From NCBI RefSeq assembly GCF_004310865.1, contig NZ_SIXI01000002.1, positions 62,001 to 126,000 on the forward strand: 64,000 nt of DNA. The letters are read 5' to 3'. The notes beneath the pieces were generated by a model. It was not told the DNA's origin. It did not search any database and worked only from the letters and a program-made list of their open reading frames with translations. A program made the translations under genes and the position numbers. Positions 1 through 64,000 of this stretch are shown here, one piece after another. Within the stretch, counting starts at the first letter, position 1. Every line of letters starts with the position of its first letter. Origin of the DNA: Aquabacterium lacunae. Lineage in GTDB: Bacteria; Pseudomonadota; Gammaproteobacteria; Burkholderiales; Burkholderiaceae_C.

Positions 1-1653
1 ATCAACGGCAGCCAGGACGCCCCGATGCGTCGCATCGACGAGCAGTTCTTCGACCGCGGTGGCCTGCTGGAAGTGGCCAGCGACGACATCTACGAAAAAG
101 ACCAGACCGCCATCCTGCGCACCTTCCTGACCCTGCAGAGGGAAGACACCATCAAGGGCCTGTCGGCCCGCACCCTGCGCGCGCTGTACAACGCCCGTGG
201 CCTGATGGACGGCGAGTTCCGCCGAGACCCGGTCAACCGCGCCACTTTCATCGAGATCCTCAAGGAACACCACGGCCAGACCCGCCTGTTCCGGCTCATG
301 AACCAGACCAGCGTGCTGGGCCGCTACCTGTGGGTGTTCCGGCGCATCGTGGGCCAGATGCAGCACGACCTGTTCCACGTGTACACGGTTGACCAGCACA
401 TACTGATGGTGGTGCGCAATGTGCGCCGCTTCTTCATTCCCGAGCACGCGCACGAGTACCCCTACTGCACGCAACTGGCCGCCGAATGGGACAAGCCGTG
501 GCTGCTCTACATCGCCGCCCTCTTCCATGACGTGGCCAAGGGCCGCGGGGGTGACCACTCGGAGCTGGGCGTGGTGGAAGTGCGCCGGTTCTGCCGCGAC
601 CATGGCATCGACCCTGAAGACAGCAAGCTGGTCGAGTTCCTGGTGGGCGAGCACCTGACCATGTCGCGCGTGGCCCAGAAGGAAGACCTGTCCGACCCGG
701 ACGTGATCCAGGCCTTCGCCCAGCGCATGGGCACCGAGCGGCGCCTGACGGCCCTGTACCTGCTGACGGTGGCCGACATCCGCGGCACCAGCCCCAAGGT
801 GTGGAACGCCTGGAAGGGCAAGCTGCTGGAAGACCTCTACAAGCTCACCTTGCGCGCATTGGGTGGCGCCCGCCCCCACATGGATGCCGAGATCGAAGCT
901 CGCAAGCAGCAGGCGCTGAAATCGCTGGCCCTGCGCTCGGCCCGCCCCGGCATGGAAGACGAGCTCTGGAAGACGCTCGACATGAGCTACTTCGCTCGGC
1001 ATGACGCCTCGGACATCGCCTGGCACACGCGCTCTCTCTCGCGCCTGGTGCGCACCGAGCAGCCCATTGTGAAGGCCCGCCTGTCGTCGGTGGGCGAAGG
1101 CCTGCAGGTGCTCGTGTACACCCCCGACCGCGCCGATGTGTTCGCGCGCATTTGCGGCTACTTCGAGCGAACGGGCTACAACATCCTGGACGCCCGGGTG
1201 CACACCACGAAGATCGGCTATGCACTCGACACCTTCCAGGTGATCGCCGGGCCCAACGCCCGCCACGATGGCATCCACTACCGCGAGCTGATCAGCCTGG
1301 TCGAAAGCCAGCTGGTCGAGGCTTTGGCCACCGACAAGCCCCTGCATGAGCCCACACGGGGCCGACTGTCGCGCCGCGTGAAATCCTTCCCCATCCAGCC
1401 GCGCCTGAGCTTGCGCCCTGACGAGCGTGGCCAGCGCTTCCTGCTGTCGATCTCGGCCAGTGACCGCTCGGGCCTGCTGTACGCCATCGCACGCGTGCTG
1501 GCGCAGCACCGTGTGAACGTGCAATTGGCCAAGATCGACACCCTGGGTGAACGGGTGGAAGACACCTTCCTGATCGACGGCCCCATGCTGCGCCAGGACA
1601 AGGCGCAGCTGGCGCTGGAGACCGAGCTGCTGGAAGTGCTGTCGCCTCAGTGA
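1..1653 (+). CDS. glnD: Bifunctional [protein-PII] uridylyltransferase / uridylyl-removing enzyme, C-terminal part (5' end outside window)
   Basis: The frame is open from base 1 to TGA at 1651-1653 (550 codons). Enterobacterial GlnD is about 890 residues, so the N-terminal nucleotidyltransferase domain lies before the window. Visible are the GlnD middle region (DQHILMVVRNVRRFF), the HD domain with its metal-binding ALFHDVAKGRGGDHSELG motif, and two C-terminal ACT domains (starting near LQVLVYTPDRADVFARI and RFLLSISASDRSGLLYAIA). GlnD senses glutamine through the ACT domains and adds UMP to, or removes it from, PII proteins, so it controls nitrogen assimilation. It is convergent with the YdcH-like gene 9 bp downstream. 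Identification is firm; only the start is missing. Confidence 0.97.
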   Translation: MNGSQDAPMRRIDEQFFDRGGLLEVASDDIYEKDQTAILRTFLTLQREDTIKGLSARTLRALYNARGLMDGEFRRDPVNRATFIEILKEHHGQTRLFRLMNQTSVLGRYLWVFRRIVGQMQHDLFHVYTVDQHILMVVRNVRRFFIPEHAHEYPYCTQLAAEWDKPWLLYIAALFHDVAKGRGGDHSELGVVEVRRFCRDHGIDPEDSKLVEFLVGEHLTMSRVAQKEDLSDPDVIQAFAQRMGTERRLTALYLLTVADIRGTSPKVWNAWKGKLLEDLYKLTLRALGGARPHMDAEIEARKQQALKSLALRSARPGMEDELWKTLDMSYFARHDASDIAWHTRSLSRLVRTEQPIVKARLSSVGEGLQVLVYTPDRADVFARICGYFERTGYNILDARVHTTKIGYALDTFQVIAGPNARHDGIHYRELISLVESQLVEALATDKPLHEPTRGRLSRRVKSFPIQPRLSLRPDERGQRFLLSISASDRSGLLYAIARVLAQHRVNVQLAKIDTLGERVEDTFLIDGPMLRQDKAQLALETELLEVLSPQ

Positions 1654-1662
1654 CGGTGCTCG

Positions 1663-1866
1663 TCAGGCTGGCTCTTTGGGGTCGAGCAGCAATTCGAGCT
1701 GGGTGATCTGATCACGCAGCATCAGGCGGCGCTTTTTCAGACGACGCAGGGCGAGTTCGTCCACCGGTTGCTGGTGGCCAGCACGGTCGATCAGGTTGTC
1801 GAGGTCGGCGTGCTCCATGCGGAGCTCGATCAGGCGGCGGTGGGGTGAATGCAGGTTCTCTTGCAT
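1663..1866 (-). CDS. YdcH-like small helical protein (DUF465 family)
   Basis: A 67-residue charged helical protein with the pattern of the YdcH/DUF465 family: a first helix (HRRLIELRMEHADLDNLID), a short turn, then a basic segment LRRLKKRRLMLRDQI. The molecular function of the family is not established. I chose the ATG at 1866 because the protein then begins MQENLHSPHRRL as family members do. An in-frame GTG at 1902 would add 12 residues unlike the family. Neither start has a convincing Shine-Dalgarno. It ends next to glnD in convergent orientation and is divergent from the PP2C gene. Confidence 0.8.
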   Translation of the reverse strand: MQENLHSPHRRLIELRMEHADLDNLIDRAGHQQPVDELALRRLKKRRLMLRDQITQLELLLDPKEPA

Positions 1867-1967
1867 GGTGGCAAAGGAGGGAACACCCGAGGGTCGCGCC
1901 ACACTGATTTACAGGGGAAGCAACGCGCAAGCGCACTGGCCAGTCTTTTCGCGATTATAGTTTTCCC

Positions 1968-2735
1968 ATGATCAGACAGCCATCCGGCCATCGCCTTGTG
2001 GCAGCCACCGGCCTGCACAAAGGCGACCGGAACTACCAGCAAGACCAGGTGGAAATCCTTCCCCACCCTCGCACGCAAGGTTGTGTGCTGGGCGTGGTGG
2101 CCGACGGCATGGGTGGCAAGAGCGGGGGCCGCAAGGCGGCCGACCAGGTCATCATGACCGCGCGTCAGATGTTCGACCGCTACGCACCCGAACAGGACGA
2201 CCCCACCCTGGCCTTGCGGCAGCTGGTGCAGGAAGCCCACCTGATGATCAAGCTCACGGCCATCGCCTTCGAAGAAGAGCCGCACAGCACCGTGGCCGCC
2301 TTCATCGTGCACCCTGACCGCTCGGCCGCCATCGTGCACGCCGGCGATTCACGTGTGTACCACTTCCACCAGTCGGAAATGGTGCACCGCACGCTCGACC
2401 ACTCCTTCGTGCAACGACTGATCAACGAAGGCCAGATCACCGAAGAAGAGGCCAACAACCATCCGCAGTCGAACCTGCTGATCGGCTGCCTGGGCACCCA
2501 GCAAGACCCGCCGCAAGCCGTGCACCTGATCGACCGACTCGACATCGGCGACACCCTGCTGGCCTGCAGCGACGGCGTGTGGCATTACTTCACCCCCCGC
2601 GAGATCGGGGCGGTGCTGGCCTCCCTGCCGCCGCGCGAAGCCTGTGAAATGCTGATCAGCAAGGCCCGTCACCGTGCACGCGGCAGCGGCGACAATCTCA
2701 GCATTGCGCTGGTGCGGGTCGAACCCGCCGCCTGA
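1968..2735 (+). CDS. PP2C-family serine/threonine protein phosphatase
   Basis: A 255-residue soluble single-domain PP2C phosphatase. The metal-binding aspartate motifs are all present in order: GDRNYQQDQVEI near the N-terminus, VADGMGGKSGGRKAAD, HAGDSRVYHF, LLACSDGVWHYF and GSGDNLSIALVRV near the end. It should remove phosphate from Ser/Thr residues using Mn or Mg. No Hanks-type kinase is nearby, so its substrate cannot be read from context. An FHA-domain protein lies 22 kb away (24008), but I see nothing linking the two. It is convergent with zapE (9 bp gap). Confidence 0.92.
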   Translation: MIRQPSGHRLVAATGLHKGDRNYQQDQVEILPHPRTQGCVLGVVADGMGGKSGGRKAADQVIMTARQMFDRYAPEQDDPTLALRQLVQEAHLMIKLTAIAFEEEPHSTVAAFIVHPDRSAAIVHAGDSRVYHFHQSEMVHRTLDHSFVQRLINEGQITEEEANNHPQSNLLIGCLGTQQDPPQAVHLIDRLDIGDTLLACSDGVWHYFTPREIGAVLASLPPREACEMLISKARHRARGSGDNLSIALVRVEPAA

Positions 2736-2744
2736 CACCCAGCC

Positions 2745-3857
2745 TCAGGTGATCGAGGTGTCGACCACGCGTCGCTCTTCGCTCAGGTATTCCTTCGACT
2801 GCATCTCGTTCAGGCGCGAGACCGTGCGCGGGAATTCGTGCGAGAACGGGCCCTCGGTGTACAGCTGCTCGGGCGGCACTTCGGCCGAGATCACCAGCTT
2901 GCACTTGCGGTCGTACAGCACATCGACCAGCCAGGTGAAACGGCGCGCCTCCGAGGCCAACCTCACCGGCATGTGCGGCACATCGCTCAGCATCACGGTG
3001 TGAAAGCGCGAGGCCAGCTCCAGGTAATCGTTCTGCGAGCGCGGGCCACCACACAGGGTGTTGAAATCGAACCAGACCACGCCACCGGCCTTGCGACGGG
3101 CCTTGAGCACCCGGTGCTCGATGTTCAGCGCCGGGTCTTCGTCGGCGGTCTCGGCCAGCTGCGAGAACATCCGGTGCATCTCGGCCTCGTTGGCCTCATT
3201 GAGCGGCTGCAGGTACAGGTTGGCGTTTTCCAGCGCGCGGCGGCGGTAATCGTTGCCGGCATCCACGTTCACCACCTGCAGCTGCTGCTTGAGCAGCTCG
3301 ATGGCCGGCAGGATGCGGTCACGGTGCAGCCCGTTGGGGTACAGGCCATCGGGGTGGAAGTTCGAGGTCGTGACGATGCTCATGCGGTTGCGGAACATGG
3401 CGTCCAGCAACTTGTACAGGATCATGGCGTCGGTCACATCGGCCACGTGGAATTCGTCGAAGCAGATCAGGCGGTGCTTGCGCGACATGCGCTTGGCCAG
3501 CACCTCCAGCGGGTCTTGCTGCCCCTTGAGCTCGTGCAGCTGGCGGTGCACTTCGCGCATGAACTCGTGGAAGTGCAGGCGGGTCTTGCGCTCCAGCGGC
3601 ACCGCGTTGAAGAAGCAGTCCATGATGAAGCTCTTGCCCCGCCCCACCCCGCCGTACATGTAAACGCCCTTGGGCAGCTCGGGGTAGCGCAGCATCTTGG
3701 TCAGCGCATTGCTGCGCTTGGCCTTGTAGCCGGCCCATTCGTCCTGACAGCGTTGCAAGGCGGCGATGCCGGCCAGCTGGGCCTCGTCGGCCTTGTAGCC
3801 ACGTTCGGCCAGGCTTTGCTGGTACAGCTGGGAAACAGACACGGTTTGCGCAGACAT
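2745..3857 (-). CDS. zapE: Cell division protein ZapE (AFG1-like ATPase)
   Basis: A 370-residue P-loop ATPase of the AFG1/ZapE family. Walker A is GGVGRGKS at about residues 69-76 and Walker B is LICFDEFHVAD. The family signatures HFHEFMREVH and TSNFHPDGLYPNGL are also present. In E. coli ZapE binds FtsZ and affects Z-ring stability, mainly under stress. The start was set at the ATG at 3857 (MSAQTVSV); the frame continues upstream to 3896, but those residues overlap the lpdA terminator. It follows sucA-sucB-lpdA on the same strand but is separated from them by an intrinsic terminator, so co-transcription would need readthrough. Confidence 0.94.
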   Translation of the reverse strand: MSAQTVSVSQLYQQSLAERGYKADEAQLAGIAALQRCQDEWAGYKAKRSNALTKMLRYPELPKGVYMYGGVGRGKSFIMDCFFNAVPLERKTRLHFHEFMREVHRQLHELKGQQDPLEVLAKRMSRKHRLICFDEFHVADVTDAMILYKLLDAMFRNRMSIVTTSNFHPDGLYPNGLHRDRILPAIELLKQQLQVVNVDAGNDYRRRALENANLYLQPLNEANEAEMHRMFSQLAETADEDPALNIEHRVLKARRKAGGVVWFDFNTLCGGPRSQNDYLELASRFHTVMLSDVPHMPVRLASEARRFTWLVDVLYDRKCKLVISAEVPPEQLYTEGPFSHEFPRTVSRLNEMQSKEYLSEERRVVDTSIT

Positions 3858-3881
3858 GGCGTGCAAAAAATTCAAGGCGTG

Positions 3882-3905
3882 AAAAAGGGCAGCCACGCTG
3901 CCCTT
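3882..3905 (-). terminator. Intrinsic terminator after lpdA
   Basis: On the minus strand a 9-bp perfect stem (AAGGGCAGC/GCTGCCCTT, 3-base loop) is followed directly by a T-run. It lies 24 bp after the lpdA stop and before zapE, closing the suc operon. Confidence 0.85.
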
Positions 3906-3928
3906 GGGGACTCAGTGCTGCACCGACA

Positions 3929-5356
3929 TCAGAAGTTTAAGGTGCGCTTGTCCACGGCGAGCGCCGCTTCCTTGGTCGACTCACTCAAACTGGGGTGCGC
4001 ATGGCAGATGCGCGCGATGTCTTCGGCGCTGGCCTTGAAGGCCATGGCCACGCAGGCTTCGGCGATCAGCTCGCTGGCAAACGGCCCGATGATGTGCACA
4101 CCCAGGATCTCGTCGGTGGCCGCGTCGGCCAGGAACTTCACGAAGCCGGTGGTATCCCCCAGGGCGCGGGCGCGCCCGTTGGCCAGAAATGGGAAGGAAC
4201 CGGCTTTGTAAGCCCGTCCTTCCGCCTTCAGGGCCTGTTCGGTTTTGCCGACCCAGGCGATTTCCGGGCTGGTGTAGATCACCCACGGAACCAGGTTGAA
4301 GTCGACGTGCCCGTGCTGACCGGCAATGCGCTCGGCCACGGCCACACCTTCTTCTTCAGCCTTGTGGGCCAGCATGGGGCCGCGCACCACGTCGCCCACC
4401 GCCCACACATTGGGCAGGTTGGTCTTGCAGTCGTCGTCCACCACGATGGCACCGCGTTCGTCCAGCTTCAGGCCCACGGCCTCGGCGTTCAGGCCGTTGG
4501 TGTTGGGCACGCGGCCGATGGACACGATCAGCTTGTCCACTTCCAGCTTCTGCGCCTCACCCTTGGCGTCGGTGTAGTTCACCGTCACGCCCTTCTTGGC
4601 CTTCTTGATCTCGCCGATCTTCACGCCCAGCTGCAGCTTGATGCCTTGCTTGACGAAGATCTTCTGCGCTTCCTTGGCCACCTGCTCGTCCACGGCCGCC
4701 AGGAAGGTGGGCATGGCTTCCAGCACGGTCACTTCGGCGCCCAGGCGGCGCCAGACCGAGCCCATTTCCAGGCCGATCACGCCCGAGCCGATCACGCCCA
4801 GCTTGGCCGGGGTTTCGGTCACGGCCAGCGCGCCTTCGTTCGACAGGATCTGCTTCTCGTCGAATTCGGCACCGGGCAGCTGGCGGGCGTTCGAGCCTGT
4901 GGCCAGCACCACGTGCTTGCCTTGCAGGGTCTCGGGCTTGTCACCGGCCACGGCGATCTCGTACAGGCCACCGTCGGCCTTGACGAAGGAGCCACGGCCA
5001 TGGAAGAAGCTGACCTTGTTCTTCTTGAACAGGTACAGGATGCCGTCGTTGTTCTGCTTCACGACCGCGTCCTTGCGGGCGATCATCTTGGCCACGTCCA
5101 TCTTCAGGCCGTCCACGGTGATGCCGTGGTCAGCGAAGTGGTGAGCGGCCTGCTCGTAGTGTTCGGACGATTGCAGCAGCGCCTTCGAAGGGATGCAGCC
5201 CACGTTGGTGCAGGTGCCGCCGGGGGCAGCGCCGCCCTTGGCGTTCTTCCATTCGTCGATGCAGGCCACCTTGAAGCCCAGCTGGGCCGCGCGGATGGCA
5301 GCGATGTAGCCGCCGGGGCCGCCACCGATCACGATGACGTCGAATTGTTGGGACAT
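3929..5356 (-). CDS. lpdA: Dihydrolipoyl dehydrogenase (E3 of 2-oxoglutarate dehydrogenase)
   Basis: A 475-residue flavoprotein disulfide reductase. The FAD-binding motif is [15 protein letters not shown] (from residue 10), the redox-active disulfide is C49/C54 in [13 protein letters not shown], the NAD-binding motif is [14 protein letters not shown], and the C-terminal dimer domain carries the active-site histidine in HAHPSLSE. It reoxidises dihydrolipoamide on SucB and passes electrons to NAD. The ATG at 5356 is preceded by a good Shine-Dalgarno (AGGAGACGACC). An upstream in-frame extension to 5398 has no family support. It is the third gene of sucA-sucB-lpdA and probably serves this complex. 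Confidence 0.97.
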
Positions 5357-5490
5357 GGTCGTCTCCTGGTGTGTCGCGTGTGCACGCCTGCAGGCCACGC
5401 AGCCGGCATTTGCAGACGCCAGGCGAGCCCTCGTGAGGCCCGCCCGGCCGCAAAAACGGTGCAGGGGTCAGGCAATGCCTGGGTGGTGGA

Positions 5491-6768
5491 TCAGATGTCG
5501 AACAGCAGGCGGGCCGGATCTTCCAGCGCTTCCTTCATGGCGACCAGGCCCAGCACGGCTTCGCGGCCGTCGATGATGCGGTGGTCGTACGACATGGCCA
5601 GGTAGTTGATCGGACGGATCACGATCTGGCCGTTCTCCACCACGGGGCGATCCTTGGTGGCGTGCACGCCCAGGATGGCCGATTGGGGCGGGTTGATGAT
5701 GGGGGTGGACAGCATCGAGCCGAACACGCCGCCGTTGGAGATCGAGAAGGTGCCACCGGTCATCTCTTCGATGCCCAGCTTGCCGTCACGGGCCTTCACG
5801 CCGAATTCGGCGATCTTCTTTTCGATCTCGGCGAAGGTCATCTGGTCGACATTGCGCAGCACCGGCACCACCAGGCCACGGGGCGAGCCCACGGCCACGC
5901 CGATGTCGAAGTAGCCGTGGTAAACGATGTCGTTGCCGTCGACCGAGGCGTTCAGCACCGGGTACTTCTTGAGGGCGTGCACGGCCGCCTTCACGAAGAA
6001 GCTCATGAAGCCCAGCTTGACGCCGTGTTCCTTTTCGAACTTTTCCTGGAACTTCTTGCGCATTTCCATCACCGGGGCCATGTTCACTTCATTGAACGTG
6101 GTCAGGATGGCGTTGGTGGCTTGCGACTGCAGCAGGCGCTCGGCCACACGGGCACGCAGGCGGCTCATGGGCACGCGCTGCTCGGGGCGATCGCCCAGGC
6201 TGTTCGGACCGGTGGGAGCCTGCACGGCGGGCAACGAGCTGGTAGGCACGCCGGTGGGGATGGCAGGGGTGGCGGGCGCAGCAGCAGCCGGCTTGGCACC
6301 ACCGGCCACGGCGGCCAGCACATCACCCTTGGTCACACGGCCGTCTTTGCCGGAACCAGCCACTTGCGAAGCGCTCAGGCCGTTGTCGGCCAGCAGCTTG
6401 GCGGCGGCCGGCATGGCCACGTCGCCCTTGCTGCCACCGGTGGCGGCGGCCACAGGAGCTGCAGCCGGCGCAGCAGCCGGAGCAGGTGCAGCAGCCGGAG
6501 CGGCTGCGGGTGCAGCGCCAGCCTTGCCTTCTGTGTCGATCTGGGCGATCAGCTGGTCGGACACCACGGTGCCGCCATTGCCGACCACGTGGGCAGCCAG
6601 TACGCCAGCGGCGGGCGCCGGCACTTCCAGCACGACCTTGTCGGTCTCGATCTCGATCAGGATTTCATCGGCCGCGACGGCTTCGCCTGGCTGCTTCTTC
6701 CATTGCAGCAGGGTGGCCTCGGCCACGGACTCGGACAGTTGGGGAACCTTGACTTCAACGATTGCCAT
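5491..6768 (-). CDS. sucB: Dihydrolipoyllysine-residue succinyltransferase (E2 of 2-oxoglutarate dehydrogenase)
   Basis: A 425-residue E2 with the standard order: one lipoyl domain (lipoylated K44 in [11 protein letters not shown]), a long Ala/Pro linker, a small peripheral-subunit-binding domain ([17 protein letters not shown]), a second Ala/Pro linker and the C-terminal catalytic domain with the active-site motif [13 protein letters not shown]. It transfers the succinyl group from SucA to CoA and forms the complex core. The ATG at 6768 has the Shine-Dalgarno GGAGA seven bases upstream. The repetitive DNA at about 6430-6520 simply encodes the Ala/Pro linker. Confidence 0.97.
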
Positions 6769-6863
6769 GATGTGTATCTCCATTGCACCGAGGCGTTCTC
6801 ACCTGCAGCGCCCTGCCCTTGTCGGTGGGCAGGCGCGCCAGGGACGCCGCGGCGTCAGAACCT

Positions 6864-9722
6864 TTACTTGGTGAGAACGAAGCCCTTGAGCTTGGCGAAG
6901 GCCTGGTCCAGCAGGGCTTTCTGCTGTTCCTGGTGCAGGTGGGCATAACCCACAGCCGGCGATGCCGAGGCCGGACGGCCTGCATAACCGAGCTTCTGCC
7001 CTTCGGCCATGTTCTCGTGGATGTAGTGCTGGACGAAGAACCAGGCGCCCTGGTTCTGGGGCTCGTCCTGGCACCACACCAGTTCGGTGGCGTTGGGATA
7101 CTTCTTCATTTCCGCAGCGAACGCCTTGTGCGGGAAGGGGTACAGCTGTTCGACGCGGAGGATGGCCACGTCGTCCGACTTCTTCTCGGCGCGCTTCTTG
7201 ACCAGGTCGTAGTACACCTTGCCAGAGCAGCAGATGATGCGCTTGACCTTGGCGGCGTTGATGGTCTCGTCGAGCTCGCCGATCACGGTGCGGAATTCAC
7301 CGCGGGTGAACTCGGACAGCGGCGAGGTGGCGTCCTTGTTGCGCAGCAGCGATTTGGGCGTGAACAGCACCAAGGGCTTGCGGAACATGCGCACCATCTG
7401 GCGACGCAGCACATGGAAGATCTGGCTGGCCGTGGTCGGCTGCACGATCTGCATGTTGTTGTCAGCGGCCAGCTGCATGAAGCGCTCCAGGCGGGCCGAG
7501 CTGTGCTCGGGGCCCTGGCCTTCGTAGCCGTGCGGCAGCATCAGGGTCAGGCCGTTGGAGCGACCCCACTTCACTTCACCCGAGGCGATGAACTGGTCGA
7601 TCACCACCTGGGCGCCGTTGACGAAGTCGCCGAACTGGGCTTCCCAGATCACCAGGCTGTTGGGGTCAGAGCCGGCGTAGCCGTACTCGAAGCCCAGCAC
7701 AGCCTCTTCCGACAGGATCGAGTCGATCACCACGAAAGGGGCCTGGTTCTCGCCGATGTGCTGCAGGGGCACGTAGGTGCCTTCGTCGAACTTTTCACGG
7801 TTCTGGTCGTGCAGCACGGCGTGGCGGTGAGTGAAGGTGCCACGGCCGCAGTCTTCGCCCGACAGGCGCACCGGGTAGCCCGAGGCCACCAGCGAGGCAA
7901 AAGCCATGTGCTCGCCCATGCCCCAGTCGACGTTGATGTCGCCACGGCCCATGGCCGCGCGGTCGTCGATCACCTTCTGCACCAGCGGGTGCAGCTTGAA
8001 GTTGCCGGGGATGGTCGTGATGCGTTCGGCCAGGCGGCGGAACTCGGCCAGCGGCAGCGCGGTGTCGGCGCTGTCGGTCCACTTCTTGTTCAGGTACGGG
8101 GTCCAGTCGACGGCGTACTTGCTCTTGAAGTTGGTCAGCACGGGGTCCACGGTGTGCTTGCCGGCTTCCATGGCCGCACGGTACTCCTTGACCATGTTGT
8201 CAGGGCCGTCAGCAGGCATGGTGCCGCCGGCGACCAGGCGGTCACCATACACCTTGCGGGTGCCCGGGTGCTGGCCGATCTTCTTGTACATCAGCGGCTG
8301 GGTCATGGCAGGGGTGTCCTGCTCGTTGTGGCCCAGCTTGCGGAAGCACACGATGTCGACCACGACATCCTTGTTGAACTGCTGACGGTAGTCCAGCGCC
8401 AGCTGGGTGCACAGCACCACGGCCTCGGGGTCGTCGCCGTTCACGTGCAGCACCGGGGCTTCGATCATCTTGACCACGTCCGAGCAATACAGCGTCGAGC
8501 GGGTGTCGCGCGGGTCGGAGGTGGTGAAACCGATCTGGTTGTTGATGACGATGTGCACCGTGCCGCCCGTGTAGTAACCACGGGTCTGGGCCAGGGCCAG
8601 CGTTTCCATCACGACACCCTGACCGGCGAAGGCCGCGTCACCATGCACCTGCACGGGCAGCACCTGCGTGCCCTTGGGGTCGCCACGGCGGTCCATGCGG
8701 GCCTTGACCGAACCTTCGACCACCGGATTCACGATTTCCAGGTGGGAAGGGTTGAAAGAGAGTGACAGGTGAACCGGGCCGCCAGGGGTACTGACGTCCG
8801 ACGAGAAGCCTTGGTGGTACTTCACGTCACCTGCCGGCAGGTTTTCGGGCGCGGTGTGCTCGAATTCCTGGAAAAGCTCCTTGGGCTCTTTGCCCAAGGT
8901 GTTGACCAGCACGTTCAGACGGCCGCGGTGGGCCATGCCGATCACGATTTCCTGCACGCCCTTTTCACCGGCGCGCTGGATCAGTTCGTCCATCGAGGCG
9001 ATGAAGCTTTCGCCGCCTTCCAGAGAGAAGCGCTTCTGGCCCACGTACTTGGTGTGCAGGAAGCGCTCCAGGCCCTCGGCTGCCGTCAGGCGGTCCAGGA
9101 TGGCCTTCTTCTTCTCGGCGCTGAAGGTGGGCTTGGAGCGGATCGACTCCAGGCGCTCTTGCCACCAGCGCTTTTCGGTGGGGTCGGTGATGTGCATGTA
9201 CTCGGCGCCGATGCTGCCGCAGTACGTTTCACGCAGGGCCTGCACGATCTCGCGCAGGGTCATGTGCTCGGCCTTGGTGAAGTAGGTGTTCGTGGCACTG
9301 AACGTGATGTCCATGTCGGACTCGGTCAGGTCGTAGAACGAAGGCTCGAGCTCGGGAATCTTGGGGCGTTCCTGGCGCTTGAGGGGATCGAGATCCGCCC
9401 AGCGGGAACCGAGGAAGCGATAAGCAGCAATGAGGGATTGAACGTGCACCTGCTTGCGCGCCACATTCAGGTCAGCCGAGCTGGTCTTGACCATGAAGGC
9501 GTTGGCCTTGGCGCGCTGGGCGAACGATTCGACCACAGGCGCATGGGCCACGTCGCGGGAATCGGTGCCATCGACGGCGGGTACGTTCTGGAGGGCGTCG
9601 AAGTACGAACGCCAGTTGTCAGGCACGGAGCCTGGGTTGTCGAGGTATGCCTCGTACAACTCTTCCACATAAGGGGCATTGCCCCCGAACAGGTACGAGT
9701 TCGACCTGAACTGCTGCATCAT
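6864..9722 (-). CDS. sucA: 2-oxoglutarate dehydrogenase E1 component
   Basis: A 952-residue thiamine-diphosphate decarboxylase, close to the usual 930-960 residues. Visible signatures are the N-terminal E2-binding segment (SYLFGGNAPYVEELYEAYL), GMAHRGRLNVLVN, the pyrophosphate-binding GDAAFAGQGVVMETL and INNQIGFTTSDPRD, and the C-terminal LMLPHGYEGQGPEHSSAR. It decarboxylates 2-oxoglutarate and succinylates the SucB lipoyl group in the TCA cycle. I start at the ATG at 9722, which has GAGGTGA at an ideal distance; a GTG inside that same site (9731) is the alternative. It is the first gene of sucA-sucB-lpdA. Confidence 0.97.
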   Translation of the reverse strand: MMQQFRSNSYLFGGNAPYVEELYEAYLDNPGSVPDNWRSYFDALQNVPAVDGTDSRDVAHAPVVESFAQRAKANAFMVKTSSADLNVARKQVHVQSLIAAYRFLGSRWADLDPLKRQERPKIPELEPSFYDLTESDMDITFSATNTYFTKAEHMTLREIVQALRETYCGSIGAEYMHITDPTEKRWWQERLESIRSKPTFSAEKKKAILDRLTAAEGLERFLHTKYVGQKRFSLEGGESFIASMDELIQRAGEKGVQEIVIGMAHRGRLNVLVNTLGKEPKELFQEFEHTAPENLPAGDVKYHQGFSSDVSTPGGPVHLSLSFNPSHLEIVNPVVEGSVKARMDRRGDPKGTQVLPVQVHGDAAFAGQGVVMETLALAQTRGYYTGGTVHIVINNQIGFTTSDPRDTRSTLYCSDVVKMIEAPVLHVNGDDPEAVVLCTQLALDYRQQFNKDVVVDIVCFRKLGHNEQDTPAMTQPLMYKKIGQHPGTRKVYGDRLVAGGTMPADGPDNMVKEYRAAMEAGKHTVDPVLTNFKSKYAVDWTPYLNKKWTDSADTALPLAEFRRLAERITTIPGNFKLHPLVQKVIDDRAAMGRGDINVDWGMGEHMAFASLVASGYPVRLSGEDCGRGTFTHRHAVLHDQNREKFDEGTYVPLQHIGENQAPFVVIDSILSEEAVLGFEYGYAGSDPNSLVIWEAQFGDFVNGAQVVIDQFIASGEVKWGRSNGLTLMLPHGYEGQGPEHSSARLERFMQLAADNNMQIVQPTTASQIFHVLRRQMVRMFRKPLVLFTPKSLLRNKDATSPLSEFTRGEFRTVIGELDETINAAKVKRIICCSGKVYYDLVKKRAEKKSDDVAILRVEQLYPFPHKAFAAEMKKYPNATELVWCQDEPQNQGAWFFVQHYIHENMAEGQKLGYAGRPASASPAVGYAHLHQEQQKALLDQAFAKLKGFVLTK

Positions 9723-10073
9723 TTCGCTCACCTCGCTCTCAGGTTTCCTGAGAAATTGGCTGGTTGAAAAACCTTCCGCGACACGGCTTGACCGATTGGC
9801 GGATTGCGACCCGCCTCAGCTTGGAACCAGTGGCTCCGGCGTTGGCGACGGGAAGGGCTTGTTTGTGTAAAACCGCCGCCACTGTACCACCCCTGACCCA
9901 CGCCGGTGCGCCGTGACCGCGAAAAAACATGTGGAAACTACGCAGTCGATTGGAGCGTTGCCACCAGCGATTCGGTCAAAGAAAAAGCCGGGCACTGCCC
10001 GGCTTGATCGGTGCCCCGCAACCCGGGGCGCACAGCCCCGGCACACCGGAGGCTGTGGCGTGAACCGGCTGGA
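9723..10073. other. Non-coding gap upstream of sucA
   Basis: These 351 bp lie between the start of sucA and the end of sodB. They hold the sodB terminator (about 9982-10004) and should contain the sucA promoter. The only -10-like hexamer I see on the minus strand is TACAGT (9881-9886), without a good -35, so no promoter is called. Open frames here are short and unlike any family I know. Confidence 0.6.
9982..10004 (-). terminator. Intrinsic terminator after sodB
   Basis: On the minus strand the stem GCCGGGCA/TGCCCGGC is followed by CTTTTTCTTT, 70-90 bp beyond the sodB stop. Stem plus T-run are typical of factor-independent termination. Confidence 0.85.
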
Positions 10074-10655
10074 TCAGCCGAAGTTCTTCTCTGCAAACTC
10101 CCAGTTCACCAGGCTGTTCAGGAAGGTTTCCACGAACTTGGGGCGGGCGTTGCGGTAGTCGATGTAGTAGGCGTGTTCCCACACGTCGATGGTCAGCAGG
10201 GCGGTGTCGCCGGTGGTCAGCGGGGTGCCGGCCGGGCCCATGTTGACGATGTCGACCGAACCGTCGGCCTTCTTGACCAGGAAGGTCCAGCCCGAACCGA
10301 AGTTGCCCACGGCCGACTTGGTGAAGGCTTCCTTGAAGGCGTCGTAGCTGCCGAACTTGGCGTTGATGGCGTCAGCCAGCTTACCCGAAGGCGCGCCGCC
10401 GCCATTGGGCTTCATGCAGCTCCAGAAGAAGGTGTGGTTCCAGATCTGGGCAGCGTTGTTGTAGACACCACCGCTGGACTTCTTGACGATCTCTTCCAGC
10501 GACAGGCTTTCGAACTCGGTGCCGGGGATCAGGTTGTTCAGGTTGGTGACGTAGGCCTGGTGGTGCTTGCCGTAGTGATATTCAAAGGTCTCCTTGCTCA
10601 GGTGAGGAGCCAGTGCGTCGGAAGCGTACGGCAGAGGGGGAAGCGTGTGTGCCAT
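10074..10655 (-). CDS. sodB: Superoxide dismutase (Fe-type)
   Basis: A 193-residue cytosolic superoxide dismutase. The metal ligands are H27 (EYHYGKHHQ), H74 (WNHTFFW), D157 and H161 ([10 protein letters not shown]), matching E. coli SodB with a one-residue offset. Q70 just before IWNH and the overall pattern favour the iron enzyme over the manganese one. It converts superoxide to peroxide and oxygen. The ATG at 10655 is preceded by AGGACG, and a TACAAT hexamer on the minus strand (10693-10698) may be its -10 element. It lies downstream of xseA on the same strand, 79 bp apart. Confidence 0.96.
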
Positions 10656-10734
10656 GGTGTGTCGTCCTGTGGTTGGGAAATTCAACCGGGCGATTGTAGG
10701 CACGCTGCCCACCTCCCCGGCGCTTGTCGGGCTT

Positions 10735-12126
10735 TCAACCCGCGGAATCTGTGGGCTTGACGGGGTGCGTGGGCGTCACCTGCTGCACCGTGGTCTGGGC
10801 CACCCCGTCGGCCAGATGCACGGCCAGGGCCTGACCAGGGTGCAACTGCGCCACGCCGGTCACGGCCAGGCCGTCTTCACCCTCCACCCAGGCGTAGCCG
10901 CGCTCCAGCGTGCGGCGCGGGTCGAGCAGGTTCAGGCGCGAAGCCTGCAGCGCCAGCGCCCGATCGGCCTGTGCCAGCCGCTGCGACAGGGCTTGCGGCA
11001 AGCGCTGTGCCGCAGTGGCGCAGTGGTGCCGCTCGGCCAGCAGGCGCTGCGGCAGCACCTGGCGCATGCGAGCCTCCAGCGCGAACACCTCCTGGCGCGC
11101 ACTGTGCACCAGGCCGCCCGGGCGGCTCAGGCGCAAGGCCAGCCGGTCCAGGCGCTGCGCCTGCTGGTCCAGCCGCCGATGCAAGGCGTCGGTCAATGAC
11201 ATGGCCAGGTCGTCCAGCGCCTCCAGCTGGTCGGCCCGCGGCAGAGAGCACAGCTCGGCCGCCGCGGTGGGCGTGGGCGCGCGCAGGTCGGCCGCCAGGT
11301 CGGCCAGGGTGATGTCGGTTTCATGGCCCACGCCACAGATCACGGGCACGGCACTGGCCGCCACCGCGCGCACCACGCGCTCGTCGTTGAAGGCCCAGAG
11401 GTCTTCGAGCGAGCCGCCACCACGGCACAGCAGCACGGTGTCCAGGCCCAGGCCATCGGTGCCTCGCCAGGCCTGCGCCACCTGCAAGGCCTGCACGATC
11501 TGCGGCGGTGCCTCGGCGCCCTGCACGCTGCAGGGCAGCACCAGCACGTCGACATGGGGCGCACGCCGCCGCAAGGCCGTGAGCACATCGCGCAGGGCCG
11601 CAGCACCCAGCGAGGTCACCACACCCACCCGGCGCGGCCAGGGCGCAATCGGCCGCTTGCGAGAGGCATCGAACAGGCCCTCGGCCTCCAGCCGCGCCTT
11701 CAGGCGCAGGAACTGCTCGAACAGCGCGCCCTCGCCCGCACGCTGCAGGCTCTCGACCACCAGCTGCAACTCGCCCCGGGCCTCGAACACCGAGACCTTG
11801 CCTTGCACTTCGACGCGCTGGCCGTCCATCGGGCGAAAACCCACCTGCGAAAACGCCCGGCGGAACATGGCGCACCGCAAGGCGGCCTGGCCCGATTCGT
11901 CTTTGAGCGTGAAATAGGCGTGGCCGCTGGATGCCACCGTCACACCCGACAGCTCACCCTGCACCACCACGGTGCCGTAGCGTGCCGACAAAGTGTCGGC
12001 CACCGCCTGCACCAGCGCGGCCACGCCCCACACCCGCGCCCGCGGTGCGACCTCTGCAGCGCTTCCGCGCCCGCCCCCGGAACCCACGCCAGAGCGACCA
12101 CGCGCCGTGTCCTCAAGCCAGCCCAT
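10735..12126 (-). CDS. xseA: Exodeoxyribonuclease VII large subunit
   Basis: A protein of about 463 residues with the XseA order: an N-terminal OB-fold ([22 protein letters not shown] followed by [19 protein letters not shown]), the catalytic domain with [14 protein letters not shown] and [18 protein letters not shown], the HETD motif ([18 protein letters not shown]), then a coiled-coil and a C-terminal strand with RGYAWV. With XseB it degrades single-stranded DNA in both directions. The start is uncertain: ATG at 12126 fits family length, while a GTG at 12192 behind GAGGGGGT would add 22 Cys-rich residues not expected in XseA. xseB is not nearby. Confidence 0.94.
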
Positions 12127-12496
12127 GGCGCACCACCGTCTGCTGCATCTCGGGGCATGTCCACAGTTGGTGCACGATGTGACATTCTCCACACCAGCAC
12201 CCCCTCAAACGCAGGGAAAACATACCAAGCTGTTGATTCATATATGTTTTTTTGTGCTTAAAAATGCAGCAACCTAAGGAAAAGCACCATTTTCCGAGGG
12301 GGAACTTCGCCACTCCAGAGGTTTCCCCCAAAGTTATCCACAGGATCCGTGGATGACTCAGCCGTCACAGGCTGATCACACCGTCTGCGCCGATCGGCCC
12401 GCACGCACCACCATGCATCGTGGTCATTGCGCATCCTGAGCTGTGAAAAAGCCCCCGATAATGGCCGCTTTGGGTTCGACTCCTCAGGAGACGTCT
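12127..12496. other. Divergent non-coding region between xseA and exbB
   Basis: A 370-bp gap between divergent genes with a clearly AT-richer core (about 12200-12345) than the surroundings. It contains a run of seven T after a TATATG stretch, a GGAAAA/TTTTCC hairpin (12278-12295), a DnaA-box dyad (12334-12356) and a CAGCC/GGCTG hairpin (about 12360-12375). Promoters for both genes must lie here, but I could not assign them by eye. Confidence 0.6.
12334..12356. promoter_or_regulatory. DnaA-box dyad
   Basis: The perfect DnaA box TTATCCACA (12334-12342) is followed, five bases on, by CGTGGATGA, which is an inverted box with two mismatches. The pair forms a 23-bp dyad in the xseA/exbB divergent region. 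DnaA binding is inferred from the consensus only. Confidence 0.5.
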
Positions 12497-13126
12497 TTGC
12501 TGTCGATCTTACAGGCCGCTGGCTGGCCGATCATTCCCCTGGTGCTGTGCTCCATCGTGGCGCTGGCCCTGATCATCGAGCGCGCGCTGACCCTGCGCCA
12601 AACCCGTGTGGCACCACCTCGCCTGGTCGATGAAGTGCTGTCGGTCACCAAGGCCGGCCTTCCCTCGGCTGACACCTTGCAGAAACTGGCCGACAACTCG
12701 GTGCTGGGCACGGTGCTGGCTCACGGCCTGCAGGCCGCCGCCGAAAGCCGCGGCAACGAAGAGCGACTGCGCTCGGCCGTCGAAGCCGCGGGGCGTCAGG
12801 CCATCCATGGCCTGGAGAAAAACCTCAACGCCCTGGGCACCATCGCGTCGGCGGCGCCCATGCTGGGCCTGCTGGGCACTGTGGTCGGCATGATCGAGAT
12901 CTTCGGGGCCACAGGCGGAGCCAATGGCTCAGGCAACCCCCAAGAGTTGGCACACGGCATTTCGGTCGCGCTGTACAACACCGCATTCGGCCTGATCGTG
13001 GCCATCCCGGCCCTGATCGCCTTCCGGCACTTCCGCGCCCGGGTCGACGCCTTCGCGCTCCAGATGGAGCAAGGGGCCGAACGCCTGGTGCAACACCTGG
13101 TGCGCCCGGCCGCTGGTCGCCGCTGA
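12497..13126 (+). CDS. exbB: MotA/TolQ/ExbB proton channel family protein
   Basis: A 209-residue inner-membrane protein with three predicted membrane helices: residues about 9-28 (PIIPLVLCSIVALALI), about 115-140 (GTIASAAPMLGLLGTVVGMIEIF, the family signature) and about 160-180. With the next gene it forms a proton-driven energy transducer for TonB- or Tol-type transport. I chose a TTG start at 12497 because AGGAG sits six bases upstream and the protein then has normal ExbB length; a GTG at 12443 would add 18 residues without family support. It heads exbB-exbD-lpxK-trm112-kdsB, a common Burkholderiales order. No tonB is present. Confidence 0.92.
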   Translation: MLSILQAAGWPIIPLVLCSIVALALIIERALTLRQTRVAPPRLVDEVLSVTKAGLPSADTLQKLADNSVLGTVLAHGLQAAAESRGNEERLRSAVEAAGRQAIHGLEKNLNALGTIASAAPMLGLLGTVVGMIEIFGATGGANGSGNPQELAHGISVALYNTAFGLIVAIPALIAFRHFRARVDAFALQMEQGAERLVQHLVRPAAGRR

Positions 13127-13138
13127 GGGGCTGCGCCC

Positions 13139-13588
13139 ATGGCCATGAACTTCCGCCCGCGTCGCAGCGAAGAACCCGAGATCAACCTGATCCCGTTCAT
13201 CGACGTGCTGCTGGTCATCCTCATCTTCCTGATGCTGACGACCACCTACTCGCGCTTCACCGAACTCAAGATCAACCTGCCCACAGCCAATGCCAACGTG
13301 GCCAAGCAGCGCCCCAAGGAACTGGTGGTGGTGGTCACGGCAGACGGTCGCTACATGGTGAATCGGCAACTGGTGCAGGGCCGCAGCGTGGAGTTGCTGG
13401 CCGCGGGCCTTCAACAGGCCTCGGGCGGCCAGAAAGACACCATCGTCATCGTGACGGCCGATGCCTCGGCCACGCACCAGAGCGTGATCAACGTGATGGA
13501 CGCTGCGCGCCGCGCCGGGCTGACTCAACTGACCTTCGCCGCCCAAGGGCAGGCGGGCGGTGAAGCGGCTGCAGGCACGGCCCCCTGA
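13139..13588 (+). CDS. exbD: ExbD/TolR family biopolymer transport protein
   Basis: A 149-residue protein with a short cytoplasmic N-terminus, one membrane helix (about residues 20-38) carrying the essential aspartate D22 in the family motif EINLIPFIDVLLVILIFLML, and a periplasmic domain ending in an Ala/Gly-rich tail. It partners the ExbB-like channel encoded 12 bp upstream. A second in-frame ATG two codons later (13145) is equally possible as start. Whether the pair serves TonB receptors or another process cannot be told from the sequence. Confidence 0.93.
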   Translation: MAMNFRPRRSEEPEINLIPFIDVLLVILIFLMLTTTYSRFTELKINLPTANANVAKQRPKELVVVVTADGRYMVNRQLVQGRSVELLAAGLQQASGGQKDTIVIVTADASATHQSVINVMDAARRAGLTQLTFAAQGQAGGEAAAGTAP

Positions 13589-13633
13589 CGCCCGCCGCGC
13601 CACGACCGCTACCACAACCCCACGCGGCACCGC

Positions 13634-14740
13634 ATGCCTGACCGGCGCGTTTCCCTGGAGGCCTGGCTGACCCGACAGTGGCAGCAGGTCGGCCTGTACA
13701 CCGCCCTGACCTGGCCGCTCCATGCGCTGATGAAAGCGCTGGTGGCCTGGCGTCGGGTGCTGTACCGCAGGGGCGCACTGCGCGCCACGGCGCTGCCTGT
13801 GCCGGTGGTCGTGGTGGGCAACCGCATTGCGGGCGGCGCCGGCAAGACCCCGACCACGCTGGCCCTGCTGGAACATCTGAAAGCCCAGGGCTGGCACCCG
13901 GGTCTGCTGACACGAGGGCACGGTGGCACCGCCAGCCGCAGCCCCGACGCCCTGGTGCTCGACGCCAACAGCGCCCCGGGGCTGAATGCAGGCATCACCG
14001 GTGACGAGCCCTGGCTGCTTTGGCAGCGCACGGGGGTGCCGGTGGCCGTCTGCGCCCAGCGTGCACGGGGCGGCCGGGCCTTGCTGGCACGGCATCCGGA
14101 GCTGGACGTGCTGGTGTGCGACGACGGCCTGCAGCACCTGGCCCTGGCCCGCGACCTCGAAATCGTGGTGTTCGACGAGCGAGGCGCCGGCAACGGCTGC
14201 CTGCTGCCAGCCGGCCCCCTGCGTGAACCGCTGAGCAGCCCTTCAGGCGCCCGCGACGGACAGCCCCCCCTGGTGCTGTACAACGCCGAGCGCGCGACCA
14301 CGGCCTTGCCAGGGCACCTGGCGCAACGCCAACTGCGCCAGCCCTTGCCCTGGGCGAGATGGCGAGAAGGCGGCACGGATGGTCACAACGCGCTCACCCT
14401 CGCCCCTTCAGACACCCACGCCGAGACCACCTGGGCCGCCGCAGGCATCGCCCAGCCCGAACGCTTTTTCCGGGCCCTGCAGGCCCTGGGCCACCGCTTC
14501 CAGCCACTGCCGCTGCCCGACCACGCCGAGCTGGAGCCCCTGCCCTGGCCACCAGAGGCTCGCCATGTCATCCTCACAGAGAAAGACGCGGTCAAGCTCA
14601 GCCCCGAGGCCCTGGCCCGTCACAGCCCGCACACGCAGGTGTGGGTCTGCCCACTAGACTTCAGTCCTGAGCCTGCCTTCTGGCAGGCCCTGGACGCCCG
14701 ACTCGCGCCGCACCACCCTGGTCGCAAGCGCACCACCTGA
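13634..14740 (+). CDS. lpxK: Tetraacyldisaccharide 4'-kinase (lipid A synthesis)
   Basis: A 368-residue membrane-associated kinase. The N-terminal helix ([17 protein letters not shown]) is typical, the P-loop is [11 protein letters not shown] at about residues 62-72, and later signatures include [31 protein letters not shown] and [11 protein letters not shown]. It phosphorylates the 4'-position of the lipid A disaccharide. Its stop overlaps the ATG of the Trm112 gene (TGATG at 14738-14742), which indicates translational coupling. Its position beside kdsB groups lipid A and KDO steps. Confidence 0.96.
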
Positions 14741-14967
14741 TGGATTCCGCCATGGACACCCGACTCATCGAACTGCTGGTCTGCCCAGTCTGCAAGGGCC
14801 CCCTGCAACGCAGCGACGACCGCAACAGCCTCATCTGCCACGCCGACCGACTGGCCTTTCCGATCCGCGACGGCATCCCCGTGATGCTGGAAAGCGAAGC
14901 GGTCTCACTGGATGCACCCGCCCCCGCCCAGGCCTCCTTGCCCGCCGACCTGCCCTCTGCCGACTGA
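14740..14967 (+). CDS. Trm112-family small protein (YcaR-like)
   Basis: A 75-residue protein starting [20 protein letters not shown], with one CPVC knuckle and the Trm112/YcaR pattern [20 protein letters not shown]. The Ala/Pro-rich tail after residue 55 is not conserved. The family is small and metal-binding; its bacterial role is not well defined, though it commonly sits between lpxK and kdsB as it does here. It overlaps the end of lpxK by one base and ends 7 bp before kdsB. Confidence 0.9.
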
Positions 14968-14974
14968 GCCCGCC

Positions 14975-15739
14975 ATGTCCTACACCGTGCTGATCCCGGC
15001 GCGGCTGGCCTCGAGCCGCCTGCCCAACAAGCCGCTGGCCGACATCGCGGGCCTGCCCATGATCGTGCGTGTGGCGCGTCAGGCCGCGCGCAGCCAGGCC
15101 CGCCGCGTGGTGGTGGCCGCCGATGACCCCAGCATCGTGGCCGCCTGCCAGGCCCATGGGGTCGAAGTGGTGCTCACGCGCACCGACCACCCCACGGGCT
15201 CTGACCGACTGGCCGAAGCCTGCGAGCAACTCGGCCTGCAGGGCGATGACCGCGTGGTCAATGTGCAGGGCGACGAACCCCTGATCGACCCGGCACTGAT
15301 CGACGCCTGCGCCGAGCTGCTGGCCCGCCTGAGCGACTGCGTGATGAGCACGGCCGCCCATCCCATCCATGACCCGGCCGACTTCGCCAACCCCAATGTG
15401 GTGAAGGTGGTGCTCGATGCGGCCCAGCGGGCGCTGTACTTCTCGCGCGCGCCGATCCCGTGGTGGCGCGACGCGCCCGCCCCGGCCACACCGGCCACCC
15501 ATGTCTCGCCCGCGCTGCGCCACATCGGGCTGTACGGCTACCGCGCCGGCTTCCTGCGCGAGTTCCCCCGGCTCAGCGTCAGCCCGCTGGAAGGCATCGA
15601 ATCACTGGAGCAGTTGCGGGTGCTGTGGCATGGGCACCGCATCGCCGTGCACATCACCCCCGACGCGCCCGGTGCCGGGGTCGACACCCCTGCCGACCTC
15701 GAACGGGTGCGTGCACTGCTCCAAACCGTGACACCCTGA
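14975..15739 (+). CDS. kdsB: 3-deoxy-manno-octulosonate cytidylyltransferase
   Basis: A 254-residue nucleotidyltransferase that activates KDO as CMP-KDO for lipopolysaccharide inner core. Signatures are the N-terminal [59 protein letters not shown] and [16 protein letters not shown], all typical of KdsB. The start is the ATG at 14975; the upstream Pro-rich reading (from 14912) overlaps the Trm112 gene and has no family support. It is the last gene of the exbB-to-kdsB run. Confidence 0.97.
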
Positions 15740-15960
15740 CCCCGTACCCGAACGCGCACTTCCCTGGCAACATGCCGCCCTTGAACGGTGGTCTGAATCG
15801 TGCTGCACAGCCGACAGACCTGCCCCTGCGTGCGGGTGGCCATTCGTTCGTGCACCAAACGGGGGCTTGCCCCCTCTAAGGAGCGAAGTGCGCGTGATAT
15901 CCTCAGAGGCTTGTGGGGAATTGCAGCGCATGGCCACCAACAACGCGCGCATTCCAGTAA

Positions 15961-16629
<669 letters not shown>

Positions 16630-16665
16630 GCCCTGCGGCGGCGTCCTGAGCCGCCTGCCACCGAG

Positions 16666-16698
16666 CAGCCCCGCACGTCGGGGCTGTTCTCATTTCTG
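16666..16698 (+). terminator. Probable terminator after adk
   Basis: The stem CAGCCCCG/CGGGGCTG with a 5-base loop is followed by TTCTCATTTCT, 37 bp after the adk stop. The T-tract is interrupted, so termination may be partial. Confidence 0.7.
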
Positions 16699-16754
16699 AA
16701 GCCCTGCAACCCTTGAGGGCGCATGCGGCGTCAAGCTCTGGCATCCTTTCACCC

Positions 16755-18944
16755 GTGATCCCACCGTCATTCATCCAGGACCTGCTGGCCCGCAGCGACA
16801 TCGTCGATGTGGTGGGTCGGCACGTCACCCTGAAAAAGGCGGGCATCAACCACAAGGGCCTGTGCCCTTTCCACGGCGAAAAATCGCCCTCGTTCATCGT
16901 CAGCCCCAGCCGCCAGACCTACCACTGCTTCGGCTGCGGCGCCCACGGCAATGCCATCGGTTTCCTCATGGAACACCTCGGGGTGGGCTTCATCGATGCC
17001 GTGCGTGACCTGGCCCAGATCCAGGGCATGCCGGTGCCCGAGGAAAAAGGCGACCCGGCCGAGCGCGAAAAAGCCAAGCAGATCCGCGAAAAGCAGCAGA
17101 CCCTGACCGATGTGCTGGGCAAGGCCTGCACGCACTGGCGGGGCCAGCTCAAGCAGAACCGCCGGGCCATCGACTACCTCAAGGGCCGGGGGTTGACCGG
17201 CGAAATCGCCGCACGCTTCGGGCTGGGCTACGCGCCTGACGGCTGGAAAGGCCTGGCCAGCGCCTTCCCCAAATACGACGACCCGCTGCTGGTCGAGTCG
17301 GGCCTGGTGATCGTGCCCGACGACCAGCCGGCTGACGCCACCGAGGCACGCCGCTACGACCGCTTCCGCGACCGCATCATGTTCCCCATCCGCAATGTGC
17401 AGGGGGAGGTGATCGGCTTCGGCGGCCGCGTGCTCGACAAGGGCGAGCCCAAGTACCTGAACTCGCCCGAAACGCCCGTGTTCCACAAGGGCAAGGAGCT
17501 GTATGGCCTGTACGAGGCCCGCAGCGCCCTGCGCAACAAGGGGTATGTGCTGGTCACCGAGGGCTACATGGACGTGGTGGCGCTGGCCCAGTGGGGCTTT
17601 GCCAACGCCGTGGCCACCCTGGGCACCGCCTGCACGGCCGACCATGTGGCCAAGCTGTTCCGATTCACCGAGCAGGTGGTGTTCGGCTTCGACGGGGACG
17701 CCGCCGGGCGCCGCGCCGCAGGCCGCGCCCTGGAAGCGGCCCTGCCCCATGCCACCGACACGCGTCGCATCAGCTTCCTGTTCCTGCCGCCCGAGCATGA
17801 CCCGGACAGCTTCATCCGCGAGCACGGGCCCGAGGCCTTCGAGGCCCAGGTCAAGCAGGCCGTGCCGCTGTCGCGCCAGTTGCTGTCCCATGCCGCCCAC
17901 GACAGCGACCTGGACAGCGCCGAAGGCCGCGTGAAGCTGGTGGCCCAGGCGCTGCCCCTGATCGCCCTGCTGCCCGAAGGTGGCCTGCAAGGGCAGATCC
18001 TGCAAGACCTGGCCCAGCAGGCCCGCGCCGACCTGGACGACCTGCGCAAGCGCCTGGCCCAGGTGGTGCAGGCGGCTCACGGTGGTGGCCGTGGCGGCGA
18101 CGCCCCGCGACGCGCACGACCGTCGGGCGCGGGCGCGGGCGCTGACGCCGCCTACGGCGAAGCGCCCCCGTTCGACGATGCCGAGATCAACGCCATGGCG
18201 TCTTTCCATGGTGGCGGCGACATCGACTGGCAGCCGCCTTCGGGCGAGGCTGGCGACGGCAGCCCCCACCACCCGGGCCAGAACCGCTGGTCAGGCGGCC
18301 GCAGCGAACGTGGCGGCTGGTCAGGCCCGCGGGGCGAAGGCCAGGGGAGCTGGAAAAAAGGCCCCTGGGCCGGGGGAGACCGCGGTGGCAAAGGCCGCTG
18401 GCGCCAGGGCGGCGGCTGGGACCGCGAGGCCCGCCAGGAAATGCGCCCCCTGCCCCAGGCCGCCCGGCCGCTGGAGCGCGCCGCCTGGATGCTGCTGCAC
18501 CGCAGTGAGCTCTGGGAGCAACTGCCGCCCGAGCTGTGCGACCTGCTGTGCGACCAACCCCTGCCCCTGGGCGCCTGGTTCCGCTGGCTGGACCGCCAGA
18601 TCATCGACGAAGGCCCCCTGCCCGCCGCCGACCTGCTGACCCGCCTGACCGAGGGCGTGCGTGAAAGCCCCGATGAAGCCGAGCTGGCCTCGGTCGATGA
18701 ACCCCTGCAGAAGCTGGCCCAGCGCCTCCAGGGCTTCCACGACATGGGCGAGCTGCCCGCCAAGGCCAGTGACCTGGTCGCCCTGATCCGCCCCATGCAA
18801 CTGCAAGCCCTGAACGACGAACTCGACCTGCTGCTGCAGTCGGGCGAGCTGTCAGAAACCGCCGAACAGCGCAAGCTGGAACTCTTTCGCCTGACCCGCG
18901 ACCTGAAGCTGGAAATTTCCCGTTCACGCCCCATCTCGGCTTGA
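16755..18944 (+). CDS. dnaG: DNA primase with an expanded Gly/Trp-rich linker
   Basis: A 729-residue primase. The CHC2 zinc finger uses C37, H40, C58 and C61; the RNA-polymerase domain has FGLGYAPDGW and the EGYMDVVAL Toprim glutamate, with the metal aspartates in FGFDGDAAGRRA. The C-terminal helicase-binding domain resumes near residue 570 (RPLERAAWMLL). Between them, residues about 440-565 form a low-complexity Gly/Arg/Trp/Pro segment, making the protein longer than the roughly 580-residue E. coli enzyme. It makes replication primers. The GTG at 16755 gives the standard IPPSFIQDLL start; a further-upstream frame is rejected. rpoD follows on the same strand. Confidence 0.96.
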   Translation: MIPPSFIQDLLARSDIVDVVGRHVTLKKAGINHKGLCPFHGEKSPSFIVSPSRQTYHCFGCGAHGNAIGFLMEHLGVGFIDAVRDLAQIQGMPVPEEKGDPAEREKAKQIREKQQTLTDVLGKACTHWRGQLKQNRRAIDYLKGRGLTGEIAARFGLGYAPDGWKGLASAFPKYDDPLLVESGLVIVPDDQPADATEARRYDRFRDRIMFPIRNVQGEVIGFGGRVLDKGEPKYLNSPETPVFHKGKELYGLYEARSALRNKGYVLVTEGYMDVVALAQWGFANAVATLGTACTADHVAKLFRFTEQVVFGFDGDAAGRRAAGRALEAALPHATDTRRISFLFLPPEHDPDSFIREHGPEAFEAQVKQAVPLSRQLLSHAAHDSDLDSAEGRVKLVAQALPLIALLPEGGLQGQILQDLAQQARADLDDLRKRLAQVVQAAHGGGRGGDAPRRARPSGAGAGADAAYGEAPPFDDAEINAMASFHGGGDIDWQPPSGEAGDGSPHHPGQNRWSGGRSERGGWSGPRGEGQGSWKKGPWAGGDRGGKGRWRQGGGWDREARQEMRPLPQAARPLERAAWMLLHRSELWEQLPPELCDLLCDQPLPLGAWFRWLDRQIIDEGPLPAADLLTRLTEGVRESPDEAELASVDEPLQKLAQRLQGFHDMGELPAKASDLVALIRPMQLQALNDELDLLLQSGELSETAEQRKLELFRLTRDLKLEISRSRPISA

Positions 18945-18960
18945 GCACTGCCACACACGC

Positions 18961-18976
18961 TGGCACTTCGGTGCCA
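18961..18976 (+). other. UUCG-capped hairpin after dnaG
   Basis: TGGCAC-TTCG-GTGCCA forms a 6-bp stem with a stable UUCG loop, 16 bp after the dnaG stop. The nearest T-run (18994-18999) is too far for a classical terminator, so its role (partial terminator or RNA stabiliser) is open. Confidence 0.45.
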
Positions 18977-19015
18977 CACCCGCCATTTCGCCGATTTTTT
19001 GACGCCCCGCGTCAC

Positions 19016-19044
19016 TTGACGGATAATGGAGGGTTCTATATAGA
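19016..19044 (+). promoter_or_regulatory. rpoD sigma-70 promoter
   Basis: TTGACG (19016-19021) and TATAGA (19039-19044) are separated by exactly 17 bp and lie 27 bp before the rpoD ATG. This is the best -35/-10 match I found in the window and suggests rpoD is transcribed independently of dnaG. Confidence 0.75.
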
Positions 19045-19070
19045 CCTGCCTTTTCTTTCGAAGGATCCGC

Positions 19071-21332
<2,262 letters not shown>

Positions 21333-21398
21333 TGCGGGGGCGCCTGGCGCCCTTCGCCACAAGGCTCACGCACGCTGCGCACACACGGTGCACACGAC

Positions 21399-21423
21399 AA
21401 CGCCCGGCATGCCGGGCGTTTTT
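21399..21423 (+). terminator. Intrinsic terminator after rpoD
   Basis: A perfect AACGCCCGGC/GCCGGGCGTT stem followed by five T in total, about 67 bp after the rpoD stop. The T-run is only on the plus strand. Confidence 0.88.
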
Positions 21424-21460
21424 CATGGGCCTTGTCCGTGTGTCGTCATCCCAGAGGCCA

Positions 21461-22990
21461 TCACGCCGTGCGCGACACCTCGGTCAGGCCCATGCCGAGC
21501 TGCGCCCGCCGGCGCAACCACGGGCTGGCGCGGTATCGCATGTCGCCCGTGCTGGCCAGCAGCTCGTCCAGCACCTGCAGCACCCGGGCCGGGCCCAGTC
21601 GGTCGCCCCAGGCCAGCGGGCCAAAGGGGTAGCCTAGGCCCAGCTGTACGGCCTGGTCGATGTCGGTAGGCTGCGCAATGCCCTGCTGGGCCATCTCGCT
21701 GGCGATGTTCACGATGGTGGCCACCACCCGTGCGGCCACCATGCCCGCGCTGTCCTGCAGCACCGTCACAGGCACCCCATCGTGGCCCAGCAAGCCACGG
21801 GCTTGGGCCAGGGCCTCGGGGGCGGTGGCTGGCGAGGCCATCAGCACCCGGCGCTTGTGCGTGTCGAACAAGGTGCACAAGCCCACGGTGCGTTGGGGCG
21901 GCAAACCCTGCTGAAAAGCCAGGGTGCTCACGTCATGCCCCAGCGGTGTCACCACGCACAGGCTGTCGGGCCCCGGCTGTGCACCGGTGTCCAGCACCGC
22001 GCCCAGGTTGTGCAGCAAGGCCATGGCGCGTTCGGCACCCGTGGCGTCAGCCTGGCTCACCCAGACGCGGGCGGGGCGTGCATCGCCCGTCGGGGGTTCG
22101 GGGCTGCGCTGCGGCTGGCCGTCGGCGTAGCGGTAAAAGCCCTGGCCACTCTTGCGGCCCAGCAGGCCGGCGGTCAGGCGCTGGCGGGTGATGCCCTGCG
22201 GCCTGAAACGCGGCTCCTCGTAGTACTGGTGATAAATCGACTCCATCACGGGGTGCGACACGTCCAGCCCGGTCAGGTCCATCAGCTCGAACGGCCCCAG
22301 GCGAAAGCCCGCGGTGTCCCGCAGCACGCGGTCGATGTCTTCCAGGGGCGCCACCTGTTCGGCCAGCAGGCGCAGTGATTCGGTGCCATAGCCCCGCCCT
22401 GCATGGTTGACGATGAAGCCTGGCGTGTCCTGGGCCTGCACCGCGGTGTGGCCCATGCGACGCCCCAGGGCCAGCAAGGCTTGCACCACCGCGGGTTCGG
22501 TGCGCACACCGCCGATCACTTCCACGATCTTCATCAGCGGCACGGGGTTGAAGAAGTGAAAGCCCGCCACACGCCCCGGGTGCTGCAGCCCCGCCGCAAT
22601 GGCCGTGACCGACAGCGACGACGTGTTGGTGGCCAGCACCGCCTGCGCGGCGACCGCGGCTTCCAGCTCGCGCATGAGGGCCTGCTTGGCGGCCAGGTCT
22701 TCCACGATGGCCTCGACCACCAGTTCACAGCCTGCCAGGTCGGCCACCGTTTGCACGGGCTGCAGGCCTTGCCGGGCAAAAGCCAGCTGTTCGGCACTCA
22801 CCTTCCGTTTGGCGGCCAGGCCCTCCAGGGTGCTCAGCAGCCGCTGCACGCCCTCGGCTGCCACGCCCTCGCGCGCGTCCAGCAAGCGCACCCTCAGGCC
22901 CGCCAGCACGGCGATCTGGGCAATGCCCAGGCCCATCACGCCGCTGCCCACCAGGCCCAGGGTGTGGAAGGTGTGTGTGTCAGGTGTCAT
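21461..22990 (-). CDS. 3-hydroxyacyl-CoA dehydrogenase (PaaH/PaaC-like)
   Basis: A 509-residue NAD-dependent enzyme with an N-terminal Rossmann motif (LGLVGSGVMGLGIAQ), the middle 3HCDH signature (HPGRVAGFHFFNPVPLMKIVEV) and two C-terminal 3HCDH helical domains, the first with DTPGFIVNHAGRGYG. The length and duplicated C-terminus match the PaaH/PaaC type of phenylacetate degradation, but no other paa gene is near, so substrate is open; general beta-oxidation is equally possible. The ATG at 22990 has AAGGACAG upstream; the longer frame to 23086 is not supported. It is divergent from an IclR regulator 129 bp away, which is a likely controller. Confidence 0.9.
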   Translation of the reverse strand: MTPDTHTFHTLGLVGSGVMGLGIAQIAVLAGLRVRLLDAREGVAAEGVQRLLSTLEGLAAKRKVSAEQLAFARQGLQPVQTVADLAGCELVVEAIVEDLAAKQALMRELEAAVAAQAVLATNTSSLSVTAIAAGLQHPGRVAGFHFFNPVPLMKIVEVIGGVRTEPAVVQALLALGRRMGHTAVQAQDTPGFIVNHAGRGYGTESLRLLAEQVAPLEDIDRVLRDTAGFRLGPFELMDLTGLDVSHPVMESIYHQYYEEPRFRPQGITRQRLTAGLLGRKSGQGFYRYADGQPQRSPEPPTGDARPARVWVSQADATGAERAMALLHNLGAVLDTGAQPGPDSLCVVTPLGHDVSTLAFQQGLPPQRTVGLCTLFDTHKRRVLMASPATAPEALAQARGLLGHDGVPVTVLQDSAGMVAARVVATIVNIASEMAQQGIAQPTDIDQAVQLGLGYPFGPLAWGDRLGPARVLQVLDELLASTGDMRYRASPWLRRRAQLGMGLTEVSRTA

Positions 22991-23119
22991 GTGCTGTCCT
23001 TTGTCCGTGGCCACTGCCTGGCTTCGCGTGCGCCCCACGTTGACGCTGGGGCACTCGCCATGCATGATGCCAGCCATATTCCGCAAAGCAACCCAGCATT
23101 CTGCTGCTCAGAACTCGCC

Positions 23120-23920
23120 ATGCCGAATCTCCCACACCCCGGCGACCTTGCCCCTGACGCCGACCCCGCCGAAGACCGCCATTTCGTGACCGCCCTCGCC
23201 CGCGGGCTGCAGGTGCTTTCGTGCTTTCGGGCCAGCGACAAGATGCTGGGCAACCAGGAGCTGGCTCGCCGCTGCGGCTTGCCCAAATCCACCATCTCGC
23301 GCCTGACCTACACGCTCACCAAGCTGGGTTATCTCGAACACGATGCGGAAGTCGGCCGTTACCGTCTGGGGTCGGCCACGTTGTCGCTGGGCAGCACCAT
23401 GCTGGCCCGCATGGACATCCGGCAGATGGCCCGCCCCATGATGCAGAAGATCGCCGACGAAACCCAGACCATGGTGTCGCTGGGCACACGCGATCGGCTC
23501 AGCATGATCTACGTCGAAAACTGCCGCAGCGACTCGGCGCTCACGCTCAGCCTGGATGTCGGCTCGCGCATTCCACTGGCTACCACCGCCATGGGCCGCG
23601 CCTACCTGGCCCGCTGCGATGAGCGCACCCGCGCCGAATTGCTCGAACGCGTGAAAGAGCTCGACGAGTACGCCTGGCCGTCGGTGCGCCGGGGCATCGA
23701 CCGGGCCGTGGAAGAGCTCAACACCATCGGCGTGTGCTGCAGCTTTGGCGACTGGCAGCCCGATGTGAACGCCATCGCGATTGCCTTCTACACCCGCGAC
23801 ACCCGCACCCTGATGTCGCTGAACTGCGGTGGACCGGCCATCCACGTCAGCAAGGAGTTGCTGCTCAATGTGGTGCGCCCCCGCCTGATCCAGATCGTTC
23901 AGAGCCTGGGCGTGAACTGA
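23120..23920 (+). CDS. IclR-family transcriptional regulator
   Basis: A 266-residue regulator. The winged HTH covers about residues 23-85 (LARGLQVLSCF, LARRCGLPKSTISRLTYTL, GYLEHDAEVGRYRLG) and the effector domain follows (PLATTAMGRAYLA, YAWPSVRRGIDRAVEEL). Such proteins respond to small aromatic or organic-acid ligands; the ligand here is unknown. It is divergent from the 3-hydroxyacyl-CoA dehydrogenase and probably regulates it. The start is the ATG at 23120; an in-frame ATG at 23062 is possible and neither has a clear Shine-Dalgarno. Confidence 0.92.
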   Translation: MPNLPHPGDLAPDADPAEDRHFVTALARGLQVLSCFRASDKMLGNQELARRCGLPKSTISRLTYTLTKLGYLEHDAEVGRYRLGSATLSLGSTMLARMDIRQMARPMMQKIADETQTMVSLGTRDRLSMIYVENCRSDSALTLSLDVGSRIPLATTAMGRAYLARCDERTRAELLERVKELDEYAWPSVRRGIDRAVEELNTIGVCCSFGDWQPDVNAIAIAFYTRDTRTLMSLNCGGPAIHVSKELLLNVVRPRLIQIVQSLGVN

Positions 23921-24007
23921 ACGGCTTGCCGTGCCGGGCAAATTGGCGTGAAATCGATCACGTTCTGAGGCTTTACACCGCGCCACATTGCGCGAAGATG
24001 GCATCCC

Positions 24008-24943
24008 ATGGGCACGCCGCGTCAACGCGCCGTGTTGTTTGCCGACCTGCGCGGCAGCACGGCGCTCTACCTCAAGCTGGGCAACAGTGAAGCCGCCACG
24101 GTGGTGACACACAGCCTCGCCATGCTCGGGCAGATCATTGCCCGAAGCGGCGGCACGGTCGTCAAGACCCTGGGCGACGGCCTGATGGCCGTGTTCGACG
24201 ACCCCGAGCAAGCCGTGGAATCGGCCGCCGGCCTGCACGACGCGCTCGACCGCATCGCACCCGTGCCCGCAGGCCTGCCCGGCCATGCCCCAGCCTTGAA
24301 ACTCAAGGTGGCCCTGGCCTGGGGCGAGATCGTCGATGTCGACGACGACTGCTTCGGTGACGCGGTGAACGTCGCTGCCCGCCTGCTGGACCTGGCCGGC
24401 GACAACGAAACCCTGACCACGGGCCCGCTGGTGCGCAACCTGTCGTCGGACATGCAGGAACGCTTTCGCAGCCTCGACCGCCTGCACCTGCGAGGCCGCG
24501 CCGAGCCCGTGGCCGTGATGCGCATGGAAGGCGTGCGCTTTGGCGACACCGAATCGACCTTGCAGATGAACCCGATGGGCTCGGCCCTGCCCGACGGCAT
24601 CCGCGTGGCCTGGCAAAAGCAGGAACGCATTTTTTCATCGGTGCAGGTGCCGGTGATGCTGGGACGCAGCCCCCAGGCCCAGGTGTGCGTGGCCGATTCG
24701 CGGGTGTCGCGCTCGCACGCCAAGATCGAAGCGCACGGTGGGCACTTCTACCTGACCGACGAAAGCTACAACGGCAGCTACGTGCAGTTCGACCACGATG
24801 CCCAGGTGCTGAGCCTCAGGCGCAGCACCTGCACCCTGCATGGCAGCGGTGTGATCACGCTGGGCTCGCCGCCGCATGACCCTGATGCCACCCGCATCAG
24901 CTTCGAAGTGCTGAGTTTTGCCGACACATTGCCTCAGTGGTAG
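24008..24943 (+). CDS. Class III nucleotidyl cyclase with C-terminal FHA domain
   Basis: A 311-residue soluble two-domain protein. Residues about 5-170 form a class III cyclase domain with the two metal-binding aspartates D13 (FADLRGST) and D57 (KTLGDGLMAVF) and the downstream motif DCFGDAVNVAARLL. Residues about 215-290 form an FHA domain with LGRSPQAQV, SRVSRSHAKI and YNGSYV, the phosphothreonine-binding pattern. It could make a cyclic nucleotide under control of a phosphoprotein partner; substrate (ATP or GTP) cannot be decided by eye. The hybrid kinase begins 78 bp downstream on the same strand. Confidence 0.9.
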   Translation: MGTPRQRAVLFADLRGSTALYLKLGNSEAATVVTHSLAMLGQIIARSGGTVVKTLGDGLMAVFDDPEQAVESAAGLHDALDRIAPVPAGLPGHAPALKLKVALAWGEIVDVDDDCFGDAVNVAARLLDLAGDNETLTTGPLVRNLSSDMQERFRSLDRLHLRGRAEPVAVMRMEGVRFGDTESTLQMNPMGSALPDGIRVAWQKQERIFSSVQVPVMLGRSPQAQVCVADSRVSRSHAKIEAHGGHFYLTDESYNGSYVQFDHDAQVLSLRRSTCTLHGSGVITLGSPPHDPDATRISFEVLSFADTLPQW

Positions 24944-25021
24944 CCCTTGTACCGGTAAATCCGGTCTGCAAAACTTCACGCATGGGCTAGAGTGCTTTGG
25001 TTGCCCCGCACAAGCCCGAGC

Positions 25022-28000
25022 ATGAACACCGCCTCACCGGTAGGTCCGCAGGACATCCTTGAAAGCGAACGCCTGGCCACGCTGGTGGCCCTGAAGTGGC
25101 TGGACGCGTCTGCTCCTGCTTCGCTGGAAAGCCTGGTGCGACTGGCCGCGCGCCTGACCGATTGCCCTGTGGCCTGCGTGAACCTGGTCGACGCCCACCG
25201 GCTGTACGCGCTGGCCAGCCACGGACTGGGCCAGAAGCACGCCACTCGAACCGGCTCCTGGTGCGATCAGACGATCCGCGGCAACGGCCTGCACATGACC
25301 CACGGCCAGTCCACCGACCGATGGAAGTTGTACGCGGGCGTGCCCATTGGTCTGGACAAGCTGCACGTGGCCACCCTGTGCGTGATGGACGATCGGGCAC
25401 GCGCACTGACCGAAGCGCAACAACAGTCATTGCAAGATCTCGCACGTGTGGTGCAAGGTGCGTTCGAAGCACGGCTGGAGTTTCGTCGGCTGCGCCGCGA
25501 AAGCGCGCGCGTGCGCGGCGCCACCACCGCGGGCAGCGACTGGCTCTGGGAAACCGACGCTGACGGGCGCCTGCAGTGGCTGTCGGCCAGCCTGCGTCAC
25601 CACACGGGGCTCGATCCCATCGCCGAAATGGGGATGTCGGCGAAGGACATCTATTCGCCCTGCACCTACGACCATGGCGCTTCGTGGCAGCGCTACCAAC
25701 AGGCCAGGTTGCAACGACAGGCCTTCAGCGATGCGCTGGCCGAACGAGACACCCCGCGTGGCCGCATGATCGTCAGCATCAGCGGCGCCCCCGTGTTCAG
25801 CAAAGACGGCCGCTTCATGGGCTACCGAGGCGCAAGTCGCAATGTCACACGCCAGATCGAACTCGAAGCCCGTGCTCGCCAGCGCGATGCGCTGCTGCGC
25901 GAAGCCATCGAAAGCTTCCATGCGGGGGTCATGATCTCCAGCCCCGACGGCACCATCCTGATGGCCAATCACCACTGGCTGCACAGCGTGGGGGCCCGCA
26001 ACGTGGACGAATTGCCTCGATGGCCAGACCTGTTGCGCCGCCTGATCTCCGAAGGCCACTACCCGGATGCGGTGGGCCGTGAAACCGAGTTCTACCAATG
26101 GCGTATGGCCTTGCATCAGGAGAACCGTTCCCAGGTCATTCGTCTGCGAGAACGCGTGATCCTGTCGCGAGACCACCTGCTGCGTGATGGCAACCTGCTG
26201 CACTTTTCAACCGACATCACCCAGAGCCATGCGGAATCGGAAGCGCTCGCCGGCCAGCAGAAAGCCCTGCAAGCGTCGGAAGCTCGCCTCAAAGCCGTGT
26301 TGCAAGCCTTGCCCGACCTGTGGTTCGTCGTGGACGAACAGGGACGCTATCTCGATGCACACCGGCAGCACCCGATGCTGCTGCGCCCCTTCGACGAATT
26401 GGTCGGGCGCCCCTTCGGCAGTGCGCTGAACCCTGACCAGGCTGCTGTCGAACAAGACGCGTTGCACAAGGCCCATGTCACCGGCCAATCCCAGCGCATC
26501 GAATACAGCGTCACCACCCGTGACGGCGTGCTGAGGCACTTCGAAGGCCGCATGTCGCCCATGCCCGGCGGTCAGACCCTGTTCATCACCCGGGACATGA
26601 CCGACCTGCGAGCCCTGGAGCGTGACATCCGTACGCTACAGCAAGTGCTGCAGGCTGACCTGACCCTGGGTCTGGTGGTGATGGATGCCACCCAGAGCGA
26701 CCATACCGTCCTGTATGCGACGCCCGGAGCTCAGGCCTTGCTGCATGTCAAGAATGGCAGCCTGATGGGCCGACCCGCACTGGATTGCTTGCGCCCACTC
26801 GGGCCCAACGAAGCAGGCCTTCAACTGCTGGCGCAGTCGATGCAGGCTGGACTGCCCTGCATGGCCATGCTCACGGCACGCAACCCGGACCGCGACGACG
26901 AACGCACGCTGGAAGTGCGCCTGACCCCGCTGAAGAACACACAGAGCCAGCGTACCCACCTGGTGGCCCTGCTGCACGATGTCACTGACCGGCAACGTGC
27001 TGCCGAGCGCCTGCGTCTGTCGGAGGAACGCTGGAAATTTGCCCTCGAAGGTGCAGGTGACGGCGTGTGGGACTGGGATCTGGGCTCAAACCGCACCTAC
27101 TTCTCGGCACGGTGCATGGCCTTGCTGGGTGAAACAGAGCGAGAGTTTCGCGATGACCCCAACCTGTTGCGCAGCTGTCTTCACCCCGAAGACCTGCCTC
27201 AGATCGACGCGGCCTTCGCCGAGTACAGGCAGCGCGGACACGGCGTGCTGCAGGCTGAATGCCGACTCAAACCCAGCGCTGACCGCGAAGAGACCTGGCT
27301 GCTGGTGCGTGGCAAGGTCATGGCCCGAGGCCCCGACGGTCAGGCCAGCCGACTGGTGGGCACACTGTCCGACATCACCCAACTCAAGCAGGCCGAGCGG
27401 GCGCTGCGCGACAAGCAGGCGGCCGAACAGGCCAGTCGCGCCAAGAGCGAGTTCCTCTCGCGCATGAGCCATGAACTGCGCACACCGCTGAACGCCGTCA
27501 AAGGGTTCGCACAGCTGATCTTGCAGATGCCTTTGAAGAGCCCCCTCGGCGACAGTGCGGACAAGGTCCGATCTCATGCCGAGCGGATCGTGCACAGCAG
27601 CGAATCCCTGCAAGAACTGGTCGATGAAGTGCTTGATCTGCAGCGCATTGAAAGCGGCTCAGTCAACCTGCGGCCCGACTGGGTGGGCGTGCGCCCCCTG
27701 CTCGATCATGTGGCCGAGATGTTGATGCCCATGGCCGACAGGTTCCAGGTGAAGATTCAGGTCGAAGACACGGCCATCAAGGCTGTGCACACTGACGGCA
27801 CACGGCTCAGACAGATCCTGACCAACCTGGCATCCAACGCCATCAAATACAACCGCCCACAGGGCCGCGTCACCCTGAGCGCCAAGCAACTGGACCGCCA
27901 AAACGTGCGGTTCAACGTCGAGGACACAGGCATGGGCATGAGCCCGGACCAGATCGACCGCCTGTTCCAGCCCTTCGAGCGACTGGGCCGAGACACCACC

Positions 28001-28618
28001 AGCATCGAAGGCTCGGGGCTGGGACTGGTCATTGCCAAATCACTCACGGAAGCACTGGGGGGAAACATTTCAATTCGCAGCGAACTTGACACCGGCACCT
28101 GCATTGCCTTTACTGTGCCCCATCAAGCCGACCAGGTCGTGCCTGACCTGCCTGCCCAGGACCCGCGTACAGCGCTCGCCGGCGTCGGGGCCACCACCTC
28201 GCCACCTGTCGCCATGCCTGCCTGTTTGCCGTTGCGTGTGCTGTACGTCGAAGACAACCGCCTCAACGCCATGCTGTTCGAAGAGGCTTTGCGCGGCCAC
28301 GACTGTCTGCACCTGGAAGTGGCCGAAGACGGCCAGGAAGCCATGGTACTGGCACAAGATTTCGTGCCCCAGGTGCTGGTAATCGACGCCCACCTGCCTG
28401 GCATGACTGGCTTTGACGTGCTGCATGCCCTGCGCAAGCTGCCTGCCCTGCGCGACGTACCGGCCTACATGTGTTCTGCCGATGCCATGCCCGAAGACAT
28501 CGCCAAGGCTCACCAACAAGGCTTCGTCGGCTACTGGACAAAGCCGGTGGACCTGCCCGCCGTGATCAGCACCTTGCATGCGCTGGCCGACCAACTGGCG
28601 ACACGCGGCGACAATTGA
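25022..28618 (+). CDS. Hybrid sensor histidine kinase/response regulator (GAF, multiple PAS, REC)
   Basis: A 1198-residue protein without membrane segments, so a cytoplasmic sensor. Order: GAF (about 20-155), five PAS-like modules (starting near 175, 293, 423, 541 and 669), HisKA with phosphoacceptor H817 (RMSHELRTPLNAVKGF), HATPase with N-box LTNLASNAIKYNRP and GSGLGLVIAK, and a C-terminal receiver (about 1070-1190) with phosphoacceptor D1122 (VLVIDAHLPGMTGFD). It resembles hybrid kinases that feed a phosphotransfer protein; no Hpt or output protein is next door. ATG 25022 was chosen; a GTG at 24992 would add ten residues. hemH starts 4 bp after its stop. Confidence 0.92.
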   Translation: MNTASPVGPQDILESERLATLVALKWLDASAPASLESLVRLAARLTDCPVACVNLVDAHRLYALASHGLGQKHATRTGSWCDQTIRGNGLHMTHGQSTDRWKLYAGVPIGLDKLHVATLCVMDDRARALTEAQQQSLQDLARVVQGAFEARLEFRRLRRESARVRGATTAGSDWLWETDADGRLQWLSASLRHHTGLDPIAEMGMSAKDIYSPCTYDHGASWQRYQQARLQRQAFSDALAERDTPRGRMIVSISGAPVFSKDGRFMGYRGASRNVTRQIELEARARQRDALLREAIESFHAGVMISSPDGTILMANHHWLHSVGARNVDELPRWPDLLRRLISEGHYPDAVGRETEFYQWRMALHQENRSQVIRLRERVILSRDHLLRDGNLLHFSTDITQSHAESEALAGQQKALQASEARLKAVLQALPDLWFVVDEQGRYLDAHRQHPMLLRPFDELVGRPFGSALNPDQAAVEQDALHKAHVTGQSQRIEYSVTTRDGVLRHFEGRMSPMPGGQTLFITRDMTDLRALERDIRTLQQVLQADLTLGLVVMDATQSDHTVLYATPGAQALLHVKNGSLMGRPALDCLRPLGPNEAGLQLLAQSMQAGLPCMAMLTARNPDRDDERTLEVRLTPLKNTQSQRTHLVALLHDVTDRQRAAERLRLSEERWKFALEGAGDGVWDWDLGSNRTYFSARCMALLGETEREFRDDPNLLRSCLHPEDLPQIDAAFAEYRQRGHGVLQAECRLKPSADREETWLLVRGKVMARGPDGQASRLVGTLSDITQLKQAERALRDKQAAEQASRAKSEFLSRMSHELRTPLNAVKGFAQLILQMPLKSPLGDSADKVRSHAERIVHSSESLQELVDEVLDLQRIESGSVNLRPDWVGVRPLLDHVAEMLMPMADRFQVKIQVEDTAIKAVHTDGTRLRQILTNLASNAIKYNRPQGRVTLSAKQLDRQNVRFNVEDTGMGMSPDQIDRLFQPFERLGRDTTSIEGSGLGLVIAKSLTEALGGNISIRSELDTGTCIAFTVPHQADQVVPDLPAQDPRTALAGVGATTSPPVAMPACLPLRVLYVEDNRLNAMLFEEALRGHDCLHLEVAEDGQEAMVLAQDFVPQVLVIDAHLPGMTGFDVLHALRKLPALRDVPAYMCSADAMPEDIAKAHQQGFVGYWTKPVDLPAVISTLHALADQLATRGDN

Positions 28619-28622
28619 GCCC

Positions 28623-29720
28623 ATGCGCTTCGACAAAGAACCCAGCTTCGACCACGCCCGGCGCCCCACCACAGGCGTTCTGATCGTGAACCTCGGCACC
28701 CCCGAGGCGCCCACGGCCCCGGCCCTGCGCCGCTACCTGGGCCAGTTCCTGAGCGACCCGCGGGTGGTCGAGATCCCGGCCTTCGTGTGGAAGGTCATCC
28801 TGCACGGCATCATCCTGCGCGTGCGCCCGGCCAAGTCGGCCGAAAAATACGCCAGCATCTGGACACCCGAAGGTTCGCCCCTGCGCGTGTGGACCGAACG
28901 GCAGGGCAAGCTGCTGCAGGGCTACCTGGGCGAGCGCGGCCACCAGGTGCAGGTGCGCTGGGCCATGCGCTACGGGCAGCCCAGCATCGCCACCGAACTC
29001 GACGCGCTCAAGGCCGCTGGCGTCACCCGCATCCTGGTCGTGCCGCTGTACCCGCAATACAGCGGCGCCACCAGCGCCAGCGTCATGGACGATGTGTTCG
29101 CCTGGGGCCGCCGCACGCGCCTGATCCCCGAGCTGCGTTTCGTGCAGCACTTCCATGACGACGCCCGCTACATCGACGCCCTCGCCCAGAGCGTGCTGCA
29201 ACACTGGCAAGCCCACGGCCGCCCCGACAAGCTGATGATGAGCTTTCACGGCATGCCCGAGCGCACGCTGCACCTGGGCGACCCGTACCACTGCGAATGT
29301 CACAAGACCGCTCGCCTGCTGGCCGAGCGCCTGGGCCTGAGCAAAGAGCAGTACCTGGTCAGCTTCCAGAGCCGTTTCGGCAAGGCCAAGTGGCTGGAGC
29401 CCTATACCGAGCCCATGCTGCGCCAGCTGGGCAAGGCCGGCGTGAAACGGGTGGACGTGGTCTGCCCGGCCTTCGTGTCGGACTGCATCGAAACCCTGGA
29501 AGAAATCGCCATGGAAGGCCGCAATGCCTTCATCAGCGAAGGCGGCCAGGAGTTCCACTACATCCCGTGCCTGAACGACCGCCCGCAGTGGATGACGGCC
29601 CTCACCCAGCTGTGCGAGCAACACATGCAAGGCTGGCCCACCCTGCGCGCCGATCAGCCCCTGGAAGGCGATCTGCTGCGCACCCAAGAGCGCGCCAAAG
29701 CCATCGGCGCCAAGCGCTGA
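28623..29720 (+). CDS. hemH: Ferrochelatase
   Basis: A 365-residue ferrochelatase. The N-terminal GVLIVNLGTPEAPT, the central MRYGQPSI and LVVPLYPQYSGATSAS, the active-site histidine motif MMSFHGMPERTLHLGDPYHC and the C-terminal VDVVCPAFVSDCIETLEEI are diagnostic. It inserts ferrous iron into protoporphyrin IX, the last step of haem synthesis. The ATG at 28623 lies 4 bp after the hybrid kinase stop, so the two may be co-transcribed. It is convergent with rmuC. Confidence 0.97.
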   Translation: MRFDKEPSFDHARRPTTGVLIVNLGTPEAPTAPALRRYLGQFLSDPRVVEIPAFVWKVILHGIILRVRPAKSAEKYASIWTPEGSPLRVWTERQGKLLQGYLGERGHQVQVRWAMRYGQPSIATELDALKAAGVTRILVVPLYPQYSGATSASVMDDVFAWGRRTRLIPELRFVQHFHDDARYIDALAQSVLQHWQAHGRPDKLMMSFHGMPERTLHLGDPYHCECHKTARLLAERLGLSKEQYLVSFQSRFGKAKWLEPYTEPMLRQLGKAGVKRVDVVCPAFVSDCIETLEEIAMEGRNAFISEGGQEFHYIPCLNDRPQWMTALTQLCEQHMQGWPTLRADQPLEGDLLRTQERAKAIGAKR

Positions 29721-29739
29721 CCGAGGGCCGCAGCCAGGC

Positions 29740-31038
29740 TCAGCCTGCTTCGAGCAGGTCGTCGTCTGCCGCTGATGATGCGGCGCCTTGCCCCGGCAGC
29801 AAGCGCTGGGTGTCAGGCTCGGGCAAGGCCTCCACCTGCTTGAGCGCGCGCCCCATGACGCGGGTGCGCGTTTCGACCGACGAGATCACGCTGCTGGCTT
29901 CGTCCAGCTTCTTGCGGGTCTTGGCCAGCACCTCACCGAACTTGCCAAACTCGGTCTTGACGGCGCCCAGCACCTGCCACACCTCCGAAGACCGCTTTTC
30001 AAGCGCCAGGGTGCGAAAGCCCATCTGCAGGCTGTTGAGCGTGGCCAGCAAGGTGGTGGGGCCTGCCAGCATGACACGGTGCTCGCGCTGCAAGGCCTCG
30101 ACCAGCCCCGGGCGGCGCAAGGCCTCGGCGTACAGGCCTTCGGTGGGCACGAACAGGATGCCGAAATCGGCCGTGTGCGGAGGCGCCAGGTACTTGTCCT
30201 TGATGGACCGCGCCTCCAGCCGCAAACGGGCTTCGATGGCGCGCGCGGCCTGCTCCACACCCGCCGCATCGGCGCGGTCTTGTGCCTCCAGCAGCCGCTC
30301 GTGGTCTTCCCGCGGGAACTTGGCGTCAATCGGCAGCCACACGGGCTGGTCTGTGCCCTGCCCTGGCAAGCGGATGGCGAACTCCACACGCGCCCCGGTG
30401 CCGGGCACGGTCTCCACGTTCACGGCGTACTGTTCGGGCGTGAACACCTGCTCCAGCAGACCGGCCAGCTGCACCTCGCCGAAGACGCCCCGCGTCTTCA
30501 CGTTGTTCAGCACGCGGTTGAGAGAGCCCACGTCACTGGCCAAGCGCTGCATTTCGCCCAGGCCCTTGTGCACCAGTTCCAGCCGCTCGGCCACCTGGCG
30601 AAAGCTTTCACCCAGGCGGGTTTCCAGCGTGGCCTGCAGCTTTTCGTCGACCGTCTGGCGCATCTGCTCCAGCTTCTTTTCGTTGTCGGCCTGCAGCGAC
30701 TGCAAACGCACATCGACCGTGTGGCGCACCTCGGCCAGGCGGCGCTCGTTGGCTTCTGAGAGCGTGCTCAGCTGCGCGTGCAGGCTTTGCTGAAGGTGGG
30801 CCAGTTGCTGCCCCAGCTCCAGCCGGGCGCCGCTGCTGCCCCGGGCCAGCTCTTCGCGCATGCCACGCTCTGACGCCACCAGCTGCGCCGCCAGTTGTTG
30901 ACCCAGCTGCTGCACCATGTCCTGCAAGGAGCCGCGAACGGCCTCGGCCCGGTCGGCTTCACCGGCCAGGCTTCGCCAGCACAAGGCCAGCAGCAACAAA
31001 CAATTGAGCCCCAGAAGGCCCCATGTGATCCAGTCCAT
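29740..31038 (-). CDS. rmuC: DNA recombination protein RmuC
   Basis: A 432-residue protein with an N-terminal membrane anchor (residues about 4-22, ITWGLLGLNCLLLLALCW), a long coiled-coil (about 40-190, rich in Gln, Glu and Leu), then the RmuC nuclease-like domain with GVFGEVQLAGLLEQV, LPIDAKFPREDHERLL and FVPTEGLYAEAL. RmuC limits DNA inversion at repeats in E. coli; the biochemical activity is not fully established. The glutamine-rich middle is coiled-coil, not a separate domain. It is convergent with hemH, 19 bp apart. Confidence 0.95.
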   Translation of the reverse strand: MDWITWGLLGLNCLLLLALCWRSLAGEADRAEAVRGSLQDMVQQLGQQLAAQLVASERGMREELARGSSGARLELGQQLAHLQQSLHAQLSTLSEANERRLAEVRHTVDVRLQSLQADNEKKLEQMRQTVDEKLQATLETRLGESFRQVAERLELVHKGLGEMQRLASDVGSLNRVLNNVKTRGVFGEVQLAGLLEQVFTPEQYAVNVETVPGTGARVEFAIRLPGQGTDQPVWLPIDAKFPREDHERLLEAQDRADAAGVEQAARAIEARLRLEARSIKDKYLAPPHTADFGILFVPTEGLYAEALRRPGLVEALQREHRVMLAGPTTLLATLNSLQMGFRTLALEKRSSEVWQVLGAVKTEFGKFGEVLAKTRKKLDEASSVISSVETRTRVMGRALKQVEALPEPDTQRLLPGQGAASSAADDDLLEAG

Positions 31039-31103
31039 GGGGCCATTGTGGGGCCACTCAGGCTCACCACATGAGCCTGTTCAAGGGTCGATGCAACAGG
31101 GCT

Positions 31104-31751
<648 letters not shown>

Positions 31752-31753
31752 GT

Positions 31754-32461
31754 TCAGACTCCGGCTTTTTCAGTGATGGTGCGCTTTTCGATGCGCTTTT
31801 CGGGGTGGGCATTGACCACGATGCGGTGCACGTAAATGCCCGGCAGGTGGATCTCGTCCGGGTCGAGCGCGCCGGTCTCGACCAGGTGCTCCACCTCCAC
31901 CACCGTGACCTTGCCGGCCATGGCGGCGGCCGGGTTGAAGTTGCGCGCTGTGCGGCGGAAGACCAGGTTGCCGCTCTTGTCGGCCTTGAAGGCCTTGACC
32001 AGGGCCACCTCGGGCACCAGGGCGCGCTCCATCACATAGGTTTCACCGTCGAACTCGCGCAGCTCCTTGCCCTCGGCCACGATGGTGCCCACGCCGGTCT
32101 TGGTGAAGAAGGCCGGGATGCCGGCACCACCGGCGCGCAGCTTCTCGGCCAAGGTGCCCTGCGGGGTGAACTCCAGCTCCAGCTCGCCGGCCAGGTACTG
32201 GCGCTCGAACTCCTTGTTCTCGCCCACGTAGCTGGAGATCATCTTCTTGATCTGCCGCGTGTTGAGCAGCTTGCCCAGGCCGAAACCGTCCACGCCAGCG
32301 TTGTTGGAGATGACGGTGAGGTCCTTGACGCCGCTGGCCTGCAGCGCGTCGATCAGGGCCTCGGGAATGCCGCAGAGGCCGAAGCCCCCCACCGCCATCA
32401 GCTGTCCGTCTTTGACGAGGCCAGCCAGGGCGCTGGCGGCGTCGGGATAGACCTTGTTCAT
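31754..32461 (-). CDS. scoA: 3-oxoacid CoA-transferase subunit A
   Basis: A 235-residue subunit A starting MNKVYPDAASALAG. Signatures are AVGGFGLCGIPEALIDAL, VISNNAGVDGFGLGKLL and FFTKTGVGTIVAEGKE (residue range about 25-130). It forms the heteromeric CoA-transferase with the next gene. The start is the ATG at 32461; an upstream extension in frame has no family match. No ketone-body gene such as acetoacetyl-CoA thiolase is adjacent. The set of CoA-transferase, thioesterase and SDR on one strand suggests acyl-CoA metabolism, an inference only. Confidence 0.94.
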   Translation of the reverse strand: MNKVYPDAASALAGLVKDGQLMAVGGFGLCGIPEALIDALQASGVKDLTVISNNAGVDGFGLGKLLNTRQIKKMISSYVGENKEFERQYLAGELELEFTPQGTLAEKLRAGGAGIPAFFTKTGVGTIVAEGKELREFDGETYVMERALVPEVALVKAFKADKSGNLVFRRTARNFNPAAAMAGKVTVVEVEHLVETGALDPDEIHLPGIYVHRIVVNAHPEKRIEKRTITEKAGV

Positions 32462-32602
32462 CCATTCACTCCTTGGGTCGAAGGGGTCTGGTGCGCCGAC
32501 TGCCCACGCCACGCAAGGGGGCACTCGTGCTGCACCGCAACATTGGCAGCGTACACCGGTTGCCAGGGCGAAATCCAGCCTGTGGCGCGAAAAAACCGCA
32601 TG

Positions 32603-32625
32603 AAAAAAGCCACCCGAAGGTGGCT
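32603..32625 (-). terminator. Intrinsic terminator after thioesterase
   Basis: On the minus strand AGCCACC/GGTGGCT with a short loop (TTCG-type) is followed by a run of T. It lies 36 bp past the thioesterase stop and separates it from scoA. Confidence 0.85.
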
Positions 32626-32660
32626 GCTTGAACGATCGGGGCGCACAACCCCGGTCAGGC

Positions 32661-33134
32661 TCATTTCTCGGGCAGGGCCGGCGGCTTGTCGGTGCCCGGC
32701 AAAGCCGGCAACTGCCCTTCCAGGGCCTTGATGGCAGAGGGCAGCGGCACGGGGCGACCGTCCTTCATGCTCACCCACACCAGGGTAGCGCCACCCGCCG
32801 CGTACACCGTGCCCGGCTCGTCGGCCCGCTCGATGTTCACGAAGGTGTCGATGCTGGTGCGCCCGGGGTTGGCCACGTACAGGCGCGCCACCAGGTCGCC
32901 CGGGAAGACCAGCGGGCGGTAGAAGTTGCAGAAGGTGTTGGCGATCACCGGGCCTTCGTCGTCGGAGTTGACCTGGCCGTTGTTGATCGAGGCGATCCAG
33001 GTCACGCGGGCTTGCTCCATGTAACGGAAGTACATGGCGTTGTTGATGTGGCCCAGCGCGTCCATCTCGCCCCAGTGCATGGGAAAGCGGATCTCGTGGA
33101 CCAGGATCTTGTGGTCGGGAATTTCAAAACGCAT
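32661..33134 (-). CDS. Acyl-CoA thioesterase, hotdog fold (4HBT-like)
   Basis: A 157-residue single hotdog-domain protein. The catalytic aspartate lies in MHWGEMDALGHINNAMYFRYMEQARVTW (D in MDALGHINN), the classical 4-hydroxybenzoyl-CoA thioesterase motif. It probably hydrolyses a short or medium acyl-CoA; the substrate is unknown. The start is the ATG at 33134 (MRFEIPDHK); the longer frame to 33182 overlaps the SDR terminator. Terminators on both sides indicate a one-gene transcript. Confidence 0.88.
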   Translation of the reverse strand: MRFEIPDHKILVHEIRFPMHWGEMDALGHINNAMYFRYMEQARVTWIASINNGQVNSDDEGPVIANTFCNFYRPLVFPGDLVARLYVANPGRTSIDTFVNIERADEPGTVYAAGGATLVWVSMKDGRPVPLPSAIKALEGQLPALPGTDKPPALPEK

Positions 33135-33162
33135 GGCGGTCAGCTTGCAGGGCGAAGCAAAG

Positions 33163-33198
33163 AAAAAGCGCATGGCTGCCAAGGCAACCCATGCGCTT
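33163..33198 (-). terminator. Intrinsic terminator after the SDR gene
   Basis: On the minus strand AAGCGCATGG pairs with CCATGCGCTT across a 13-base loop that itself holds TGCC/GGCA, and a T-run follows (TTTTTCTTT). It lies about 75 bp past the SDR stop and just before the thioesterase start. Confidence 0.82.
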
Positions 33199-33270
33199 CA
33201 TGTGCAGGCGGTGCGGCGGCTTTCAAGGCCCCGGTACAAGGCACTCGCACAGCCAGGGCAGGCGCAACAC

Positions 33271-34056
33271 TCAGGCCGCGGCCACACCGTCGTCGGCCGA
33301 CAGGATCGCGCCGTTGATGAAGTCGGCCTGCGGGCTCACCAGCATCACCAGGGCGGGGTCGAGGTCTTTGGGGTGCCCCACGCGCTTGCGCGGCAGCATG
33401 GCCACCAGTTTCTTGCCACCCTCGGTGTTCCAGTGGTGGTGGTTGATCTCGGTGTCGATGTAGCCCGGGCAGATGGCGTTGGTGGTGATGCCATGGCGGC
33501 CCCACTCGGCAGCCATCACCTTGGTCATGTGGATCACGGCGGCCTTGCTCATGCAGTACACGCCGATCTGCGGCAGCGTGCGCAGGCCCGCGGCCGAGGC
33601 GATGTTGACGATGCGCCCACCGGTGAAGGTGCCGGGCGCCGCGCCTTTCGAGCGCGCGATCATGCGTTTGGCCACTTCCTGGGCCACGAAAAATGCGCCA
33701 CGCGTGTTGGTGTCGAACACATAGTCGTAGCTTTCTTCCGTGACATCGGTCAGGCGCTCGGTGGTGCTCACACCCGAGTTGTTGATCAGGATGTCGATCG
33801 GGCCTACCTCGGTCTCGGCGTGGGCCACGGCAGCCCTGATGGAGTCGACCTCGGTCACATCCAGGCCGACCACGTGGGCATCGCCGCCCGCGGCTTCGAT
33901 TTCGGAGCGCAGGGTCTTCAGGCGCTCCACGCGGCGACCGGCCAGCACCACGGCGGCACCGGCTTCGGCCAGCGTCAGGGCGAACTGACGGCCCAGGCCG
34001 CTGGAGGCGCCGGTGATCAGGGCCACGCGGCCGGAAAGGTCGATCTGATAGCTCAT
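33271..34056 (-). CDS. Short-chain dehydrogenase/reductase
   Basis: A 261-residue classical SDR. The cofactor motif is TGASSGLG (residues 15-22), followed by DVTEVDSIRA, NNSGVS, the catalytic serine region IVNIASAAGL and the YxxxK motif in YCMSKAAVIHMTK. The GxxxGxG form and the following arginine (AGRRVERL) allow NAD(H) or NADP(H). The substrate is unknown; a 3-hydroxyacyl-CoA or 3-oxoacyl role fits the acyl-CoA neighbours but is inferred. The ATG at 34056 is preceded by GAGATCCCC. A possible attenuator lies upstream at 34128-34150. Confidence 0.9.
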   Translation of the reverse strand: MSYQIDLSGRVALITGASSGLGRQFALTLAEAGAAVVLAGRRVERLKTLRSEIEAAGGDAHVVGLDVTEVDSIRAAVAHAETEVGPIDILINNSGVSTTERLTDVTEESYDYVFDTNTRGAFFVAQEVAKRMIARSKGAAPGTFTGGRIVNIASAAGLRTLPQIGVYCMSKAAVIHMTKVMAAEWGRHGITTNAICPGYIDTEINHHHWNTEGGKKLVAMLPRKRVGHPKDLDPALVMLVSPQADFINGAILSADDGVAAA

Positions 34057-34127
34057 GGGGATCTCAGGGGGTCTGTCGTTGTCTGTGCTTTGACCATAGC
34101 ACGAAGGCCTGCCCGGTTCATCCGATG

Positions 34128-34150
34128 AAAAAGCCCGCTGCAAGGGCTTG
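34128..34150 (-). terminator. Orphan minus-strand terminator or attenuator upstream of the SDR
   Basis: On the minus strand AAGCCC-TTGCAGC-GGGCTT is followed by TTTTTC. No minus-strand gene lies before it, and the SDR starts about 70 bp after it, so it would end a leader or a small RNA. Confidence 0.6.
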
Positions 34151-34344
34151 TTGCACACACTCGGCGCCTGGTTGGCGACCCGGTGGCCCAAGGCTTGCTG
34201 CGAGCGATCGGCCGGGGTGAATGTGCACGATTCCCCCTTGCCTCAGGGAGTATTTCGAACGACCGTGCTTTTTTCTGCCACAATCGCGCCGCTGACACGA
34301 AAAAACACACGCAATGCCCGTTCTACAATGTCGGGTTTTGCACC

Positions 34345-34364
34345 GTCTTGCGCCAGCGCAAGAC
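34345..34364 (+). promoter_or_regulatory. Perfect inverted repeat in the ETF-QO leader
   Basis: GTCTTGCGC-CA-GCGCAAGAC: 9-bp arms with a 2-bp centre, ending 39 bp before the ETF-QO ATG. It may be an operator for a dimeric regulator or an RNA hairpin; the sequence alone does not decide. Confidence 0.55.
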
Positions 34365-34403
34365 CACGAATCACTTTCCTTTTTCCCTCACAAGGAAACC
34401 CAG

Positions 34404-36086
34404 ATGACGCCCCAGGAAATCCTCGAGCAGTTCGGCCCCCGCGAGTCGATGGAATACGACGTCGTGATCGTCGGCGCTGGCCCCGCTGGCCTGTCGACCG
34501 CGATCAAACTGAAGCAACTGGCTGAAAAAGCCGGCCAGGAGATCTCGGTCGTCGTGCTCGAAAAGGGCTCCGAAGCCGGTGCGCACATCCTCTCGGGCGC
34601 CGTGATGGACCCCCGCTCGATCAACGAGCTGTTCCCCAACTGGAAGGAACTGGGCGCCCCGCTGAACCAGCCCGTCACCGGTGACGAAGTCTATGTGCTG
34701 ACCGAAACCGGCAGCATCAAGACGCCCGATGCCCTGGTGCCGAACTGCATGCACAACGAAGGCAACTACGTCATCAGCCTGAGCGACGTGTGCCGCTGGC
34801 TGGCTCAGCAGGCTGAAAGCCTGGGCGTGGAAATCTTCCCAGGCTTCGCCGCCGCCGAAGTGCTCTACAACGACGATGGCTCCGTCAAGGGCGTGGCCAC
34901 CGGCAACATGGGCATCGACAAGACCGGCGAGCCCACGGGTGACTTCCAGCTGGGCATGGAGCTGCTGGGCAAGTACACCATCTTCGCCGAAGGCGCTCGC
35001 GGCCATCTGGGCAAGCAGCTGCTGGCCAAGTTCAATCTGGCCGAGGGCAAGGCCCCGCAAAGCTTCGGCATCGGCATCAAGGAACTGTGGGAAATCGACC
35101 CGGCCAAGGCCAAGCCCGGCCTGGTGGTGCACACCGGCGGCTGGCCGATGGACACCGAAACCTTCGGTGGTGGCTTCCTGTACCACCTGGCTGACAACAA
35201 GGTCACGCTCGGCTTCGTGACCGGCCTGGACTACAAGAACCCTTGGCTGAGCCCCTTCGAAGAAATGCAGCGCTGGAAGACCCACCCGGTCATCAAGCAA
35301 TACCTGGAAGGCGCCAAGCGCATTTCCTACGGTGCCCGCGCCATCAACAACGGCGGTCTGCCCTCGCTGCCCAAGACCATCTTCAAGGGTGGCGCCCTGG
35401 TGGGCTGCAACGCCGGCTACATGAACGCCGCCCGCATCAAGGGTTCGCACGCGGCCATGAAATCGGGCATGCTGGTCGCTGAAGCCCTGTTCGAAGCCCT
35501 GAGCGCTGGCCGTCAGCACGACGAGCTGACCCGCTACCCCGAGCTGTTCGAACAAAGCTGGCTGCACGACGAGCTCAAGACCTCGAAGAACTTCAAGACC
35601 TGGTTCAAGAAGGGCTTCTACGTCGGCACCATCATGACCGCCGTCGAACACTGGCTGCTGCCCCGCCTGGGCATCAAGGAAGCCCCGTGGACCCTGCGCA
35701 ACCCCGCACCGGACCACACCTTCCTCAAGCCCGCCTCGGAGTGCGCCAAGATCGACTACCCGAAGCCGGACGGCAAGATCACCTTCGACCGCCTGAGCTC
35801 GGTGTTCGTCTCGAACACCAACCACACCGAGCACCAGCCGGCCCACCTGACGCTGAAGAACGCTTCGGTGCCAGTGGCCACCAACCTGGCCAAGTTCGCC
35901 GGCCCCGAGTCGCGCTACTGCCCGGCCGGTGTGTACGAGTTCGTCAAGAAGGACGATGCCGATCAGCTGGTGATCAACGCCCAGAACTGCGTGCACTGCA
36001 AGACCTGCGACATCAAGGACCCGACCCAGAACATCGTCTGGATCACGCCGGAAGGCGGCGGCGGCCCGAACTACTCGGGCATGTGA
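34404..36086 (+). CDS. Electron transfer flavoprotein-ubiquinone oxidoreductase
   Basis: A 560-residue flavoprotein. It has the FAD motif VIVGAGPAGLSTAIKL near residue 20, the ubiquinone-side region GMELLGKYTIFAEGARGHLGKQL, and a C-terminal 4Fe-4S domain with the cysteines of YCPAGVYEF and NCVHCKTCDIKDP, ending GGGGPNYSGM. It passes electrons from ETF (fed by acyl-CoA dehydrogenases) to the quinone pool. The ATG at 34404 follows AAGGAAACCCAG. etfA and etfB are not in the window. A UUCG-loop terminator follows. Confidence 0.97.
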   Translation: MTPQEILEQFGPRESMEYDVVIVGAGPAGLSTAIKLKQLAEKAGQEISVVVLEKGSEAGAHILSGAVMDPRSINELFPNWKELGAPLNQPVTGDEVYVLTETGSIKTPDALVPNCMHNEGNYVISLSDVCRWLAQQAESLGVEIFPGFAAAEVLYNDDGSVKGVATGNMGIDKTGEPTGDFQLGMELLGKYTIFAEGARGHLGKQLLAKFNLAEGKAPQSFGIGIKELWEIDPAKAKPGLVVHTGGWPMDTETFGGGFLYHLADNKVTLGFVTGLDYKNPWLSPFEEMQRWKTHPVIKQYLEGAKRISYGARAINNGGLPSLPKTIFKGGALVGCNAGYMNAARIKGSHAAMKSGMLVAEALFEALSAGRQHDELTRYPELFEQSWLHDELKTSKNFKTWFKKGFYVGTIMTAVEHWLLPRLGIKEAPWTLRNPAPDHTFLKPASECAKIDYPKPDGKITFDRLSSVFVSNTNHTEHQPAHLTLKNASVPVATNLAKFAGPESRYCPAGVYEFVKKDDADQLVINAQNCVHCKTCDIKDPTQNIVWITPEGGGGPNYSGM

Positions 36087-36109
36087 TCGCGGTGCCTGGC
36101 GCACACGAC

Positions 36110-36132
36110 AAGGAGCCTTCGGGCTCCTTTTT
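36110..36132 (+). terminator. Intrinsic terminator after ETF-QO
   Basis: AGGAGCC-TTCG-GGCTCCT followed by five T in a row, 24 bp past the stop codon. The next gene begins within 2-20 bases of it. Confidence 0.9.
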
Positions 36133-36151
36133 CATGCCTGGCACACCAGGG

Positions 36152-36622
36152 ATGTGGCACTTGGCGGTGGACGGCAGCGCCCTGCCCAACCCGGGCCGCA
36201 TGGGCATTGGCGTGGTGCTGCGCCAGCCCGGTGGTCGGGTGCACGGCCAGTGGGGGCGCGAAGTGGGCCATGGCTGCAACAACGAGGCCGAACTGCGCGC
36301 GCTGACATTCGGCCTGCGCCTGGCGGCCGACTTTGGCGCGCGGGCGCTTGTGGTGCAGACCGACAGCACCGTGCTGCTGGAACTGCTGGCCCCTGCGGCT
36401 GGCCACGCGCCCAAGCAGATCGCACGCCTGCAATCGGTTGCCGACGAGGCTCGGCTGGCCCTGGCCAGGTTGCCTGCAGTGCAGTGGCTTTGGGTGCCAA
36501 GGCACCGCAACCGCGAGGCCGATGCACTGGCGCGTGCAGCCTTGGGCATGCCGGCGCGCGACGAAGCCAGCCTGGCCAAGGTCAAAGGCCGAGTCAAAGA
36601 CCGTTCGCGCAAAAAGCGTTGA
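36152..36622 (+). CDS. RNase H-like domain protein
   Basis: About 156 residues with the RNase HI-type pattern: D in LAVDGSALPNPGRMGIGVVL, E in NNEAELRALTFGL, D in VVQTDSTVLLELL and a final acidic site in HRNREADALARAAL. These match the catalytic carboxylates, so cleavage of RNA in RNA-DNA hybrids is plausible; it is too divergent to call rnhA. The basic tail (KVKGRVKDRSRKKR) may bind nucleic acid. The start is uncertain: ATG 36152 lies beyond the ETF-QO terminator, while ATG 36134 abuts its T-run. It is convergent with tadA. Confidence 0.8.
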   Translation: MWHLAVDGSALPNPGRMGIGVVLRQPGGRVHGQWGREVGHGCNNEAELRALTFGLRLAADFGARALVVQTDSTVLLELLAPAAGHAPKQIARLQSVADEARLALARLPAVQWLWVPRHRNREADALARAALGMPARDEASLAKVKGRVKDRSRKKR

Positions 36623-36644
36623 ACATCCAGGCTTCGACCGGAAG

Positions 36645-37304
<660 letters not shown>

Positions 37305-37331
37305 TCATGACCGATGGGGCTGCGTCGACCC

Positions 37332-39542
37332 TCACAGGCCTTCCGATGTGCTCCAACGGGCGGCCCTTGCCCGGTGCAGCTTGGTGTAGCTGTCGATCAG
37401 GCGCTGGTGACGGTCCAGCCCTTCCAGCTGGATGCTGGTGGGTGTCAAGCCATGGAAGCGCACGCTACCATCCACCGAGCCGAGCACCGCGTCCATGCGG
37501 GGGTTGCCAAACATCCGGCGGAAATTGGTTTCGTAGTCGGCCAAGGCCATGTCGTCGTCCAGCACCACATCAAGCACCGCGTTCATGGCCTGATAAAACA
37601 GGCCGCGATCGACCGTGTTGTCGTTGTACTGCAGGAAGGCGCCCACCAGTTCTTGCGCCTCCTCCAGCTGCCCCAACGCGAGCTGAATCAGCAGCTTCAA
37701 CTCCAGCACGGTCAACTGACCCCAGACCGTGTTCTCATCGAACTCGACGCCGATCAAGGTGGCGATGTCGCCGTAGTCATCCAGCTCCGTGTCCATCAAC
37801 CGATCGAGCAGGGCTTGCAGTTGCTCATCACTCAGAGCGTGGATGTTCAGCACATCGGCGCGGAACAGCAAGGCCTTGTTGGTGTTGTCCCAGATCAGGT
37901 CCTCGACCGGGTAGACCTCTGAATATCCCGGCACCAGGATCCGGCAAGCCGTGGCGCCCAGTTGGTCATGCACCGCCACATACGCTTCTTTGCCCATGTT
38001 TTTGAGGATGCCGAACAGCAACTCGGCCTCCTCGGCATTGGCGTTCACACCCTGGCGAGAAAAGTCCCACTCCACGAAAGCGTGGTCGGCCTTGGCGCTG
38101 AAAAACCGCCACGACACCACACCGCTGGAGTCAATGAAGTGCTCCACGAAGTTGTAGGGCTCCGTCACGGCGTTGCTGGCAAAGGTGGGGCGAGGCAGGT
38201 CGTTCAGGCCTTCGAAACTGCGGCCCTGCAGCAACTCCGTCAGGCTGCGCTCCAGCGCCACTTCGAAGCGAGGGTGCGCGCCAAACGAAGCAAACACGCC
38301 GCCCGTCTTCGGGTTCATCAGCGTCACGCACATCAGCGGGTACTGGCCGCCCAACGAGGCATCTTTGACCAGCACCGGAAAGCCTTGCGCTTCCAGACCC
38401 TGAATGCCAGCCACGATGTGGGGGTACTTGGCCAGCACCTCTTGAGGCACATCGGGCAGGGCCAGTTCCCGCTCGATGATCTCGCGCTTGACGGCACGCT
38501 CGAAGATTTCGGACAGGCATTGCACCTGGGCTTCGGCCAAGGTGTTGCCGGCGCTCATGCCATTGCTGACAAACAAGTTCTCGACCAGGTTGGACGGGAA
38601 GTACACGACCTGACCGTCCGACTGCCGCACATAGGGCAAGGAACAAATGCCTCGCTCGGCGTTGCCTGAGTTGGTGTCGATCAGGTGCGAGCCACGCAGT
38701 TCGCCATCGGGGTCGTAGATCGCCAGGCAGTATTCGTCGAGTATCTCCGTGGGCAGTGCGTCATCGGGGCCGGGCTTGAACCAGCGCTCTTTCGGGTCGT
38801 GCACAAAAGCCGCGTTGGCCAACTCCTCGCCCCAGAACTGCCCCGCATAAAAGTGGTTGCAGCTCAGGCGCTCGATGTATTCGCCCAGGGCCGACGCCAG
38901 GGCACTTTCCTTGGTCGCCCCCTTGCCGTTGGTGAAACACATGGGCGAGTGCGCATCACGGATGTGCAGCGACCACACGTTGGGCACGATGTTGCGCCAC
39001 GATGCAATCTCGATCTTGATGCCCAGGGCGGCCAAGGTCGCGGTCATGTTCGCGATGGTCTGTTCGAGCGGCAGGTCTTTGCCTGCGATGTAGGTGCCCG
39101 CCTCGCCCACCGGCGCCAGGGTCAGCAAGGACTGTGCGTCGGCATCCAGGTTCTCCACTTCTTCAATGACGAACTTGGGGCCGGCTTGCACCACCTTCTT
39201 GACCGTGCAACGGTCGATGGATCGCAAGATGCCCTGGCGGTCTTTTTCTGAAATGTCCGCGGGCAACTCCACCTGGATCTTGAAGATCTGCTGGTAGCGA
39301 TTTTCCGGATCCACGATGTTGTTCTGCGACAGGCGAATGTTCTCAGTGGGGATGTCGCGCGTGTCGCAGTACAGCTTCACAAAGTAAGCCGCACACAGGG
39401 CCGACGAGGCCAAGAAGTAATCGAAGGGCCCGGGGGCCGAGCCATCACCCTTGTAGCGAATGGGCTGATCGGCCACCACCGTGAAGTCATCGAACTTGGC
39501 TTCCAGGCGAAGCTTGTCGAGAAATTTGACCTTGATTTCCAT
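37332..39542 (-). CDS. OsmC domain fused to YcaO domain protein
   Basis: A 736-residue two-part protein. Residues 1-140 are an OsmC-like domain with the paired cysteines C50 (SSALCAAYF) and C112 (IDRCTVKKVV). Residues about 165-736 align along their whole length with E. coli YcaO (586 residues), for example TNGKGATKESALASALGEY, YVSN-like FVSNGMSAGNTLAEAQVQ, DASLGGQYPL and ASFGAHPRFEVALERSLTEL. The Sx3ExxE ATP-binding glutamates and the ExxxR site (EIFERAVKR) are present, and the C-terminal helical domain follows. E. coli YcaO helps RimO; the OsmC part suggests a thiol or peroxide link, an inference. ATG 39542 has GGAG upstream. Confidence 0.93.
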   Translation of the reverse strand: MEIKVKFLDKLRLEAKFDDFTVVADQPIRYKGDGSAPGPFDYFLASSALCAAYFVKLYCDTRDIPTENIRLSQNNIVDPENRYQQIFKIQVELPADISEKDRQGILRSIDRCTVKKVVQAGPKFVIEEVENLDADAQSLLTLAPVGEAGTYIAGKDLPLEQTIANMTATLAALGIKIEIASWRNIVPNVWSLHIRDAHSPMCFTNGKGATKESALASALGEYIERLSCNHFYAGQFWGEELANAAFVHDPKERWFKPGPDDALPTEILDEYCLAIYDPDGELRGSHLIDTNSGNAERGICSLPYVRQSDGQVVYFPSNLVENLFVSNGMSAGNTLAEAQVQCLSEIFERAVKREIIERELALPDVPQEVLAKYPHIVAGIQGLEAQGFPVLVKDASLGGQYPLMCVTLMNPKTGGVFASFGAHPRFEVALERSLTELLQGRSFEGLNDLPRPTFASNAVTEPYNFVEHFIDSSGVVSWRFFSAKADHAFVEWDFSRQGVNANAEEAELLFGILKNMGKEAYVAVHDQLGATACRILVPGYSEVYPVEDLIWDNTNKALLFRADVLNIHALSDEQLQALLDRLMDTELDDYGDIATLIGVEFDENTVWGQLTVLELKLLIQLALGQLEEAQELVGAFLQYNDNTVDRGLFYQAMNAVLDVVLDDDMALADYETNFRRMFGNPRMDAVLGSVDGSVRFHGLTPTSIQLEGLDRHQRLIDSYTKLHRARAARWSTSEGL

Positions 39543-39702
39543 TCGATGAACTCCGCTTGGGCGACTTGACGCAAAAAATTCAAAAGACTGCCGCAAGGGA
39601 GCGATCACCGACCGAGGCAGGATGTGGTTCCGGCGTGACACACCACTCGCACCCGGCCAGGCGCATGAACGCGTCATCAACGGGGTTGACAGGGTTCTGC
39701 GA

Positions 39703-40692
39703 TCAGGAGGCATGCGCCTTTGCAGGCGCCCCCTTTGGCGTGCGCGCCCCATGTGTCGTCATCCGTGCCAACGGCTTTTCAACGAACAAGTGCACCAACA
39801 CGCCCGCGCAAACCGTCGACACCACAGCCAGCATTGTCACCGCATCCGCAGGCATAGCGGCCAACCAGCGCTGGACCACCTTGTACACGGCTGGCAATGC
39901 AAACACCTGAATCAGGTAGATGCTGTACGAAGCTTCACCCAGGAAAGACCCCAGCCCAGGGGCGATTTGCGGCATGCGGATCAGCCCGGCAAGCATCAAC
40001 GCAGCAGGCAGCCCCCAGATCAGTGCACGCCAGGATTCGACATCAAACAAGATGCCAGCACTGGCGCACAAACCTCCCACACCGACCAACGACAGCACCA
40101 TCCCCCACCGCGCCCCCACATGCAAAGTCCTCGCAACCAGAACACCCAGCACGAACTCGATCACCACCGGGGGAAGCCCAGCCACGACGCCCATCAGCAG
40201 CAGCCCTGAACACCCCCAGAGCACCAGCCGCATGTTCCGCGTCAGCAGGCACAGGGACATGGCGGCATAAAACAGCATCTCGTACTCGAGTGACCACCCC
40301 ACATAGAGCACTGGCATCTGCCCGATCAACCACTGCGAGCTGAACACCAACGACGCAAGCGCGTGTGTCCATGCAGGCGGCTGCCCCCGAAACAAAGCAG
40401 GAAGCACCAGAGGCAAGAGCACCAGCAAGACCGTCAAGGTGGCGTACAAAGGCACCACCCTGCGACACCGGGCCATGAAAAAGGCGCGCGCCTGCGGCAT
40501 CGTTTTGTCCACTGACAAGGTCAGGACCACCCCCGACAGCACGAAAAACACATCCACGCCGCAGCTGCCCCACTCACCAGAACGCCCGAGCCACCCGGTG
40601 TCGAGCCCGTACGTGGGCGCCATGCGCAAGGCGTGGAACATCACCACCATCATCGCGGCCACACCGCGCACAACCTGAAGGTTGAGGTACAT
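39703..40692 (-). CDS. Acyltransferase 3 family membrane protein (OafA-like) A
   Basis: A 329-residue integral membrane protein. The N-terminal helix carries the active-site motif RGVAAMMVVMFHALRMAP (catalytic His in FHA), and about ten hydrophobic segments follow, with FFVLSGVVLTL and SYSIYLIQVFALP. The family adds acyl groups to sugars of surface polysaccharides. The ATG at 40692 lies 8 bp after the stop of the second acyltransferase, so they are co-transcribed. There is no SGNH domain at the end, so acyl transfer alone is expected. The acceptor is unknown. Confidence 0.88.
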   Translation of the reverse strand: MYLNLQVVRGVAAMMVVMFHALRMAPTYGLDTGWLGRSGEWGSCGVDVFFVLSGVVLTLSVDKTMPQARAFFMARCRRVVPLYATLTVLLVLLPLVLPALFRGQPPAWTHALASLVFSSQWLIGQMPVLYVGWSLEYEMLFYAAMSLCLLTRNMRLVLWGCSGLLLMGVVAGLPPVVIEFVLGVLVARTLHVGARWGMVLSLVGVGGLCASAGILFDVESWRALIWGLPAALMLAGLIRMPQIAPGLGSFLGEASYSIYLIQVFALPAVYKVVQRWLAAMPADAVTMLAVVSTVCAGVLVHLFVEKPLARMTTHGARTPKGAPAKAHAS

Positions 40693-40700
40693 CGAAGTCC

Positions 40701-41819
40701 TCAGCCAAGCTTGGGGGCTTGAGGGTGGGCTCGCGAGGGCGCGGAACCCAAGATCGGGGGCCGCGCCGTCAACCAGCGGCGGGCGGCTTGCTCGACAGGT
40801 CGCTCGACACCCCGGTGCACCAGCCAGGCCACCATGCAGCACAGAACCAGCAACAAAGGCACCTCGATCCAGGCCGTGCTTTCAACCCACGGAAATGCCT
40901 TGATGACCTGCCGGACCACCGCCATGTGCACGACGTAAAAGGCGAACGACGCCTTACCAAGCGCCTGAAGCACATCAGATGACAAGAAAGCGTGCCAGCG
41001 CGTGCGAACCTGTCCCAGATGTGCCACCAGCAGGCAAACCGCCGCAGGCAGGTAAAACAAAGAGTAGCGGAAAGGCTCAGGCACCTGCTGCCCAAACAAC
41101 ATGCAGGCACCCAACAAGACAAAAGCCGCCCACGCGGGCATGCGCCAGTTCAACCAACCTTGTCGCCAAAGGTCATGCAACCACATGCCCACCAGAAACT
41201 CAAGCAAACGGAAGGCCGGAAAGACATAAAAGAGCCAGTGCGCCAAGGTGTACGCCCCGGCGACCTTGGCGTCAGAGAACCAGAAGTGCATGCAAACGGC
41301 CCCTGTCAACACCACCGTCAGCAAGGCCAGCGTCAACACATGTCTGAGCCGATCTGGCCAATGCACCAACCACAAAAAGGCGAGGTAAAAGAACGCCTCA
41401 TTGGACAAAGACCAGGTGGGTCCGTTGAGCGAGAAATACACCGTTGAATCGGGCACCCAGCTCTGCAACAGCAACAGGTTGGAAAGGGCTGCCACCGGGT
41501 CAAGGTCACCCCGCCTGGCTGCCAGAAAGAGGTAGGGCAAGGCCATGAACACATGCAAGGGCCAAAGACGTGCCACCCGCAGCCCCACGTAGACCCAAGG
41601 CGAAGTGTGCCCTTGGCGCAAAGGCTCCGCATACGAATGCATGAGCACGAAGCCGGACAGCATGAAGAAGAACGAGACGCCGAAAAAGCCCTGGTCGATC
41701 ACACCCTGCCCCATTGGCCCGACACCCACCCAGGCGAGGTGACTGCCGAACACCATCAACGCGGCGATGAATCGCAGCCCCGTCAACGGACGGATCTGCC
41801 CCGAACGGGCTTCGTTCAT
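40701..41819 (-). CDS. Acyltransferase 3 family membrane protein (OafA-like) B
   Basis: A 372-residue membrane protein of the same family: RPLTGLRFIAALMVFGSHLAW at the N-terminus (catalytic His in GSH), FFFMLSGFVLMHSY, and about ten hydrophobic segments ending WLVHRGVERPVEQAARRW. It is the first gene of a two-gene unit with the acyltransferase downstream and is divergent from the PEP-CTERM-like gene across 172 bp. The two proteins are not near-identical copies. A role in decorating an exopolysaccharide or O-antigen is inferred from the family. Confidence 0.88.
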   Translation of the reverse strand: MNEARSGQIRPLTGLRFIAALMVFGSHLAWVGVGPMGQGVIDQGFFGVSFFFMLSGFVLMHSYAEPLRQGHTSPWVYVGLRVARLWPLHVFMALPYLFLAARRGDLDPVAALSNLLLLQSWVPDSTVYFSLNGPTWSLSNEAFFYLAFLWLVHWPDRLRHVLTLALLTVVLTGAVCMHFWFSDAKVAGAYTLAHWLFYVFPAFRLLEFLVGMWLHDLWRQGWLNWRMPAWAAFVLLGACMLFGQQVPEPFRYSLFYLPAAVCLLVAHLGQVRTRWHAFLSSDVLQALGKASFAFYVVHMAVVRQVIKAFPWVESTAWIEVPLLLVLCCMVAWLVHRGVERPVEQAARRWLTARPPILGSAPSRAHPQAPKLG

Positions 41820-41991
41820 GACTCACTCCCTTTGTCCTTTGAATATGTCCGGAGATGCTACCCTTTCATCACTGCAGGACGGGAGGGCATTGACCCCATG
41901 CCCCCCCGGATCCATGTGCCGGAAAAACACGGAGCGAAGTCGATCGGTCAAAGTGAAAAAATCACGGCAAACACCCTTTGGAGGAATCTGC

Positions 41992-42720
41992 ATGCCTGGA
42001 TTGACCCACCGACCGACCAAGGCCCTGTGCCTTGGCATCGCCCTGTTGACGTCGAGCGGTGCTTGGGCCACGTGTGCGCCAACGCCACTGAACAATGACT
42101 GTCAAGAGGTCAGGAACCTGACCGTGAGCAGCCCCCCACCCGTGCGCATTGACGCGCAAGCCACCGAGCGTGCCTCTGGCGGATGGGACTATCGGTACAC
42201 CCTGTCGGTCGACAACACCGCGCAACTACCCTTCGTGGCTCGCAGTTGGCTGCTGCCGGTGGCGCCCGATGCCCAGCTGTCGGACATACAGGCCATGTCC
42301 TTCAGGCCCGCCGCGTTGACCGAAGCCATGCCCTTCAGCCGCACCGACGCAGGACTGCTCTTCGACATCCAATCGCCTTATCCCTTGGTCATGCCAGGCG
42401 CGGGCCGCAATCTGCTGGACCTGGCTCGAATCAGCTTTCACTCGCCCTATGGTCCACAAGCCAAAGCCGAATCGGCCATCCGCTTCGAGGGGATCACGAA
42501 CATTCGCACATTCAACGTGACCGGCGTCACGGTGTATGAAACCAGCACGGGCATCACACCCAATCAGCCCTCGTGGGTCATGAGTGCCATGCCGGGTTCG
42601 CCGATTGCGCTCAGCCCTGTGCCGGAGGCCTCCGCTGCCACCCTGTCGGTGATTGGCCTGGCGGGTCTGATGGCCTTGACGCGAAGAGGCAGAAAAAAGC
42701 CCCTGCACGCAGGGGCTTGA
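41992..42720 (+). CDS. Secreted PEP-CTERM-like protein
   Basis: A 242-residue exported protein. The signal peptide (ALCLGIALLTSSGAWA) is cleaved near residue 28. The mature part is beta-rich without a known domain and has a cysteine pair in CAPTPLNNDCQEV. The C-terminus has the sorting-domain layout: VPEAS (canonical VPEPS with Ala for Pro), a hydrophobic helix (ATLSVIGLAGLMALT) and the RRGRKK cluster. Such proteins are handled by an exosortase in exopolysaccharide-producing bacteria; no exosortase gene is in the window. ATG 41992 has GGAGG. Its last codons overlap the guaA terminator. Confidence 0.75.
   Translation: MPGLTHRPTKALCLGIALLTSSGAWATCAPTPLNNDCQEVRNLTVSSPPPVRIDAQATERASGGWDYRYTLSVDNTAQLPFVARSWLLPVAPDAQLSDIQAMSFRPAALTEAMPFSRTDAGLLFDIQSPYPLVMPGAGRNLLDLARISFHSPYGPQAKAESAIRFEGITNIRTFNVTGVTVYETSTGITPNQPSWVMSAMPGSPIALSPVPEASAATLSVIGLAGLMALTRRGRKKPLHAGA
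42693..42718 (-). terminator. guaA terminator inside the end of the PEP-CTERM-like gene
   Basis: On the minus strand AAGCCCCTGC/GCAGGGGCTT is followed by TTTTTT. It lies 26-50 bp beyond the guaA stop and within the last codons of the convergent gene. Confidence 0.85.
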
Positions 42721-42744
42721 TGGGCTGCGGCCAAGCCGCAGGGT

Positions 42745-44349
42745 TCACTCCCACTCGATGGTGGCAGGCGGCTTGGAGCTCACGTCGTAGGTCACGCGGT
42801 TGATGCCGCGCACCTCGTTGATGATGCGGCCGGAGGTGCGCTTGAGCATGCTGTAAGGCAGCTCGGCCCAGTCGGCGGTCATGAAGTCAGAGGTCTGCAC
42901 GGCGCGCAAGGCCACCACATAGTCGTAGGTGCGGCCATCGCCCATCACGCCCACGCTCTTGACCGGCAGGAACACGGTGAAGGCCTGACTGGTCAGGTCG
43001 TACCAGCTCTTGCCCGTGTCGGGGTCGATGGTGTTGCGCAGCTCTTCGATGAAGATGGCGTCGGCGCGGCGCAGCAGGTCGGCGTATTCCTTCTTCACCT
43101 CACCCAGGATGCGCACGCCCAGGCCCGGGCCCGGGAACGGGTGGCGGTAAACCATCTCGGGCGGCAGGCCCAGGGCCACGCCCAGCTCGCGCACTTCGTC
43201 CTTGAACAGCTCGCGCAGCGGCTCCAGCAGCTTCAGGCCCAGCTGCTCCGGCAGGCCACCCACGTTGTGGTGGCTCTTGATGGTGGTGGCCTTCTTGGTC
43301 TTGGTGCCACCGCTTTCCACCACGTCGGGGTAGATGGTGCCCTGGGCCAGGAAGGTCGCGCCCTTGACGCCATTGCCTGCAGCCTTGAGCTTCTCGGCCT
43401 CGGCCTTGAACACGTCCACGAACAGGCCGCCGATGATCTTGCGCTTGCGCTCAGGGTCGGTCACACCGGCCAGCTGGCCCAGGAACAGATCCGACGCATC
43501 GACGCGGATGACCTTGGCGTGCAGCTTGCCTTCGAACATGTCCATGACCATGTCGCCTTCGTTCAGGCGCAGCAGGCCGTGGTCCACGAACACGCAGGTC
43601 AGCTGGTCGCCAATGGCGCGGTGGATCAGGGCCGCAGCCACCGACGAATCCACCCCCCCCGACAGGCCCAGGATGACTTCTTCATCACCCACCTGCTCGC
43701 GGATCTTGGCCACGGCTTCTTCGATGTAGTTGCCCATGATCCAGTCGCCCTGGCAACCTGCGATCTCGCGCACAAAGCGGTTGATCATGGCAGCGCCCTG
43801 CACCGTGTGCGTGACCTCGGGGTGGAACTGCACGGCGTAGTAGCCCTTGGCTTCGTTGGCCATGCCGGCGATCGGGCAGCTGGGCGTCGAGGCCATCAGC
43901 TGGAAGCCTTCGGGCAGCTTCGTGACCTTGTCGCCATGGCTCATCCACACCTTCAGCATGCCGTGGCCTTCAGCGGTGGTGAAGTCGGCGATGCCATCGA
44001 GCAGCTTCGTGTGGCCGTGGGCGCGCACTTCGGCATAGCCGAACTCGCGGGTGTCGCTCCAGCTCACTTCACCGCCCAGTTGCACGGCCATGGTCTGCAT
44101 GCCGTAGCAGATGCCCAGCACGGGCACACCCAGGTCCCACACGGCCTGCGGGGCGCGCAGCTGGTGGTCCTCGTAGGTGGAGGCATGGCTGCCCGACAGG
44201 ATGATGGCCTTGGGCTTGTACGACTGGATGAAGTCGTCCGACACGTCGTTCGGGTGGATCTCGCAGTAGACGTGGGCTTCGCGCACACGGCGGGCGATCA
44301 GCTGCGTGACCTGGGAGCCGAAATCGAGGATGAGGATCTTGTCGTGCAT
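42745..44349 (-). CDS. guaA: GMP synthase (glutamine-hydrolysing)
   Basis: A 534-residue two-domain amidotransferase. The class I glutaminase has nucleophile C81 ([12 protein letters not shown]) and the His/Glu pair in HPEVTHT. The ATP-pyrophosphatase domain has [15 protein letters not shown], and the C-terminal dimer domain has [15 protein letters not shown] and ending GTIEWE-like [15 protein letters not shown]. It aminates XMP to GMP. It is the third gene of guaB-MFS-guaA on the minus strand, though a terminator after guaB makes separate transcription partly likely. Confidence 0.98.
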
Positions 44350-44370
44350 GGCAGAACTCGGGCAAGGGCA

Positions 44371-45606
44371 TCAGGCGCCGGCCGTGGGGGCCGGGCTGCT
44401 GCGGTAGCGGGAAAAATAGACGAAGGCGATCCAGGCCGCAATGCCCTGGAGCGCCGCACAGACGAAAAACGGAATGCCAACGCGCCAGTCTTCACGCGGC
44501 AGGTGCGAGACGGTGGCCATGAGCGGCCCCGCCATCAGCGGGCCCACCACGGCCGACAGGCTGACGATGGACGCCGCAGCCCCCATGCTTTCGCCCTGGG
44601 TGGAGGCATCGGCGGCGTTGGAGATCATGCTCTGGATGGCCGGCTGAATGCCAAAGCCCAGCACATTGCCGATGGTGATGGCGTACATCATCCAGGGCTC
44701 TTTGGCCAGGCCCCAGCAGCAGTAGGCCACCACGCTCGACAGCATCCCGATCATGGCCAAGCGCCCCACGCCCAGCTTGCGCTCCAGCGGGCGCATCAGC
44801 CCGCCCTGCATCACGGCGGCGGTCATGCCCAGGGCGAACAGCGACATGCCGTTTTCTTTCGGGGTCCAGCCAAACTGCAGGCTGGTGTGCAGCAGCCACA
44901 CCGTCTGCATGGTGAACTGCGTGAGCATGGTGCAGGCCAGCGCCCACAACAGGGGCTCGACACCCTTGAGCTGGCGCAGGCGGGCCAGCGCGCCAAACGG
45001 CGAGCGGAACACGAAGGGGCGGCGGTTTTCAGGCGCCAGCGATTCAGGCAGCACGAAATAGCCGTACACCGCATTCAGCAGGGCCAGCCCCCCCGACACC
45101 ATGAAAGGCAGGCGATGGTCGTCGTCACCCAGCAGCCCGCCAATGACCGGCCCCAGGATGAAACCGATGCCGAACATGGCGCCCAGCAGCCCGAAGTTGC
45201 GGGCACGGGTTTCAGGCGTCGTGATGTCGGCCACATAGGCATTGGCCACGGCAATGTTGGCGCACAGCATGCCGGCAAACATGCGCACCACCAGCAGCCA
45301 GATGAAGTCGGTGGCAAAGGCCGTGACGAAAAAGTTGATGGCCATGCCCGTCAGGCCGATCAGCAGCACGGGCCGGCGGCCGAACCGATCGCTCAATGCG
45401 CCCAGCACCGGCGCACTGAAGAACTGCAGCAGCGCAAAACTGAGCTGGATGGCGCCGTATCCCAGCGAAATCGCCGACGGGTCGGCATAGTGCGAACCCA
45501 CCAGCTTGGGCAGCACAGGCGCGATGAGACCGATCGACATCATGTCGATCAGCAGCGTGATCATGATGAAAGGCATCGCGGCCTTGCGGCCTGTCACGGC
45601 GGTCAT
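44371..45606 (-). CDS. MFS transporter (Tet/TCR-like, 12 membrane helices)
   Basis: A 411-residue major-facilitator protein with twelve predicted membrane segments. The loop 2-3 motif is GALSDRFGRRPVLLIGL, the helix 5 region FGIGFILGPVIGGLLGDD is the antiporter motif C, and the N-terminus (ITLLIDMMSIGLIAPVLPKL) resembles the tetracycline-efflux branch. Substrate prediction from this similarity alone is unreliable, so resistance is not claimed. It lies between guaB and guaA: 21 bp before guaA, and 57 bp after guaB across a strong terminator. Confidence 0.88.
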   Translation of the reverse strand: MTAVTGRKAAMPFIMITLLIDMMSIGLIAPVLPKLVGSHYADPSAISLGYGAIQLSFALLQFFSAPVLGALSDRFGRRPVLLIGLTGMAINFFVTAFATDFIWLLVVRMFAGMLCANIAVANAYVADITTPETRARNFGLLGAMFGIGFILGPVIGGLLGDDDHRLPFMVSGGLALLNAVYGYFVLPESLAPENRRPFVFRSPFGALARLRQLKGVEPLLWALACTMLTQFTMQTVWLLHTSLQFGWTPKENGMSLFALGMTAAVMQGGLMRPLERKLGVGRLAMIGMLSSVVAYCCWGLAKEPWMMYAITIGNVLGFGIQPAIQSMISNAADASTQGESMGAAASIVSLSAVVGPLMAGPLMATVSHLPREDWRVGIPFFVCAALQGIAAWIAFVYFSRYRSSPAPTAGA

Positions 45607-45617
45607 CGCGGTCCTGT

Positions 45618-45644
45618 AAAAAAAGCGGCCCCGCTGGGGGCCGC
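45618..45644 (-). terminator. Intrinsic terminator after guaB
   Basis: GCGGCCCC-CAGC-GGGGCCGC followed by seven T on the minus strand, about 20 bp past the guaB stop and just before the MFS gene. Confidence 0.92.
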
Positions 45645-45663
45645 CTGCCGAGGTGATGTCACC

Positions 45664-47136
45664 TCACTCCATGCGGTAGTTCGGTGCTTCCTTGGTGATC
45701 TGCACGTCGTGGACGTGGCTCTCACGGATGCCGGCCGAGGTGATCTCGACGAACTCGGCCTTGTTGCGCATGTCTTCGATCGTGCCGCAACCGCAGTAGC
45801 CCATCGAGGCCTTCAGGCCACCGGCCATCTGGTAGATGATGGTCAGCACCGAGCCCTTGTAGGGCACCCGACCTTCGATGCCCTCGGGCACGAGCTTGTC
45901 GGCGTTCGGGTTGGTGGTCTCGTCGTTTTCCTGGAAGTAGCGGTCGGCCGAACCGGCCTTCATGGCGCCGATCGAGCCCATGCCGCGGTAGCTCTTGTAC
46001 GAGCGGCCCTGGTACAGGATCACTTCGCCCGGGGCTTCTTCGGTGCCGGCAAACATGCCACCCATCATCACGGCCGAAGCGCCGGCGGCGATGGCCTTGG
46101 CGATGTCGCCCGAATAGCGGATACCGCCGTCGGCGATCAGGGGCACGCCGGTGCCCTGCAGCGCCGTGGCCACGTTGTCGATGGCGGTGATCTGGGGCAC
46201 GCCCACGCCCGCGATGATGCGGGTGGTGCAGATGGAGCCAGGGCCGATGCCGACCTTGACGCCGTCGGCGCCGGCTTCGACCAGGGCCAGCGCGGCCGCG
46301 CCGGTGGCGATGTTGCCGCCGATGACGTCAACGTGCGGGAAGTTCTGCTTGACCCAGCGCACACGCTCGATCACGCCGTGGCTGTGGCCGTGCGCGGTGT
46401 CGACGATGAGCGCGTCCACACCGGCCTTCACCAGCAGTTCCACACGTTCTTCGGTGCCCTCGCCCACGCCAACGGCCGCACCCACGCGCAGCTTGCCTTG
46501 CGGGTCACGCGCGGCGTTGGGGAAGTTGGTCTGCTTGGTGATGTCCTTGACGGTGTACAGGCCGCGCAGCTCGTTCTTGTCATTGACCATGACCACGCGC
46601 TCCAGCTTGTGCTGGTGCATCAGGGCCTTGGCTTCGGCCAGCGAGGCGCCGTCCATCACGGTGATGAGGCGCTCGCGCGGCGTCATGATGTCGCGCACGG
46701 GCACATCCAGGCGGCTCTCGAAACGCAGGTCACGGCCGGTCACGATACCGACCACCTTGCCGTCATCGACCACCGGGAAGCCGGAAATGCCGTGTTGCTT
46801 GCTCAGCTCGATCACGTCGCGCACCTTGACGCCCGACGAGATGGTGATGGGATCACGCAGCACACCCGACTCGTAGCGCTTGACGCGCGCCACCTCGGCG
46901 GCCTGTTGCTTGGCCGTCAGGTTCTTGTGGATGATGCCGATGCCGCCTTCCTGGGCGATGGCGATCGCCAGACGGGCTTCCGTGACGGTGTCCATGGCAG
47001 CGGACACCAGCGGCAGATTCAATTGGATGTTGCGGGACAGGCGGGTGGCCAGCGAAGTGTCGCGGGGCAACACTTGAGAATAGGCGGGCACCAGCAGCAC
47101 GTCGTCGAACGTGAGTGCTTTACCAAGCAGGCGCAT
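45664..47136 (-). CDS. guaB: Inosine-5'-monophosphate dehydrogenase
   Basis: A 490-residue IMPDH with the standard layout: the N-terminal barrel start [17 protein letters not shown], two CBS domains (about residues 95-215, [16 protein letters not shown] and [12 protein letters not shown]), the catalytic loop [18 protein letters not shown] with the active-site cysteine, and the flap region (GSADRYFQ). It oxidises IMP to XMP, the first step to GMP. The ATG at 47136 gives the usual [12 protein letters not shown] start; the frame's longer reading to 47610 is antisense noise. A TATAAT promoter lies 26 bp upstream. Confidence 0.98.
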
Positions 47137-47161
47137 GAACAGGCTCCAGACGCAAAAGCGG

Positions 47162-47189
47162 ATTATAAACGAGCCGGGAGGCTTCTCCA
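47162..47189 (-). promoter_or_regulatory. guaB promoter
   Basis: On the minus strand a perfect -10 TATAAT (47162-47167) has TGGAGA (47184-47189) upstream at 16-bp spacing, a 4-of-6 -35 match. It lies 26 bp before the guaB ATG, giving a very short leader. Confidence 0.65.
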
Positions 47190-47263
47190 CCGTCGGGCAA
47201 ACACGTGCACCTTGACACGCATTTGCACGCCACACCCGCCATGCCGCCACTACACTTTGCGCC

Positions 47264-47788
47264 ATGCACCCAACCGCCCGCCATTGCCTGCCCCTGGTGG
47301 CCCTGATCACCAGCCTGTTCACCCTGGTCACCCCTGCCACGGCCCAGCAGTGGAAGTGGCGAGATGCCAGCGGCCAGATCCAGTACAGCGATCGCCCGCC
47401 ACCCGCCACGGTGCCCGAGAAAGATGTGCTGGTGCGACCGCGCACCAACATCCCCTCGCCACGCCCCCTGATCCCGCAGGATGCAGCGTCTGCGGCCTCG
47501 GCCACCATGGCGGGCACGCCCGCAACGCCGACGGTGGACAAGCGTCTGGAAGCCGAGCGCAAGAAGGCCGAAGACGCCGAAAAGGAAAAGCAAAGGGCTG
47601 AAAAGGCCAAACAGGACGCAGAGCGCGCGGAAGGATGCGCAAGGGCGAAGTCCTACCAGAAAGACCTGAACGAAGGCATCCGCATTTCGCGCACGAATGC
47701 CAAAGGCGACCGTGAGATATTGGACGATCAGGGCCGTGATGCCGAAAAGGCGCGCATGCGCGAGGCCGTCAAGAATTTGTGCAAATGA
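47264..47788 (+). CDS. DUF4124-domain protein, exported
   Basis: A 174-residue protein with a signal peptide ([19 protein letters not shown], cleaved near residue 27), a short DUF4124 domain ([19 protein letters not shown]), a Pro-rich link and a highly charged coiled-coil ([20 protein letters not shown] and onward) ending near NLCK. The family occurs widely in Burkholderiales envelopes; its function is not known. It is divergent from guaB and convergent with rnfH. Confidence 0.85.
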
Positions 47789-47813
47789 CCTGACACCCCG
47801 GCACGGGCTAGCG

Positions 47814-48194
47814 TCAGGTGCTGACCGCTTTCTTGGGTCCAGGAGACTGTGTCATGTCCTTGACCCAGTCTCGGGGGCGGTGGTACCCCTTGGGCAGCTT
47901 TTCTCCTTGGGCACGGTAGCGCTGGCGACGAGCTTCCTTGGGGTCGACCGTCAGACCGCGATAGATCTCGATGCGGTCGCCTTGGCGCACGACAGTGTCA
48001 AGTGGCGTCTTGCGCCCCCAGATGCCGACGGCCAGCCCCTCAAAGCCTTGGGAGAACCAGCCTGACGCCTTCAAAGCGTCGCCCACAGTGCTGTCCGCTG
48101 GCAGTGGCAAAGTGCGGCATTTCAGGTCGCGGGCCTGGGGGCTGTACACGAGCACCACCGTCAAGTTGGACCGTGCTGTGTCATCGGTCACCAT
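47814..48194 (-). CDS. rnfH: RnfH-family (RatB) ubiquitin-like fold protein
   Basis: A 126-residue protein of the RnfH/UPF0125 family (also RatB): the pattern VVLVYSPQARDLKCRTLPLP and VGIWGRKTPLDTVVRQGDRIEIYRGLTVDPKEARRQRY. It has a beta-grasp fold; its molecular role is unclear. The C-terminal tail (HRPRDWVKDMTQSPG) is basic and poorly conserved. It starts at ATG 48194, 14 bp inside the end of ratA, so it is translationally coupled. Confidence 0.92.
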   Translation of the reverse strand: MVTDDTARSNLTVVLVYSPQARDLKCRTLPLPADSTVGDALKASGWFSQGFEGLAVGIWGRKTPLDTVVRQGDRIEIYRGLTVDPKEARRQRYRAQGEKLPKGYHRPRDWVKDMTQSPGPKKAVST

Positions 48195-48645
48195 AGACTT
48201 CCTCTGCTCTCTTGACGAAAGCGTCCACGAAGGTCGAGGCGATGCGATCGAACACCGGGCTGACCACCAGCGACAGCGACCGGCTGGAAAAACTGTAATC
48301 CAGCGAGAACTCGACCTTGCAGGCCTGTGGCTCGACATCGGGGGCCGCACCAGGACTTTGCAAGGGCGTGAAGCGCCAGGTGCCCGCCAGGTGAGAGAAT
48401 GGGCCGTCCACCAGCTGCATGCTGACCTGGCGGTCGTGCTGGTTCACGTTGCGCGTGGTGAAAGACTGCTTGACCCCGGCAAAGGCAATGTGCAGGCGCG
48501 CGGTCACGCCATCGGCATGCTGCTCGATGACCTCGGCCTGGGCGCACCAGGGCAGGAACTTGGGATACTGGGCCACGTCGGTCACCAGCGCGTACATTTC
48601 GCGCGGGCTGTACCACAGCAGCACGGACTTGTGGACATGCTTCAT
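48181..48645 (-). CDS. ratA: RatA-type ribosome association / coenzyme Q-binding START-domain protein
   Basis: A 154-residue single-domain protein of the RatA/COQ10 family: HVHKSVLLWYSPREMYALVTDVAQYPKFLPWC at the N-terminus and a final helix VDAFVKRAEEVYG. In E. coli RatA was reported to block 70S assembly; the eukaryotic relative COQ10 binds ubiquinone. A toxin role is therefore not certain. It is divergent from smpB (35 bp apart), the normal arrangement for this pair, and overlaps rnfH by 14 bp. Confidence 0.93.
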   Translation of the reverse strand: MKHVHKSVLLWYSPREMYALVTDVAQYPKFLPWCAQAEVIEQHADGVTARLHIAFAGVKQSFTTRNVNQHDRQVSMQLVDGPFSHLAGTWRFTPLQSPGAAPDVEPQACKVEFSLDYSFSSRSLSLVVSPVFDRIASTFVDAFVKRAEEVYGDR

Positions 48646-48680
48646 AGAATCTGAGTATTTTACGGACCCATCGCCTTCTC

Positions 48681-49145
48681 ATGTCGATTGCAGAAAACCG
48701 CAAAGCCCTTTTCAACTACCACATCGAGGAAAAGTTCGAGGCGGGCGTCGTGCTGGAGGGCTGGGAAGTCAAGGCCATCCGCGAGGGACAGGTGCAGATG
48801 ACCGACGGCTATGTCGTCATCAAGAATGGCGAGCTGTACCTGATCGGCCTGCGAATCAATGCCTTGCGTTCGGCATCGACCCACATCAAGCCAGAGGCCG
48901 ACCGCACCAAGAAGCTGCTGATGCACCGCGCCGAGATCCGGCGCCTGATCGGCAAGACCGAACAGAAGGGCTTCACCCTGGTGCCGCTGAACCTGCACTG
49001 GAAAGGCGGCCGCGTGAAGGCCGACATCGCCCTGGCCAAAGGCAAGGCCGAACACGACAAGCGCAACACCATCAAGGACCGCGACTGGGAGCGCGAAAAG
49101 GGGCGCCTGATGCGCCACAAGGTGTCGTCACCCGGGAAAGACTGA
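48681..49145 (+). CDS. smpB: SsrA-binding protein SmpB
   Basis: A 154-residue tmRNA-binding protein of normal size with [41 protein letters not shown] and a basic C-terminal tail ([12 protein letters not shown]). It delivers tmRNA to stalled ribosomes. It is divergent from ratA; no ssrA RNA gene was seen in the window. The AraC gene follows after 89 bp. Confidence 0.97.
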
Positions 49146-49234
49146 TTTCCATCGTGCCCGGCTGTCGCGTTCAGCCCCCTATTTGTCGCACACGAATCTA
49201 GGCGGCAGACACGGCCTTTCCTACAGTCCAGCAC

Positions 49235-50317
49235 ATGCTGGACGCCGCACTGCCCCTTCCCTTGCCATTGGCCTTGCCGGCCATGGACACGCCCTTGCCA
49301 GGCCACAGGATCCCGCTGGCTTCGCCCAACACCTGGATCCGTGCCGCCCTGAAATGCCGATTCAATGTGCACCCGCTGATGGCGGCGGCACAGGCCGACC
49401 TCAGCCCTGAACGCCCGGCCACCATCACGCGCCAGGGCATGGTGCAACTGATGCAGCAATGTGTGGTGGAAGCGGCACCCCAGCACCACTTCCCGCTGGT
49501 GCTGGGCGACGCCTTCGCGTTCGACCACCTGCCGGCCATCGAGACCTTCCTGGCCACCAGCCCCACCCTGCGTCAGGCCCTGCCTGCACTGCACTGGGCC
49601 GAGCAGATGATGCCCACCATGAAACTGCGCTGGGAAGAAGGCACCGCCGTGTCGGCCATCGTGATCGATGTGGCCCTGCCGACCGACAGCGAGCATGTCA
49701 AAGGCTGGTTCGCCGAGGGCCTGCTGGCCGGCATCCACAAGTTCATGCGGCTGGCACTGGGGGCTGGCTCGGCCGGCATGCACCTGGAGCTGGCCCACGA
49801 CCCGGGGCCTCAGCGCCGTGATTGCGAAGCCCACTTCAAGCTCCCCGTGCGCAGCATGGCAGGTCGCAACGCACTGGTGTTCCCGACTGCGGTGCTCGAC
49901 CGCCACCTGCCGGGCGCTGTGCCGGGCTTGCATGTGCGGGCGCAGCAATTGATCGAGCAACAGATGCCCACACCGCCCCAGGGCCTGAGCGCCAGGCTGG
50001 ACGCCATGTTCCGGCAACAACCGCAATTGCTGGGCCAGGGCATCGAGCGACTGGCCGATCGCATGGGGCTGCACCCCCGAACCCTTCAGCGCCGACTGCA
50101 GACCGAGGGCCAGCTGTTTGCCGACATCCAGGCCCGCTGCCGCTTCGACCTGGCGGTGCAGGCCCTCAAGCAATCCACCTGCAGCATCGAGGCGCTCAGC
50201 GAACAATTGGGCTTCAGCGACCGCCACAGTTTCACGCGGGCGTTCCGCCGCTGGACAGGCCTGGCGCCCACCGAATTCAGGCAGCAGCACCTGGCACAGC
50301 AGCCGGCCTCACACTGA
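49235..50317 (+). CDS. AraC-family regulator
   Basis: A 360-residue protein with an N-terminal arabinose-binding-like domain (about 30-230; AFAFDHLPAIETFLATSP) and a C-terminal AraC HTH pair (about 270-350; ERLADRMGLHPRTLQRRLQ, SIEALSEQLGFSDRHSFTRAF then PTEFRQQHL). The N-terminal Leu/Pro run before residue 17 is unlike the family, so ATG 49283 is an alternative start. The target is unknown; the flanking genes smpB and metC give no clue. It is convergent with metC. Confidence 0.9.
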   Translation: MLDAALPLPLPLALPAMDTPLPGHRIPLASPNTWIRAALKCRFNVHPLMAAAQADLSPERPATITRQGMVQLMQQCVVEAAPQHHFPLVLGDAFAFDHLPAIETFLATSPTLRQALPALHWAEQMMPTMKLRWEEGTAVSAIVIDVALPTDSEHVKGWFAEGLLAGIHKFMRLALGAGSAGMHLELAHDPGPQRRDCEAHFKLPVRSMAGRNALVFPTAVLDRHLPGAVPGLHVRAQQLIEQQMPTPPQGLSARLDAMFRQQPQLLGQGIERLADRMGLHPRTLQRRLQTEGQLFADIQARCRFDLAVQALKQSTCSIEALSEQLGFSDRHSFTRAFRRWTGLAPTEFRQQHLAQQPASH

Positions 50318-50346
50318 CCACGCGCCGAGCCCCTCCCGCGGTTCAC

Positions 50347-51567
50347 TCAGGCCGGCAGGCAGTGGTTGAGGGCTTGTTGCAGGTCGGCGATCAGGTCGGC
50401 CGTGTCTTCCAGACCGATGCACAGACGCACCAGGGTGCCCGCATGCAGTGAAGGCGCGGGGTGCTGGCGCATGCTGCGCAAGTCGTATGGCACAGCCAGG
50501 CTCATGGGGCCGCCCCATGAGTAACCGATGCCAAACAGCTGCAGGGCATCGACGAAGGCATGCACCTGCTCGGCGCTGTAGCGCAGATCGAACTGAAGCG
50601 ACAGCAGGCCGGCAGCCTGCGTGCACAGCCCGGCCCAATGCGAATGTCCGGGCGAGCCGGCCAGCGCTGGGTGCAGCACCTGCGCCACTTGGGGCTGCGC
50701 CAGGGCCCACTGCGCGATCTCGCGGGCGCTGCGGTCTTGCGCCGCGTAGCGCAAGGGCATGCTGGGCAGGCCCCGCAGCACCGCGGCCACATCGTCCATG
50801 CCCACGCCCAGACCCAGGCGCATGTGGCACAGCTTGAGGCGCTTGTGCAGCTCGGGTGATCGGGTGGTCACCGAGCCCATCAGCACGTCAGCCCCACCCG
50901 AGGGGTACTTGGTCAGGGCGTGGATGCTGACATCCACCCCCTGGGGCAGGCCCTCGCCCGGGTCGAGCGCAAAGGCATTGAAGGCCAGCCCGGCACCCCA
51001 GGTGTTGTCCAGGGCCACCACCAACTGCGGGTGCTGACGGCACACGCGCAACAGGCCCAGCAGATCAGGAAACTCCAGCGTGACCGAGCCGGCCGCCTCC
51101 AGCCACACCAGGCGCGTGGCGGGGGTGATCAGCGCCGCCAGCGAGGCCGCGTCCTGGCTGTCATAGCAGCGGGTGGTGACGCCCCAGCGGGCCAGTTCGA
51201 CCCGCGCGAAATCTTTGCCGGGGCCATAGGCGTTGTCGGGCAGCAGCACCTCGTCGCCAGACTGCAGCAAGGCCATGTCGACCAGGCTGATGGCCGACAG
51301 CCCCGAGGGGGTCAGCAGGCACTGCAGCCCCCCTTCCAGCGTGGCCAGGCGCTCTTCCAGCGTGAAACTGGTGGGCGTGCCGTGCAGGCCGTAGGTGTAG
51401 CCGCTCTTGTCCATCCACTGCCGGCTGTGCAGGTCGGCCACGTTGCGGAACAGCACCGTCGAGCCCTTGTGCACACCGGGCACCACCGCATCGAAACCAC
51501 CAGGGGCTTCATAAGGGTGGTGAATCAGCGTGGTGGCCGATGGGCCTTTGCCTGGGGCGTGCGACAT
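50347..51567 (-). CDS. metC: Cystathionine beta-lyase-type PLP enzyme
   Basis: A 406-residue Cys/Met-metabolism PLP enzyme. The phosphate-binding region is GLSAISLVDMALLQSGDEVLLPDNAYGP and the PLP lysine lies in SIHALTKYPSGGADVLMG. The sequence (GYTYGLHGTPTSFTLEERLATLEGG) fits cystathionine beta-lyase, which makes homocysteine, pyruvate and ammonia. Related gamma-lyases or synthases cannot be fully excluded. It follows rimO with a 3-bp gap, so the two are probably co-transcribed. Confidence 0.9.
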   Translation of the reverse strand: MSHAPGKGPSATTLIHHPYEAPGGFDAVVPGVHKGSTVLFRNVADLHSRQWMDKSGYTYGLHGTPTSFTLEERLATLEGGLQCLLTPSGLSAISLVDMALLQSGDEVLLPDNAYGPGKDFARVELARWGVTTRCYDSQDAASLAALITPATRLVWLEAAGSVTLEFPDLLGLLRVCRQHPQLVVALDNTWGAGLAFNAFALDPGEGLPQGVDVSIHALTKYPSGGADVLMGSVTTRSPELHKRLKLCHMRLGLGVGMDDVAAVLRGLPSMPLRYAAQDRSAREIAQWALAQPQVAQVLHPALAGSPGHSHWAGLCTQAAGLLSLQFDLRYSAEQVHAFVDALQLFGIGYSWGGPMSLAVPYDLRSMRQHPAPSLHAGTLVRLCIGLEDTADLIADLQQALNHCLPA

Positions 51568-51570
51568 GCG

Positions 51571-52980
51571 TCAGATCGGCATGCCGATCAGGTCGTGGCC
51601 ATCGACCGACACGATGCGGGCCTTGGTGAACTCGCCCACCTTGAGCGTCTTGGAGGCTTTCTGCGGCGGCAGCAGGCGCACGGTGCCGTCGATCTCGGGC
51701 GCGTCGGCGTAGGTGCGCCCCACCCCGCCCTTGCGGCCCATGGCCGGGGCAGAATCGACAAGCACCTGCATGGTGGCGCCCACGCGGCTGTTCAGCTTGG
51801 CGATCGACACCTCTTCGGCCACGGCCATGAACTGGGCACGGCGGGCTTCGCGCACCTCGTCGGGCAAGGCGCCTGGCAATTCGTTGGCCGGTGCACCGTC
51901 GATCGGCGAATAGGCGAAGCACCCTGCGCGGTCAATCTTTGCTTCACGCAAGAAGTCGAGCAGGTAATCGAACTCGGCCTGGGTCTCGCCCGGGAAGCCG
52001 GCAATGAAGGTGGAACGCACCACGATCTCGGGGCACATCTCGCGCCACTTCAGCAGGCGTTCGAGGTTCTTCTCGCCATTGGCCGGGCGCTTCATGCGCT
52101 TGAGCACATCGGGGTGGGCGTGCTGGAAAGGCACGTCCAGGTAGGGCAGGATCAGGCCTTCGGCCATCAGCGGCACGATCTCGTCCACATGCGGGTAGGG
52201 GTACACGTAGTGCAGGCGCACCCAGGCGTCGTGTTCGCGGGCCATCTGGCCCAGGCGCTCGACCAGGTCGAACATGCGGGTCTTGACCGGCTTGCCGTCC
52301 CAGAAACCGGTGCGGTACTTCACGTCCACGCCGTAGGCACTGGTGTCCTGGCTGATGACCAGCAACTCCTTCACACCCGACTCGAACAGGGCCTTGGCTT
52401 CGCTCAGCACATCACCGATGGGACGCGAGACCAGGTCGCCGCGCATGCTGGGGATGATGCAGAAGCTGCAGCGGTGGTTGCAACCCTCGCTGATCTTCAG
52501 GTAGGCGTAGTGCTTGGGCGTGAGCTTGATGCCCGCCACACCGCGGGCTTCAGGCACCAGGTCGATGAAGGGGTCGTGGGGCTTGGGCACGTGCAGGTGC
52601 ACGGCGTCCATCACCTCTTGCGTGGCATGGGGGCCGGTCACGGCCAGCACCTTGGGGTGCACCGCGCGCACCAGGTTGTCACCGCTTTCGGCGGCCTTGG
52701 CCCCCAGGCAGCCGGTCACGATCACCTTGCCGTTTTCAGCCAGGGCCTCGCCGATGGTGTCCAGGCTTTCCTTGACCGCATCGTCGATGAAGCCGCAGGT
52801 GTTGACGATCACCAGGTCTGCGCCATTGAAGGTCTTGGAGGTTTCGTAGCCCTCGGCACGCAGCTGCGTGAGGATCAGTTCGGAGTCGGTCAGGGCCTTG
52901 GGGCAGCCCAGGCTGACGAAGCCGATTTTGGGCGCGGCGCCAGCGGCTGCGGGGGAGGAAGAGGTCTGTTCTGCGGTCAT
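51571..52980 (-). CDS. rimO: Ribosomal protein S12 methylthiotransferase RimO
   Basis: A 469-residue radical SAM methylthiotransferase. The N-terminal cluster cysteines are C26 ([12 protein letters not shown]), C62 ([11 protein letters not shown]) and C91 (VTGCLGAKA). The radical SAM CxxxCxxC is C167/C171/C174 ([11 protein letters not shown]), and a C-terminal TRAM domain follows. The region around CPKALTDSE and FIDDAVKES is the RimO type rather than MiaB. It adds a methylthio group to an aspartate of ribosomal protein S12. The ATG at 52980 is used; the longer frame to 53052 lacks family support. The OsmC-YcaO fusion 12 kb away may be its partner. Confidence 0.96.
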
Positions 52981-53086
52981 GGGGCGGTATTGTCCGGGAA
53001 ATCCGCCCGGGCTGGGTGCCACAATGCGCCATCGGGCCTTTCCTGAGCCCATTCACAAGACCCAAACCACACATTCGGAGGACCCC

Positions 53087-54028
53087 TTGGCCGCCAGCAG
53101 TCTGCTTGCCCTGATCGACGACATTGCCACCGTGCTGGACGACATCGCCGTGATGTCCAAAGTGGCCGCCAAGAAAACCGCCGGCGTGCTGGGCGATGAC
53201 CTGGCGCTGAACGCCGAGCAGGTGGCGGGCATCCGGGCCGAGCGTGAGCTGCCCGTGGTGTGGGCCGTGGCGCTGGGCTCGCTCAAGAACAAGGCCATTC
53301 TGGTGCCTGCAGCGCTGGCCATCAGCGCGCTGGCACCCTGGCTGATCACGCCCCTGCTGATGGTGGGCGGCGCCTTTTTGTGCTTTGAAGGCTTTGAAAA
53401 GCTGGTGCACCCCTGGTTGCACGCCGCAGAGGCCTCGGCCCACAAGGGCGAGATTGCCGAGGCCGTGAAGAACCCGCAGGTGGACATGGTGGCCTTCGAG
53501 AAGGACAAGATCCAGGGCGCGGTGCGCACCGACTTCGTGCTGTCGGCCGAGATCATCGCGATCACGCTGGGGGTGGTGCAGAACAGCCCATTCACTCAGC
53601 AGGTGAGCGTGCTGGTGGCCATGGCCCTGGTGATGACCGTCGGGGTTTACGGTTTTGTGGCGGCCATCGTGAAGATGGACGATGTGGGCCTGCACTTTGC
53701 GCGGCGCCCTGGCACCACGCTGGCTGATGGTCTGCTGCGGCGCCTCGGCGTCGGTCTGGTATCGGCCGCTGCACCCTTGATGAAGCTGCTGTCGGTGGTG
53801 GGCATGGCGGCCATGTTCATGGTGGGCGGCGGCATCGTGGTGCATGGCATCCCGGGCAGCCACGATGTGCTGCATGCAGCCGAACATGCCGTGAGCCACC
53901 TGACTGTGGTGGGGCCCTGGCTCGCCCCGTTGGCGTCCACCCTGGTGGAAGCCGTGGGGGGCATGGTGGTGGGTGCCGTGGTGGTGGGCGCGGTGACGGC
54001 GTGGCAGCGCTTGCGGGGCAGCCACTGA
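53087..54028 (+). CDS. DUF808 family membrane protein (YedI-like)
   Basis: A 313-residue protein of the DUF808/YedI family with several membrane segments (AILVPAALAISALAPWLITPLLMVGG, AEIIAITLGVV and a C-terminal stretch). The start MAASSLLALIDDIATVLDDIAVMSK is the family signature. I chose TTG at 53087, with CGGAGGA just upstream, because the frame before it carries no family residues. Function is unknown. It is divergent from rimO (106 bp) and convergent with ribA. Confidence 0.88.
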   Translation: MAASSLLALIDDIATVLDDIAVMSKVAAKKTAGVLGDDLALNAEQVAGIRAERELPVVWAVALGSLKNKAILVPAALAISALAPWLITPLLMVGGAFLCFEGFEKLVHPWLHAAEASAHKGEIAEAVKNPQVDMVAFEKDKIQGAVRTDFVLSAEIIAITLGVVQNSPFTQQVSVLVAMALVMTVGVYGFVAAIVKMDDVGLHFARRPGTTLADGLLRRLGVGLVSAAAPLMKLLSVVGMAAMFMVGGGIVVHGIPGSHDVLHAAEHAVSHLTVVGPWLAPLASTLVEAVGGMVVGAVVVGAVTAWQRLRGSH

Positions 54029-54047
54029 CACCCCAGCGGGTGCAGGC

Positions 54048-54710
54048 TCAGCCCAGCCAGTCGATCTGGTGGCCCAGCTTCAGGGCCTTGGTGGCCAGGT
54101 AACGCTCGTTTTCGGCCTGGTGCTGGATGCGGGCCGGCACGCGCTCGACCACTTTCACGCCATGCTGCTCCAGCGTGGCCATCTTGCGCGGGTTGTTGGT
54201 GATCAGGCGCACACCCGTCACACCCAGGTGGTCGAACATGCGGGCCGCGACTACGAAATTGCGGAGGTCGGGCGCAAAGCCCAGGCGCACGTTGGCCTCG
54301 ACCGTGTCCAGACCTTCGTCCTGCAGGGCGTAGGCCTTGAGTTTGTTGATCAGGCCAATGCCACGGCCTTCCTGGCGCAGGTACAGCACCACACCCTGCC
54401 CAGCTTCACCGATCTGTTGCAGGGCCGAGTGCAGCTGTGGCCCGCAGTCGCAGCGCAAGGAGGCAAAAACATCCCCGGTCATGCACTCGCTGTGCACGCG
54501 GGCCAGCGCGGTGCCCGCCACCTCGCCCATCACCATGGCCACATGCTCGAGGCCGGTGGCTTCTTCGCGGTACACCTTCATGCAGAAGGTGCCGTACGGC
54601 GTGGGAATGCGGGCCTCGGACATGAACGTCACGCAGGTGCTGCCCGATGGCACACCTTCGGCGGCATTCGGGGCATCGTTCATGGACTCGGCGGGAGCGG
54701 GGGTACTCAT
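54048..54710 (-). CDS. ribA: GTP cyclohydrolase II
   Basis: A 220-residue RibA. It aligns well with the E. coli protein: ARVHSECMTGDVFASLRCDCG carries the zinc cysteines, YLRQEGRGIGLINKLKAYALQ the arginine and tyrosine of the GTP site, and TNNPRKM the C-terminal motif. The N-terminal 25 residues are additional and not conserved. It starts riboflavin synthesis from GTP. No ribB domain is fused. A 135-bp gap separates it from the two-component regulator downstream. Confidence 0.96.
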   Translation of the reverse strand: MSTPAPAESMNDAPNAAEGVPSGSTCVTFMSEARIPTPYGTFCMKVYREEATGLEHVAMVMGEVAGTALARVHSECMTGDVFASLRCDCGPQLHSALQQIGEAGQGVVLYLRQEGRGIGLINKLKAYALQDEGLDTVEANVRLGFAPDLRNFVVAARMFDHLGVTGVRLITNNPRKMATLEQHGVKVVERVPARIQHQAENERYLATKALKLGHQIDWLG

Positions 54711-54845
54711 CAGCGTGGCTTATTGGGGATCTGGCAGCAGGCGTTGCAGGAACGCGCTCACCCGTCAGCCAGTCCGATAGTCTAGCAAAAGCCCCTGCGC
54801 CATGCTCGGGTTGTCACGGATGTCCCCCGAGGCCTGCCGATGGGC

Positions 54846-55463
54846 TCAGGGCTGGGCCAGCCAGGTGGCCAGCTCGGCTGCGGAACGAACCCCCAGTTTC
54901 GAGAACACCCGCGCACGGTGAACCTCTACCGTGCGCACCGCGATGTGCAATTCATCGGCAATGATCTTGTTGAGCTTGCCAGCCGCCACGCGGTGCATCA
55001 CCTCGCGCTCACGATCGCTCAGGCTGGCCAGTCGCGCGTCTTTCTCGGCCTGACGGGCATCGTCAGTGCGCATGGCCTGCTCGACGGCCAGGGCCTGCTC
55101 CACCCGATCGACCAGGGTGTTGTCGCTGTATGGCTTTTCCAGGAAATCGAAGGCGCCTTTTTTGAGCGCCTCGACCACCATGGGGATGTCGCCATGACCA
55201 CTGAGGAACAACAAAGGGTTGCGAACGCCTTGCTCCAGCAAGGTTTCGTGCAGGATCAGCCCTGACATCGGCTCCATGCGCACATCGACCAGGAACACGC
55301 CACGCACAGGCTTCGGTACGGTGTCGAGGTACTCCAGCAAAGCGGGCGCCGAGGGGAAGCTGTACACCAGCAGACCGCGCGAGCCGAGCAAGAACGCCAG
55401 GGCGTCACGCACCACGGCTTCGTCATCCACGAGGAACACGGTACCGGCACTGTGAGGGGTCAT
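54846..55463 (-). CDS. FixJ/DctR-type response regulator
   Basis: A 205-residue two-domain regulator: a receiver with phosphoacceptor D60 (VFLVDVRMEPMSGL), the acidic pair in FLVDDE and the lysine in LEKPYSDNTL, then a LuxR-type HTH (LSDREREVMHRVAAGKLNKIIADELHIAV). The C4-dicarboxylate regulator DctR and FixJ share this layout. The ATG at 55463 has GGAGACC upstream. It is encoded 10 bp after the kinase and is its likely partner; the transport genes lie just beyond, divergent. Confidence 0.94.
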   Translation of the reverse strand: MTPHSAGTVFLVDDEAVVRDALAFLLGSRGLLVYSFPSAPALLEYLDTVPKPVRGVFLVDVRMEPMSGLILHETLLEQGVRNPLLFLSGHGDIPMVVEALKKGAFDFLEKPYSDNTLVDRVEQALAVEQAMRTDDARQAEKDARLASLSDREREVMHRVAAGKLNKIIADELHIAVRTVEVHRARVFSKLGVRSAAELATWLAQP

Positions 55464-55473
55464 GCGGTCTCCT

Positions 55474-57459
55474 TCATGCAAGGTCTGCGCGGGCATGGTC
55501 GTCGGCGCTGCGGTCCAGCCGTGGGCGACATGGCACCGAGAACGACATCACGGCGCCGCCACCCGGTGCATCGTGCGCATCAAGTGCACCATAGTGCAAT
55601 TCCACGATCGATCGACAGATGGCCAGGCCCATGCCCATGCCGTCGCTCTTGGTCGAGTAAAAAGGTGCGCACAGGGCCTCGATGGTCTGCCCCTGCAGAC
55701 CAGGCCCGTTGTCGGTCACCACCACCTTGACGAACTGTCCGCCCTGGGCCAACTGGGTTTGCACCTGCAGTCGCCTGGGCCCTTTCTGCGTGGCCATGGC
55801 GTCGCAGGCGTTGCGGATGAGGTTGGCCGCCACCTGCTCGATCAGCACAGGGTCGGCCTCGATCTGGGGCAGTTGGCGGTCGAGCTGCATGGACACGGCC
55901 ACGCCATGGCGCGTGATCTCACGCAACAGAAGGCCCATGGCCGATTCGACCACCTCGTTGATGTTGCAAGGTTCGCGTTGCGGTTCACGCCGGGTCAGGA
56001 ACTCGCGGATGCGCTTGACGATGCGCCCGGCGTGCGAAGCCTGCTCACCCATGCGCTGGATGGCGTTGAGCACCAACGCATCAGAAAAACCTTGTCGCTG
56101 CAGCGCGTTCTGCACGCCGGCGTTGTAGCTGGTGATGGCCGACAGGGGCTGGTTCAGCTCATGGGCCAGTGTGGAGGCCACCTCGCCTAGCATGGTCAGG
56201 CGGGCGTGGTGGGCCATGGCCTCGGCCTGCTTGCGCTCGCGCTCTTCCATGCGCTTGCGCTCGGTGATGTTCACCACCGAGGCCATCCAGCCGATCTGCT
56301 GACCCTTGGCATCGACCAGCGGCGCCTCGTACACCATCACCTCGACAGGTCGGCCGTCGCGGTGCTGCCAGCGGGACTCGTAACCGTCACGGGGCGCCGC
56401 ACCGGCCATGTTGCGCTGGTGGCGCTTCATGGCCAGCTCGATCTCGTCCTTGGGCCAGTACGGCATGGGGGGCATGACACCCTCCAGTTCTTCCGGGGTG
56501 TAGCCCACCATGTCGGCCATGGTGCGGTTCACGTAGATCAGACGACCATCGAGGTCACGGGCGCGGATGCCCACGGCCAGGGAATCTTCCATGGCCTGAC
56601 GCCAGGCGGCTTCGGTGCGCCAGGCCTCTTCGGCACGGGCCACGCCCTGCATCTGCTGGCGCAGCATCCAGGAGGCCACGGCCAGCAGCGGCACAAAGCC
56701 GGCCATCAGGGCCATCGGTGCCGAGCGCCACCAGGGCACAAGGCGCTCACGGGTGGCCAGCTCCAGCCAGCCCCCCTGCATGCTGCCACCCAAAGATTTG
56801 CGGTACCAGATCTGATCGGGCTGCCGCTCGCCATCCGCAGTGGCTGCTACCACGTCTTCCTGGGCGTCGAGCAGGCGAATGTCGTACTTGCTGGCCAACC
56901 ACCAGGGCACACTCTGGCGCAGCAGGTTGGCCGTGGAGTACCGAGCCACCAGGCTGCCGCCACCTTCGATGTCCACCGACACATGCGCGGCCATGCCGGT
57001 GTCGGTGTCGCGGTACACCGAGCGCGGCGGCAACTGGTCATCAGGCACCTGGGCGGCAATGCGTCCCCGGGCATCCACCCAGGTCACACTGACCCAGAAC
57101 CTGCGCATGCCATCGAGCACCAGGGCCTGATTGTCGAAGGTGTCAGGCAATACCGCACCGGAAGCCACCAGGTCGGCCAGCACCTGCAGGCGGCGGGCCT
57201 CGCCGTCGAGCCACCCGCTGATCTGGGCCTCCAGCGACAGCACGTCAGAGATGGTTTCGGCCTGCCTTGCCTCGCGCTCGTCCAGATCGGCCTTGGCCAG
57301 CCAGGCCATCACGCCCAGCACGAACACCAGAGAGAGCACGAAAGGCCAGGCCCAGAGGGTGGCCAGGTGGCGCCAGCGCATGCCCAGCAAGGCGGTGCGG
57401 GGCTTGGGCGGCAGGGCCATCTGCGGCAGCAATGGCGCACTGGGTGGGACCTTGTTCAT
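55474..57459 (-). CDS. DctS/DctB-like sensor histidine kinase
   Basis: A 661-residue kinase: one membrane helix (about 35-55), a periplasmic sensing segment (about 60-240) resembling dicarboxylate sensors, a second helix (about 245-265), one PAS domain (about 295-405), HisKA with phosphoacceptor H433 (AHELNQPLSAITSY) and a HATPase domain (NACDAM, VVTDNGPGLQ, GMGLAI). It heads a two-gene unit with the regulator. Its divergent neighbour is a TRAP-binding protein, so sensing and controlling carboxylate uptake is likely but inferred. Confidence 0.92.
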   Translation of the reverse strand: MNKVPPSAPLLPQMALPPKPRTALLGMRWRHLATLWAWPFVLSLVFVLGVMAWLAKADLDEREARQAETISDVLSLEAQISGWLDGEARRLQVLADLVASGAVLPDTFDNQALVLDGMRRFWVSVTWVDARGRIAAQVPDDQLPPRSVYRDTDTGMAAHVSVDIEGGGSLVARYSTANLLRQSVPWWLASKYDIRLLDAQEDVVAATADGERQPDQIWYRKSLGGSMQGGWLELATRERLVPWWRSAPMALMAGFVPLLAVASWMLRQQMQGVARAEEAWRTEAAWRQAMEDSLAVGIRARDLDGRLIYVNRTMADMVGYTPEELEGVMPPMPYWPKDEIELAMKRHQRNMAGAAPRDGYESRWQHRDGRPVEVMVYEAPLVDAKGQQIGWMASVVNITERKRMEERERKQAEAMAHHARLTMLGEVASTLAHELNQPLSAITSYNAGVQNALQRQGFSDALVLNAIQRMGEQASHAGRIVKRIREFLTRREPQREPCNINEVVESAMGLLLREITRHGVAVSMQLDRQLPQIEADPVLIEQVAANLIRNACDAMATQKGPRRLQVQTQLAQGGQFVKVVVTDNGPGLQGQTIEALCAPFYSTKSDGMGMGLAICRSIVELHYGALDAHDAPGGGAVMSFSVPCRPRLDRSADDHARADLA

Positions 57460-57555
57460 GCTTTCAGTCTAGGCCTTCACGCGATGTGGGAGTCCACAAT
57501 ATGTACCGCGTTCAAGGCTCATGAGAATGGCGTCACTCGCACCGCGCCCATCCCC

Positions 57556-58590
57556 ATGCCATTGAACGTCACCAGATCAGCCTTTGTCCGCCTGTTGCTC
57601 CTGGCGGCCGGTATCGGCCCGCTGACGGCAGCCCAGGCGCAGGCACAGCCGCCCATCGTCATCAAGTTCAGCCATGTGGTGGCCACCGACACACCCAAAG
57701 GCAAGGCGGCCGACCACTTTGCTCGTCGAGCGGCCGAACTGACAGGCGGCAAGGTGCGGGTGGAAGTGTTCCCCAACAGCCAGCTCTACCGAGACAAGGA
57801 AGAGATGGAAGCCCTGCAGCTGGGCGCCGTGCAGATGCTGGCCCCCTCCCTGTCGAAGTTCGCGCCGCTGGGCGTGAAAGAGTTCGAGGTCTTCGACCTG
57901 CCGTTCATTTTCGACAACCCGCAAGAGCTGCAGAAGGTCACGAATGGCCCGGTCGGCCAGGCCTTGCTCGGCAAGCTGGAAACACGCGGCATCACGGGCC
58001 TGGCCTACTGGAACAACGGTTTCAAGGTGATGTCGGCCAACCGCCCACTCAAGACCGTGGCCGACTACCAGGGCCTGCGCATGCGCATCCAGTCGTCAAA
58101 GGTGCTGGGCGCCCAGATGCGTGCGCTCAAGGCCACGCCTCAGGTGCTGGCGTTCTCGGAAACGTATGCCGCATTGCAAAACGGCAGCGTCGATGGCACC
58201 GAGAACCCCCCATCGAACCTGTACACACAGCGCATGCACGAAGTGCAAAAGCATGTGAGCCTGACTTACCACGGTTATCTCGGTTATGCCGTGGTGGTGA
58301 ACAAGCGATTCTGGGACGGGCTGCCCAAGGACATCCGCGCGGCGCTGACCCAGGCCATGGCCGAAGCCACGCAAGTGGCCAACGAGAGCGCCAGCAAGGA
58401 CAACCAGGCCGCGCTGGTCGCGATTCGCGCGTCCGGCAAGACACAGATTCACCAGCCGTCGGCCGCTGAAAGGGCCCAGCTCAAGGCGGCGCTGCTGACC
58501 GTACACAAAGAAATGGCCGGACGCATCGGCGACGAGACGATCCAGGACATCTACCAGGCAACCGGTTTTCACGCCCCTCGCCCCCATTGA
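57556..58590 (+). CDS. TRAP transporter substrate-binding protein DctP-like
   Basis: A 344-residue periplasmic binding protein of the DctP family. A signal peptide (RLLLLAAGIGPLTAAQA) precedes the mature IVIKFSHVVATDTPKGKAADHFARRAAEL. Further family patterns are LQLGAVQMLAPS, MRIQSSKVLGAQM, VDGTENPPSNL and the C-terminal YQATGFH. No dctQ or dctM permease follows; the next genes are a TctCBA system, so the permease is elsewhere or the protein acts in sensing. The ATG at 57556 lacks a clear Shine-Dalgarno. Confidence 0.92.
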   Translation: MPLNVTRSAFVRLLLLAAGIGPLTAAQAQAQPPIVIKFSHVVATDTPKGKAADHFARRAAELTGGKVRVEVFPNSQLYRDKEEMEALQLGAVQMLAPSLSKFAPLGVKEFEVFDLPFIFDNPQELQKVTNGPVGQALLGKLETRGITGLAYWNNGFKVMSANRPLKTVADYQGLRMRIQSSKVLGAQMRALKATPQVLAFSETYAALQNGSVDGTENPPSNLYTQRMHEVQKHVSLTYHGYLGYAVVVNKRFWDGLPKDIRAALTQAMAEATQVANESASKDNQAALVAIRASGKTQIHQPSAAERAQLKAALLTVHKEMAGRIGDETIQDIYQATGFHAPRPH

Positions 58591-58609
58591 CCCCCGACTA
58601 GGAGACACC

Positions 58610-59602
58610 ATGTCATCGAACCAGCAACGACGCTTTGCACTGTTGGCCACCGCCGTGACCCTGACTGGCCTGATGGGCCAGAGCGCCTGGGCACAGGCAT
58701 ACCCGGAAAAGCCGATCACCATGATCGTGCCCTTTGCGGCGGGCGGCCCCACCGACACGGTGGCGCGCATCTTCGCGCAGTCGATGACCGGCTTCCTCAA
58801 GCAGCAGGTGATCGTGGAAAACGTCGGTGGCGCCGGTGGCACGCTGGGTGCGGCCCGCGTGGCCCGCAGTGAAGCCAACGGCTACACCATCTTCCTGCAC
58901 CACATCGGGCAGTCCACCGCGCCGGCCCTGTACCGCAAGCTGAGCTACAACGCGGCCGACGATTTCACCCCCATCGGCCTGGTGGCCGATGTGCCCATGA
59001 CCCTGGTGGCCCGCAAGGACTTCCCGGCCAAGGACCTGAAAGAGCTGGTCAGCTACGTGCAGGCCAACAAGGACAAGATCACGTACGCCAACGCTGGCGT
59101 GGGCTCGGCCTCGCACCTGTGCGGCATGCTGCTGATGTCGGCCATCAAGGCCGACCTGACCACCGTGCCTTACAAGGGCACCGGCCCCGCCATGAACGAC
59201 CTGCTGGGCGGCCAGGTGGACTTCATGTGCGACCAGACCACCAACACCACGGGCCAGATCAAGGCCGGCAAGATCAAGGCTTACGCCGTGACCACCAAGG
59301 CGCCTGTGGCCTCGTTGCCGAACCTGCCCACGGCCTCTGCCGCTGGCCTGCCTGGCTTCGAGATCGCCGTGTGGCACGCCCTGTACGGTCCGAAGAACCT
59401 GCCCAAGCCGGTGGCCGACAAGCTGCAGGCTGCCCTGCAGCACGCGGTGAAGGACCCCATGGTCAAGCAAAAGCTGGCCGACCTGGGCACCGAGCCGGTG
59501 GCCCCGGCCCGCGCCACCCCTGCCGCACTGGACCAGTTCCTGCGCGCTGAAATCGTCAAGTGGACCCGCATCATCAAGGCTGCGGGCGTCTACGCCGACT
59601 GA
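58610..59602 (+). CDS. tctC: Tripartite tricarboxylate transporter binding protein (TctC/Bug family)
   Basis: A 330-residue Bug-type periplasmic protein. A signal peptide ends near AWAQA (residue 29), then YPEKPITMIVPFAAGGPTD, the conserved VENVGGAGGTLGAARVA and the ligand-loop YANAGVGSASHL, VPYKGTGPAMNDLLGGQVDFM. It binds small carboxylates; the ligand is unknown. The spacing to the TRAP protein upstream is 19 bp and to tctB downstream 14 bp, so all four are probably one transcript. Confidence 0.94.
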   Translation: MSSNQQRRFALLATAVTLTGLMGQSAWAQAYPEKPITMIVPFAAGGPTDTVARIFAQSMTGFLKQQVIVENVGGAGGTLGAARVARSEANGYTIFLHHIGQSTAPALYRKLSYNAADDFTPIGLVADVPMTLVARKDFPAKDLKELVSYVQANKDKITYANAGVGSASHLCGMLLMSAIKADLTTVPYKGTGPAMNDLLGGQVDFMCDQTTNTTGQIKAGKIKAYAVTTKAPVASLPNLPTASAAGLPGFEIAVWHALYGPKNLPKPVADKLQAALQHAVKDPMVKQKLADLGTEPVAPARATPAALDQFLRAEIVKWTRIIKAAGVYAD

Positions 59603-59616
59603 TCGGGGTGTCTGGC

Positions 59617-60078
59617 ATGTCCAACTTCATCCGCAACCCCAAGGACTTCCTGTCCGGCCTGATGTTCCTGGGCTTCGGCGGTGGCGCCATCTTCCTGGGA
59701 CAGGACTATGAGGTGGGGCAAGCCATCCGCATGGGCCCGGGGTACTTCCCCCTGGTTCTGGGCGCCCTGCTCTGCCTGGTGGGTGCCGCCTGTGTGGCCC
59801 GCTCGCTGGTGCTGGCAGGCGCCCCCCTCGAGAAGCTGGCCTTCAAGCCACTGATCCTGGTCGTGGTGTCCACGCTGGTCTTCGGGGTGCTGCTGCGCAA
59901 CGCGGGCCTGCTGGCCGCGTTGGCCACTTCCATCCTGATCAGCTCGCTGGCCAGCAGCCAGTTCTCCAAGCGCACCACGGCGCTGACGATCGTGCTGCTG
60001 ACCGCCTTCTGCTACCTGGTCTTCCTCAAGGGTCTGGGCCTGCCCATCCCCGTGCTCGGCCCCTGGCTGGGCGGCTGA
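59617..60078 (+). CDS. tctB: Tripartite tricarboxylate transporter small permease TctB
   Basis: A 153-residue membrane protein with four predicted helices and the TctB motif RMGPGYFPLVLGALLCLVGA. It is the small permease subunit between TctC and TctA. The ATG at 59617 fits the family N-terminus (DFLSGLMFLGFGGGAIFLGQDY); the longer frame from 59560 overlaps tctC. It ends 22 bp before tctA. Confidence 0.93.
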   Translation: MSNFIRNPKDFLSGLMFLGFGGGAIFLGQDYEVGQAIRMGPGYFPLVLGALLCLVGAACVARSLVLAGAPLEKLAFKPLILVVVSTLVFGVLLRNAGLLAALATSILISSLASSQFSKRTTALTIVLLTAFCYLVFLKGLGLPIPVLGPWLGG

Positions 60079-60100
60079 GCACCTTTCGGAGAACAACAAC

Positions 60101-61606
60101 ATGGACCTCCTCGGAGACATCGGCCTGGGCGTGCAGACCGCCCTGAGCCTGCACAACCTGCTGTACTGCCTGTTCGGCGTGTTCCTGGGCACCGCCATCG
60201 GCGTGCTGCCGGGCCTGGGCCCCATCGCGACCATCGCGATGCTGCTGCCCATCACCTTCGGCCTGGATGCCACCGCGTCGCTCATCATGCTGGCGGGCAT
60301 CTATTACGGCGCCCAGTACGGGGGCTCGACCACCGCCATCCTGGTGAACCTGCCGGGTGAATCGTCATCGGTGGTCACGGCGCTGGACGGCTACCAGATG
60401 GCCCGCAAAGGCCGCGCCGGTGCCGCACTGGCCACGGCCGCCATCGGCTCGTTCGTGGCGGGCACCATCGCCACCGTGATCATTGCCCTGTTTGCGCCGC
60501 CCCTGGCCGACATCGCGCTGAAGTTCGGCCCCGCCGAATATTTCTCGCTGATGGTGCTGGGGCTGGTGGCCTCGGTGGTGCTGGCGCACGGCTCGCTCCT
60601 CAAGGCCATCGGCATGATCCTGATGGGCCTGCTGGTCAGCACGGTCGGCACCGACGTGAACTCGGGCACCCAGCGCTACACCTTCGACCTGCCCGAAATG
60701 GCCGACGGCATCAGCTTCGTGGTGATCGCCATGGGCATGTTCGGCCTGGGCGAGATCATCCGCGAGCTGGAAAACGAGCACACCCGCAGCGTGCTGCTGA
60801 CCAAGGTGACGGGCCTGATGCCCACCCGCGATGACTTCAAGCGCATGACCGGTCCCATCGTGCGTGGCACGGCCCTCGGCTCGCTGCTGGGCATCCTGCC
60901 AGGTGGTGGCGCCATGCTGGCATCGTTCTCTGCCTATTCGCTGGAAAAGAAGATTTCCAAGAACGGTGCGGAGTTCGGCAAGGGTGCCATCGAAGGCGTG
61001 GCCGCCCCTGAATCGGCCAACAACGCCGGCGCACAGACCTCGTTCATCCCCATGCTGACGCTGGGCATCCCGTCCAACCCGGTGATGGCCCTGATGATCG
61101 GCGCCATGATCATCCAGGGCATCCAGCCTGGCCCCGCGGTCATGACCGAGCAGCCTGCACTGTTCTGGGGAATGATCGTGTCGATGTGGGTGGGCAACGT
61201 GTTCCTGGTCATCCTGAACCTGCCCATGATCGGGCTGTGGGTGAAGATGATTTCGATCCCCTACCGCGTGCTGTACCCGATCATCCTGGCCTTCTGCGCC
61301 ATCGGCGTGTTCAGCGTCAACAACGCCACCTTCGACGTCTACCTGATGGCTCTGTTCGGCGTGGCCGGCTACATCTTCTCGAAGCTGGAGTGCGAACCCG
61401 CCCCGATGCTGATGGCCTATGTGCTGGGCTCGATGATGGAAGAGTACCTGCGCCGTGCCCTGCTGCTGTCGCGCGGTGACCCGATGGTGTTCATCGAGCG
61501 CCCCATCAGCCTGACCATGCTGATCCTGGCCGCCGCTGCCCTGATCGTGGTGCTGCTGCCGGCCATCCGCAACAAGCGCGAAGAAGCCTTCGCTGAAGAA
61601 GACTGA
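60101..61606 (+). CDS. tctA: Tripartite tricarboxylate transporter large permease TctA
   Basis: A 501-residue permease with about 11-12 membrane helices. Family signatures are GTAIGVLPGLGPIATIAMLLP, YYGAQYGGSTTAILVNLPGE and GILPGGGAMLASFSAYSLEKK, and GIPSNPVMALMIGAMIIQGI. It moves the carboxylate delivered by TctC, driven by an ion gradient. It is the last gene of the uptake run and is followed by a strong terminator. Confidence 0.95.
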   Translation: MDLLGDIGLGVQTALSLHNLLYCLFGVFLGTAIGVLPGLGPIATIAMLLPITFGLDATASLIMLAGIYYGAQYGGSTTAILVNLPGESSSVVTALDGYQMARKGRAGAALATAAIGSFVAGTIATVIIALFAPPLADIALKFGPAEYFSLMVLGLVASVVLAHGSLLKAIGMILMGLLVSTVGTDVNSGTQRYTFDLPEMADGISFVVIAMGMFGLGEIIRELENEHTRSVLLTKVTGLMPTRDDFKRMTGPIVRGTALGSLLGILPGGGAMLASFSAYSLEKKISKNGAEFGKGAIEGVAAPESANNAGAQTSFIPMLTLGIPSNPVMALMIGAMIIQGIQPGPAVMTEQPALFWGMIVSMWVGNVFLVILNLPMIGLWVKMISIPYRVLYPIILAFCAIGVFSVNNATFDVYLMALFGVAGYIFSKLECEPAPMLMAYVLGSMMEEYLRRALLLSRGDPMVFIERPISLTMLILAAAALIVVLLPAIRNKREEAFAEED

Positions 61607-61708
61607 TCGACCTTCAGCACGAACGAATCGCCCACCAGGGCCAAAGAATCGGCGTTCTCCACCCCCGAGGCACTGTGGCCAGTGTCAAAGGGTGCCGATG
61701 TTGGAAAG

Positions 61709-61743
61709 GCCGCGAGGGGTGAGGGTCCCTCGCGGCTTTTTTT
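61709..61743 (+). terminator. Intrinsic terminator after tctA
   Basis: GCCGCGAGGG/CCCTCGCGGC with an 8-base loop is followed by seven T. It lies about 100 bp past tctA and directly before the glycine riboswitch unit. Confidence 0.9.
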
Positions 61744-61774
61744 CTTTTGCGCGCCTGGCTCTACTACAATGTGG

Positions 61775-61877
61775 GTCTGCCAGGAGAGAACAGCATCCCG
61801 AACAGGGGCTGTCGCCGAAGGCGCAGGGCCATGCCAGACCGCATCGCCCGAACGCTCAGGCAAAAGGACTGGCAGAC
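61775..61877 (+). ncRNA. Glycine riboswitch, aptamer 1
   Basis: The P1 helix GTCTGCCA/TGGCAGAC closes the element. Inside are the conserved AGGAGAG-type core, GCCGAAGGCGC and CTCAGGCAAAAGGAC blocks of the glycine aptamer. It is followed 26 bp later by a second aptamer, the usual tandem form upstream of gcv genes. A TACAAT (61765-61770) just before it could be the -10 of the transcript. Confidence 0.93.
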
Positions 61878-61903
61878 ATGCAGGCGTGAAACCCCTGCAT
61901 GAT

Positions 61904-62031
61904 CCTCACTGGAGAGAGGCCGATGGCCCGGGCATTGCCGGGGCGTGTTGGCCCACCGAAGGGGCAAGCCCGAAACGCGGCCATCAACCGGTCGCGATGG
62001 GTCAATCTCTCAGGTAAAGCGGACAGCGAGG
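61904..62031 (+). ncRNA. Glycine riboswitch, aptamer 2
   Basis: A second aptamer with P1 CCTC(ACT)/(AGC)GAGG, an ACTGGAGAGAGG core, CACCGAAGGGGC and CTCAGGTAAAGCGGACAG. It ends 95 bp before the gcvT ATG. In the tandem architecture glycine binding turns the gcv operon on; the exact expression platform is not visible by eye. Confidence 0.92.
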
Positions 62032-62126
62032 GCAGCACCACCCGACGGGATCACGGCCAGCCGTGCGCCTGCTGGGCGGAACACTCAGCCCTCACTGGCA
62101 GGCCCTGGCCCGCCGGGAAAACCGCC

Positions 62127-63251
62127 ATGTCCGCACCTGACACCCCCCTGCTGACCACCCCGCTGCACGCATTGCACATCGAACTGGGCGCCAAGATGGT
62201 GCCCTTCGGTGGCTACGACATGCCCGTGCAGTACGCCACCGGCATCCTGACCGAGCACAAGCACACCCGCGCGTCTGTCGGGCTGTTCGACGTGTCGCAC
62301 ATGGGCCAGGTCCTGCTCAAGGGCGACGGAGCCGCTGCTGCCCTGGAAACCCTGGTGCCCGTCGACATCGTGGGCCTGGCCCCGTTCAAGCAACGCTATG
62401 CCCTGTTCACCCATGAGCAAGGCGGCATCCTCGACGACCTGATGGTCACCCGCCGCGAGAACGACCTGTTCCTGGTGGTCAACGCCGCCTGCAAGGTGCA
62501 GGACATCGCTCACCTGCAAAGCCGCATCGGCCATCTGTGCGAGGTGGTGCCCCTGCCCGAGCAGGCGCTGCTGGCCCTGCAAGGCCCTCAGGCCGTGACC
62601 GCTCTGGCCCGACTGAACGCCGACGTGCACAAGCTGGTCTTCATGACCGGTGGCCATTTCACCCTCGACGGCATCGACTGCTTCGTGACCCGCTCGGGCT
62701 ACACCGGCGAAGACGGTTTCGAGATTTCCGTGCCGGCCGACCGCGCCGTGCAACTGGCCCGCGCCCTGCTGGCCCAGCCCGAAGTCAAGCCCATCGGCCT
62801 GGGCGCACGCGACACCCTGCGCCTGGAAGCCGGCCTGTGCCTGTATGGCCATGACATCGACACCACCACCACCCCGGTGGAAGGCGCCCTGACCTGGGCC
62901 ATCCAGAAGGTGCGCCGTGCCGGTGGCGAGCGAGCGGGCGGCTACCCGGGCGCCAGCGTGATCGACACCCAGCTGGCCCAGGGCGCAGCCCGCAAGCGTG
63001 TGGGCCTGGTCGGCACTGAACGCACTCCAGTGCGCGAAGGCGCCAAGGTGGTCGACGCCAACGGCACCGAAGTGGGCGTGGTCACCAGCGGCTCGCCCAG
63101 CCCCAGCCTGGGCCAACCGATCGCACTGGCCTGCGTGCGCACTGACCTGGCCGCCGTGGGCACCGCGCTGTTCGCCGTGGTGCGCGACAAGCAGGTGCCC
63201 ATGACCGTGACCGCCCTGCCCTTCGTGCCCAACCGTTACCACCGCGGTTGA
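62127..63251 (+). CDS. gcvT: Glycine cleavage system aminomethyltransferase (T protein)
   Basis: A 374-residue T protein: TPLHALHIELGAKMVPFGGYDMPVQY at the N-terminus, GLFDVSHMGQVLL, TRSGYTGEDGFEIS, LGARDTLRLEAGLCLYGHD and the C-terminal SPSLGQPIALA. It transfers the aminomethyl carbon to tetrahydrofolate and releases ammonia. It is the first gene after the glycine riboswitch. The ATG at 62127 matches family length; a longer reading (from 61899) lies inside the riboswitch and is rejected. Three 14-bp repeats overlap its stop codon. Confidence 0.97.
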   Translation: MSAPDTPLLTTPLHALHIELGAKMVPFGGYDMPVQYATGILTEHKHTRASVGLFDVSHMGQVLLKGDGAAAALETLVPVDIVGLAPFKQRYALFTHEQGGILDDLMVTRRENDLFLVVNAACKVQDIAHLQSRIGHLCEVVPLPEQALLALQGPQAVTALARLNADVHKLVFMTGGHFTLDGIDCFVTRSGYTGEDGFEISVPADRAVQLARALLAQPEVKPIGLGARDTLRLEAGLCLYGHDIDTTTTPVEGALTWAIQKVRRAGGERAGGYPGASVIDTQLAQGAARKRVGLVGTERTPVREGAKVVDANGTEVGVVTSGSPSPSLGQPIALACVRTDLAAVGTALFAVVRDKQVPMTVTALPFVPNRYHRG

Positions 63252-63282
63252 TTGACCGCGGCTGACCGAACGCGGCTGCAAC
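63241..63282 (+). repeat. Three 14-bp tandem repeats overlapping the gcvT stop
   Basis: ACCGCGGTTGATTG, ACCGCGGCTGACCG and AACGCGGCTGCAAC follow each other at 14-bp steps. The first holds the gcvT stop codon (63249-63251). Copies diverge, so this may be slippage residue. Confidence 0.5.
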
Positions 63283-63449
63283 GCGCACCTGCACCGCATG
63301 TTCGGGTGTGCCACGGGCCTGAAAAACCCCATCGAACGCTGAGACAATCTCGCCCGTTCACAACATCTGCCGCGCCTTGGCGTGCGTGTTGACCTTCAGG
63401 CCGTTCCAGCCACACCGAATCCGAAAACCAGTTTTCAAAGGACTTCACC

Positions 63450-63821
63450 ATGACCCTCAAGTACACCCCCGACCACGAATGGCTCCAGGTCGACGGCGAC
63501 ATCGCCGTGGTGGGCATCACCCAGCACGCCCAGGACGCCCTGGGTGACGTCGTGTACGTGGACCTGCCCGCCGTGGGCGCCACGCTGAACGCCAAGGACG
63601 TGGCCGGCGTGGTCGAGTCCGTGAAGGCGGCCGCCGACGTGTACATGCCCCTGACCGGCGAAATCACCGAAGTCAACGAAGCCCTGCGCGACGACCCCTC
63701 GCTGGCCAACAGCGACCCCATGGGCGCCGGCTGGTTCTTCAAGGTCAAGCTGGCCAATGCCGCCGACCTGGCCGGCCTGATGGACGCCACGGCCTACGAC
63801 GAACTGCTGAAAAACAGCTGA
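63450..63821 (+). CDS. gcvH: Glycine cleavage system H protein
   Basis: A 123-residue lipoyl carrier. The lipoylated lysine lies in GVVESVKAAADVYMP, preceded by VGITQHAQDALGDVVYVDLP and followed by GEITEVNEALRDDPSLANSDPMGAGWF. The ATG at 63450 has AAGGACTTC upstream. It shuttles the aminomethyl group between GcvP and GcvT. It is 198 bp after gcvT, and gcvP follows after 114 bp. Confidence 0.98.
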   Translation: MTLKYTPDHEWLQVDGDIAVVGITQHAQDALGDVVYVDLPAVGATLNAKDVAGVVESVKAAADVYMPLTGEITEVNEALRDDPSLANSDPMGAGWFFKVKLANAADLAGLMDATAYDELLKNS

Positions 63822-63829
63822 CCCGCGCC

Positions 63830-63859
63830 AGGTGCTGCCAGGCCTGGCCGGCAGCACCT
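63830..63859 (+). other. Strong inverted repeat between gcvH and gcvP
   Basis: AGGTGCTGCC/GGCAGCACCT, 10-bp arms, with a 10-base loop that includes AGGCCT. No T-run follows, so it is not a standard terminator. It may stabilise the gcvH mRNA end or influence downstream expression. Confidence 0.55.
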
Positions 63860-63935
63860 CACGCGTGTCTCACGCGACACGGCCAGGCGGCCCGGAACAC
63901 CGCCTGCACCGCACCGAACCTGAAGGCTGAACACC

Positions 63936-64000
63936 ATGTCGAACACCGCCCAGACCGCGCTGGCACAACTTGCCGCGCTTGAAAACGCCACCGAATTCCA
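63936..64000 (+). CDS. gcvP: Glycine dehydrogenase (P protein), N-terminal fragment cut by the window end
   Basis: The first 21 codons (beginning MSNTAQTALAQLAALENATEF) run off the end of the window. The LAALENATEF stretch matches the usual GcvP start, and the position after gcvT-gcvH supports it. P protein decarboxylates glycine with PLP and loads the H protein. It is partial only because the window stops. Confidence 0.85.
   Translation, partial: MSNTAQTALAQLAALENATEF

Follow-up and report, generated by a model that had tools for sequence, protein, structure and literature searches.

What does an OsmC-like domain do at the head of a YcaO protein, and on which substrate does the composite enzyme act? 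The question is raised by a gene of Aquabacterium lacunae located in the window, that is, the whole stretch of 64,000 nucleotides analyzed here (contig NZ_SIXI01000002.1, positions 62,001 to 126,000). A preliminary description, made from the letters alone, had read the product as an OsmC-YcaO fusion assisting the RimO-dependent methylthiolation of ribosomal protein S12, the OsmC part possibly coupling this modification to oxidative or thiol stress, or supplying a sulphur intermediate. According to the available part of a 2026 study (PMC13063428), E. coli YcaO, long annotated as S12 methylthiotransferase accessory factor, directly thioamidates Met82 of ribosomal protein uL16, in vivo and in vitro; the sulphide route is there said to be unknown, and no TfuA is encoded near uL16-type YcaO enzymes. 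The uL16 thioamide was discovered, and YcaO named as candidate, in PMC7550191. OsmC goes unmentioned in the available parts of both papers.

The fusion gene and its lineage

The open reading frame is on the minus strand; frame 1 of the plus strand has three stops over the same stretch. The features discussed are as follows.

37332..39542, minus strand: OsmC-YcaO fusion gene, 736 aa (TIGR03549, 1448 bits; NF040716, 874.5 bits; translation)
39108..39542, minus strand: OsmC-like N-terminal domain, residues 1-145, Pfam match at 32-126 (PF02566, Foldseek matches)
37923..38930, minus strand: YcaO catalytic (ATP) domain, residues 205-540 (PF02624, ATP-site positions)
37362..37874, minus strand: YcaO C-terminal domain (YcaO_C), residues 557-727 (PF18381)
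39393..39395, minus strand: Cys50 codon, position of the OsmC/Ohr peroxidatic Cys (codon checked; 114 of 114 distinct fusions)
39366..39368, minus strand: Cys59 codon, third invariant Cys of the OsmC domain (codon checked; 114 of 114 fusions)
39207..39209, minus strand: Cys112 codon, position of the OsmC/Ohr resolving Cys (codon checked; 114 of 114 fusions)
38946..38948, minus strand: Ser199 codon, counterpart of E. coli YcaO Cys53 (codon checked; Ser in 113 of 114 fusions)
51571..53052, minus strand: rimO, judged an incidental neighbour outside the system (TIGR01125, 528 bits; linkage not conserved)

The architecture given in the preliminary description holds. The fusion is real: residues 2-727 score 1448 bits with TIGR03549 (OsmC domain/YcaO domain-containing protein), an NCBIfam equivalog model specific to the fusion whose cut-off lies at 900, far beyond chance. 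Since this model covers exactly the OsmC-YcaO fusion, the architecture is already catalogued, and no difference from it is seen over the full length of the window protein. A profile search finds OsmC in the N-terminal part (Pfam, 32-126, 35.3 bits, cut-off 27.5); C50 and C112 are placed as originally described and have the cysteine pair of E. coli OsmC as their counterparts. The rest is a full-length YcaO, residues 150-731 aligning with residues 4-585 of the 586-residue E. coli chain 4q84 (E 5.7e-168, about 46% identity). As the preliminary description had supposed, no functional description of the fusion, nor a published function for the TIGR03549 family, was found in the literature searched, in which few subscription papers were covered; TIGR03549 occurs in the texts available as a search model, without functional account, and none was found in the available part of PMC7136475.

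A tadA-like gene (tRNA adenosine deaminase, named by eye; 36645-37256, minus) begins 76 bases downstream of the fusion, in the same orientation. A tadA-like match was seen in one of 80 related loci, about 3 kb off (named by eye), so that a shared operon with the fusion is not conserved. Upstream are two overlapping membrane-acyltransferase-like ORFs (by eye; 39703-41819, minus) and, at 41767-42720 on the plus strand, a gene whose product looks secreted and has, at its C-terminus, a VPEA-type motif and a hydrophobic stretch, resembling a PEP-CTERM sorting signal. Genes looking like guaA and guaB (named by eye) follow at 42745-47610, minus; a guaA-like gene (again by eye) adjoins the fusion in 6/80 related loci, and this adjacency is an old neighbourhood in some relatives. 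The biggest neighbour family recurring within 4 kb is found in 8/80 loci.

Matches above the YcaO cut-off were detected in 42 of the 299 genomes of a phylum sample, one in each, 28 being fusions and 14 stand-alone proteins. The two forms never share a genome in this sample (0 vs. 4.5 expected; p 0.0025 in 87 genomes of the class, kinship uncorrected). A second draw, of 369 class genomes, gave 31 matches above the cut-off, 12 fusion-length and 19 stand-alone, as checked on the DNA. In trees of 82 YcaO sequences all 43 fusion rows fall in one clade adjoining the E. coli group, on a long stem (0.68-0.76); as no stand-alone gene sits inside the clade, OsmC probably joined once, and no natural OsmC-loss mutant was found inside it in these trees. 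The IQ-TREE tree is an unfinished best tree without supports; FastTree confirms the clade, the node value of 0.815 being printed after a re-rooting which can shift such values. The 39 stand-alone rows include E. coli and leave out L084, and the 43 fusion rows hold one duplicate. The larger set of 116 fusion rows corresponds to 114 genes (L001 repeats the window, L157 repeats L105), L038, which has no clean start, being excluded.

Both forms are present in genus g10 (stand-alone in G150, fusion in G202 and G292) and in genus g54 (stand-alone in G290, fusion in G216). The YcaO genes of G150 and G290 were considered as OsmC losses within the fusion clade, and discarded as such; the trees place them outside it, which points to replacement of one lineage by the other, in two genera.

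A profile of the fused OsmC domain (A1) found a relative in one of the 14 stand-alone-YcaO genomes (G210, 8.6e-12), and no matching protein in the nine sampled genomes of family f14 that have YcaO, a family which looks like that of E. coli. The window OsmC domain, run by tblastn against the 39 stand-alone loci and their short flanks of a few kb, gave no match at E up to 1. Nearest among stand-alone OsmC proteins (E 2e-22 to 3e-27) are those of 11 genomes of other classes, in which this YcaO has no match. A pattern scan of viral contigs gave no relative.

Family f11 looks Pseudomonadaceae-like, its uS3 segment being identical at 136 of 137 residues to chains of 6spe and 7unr, which we take to be P. 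aeruginosa ribosomes; all nine of its YcaO genes in the phylum draw are fusion-length. So are all 15 YcaO genes above the cut-off in genus g30 (G058 and relatives, 22 distinct genomes). The gene is patchy in this genus, 15/25 genomes having it and 10 giving no match, and the modification hence seems dispensable; G657, the genome whose azurin matches best (98%), gives none for YcaO. The fusion is also found on plasmid pAZKH of Azoarcus sp. KH32C (locus L255; recorded as OsmC domain/YcaO domain-containing protein), beside hflX, a truncated haemoglobin and a DUF779 gene, and on plasmid-filed replicons of Cupriavidus, Caballeronia, Halomonas and Pseudoalteromonas. Cupriavidus metallidurans CH34 is among the laboratory strains with the fusion.

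The YcaO part

E. coli YcaO (PDB 4Q84-4Q86) shares with the fusion the ATP site, the C-terminal domain and an acidic pI, but has no OsmC and differs at six clade-specific sites, C53, E320 and R463 among them. The 14 positions which we take, in part with uncertainty, to line the ATP site (E202 alone being named in the available part of PMC13063428) are as in E. coli in 43/43 fusion rows, except S16, which is Thr in all 43, and T188, which is Asn in 6; E202 is kept as E348 of the window protein. The pI of the YcaO part ranges from 4.35 to 4.75 across the fusion rows (4.66 in the window protein, 4.38 in E. coli). An acidic pI marks the uL16-acting YcaO group (PMC13063428), and would be expected of enzymes binding the basic uL16.

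Of the 12 uL16-interface positions tested in E. coli (PMC13063428), the window protein shares only four. F57, R79, R295 and D325 (E. coli numbering) are kept in 43/43 fusion rows; E320 is replaced by Val in 114/114 fusions, R463 by Thr in 113/114, and R444 by Asp in 39/43 fusion rows. Just six sites set nearly all fusions apart from most stand-alone YcaO proteins, a list which depends on thresholds of our choice (95% of fusions, 85% of stand-alone proteins) and includes C53, E320 and R463. Two of the six, E320 and R463, are tested interface positions (p 0.0055, post hoc). These changes may denote either a rebuilt interface or a different substrate.

The C53 position is Cys in 36/39 stand-alone rows and Ser in 113/114 fusions; among the cysteines of E. 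coli YcaO it is second in conservation over the 39 stand-alone rows, C383 leading with 38/39. The CxxC formed by C53 and C56 in E. coli YcaO was rejected as a general motif, C56 being Cys in only 12/39 stand-alone rows. In the model, S199, the equivalent of C53, lies in a turn before the strand starting at F203, which corresponds to E. coli F57, an interface position in PMC13063428. C53 was lost on the branch that gained OsmC, which fits OsmC taking over a cysteine function; it is a lead only, the change being one event on one branch, and three stand-alone rows are also without that Cys.

Candidate roles of the OsmC domain

Residues 1-142, modelled from 25 aligned sequences, gave a mean pLDDT of 88.5. 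Among the 50 PDB matches listed by Foldseek all but two are titled OsmC-like, Ohr or similar, the two carrying generic titles (1ml8, 'structural genomics'; 2ql8, 'putative redox protein'). In a model of the full-length fusion (pLDDT 86.5) the YcaO part superposes on its E. coli counterpart (TM 0.96 to 4q86), and the OsmC part is of low confidence. The OsmC domain is the most conserved part of the fusion, above the catalytic core: mean identity among 35 diverse fusions is 85.0% for OsmC, 79.7% for the YcaO core and 68.4% for the C-terminal part, and OsmC identity exceeds core identity in 538/595 pairs. C50, C59 and C112 are invariant in all 114 distinct genes. C50 and C112 occupy the positions of the two OsmC/Ohr cysteines, which are kept in 10 other OsmC proteins aligned (A3).

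The domain has the fold and the two cysteine positions in common with Ohr/OsmC thiol peroxidases, but is part of a larger enzyme, and their active-site Glu is Phe in the fusion. In the Ohr of X. fastidiosa, Glu51, ten residues before the peroxidatic Cys61, raises the reactivity of this Cys together with an Arg (PMC5962072). The corresponding residue (Cp-10), a Glu in E. coli OsmC, is Phe40 in 114/114 fusions; Asp41 comes directly after it, so an acidic residue is not wholly missing. R29 is invariant in the 114 fusions, the gapped alignment leaving the counterpart of the Ohr N-terminal-loop Arg unfixed. The YhfA class of OsmC proteins likewise keeps the two cysteines and is without the Glu, as well as an Arg; YhfA is a stand-alone protein, and the role of the class is said to be uninvestigated (PMC8945050, available in part).

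The fusion could be the uL16-type thioamidase of its genome, with a built-in sulphur-handling OsmC domain; this composite reading we put somewhat short of an even chance. Granted that uL16 is the substrate, sulphur handling by OsmC is about evenly balanced. The specific version, in which OsmC would be a dedicated donor, a persulphide carrier of OsmC fold releasing sulphide into the YcaO active site, is tentative and rather on the unlikely side. By homology with E. coli YcaO, the YcaO part would bind folded uL16, and ATP would activate the Met82-Gly83 amide; attack by sulphide would yield the thioamide, close to the ribosome's peptidyl transferase centre. A persulphide drawn from a general cysteine desulphurase route would be loaded onto C50 and resolved by C112, so that sulphide is released at the YcaO active site. 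The OsmC step would thus follow the Ohr two-cysteine cycle, sulphur replacing the peroxide oxygen. Stand-alone enzymes would use a YcaO cysteine (C53 in E. coli) or a separate carrier instead.

The working analogy is with YcaO-TfuA(-ThiS) systems, in which YcaO has a dedicated sulphur partner: OsmC would do the job of TfuA in other thioamide-forming YcaO proteins. The OsmC fold differs from that of TfuA. TfuA was not found in the fusion genomes (0/28 with a match at E 0.001; the control, M. acetivorans, gave one). Counted in favour of a sulphur role are the single clade, the high conservation, the invariant cysteines, the change of Glu to Phe and of C53 to Ser, and the missing TfuA match; counted against the composite reading are the E320 and R463 changes and the small number of identical interface positions. 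An outside hint comes from Rhodococcus erythropolis MI2, where an OsmC-like gene is clustered with sulphide:quinone oxidoreductase and rhodanese genes and its product is made more on a disulphide substrate; the authors take this product for a stress protein (PMC5157978). In the parts available, neither that paper nor PMC8945050 demonstrates persulphide chemistry for an OsmC protein. As E. coli YcaO works without OsmC, and one only of 14 stand-alone genomes has an OsmC relative, OsmC is not chemically required; we conjecture that it could matter where free sulphide runs low, a condition that would fit aerobic hosts.

The OsmC domain may alternatively serve the same uL16 thioamidase as a docking or structural part contacting uL16 or the YcaO core, the cysteines being of minor importance. 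That OsmC is the most conserved part of the fusion agrees with this, as do the two fusion-specific sites at the uL16 interface, as if the face had been rebuilt when OsmC joined. Three cysteines invariant in 114 genes exceed the needs of docking, however, and the cysteine pair likewise persists in the other OsmC proteins aligned; we regard this explanation as improbable. Slightly more doubtful still is a redox switch, in which a C50-C112 disulphide would toggle thioamidation under thiol or peroxide stress. Both cysteines are kept, and Ohr proteins form such a disulphide (PMC5962072), but the Ohr Glu is replaced by Phe40 in every fusion, which weakens a peroxide role, although Asp41 could substitute and the point is not decisive; moreover, no neighbour family recurs in more than 8/80 loci. 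Of the coupling to peroxide stress earlier proposed, the cysteine pair stands, and the peroxide part is weakened.

The substrate: uL16, another protein, or S12

Sulphur handling for thioamidation presupposes uL16 as the substrate, and uL16 is the likely one: the YcaO homology is full-length, the ATP site and the acidic pI are kept, the fusion is never found with a stand-alone YcaO in the genomes sampled, and one form stands in for the other in two genera. Of 48 genomes searched for uL16, 47 gave it; the loop has the sequence VRMG in 46, the window genome among these, and VRQG in the fusion genome G142. Genomes without YcaO have an identical loop, which alone proves nothing. RoxA, the uL16 Arg81 hydroxylase, was set aside as too common to be informative (27/28 fusion, 13/14 stand-alone and 35/45 YcaO-less genomes). 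Should the uL16-modifying enzyme of P. aeruginosa be a fusion, the substrate question would already be answered.

A move of the fusion away from uL16 to some other protein substrate would account for the long stem of the clade, the nearly fixed E320V and R463T changes and the Asp at R444 in 39/43 rows. Mutual exclusion with stand-alone YcaO and replacement within genera speak against such a shift, as do the acidic pI and the retained ATP site, and in E. coli the Kd stays under 20 nM with every single alanine substitution at the interface (PMC13063428); a new substrate is accordingly judged about as doubtful as the redox switch.

The presence of rimO in the window, about 12.0 kb from the fusion gene on the same minus strand, is as originally described. 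RimO is encoded in 24/28 fusion genomes and missing in four (G046, G050, G086 and G142), so the co-occurrence, a survey of which the preliminary description had proposed, is found in most genomes and fails in the remainder. The best RimO-family matches in these four range from 5e-75 to 1e-78, about 1e-158 or lower in the other 24; by direct search they are 28-30% identical, like MiaB. Ten of the 24 RimO-bearing fusion genomes have both genes on one contig, and two of the ten, the window genome and G234, have them within 15 kb, 5-12 kb apart. RimO was found near none of 80 named fusion loci, most with 6 kb flanks. In the class, RimO accompanies YcaO in 36/42 genomes vs. 27/45 without YcaO (p 0.009, kinship uncorrected); for the fusion genomes the comparison is 24/28 vs. 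39/59 others (p 0.07). Shared ancestry may explain this co-occurrence, and an indirect YcaO-RimO link is possible.

From the available part of PMC13063428, RimO by itself modifies a peptide of S12, models pairing YcaO with S12 or with RimO score low and are not confident, and mutation of ycaO in E. coli is cited as lowering S12 modification from 99% to 84%. That the fusion assists RimO in S12 methylthiolation as an accessory factor, with OsmC tuning it, is very improbable: the family name of NF040716, the drop in the E. coli mutant, the class-wide co-occurrence and the proximity in two genomes stand in its favour, but E. coli YcaO acts on uL16, the model scores are low, RimO is missing in 4/28 fusion genomes and the linkage is not conserved (0/80 loci). 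Of the initial interpretation as a whole, the architecture survives, the supply of a sulphur intermediate stays a candidate, and the S12/RimO target is not supported. The name 'S12 methylthiotransferase accessory factor', carried by NF040716 and by the annotation of TIGR03549, is probably misleading and out of date, since it covers a group with shown uL16 activity.

With uL16 as the probable substrate, what is new here is the proposal of a sulphur role for the OsmC domain, a testable guess. An OsmC domain probably added once to one YcaO clade, and conserved more tightly than the catalytic core, makes the fusion a natural clue to the sulphur source of the ribosome thioamide, which the available part of PMC13063428 leaves open. 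If the proposal is true, an OsmC donor would answer how the ribosome thioamide gets its sulphur in fusion-bearing bacteria.
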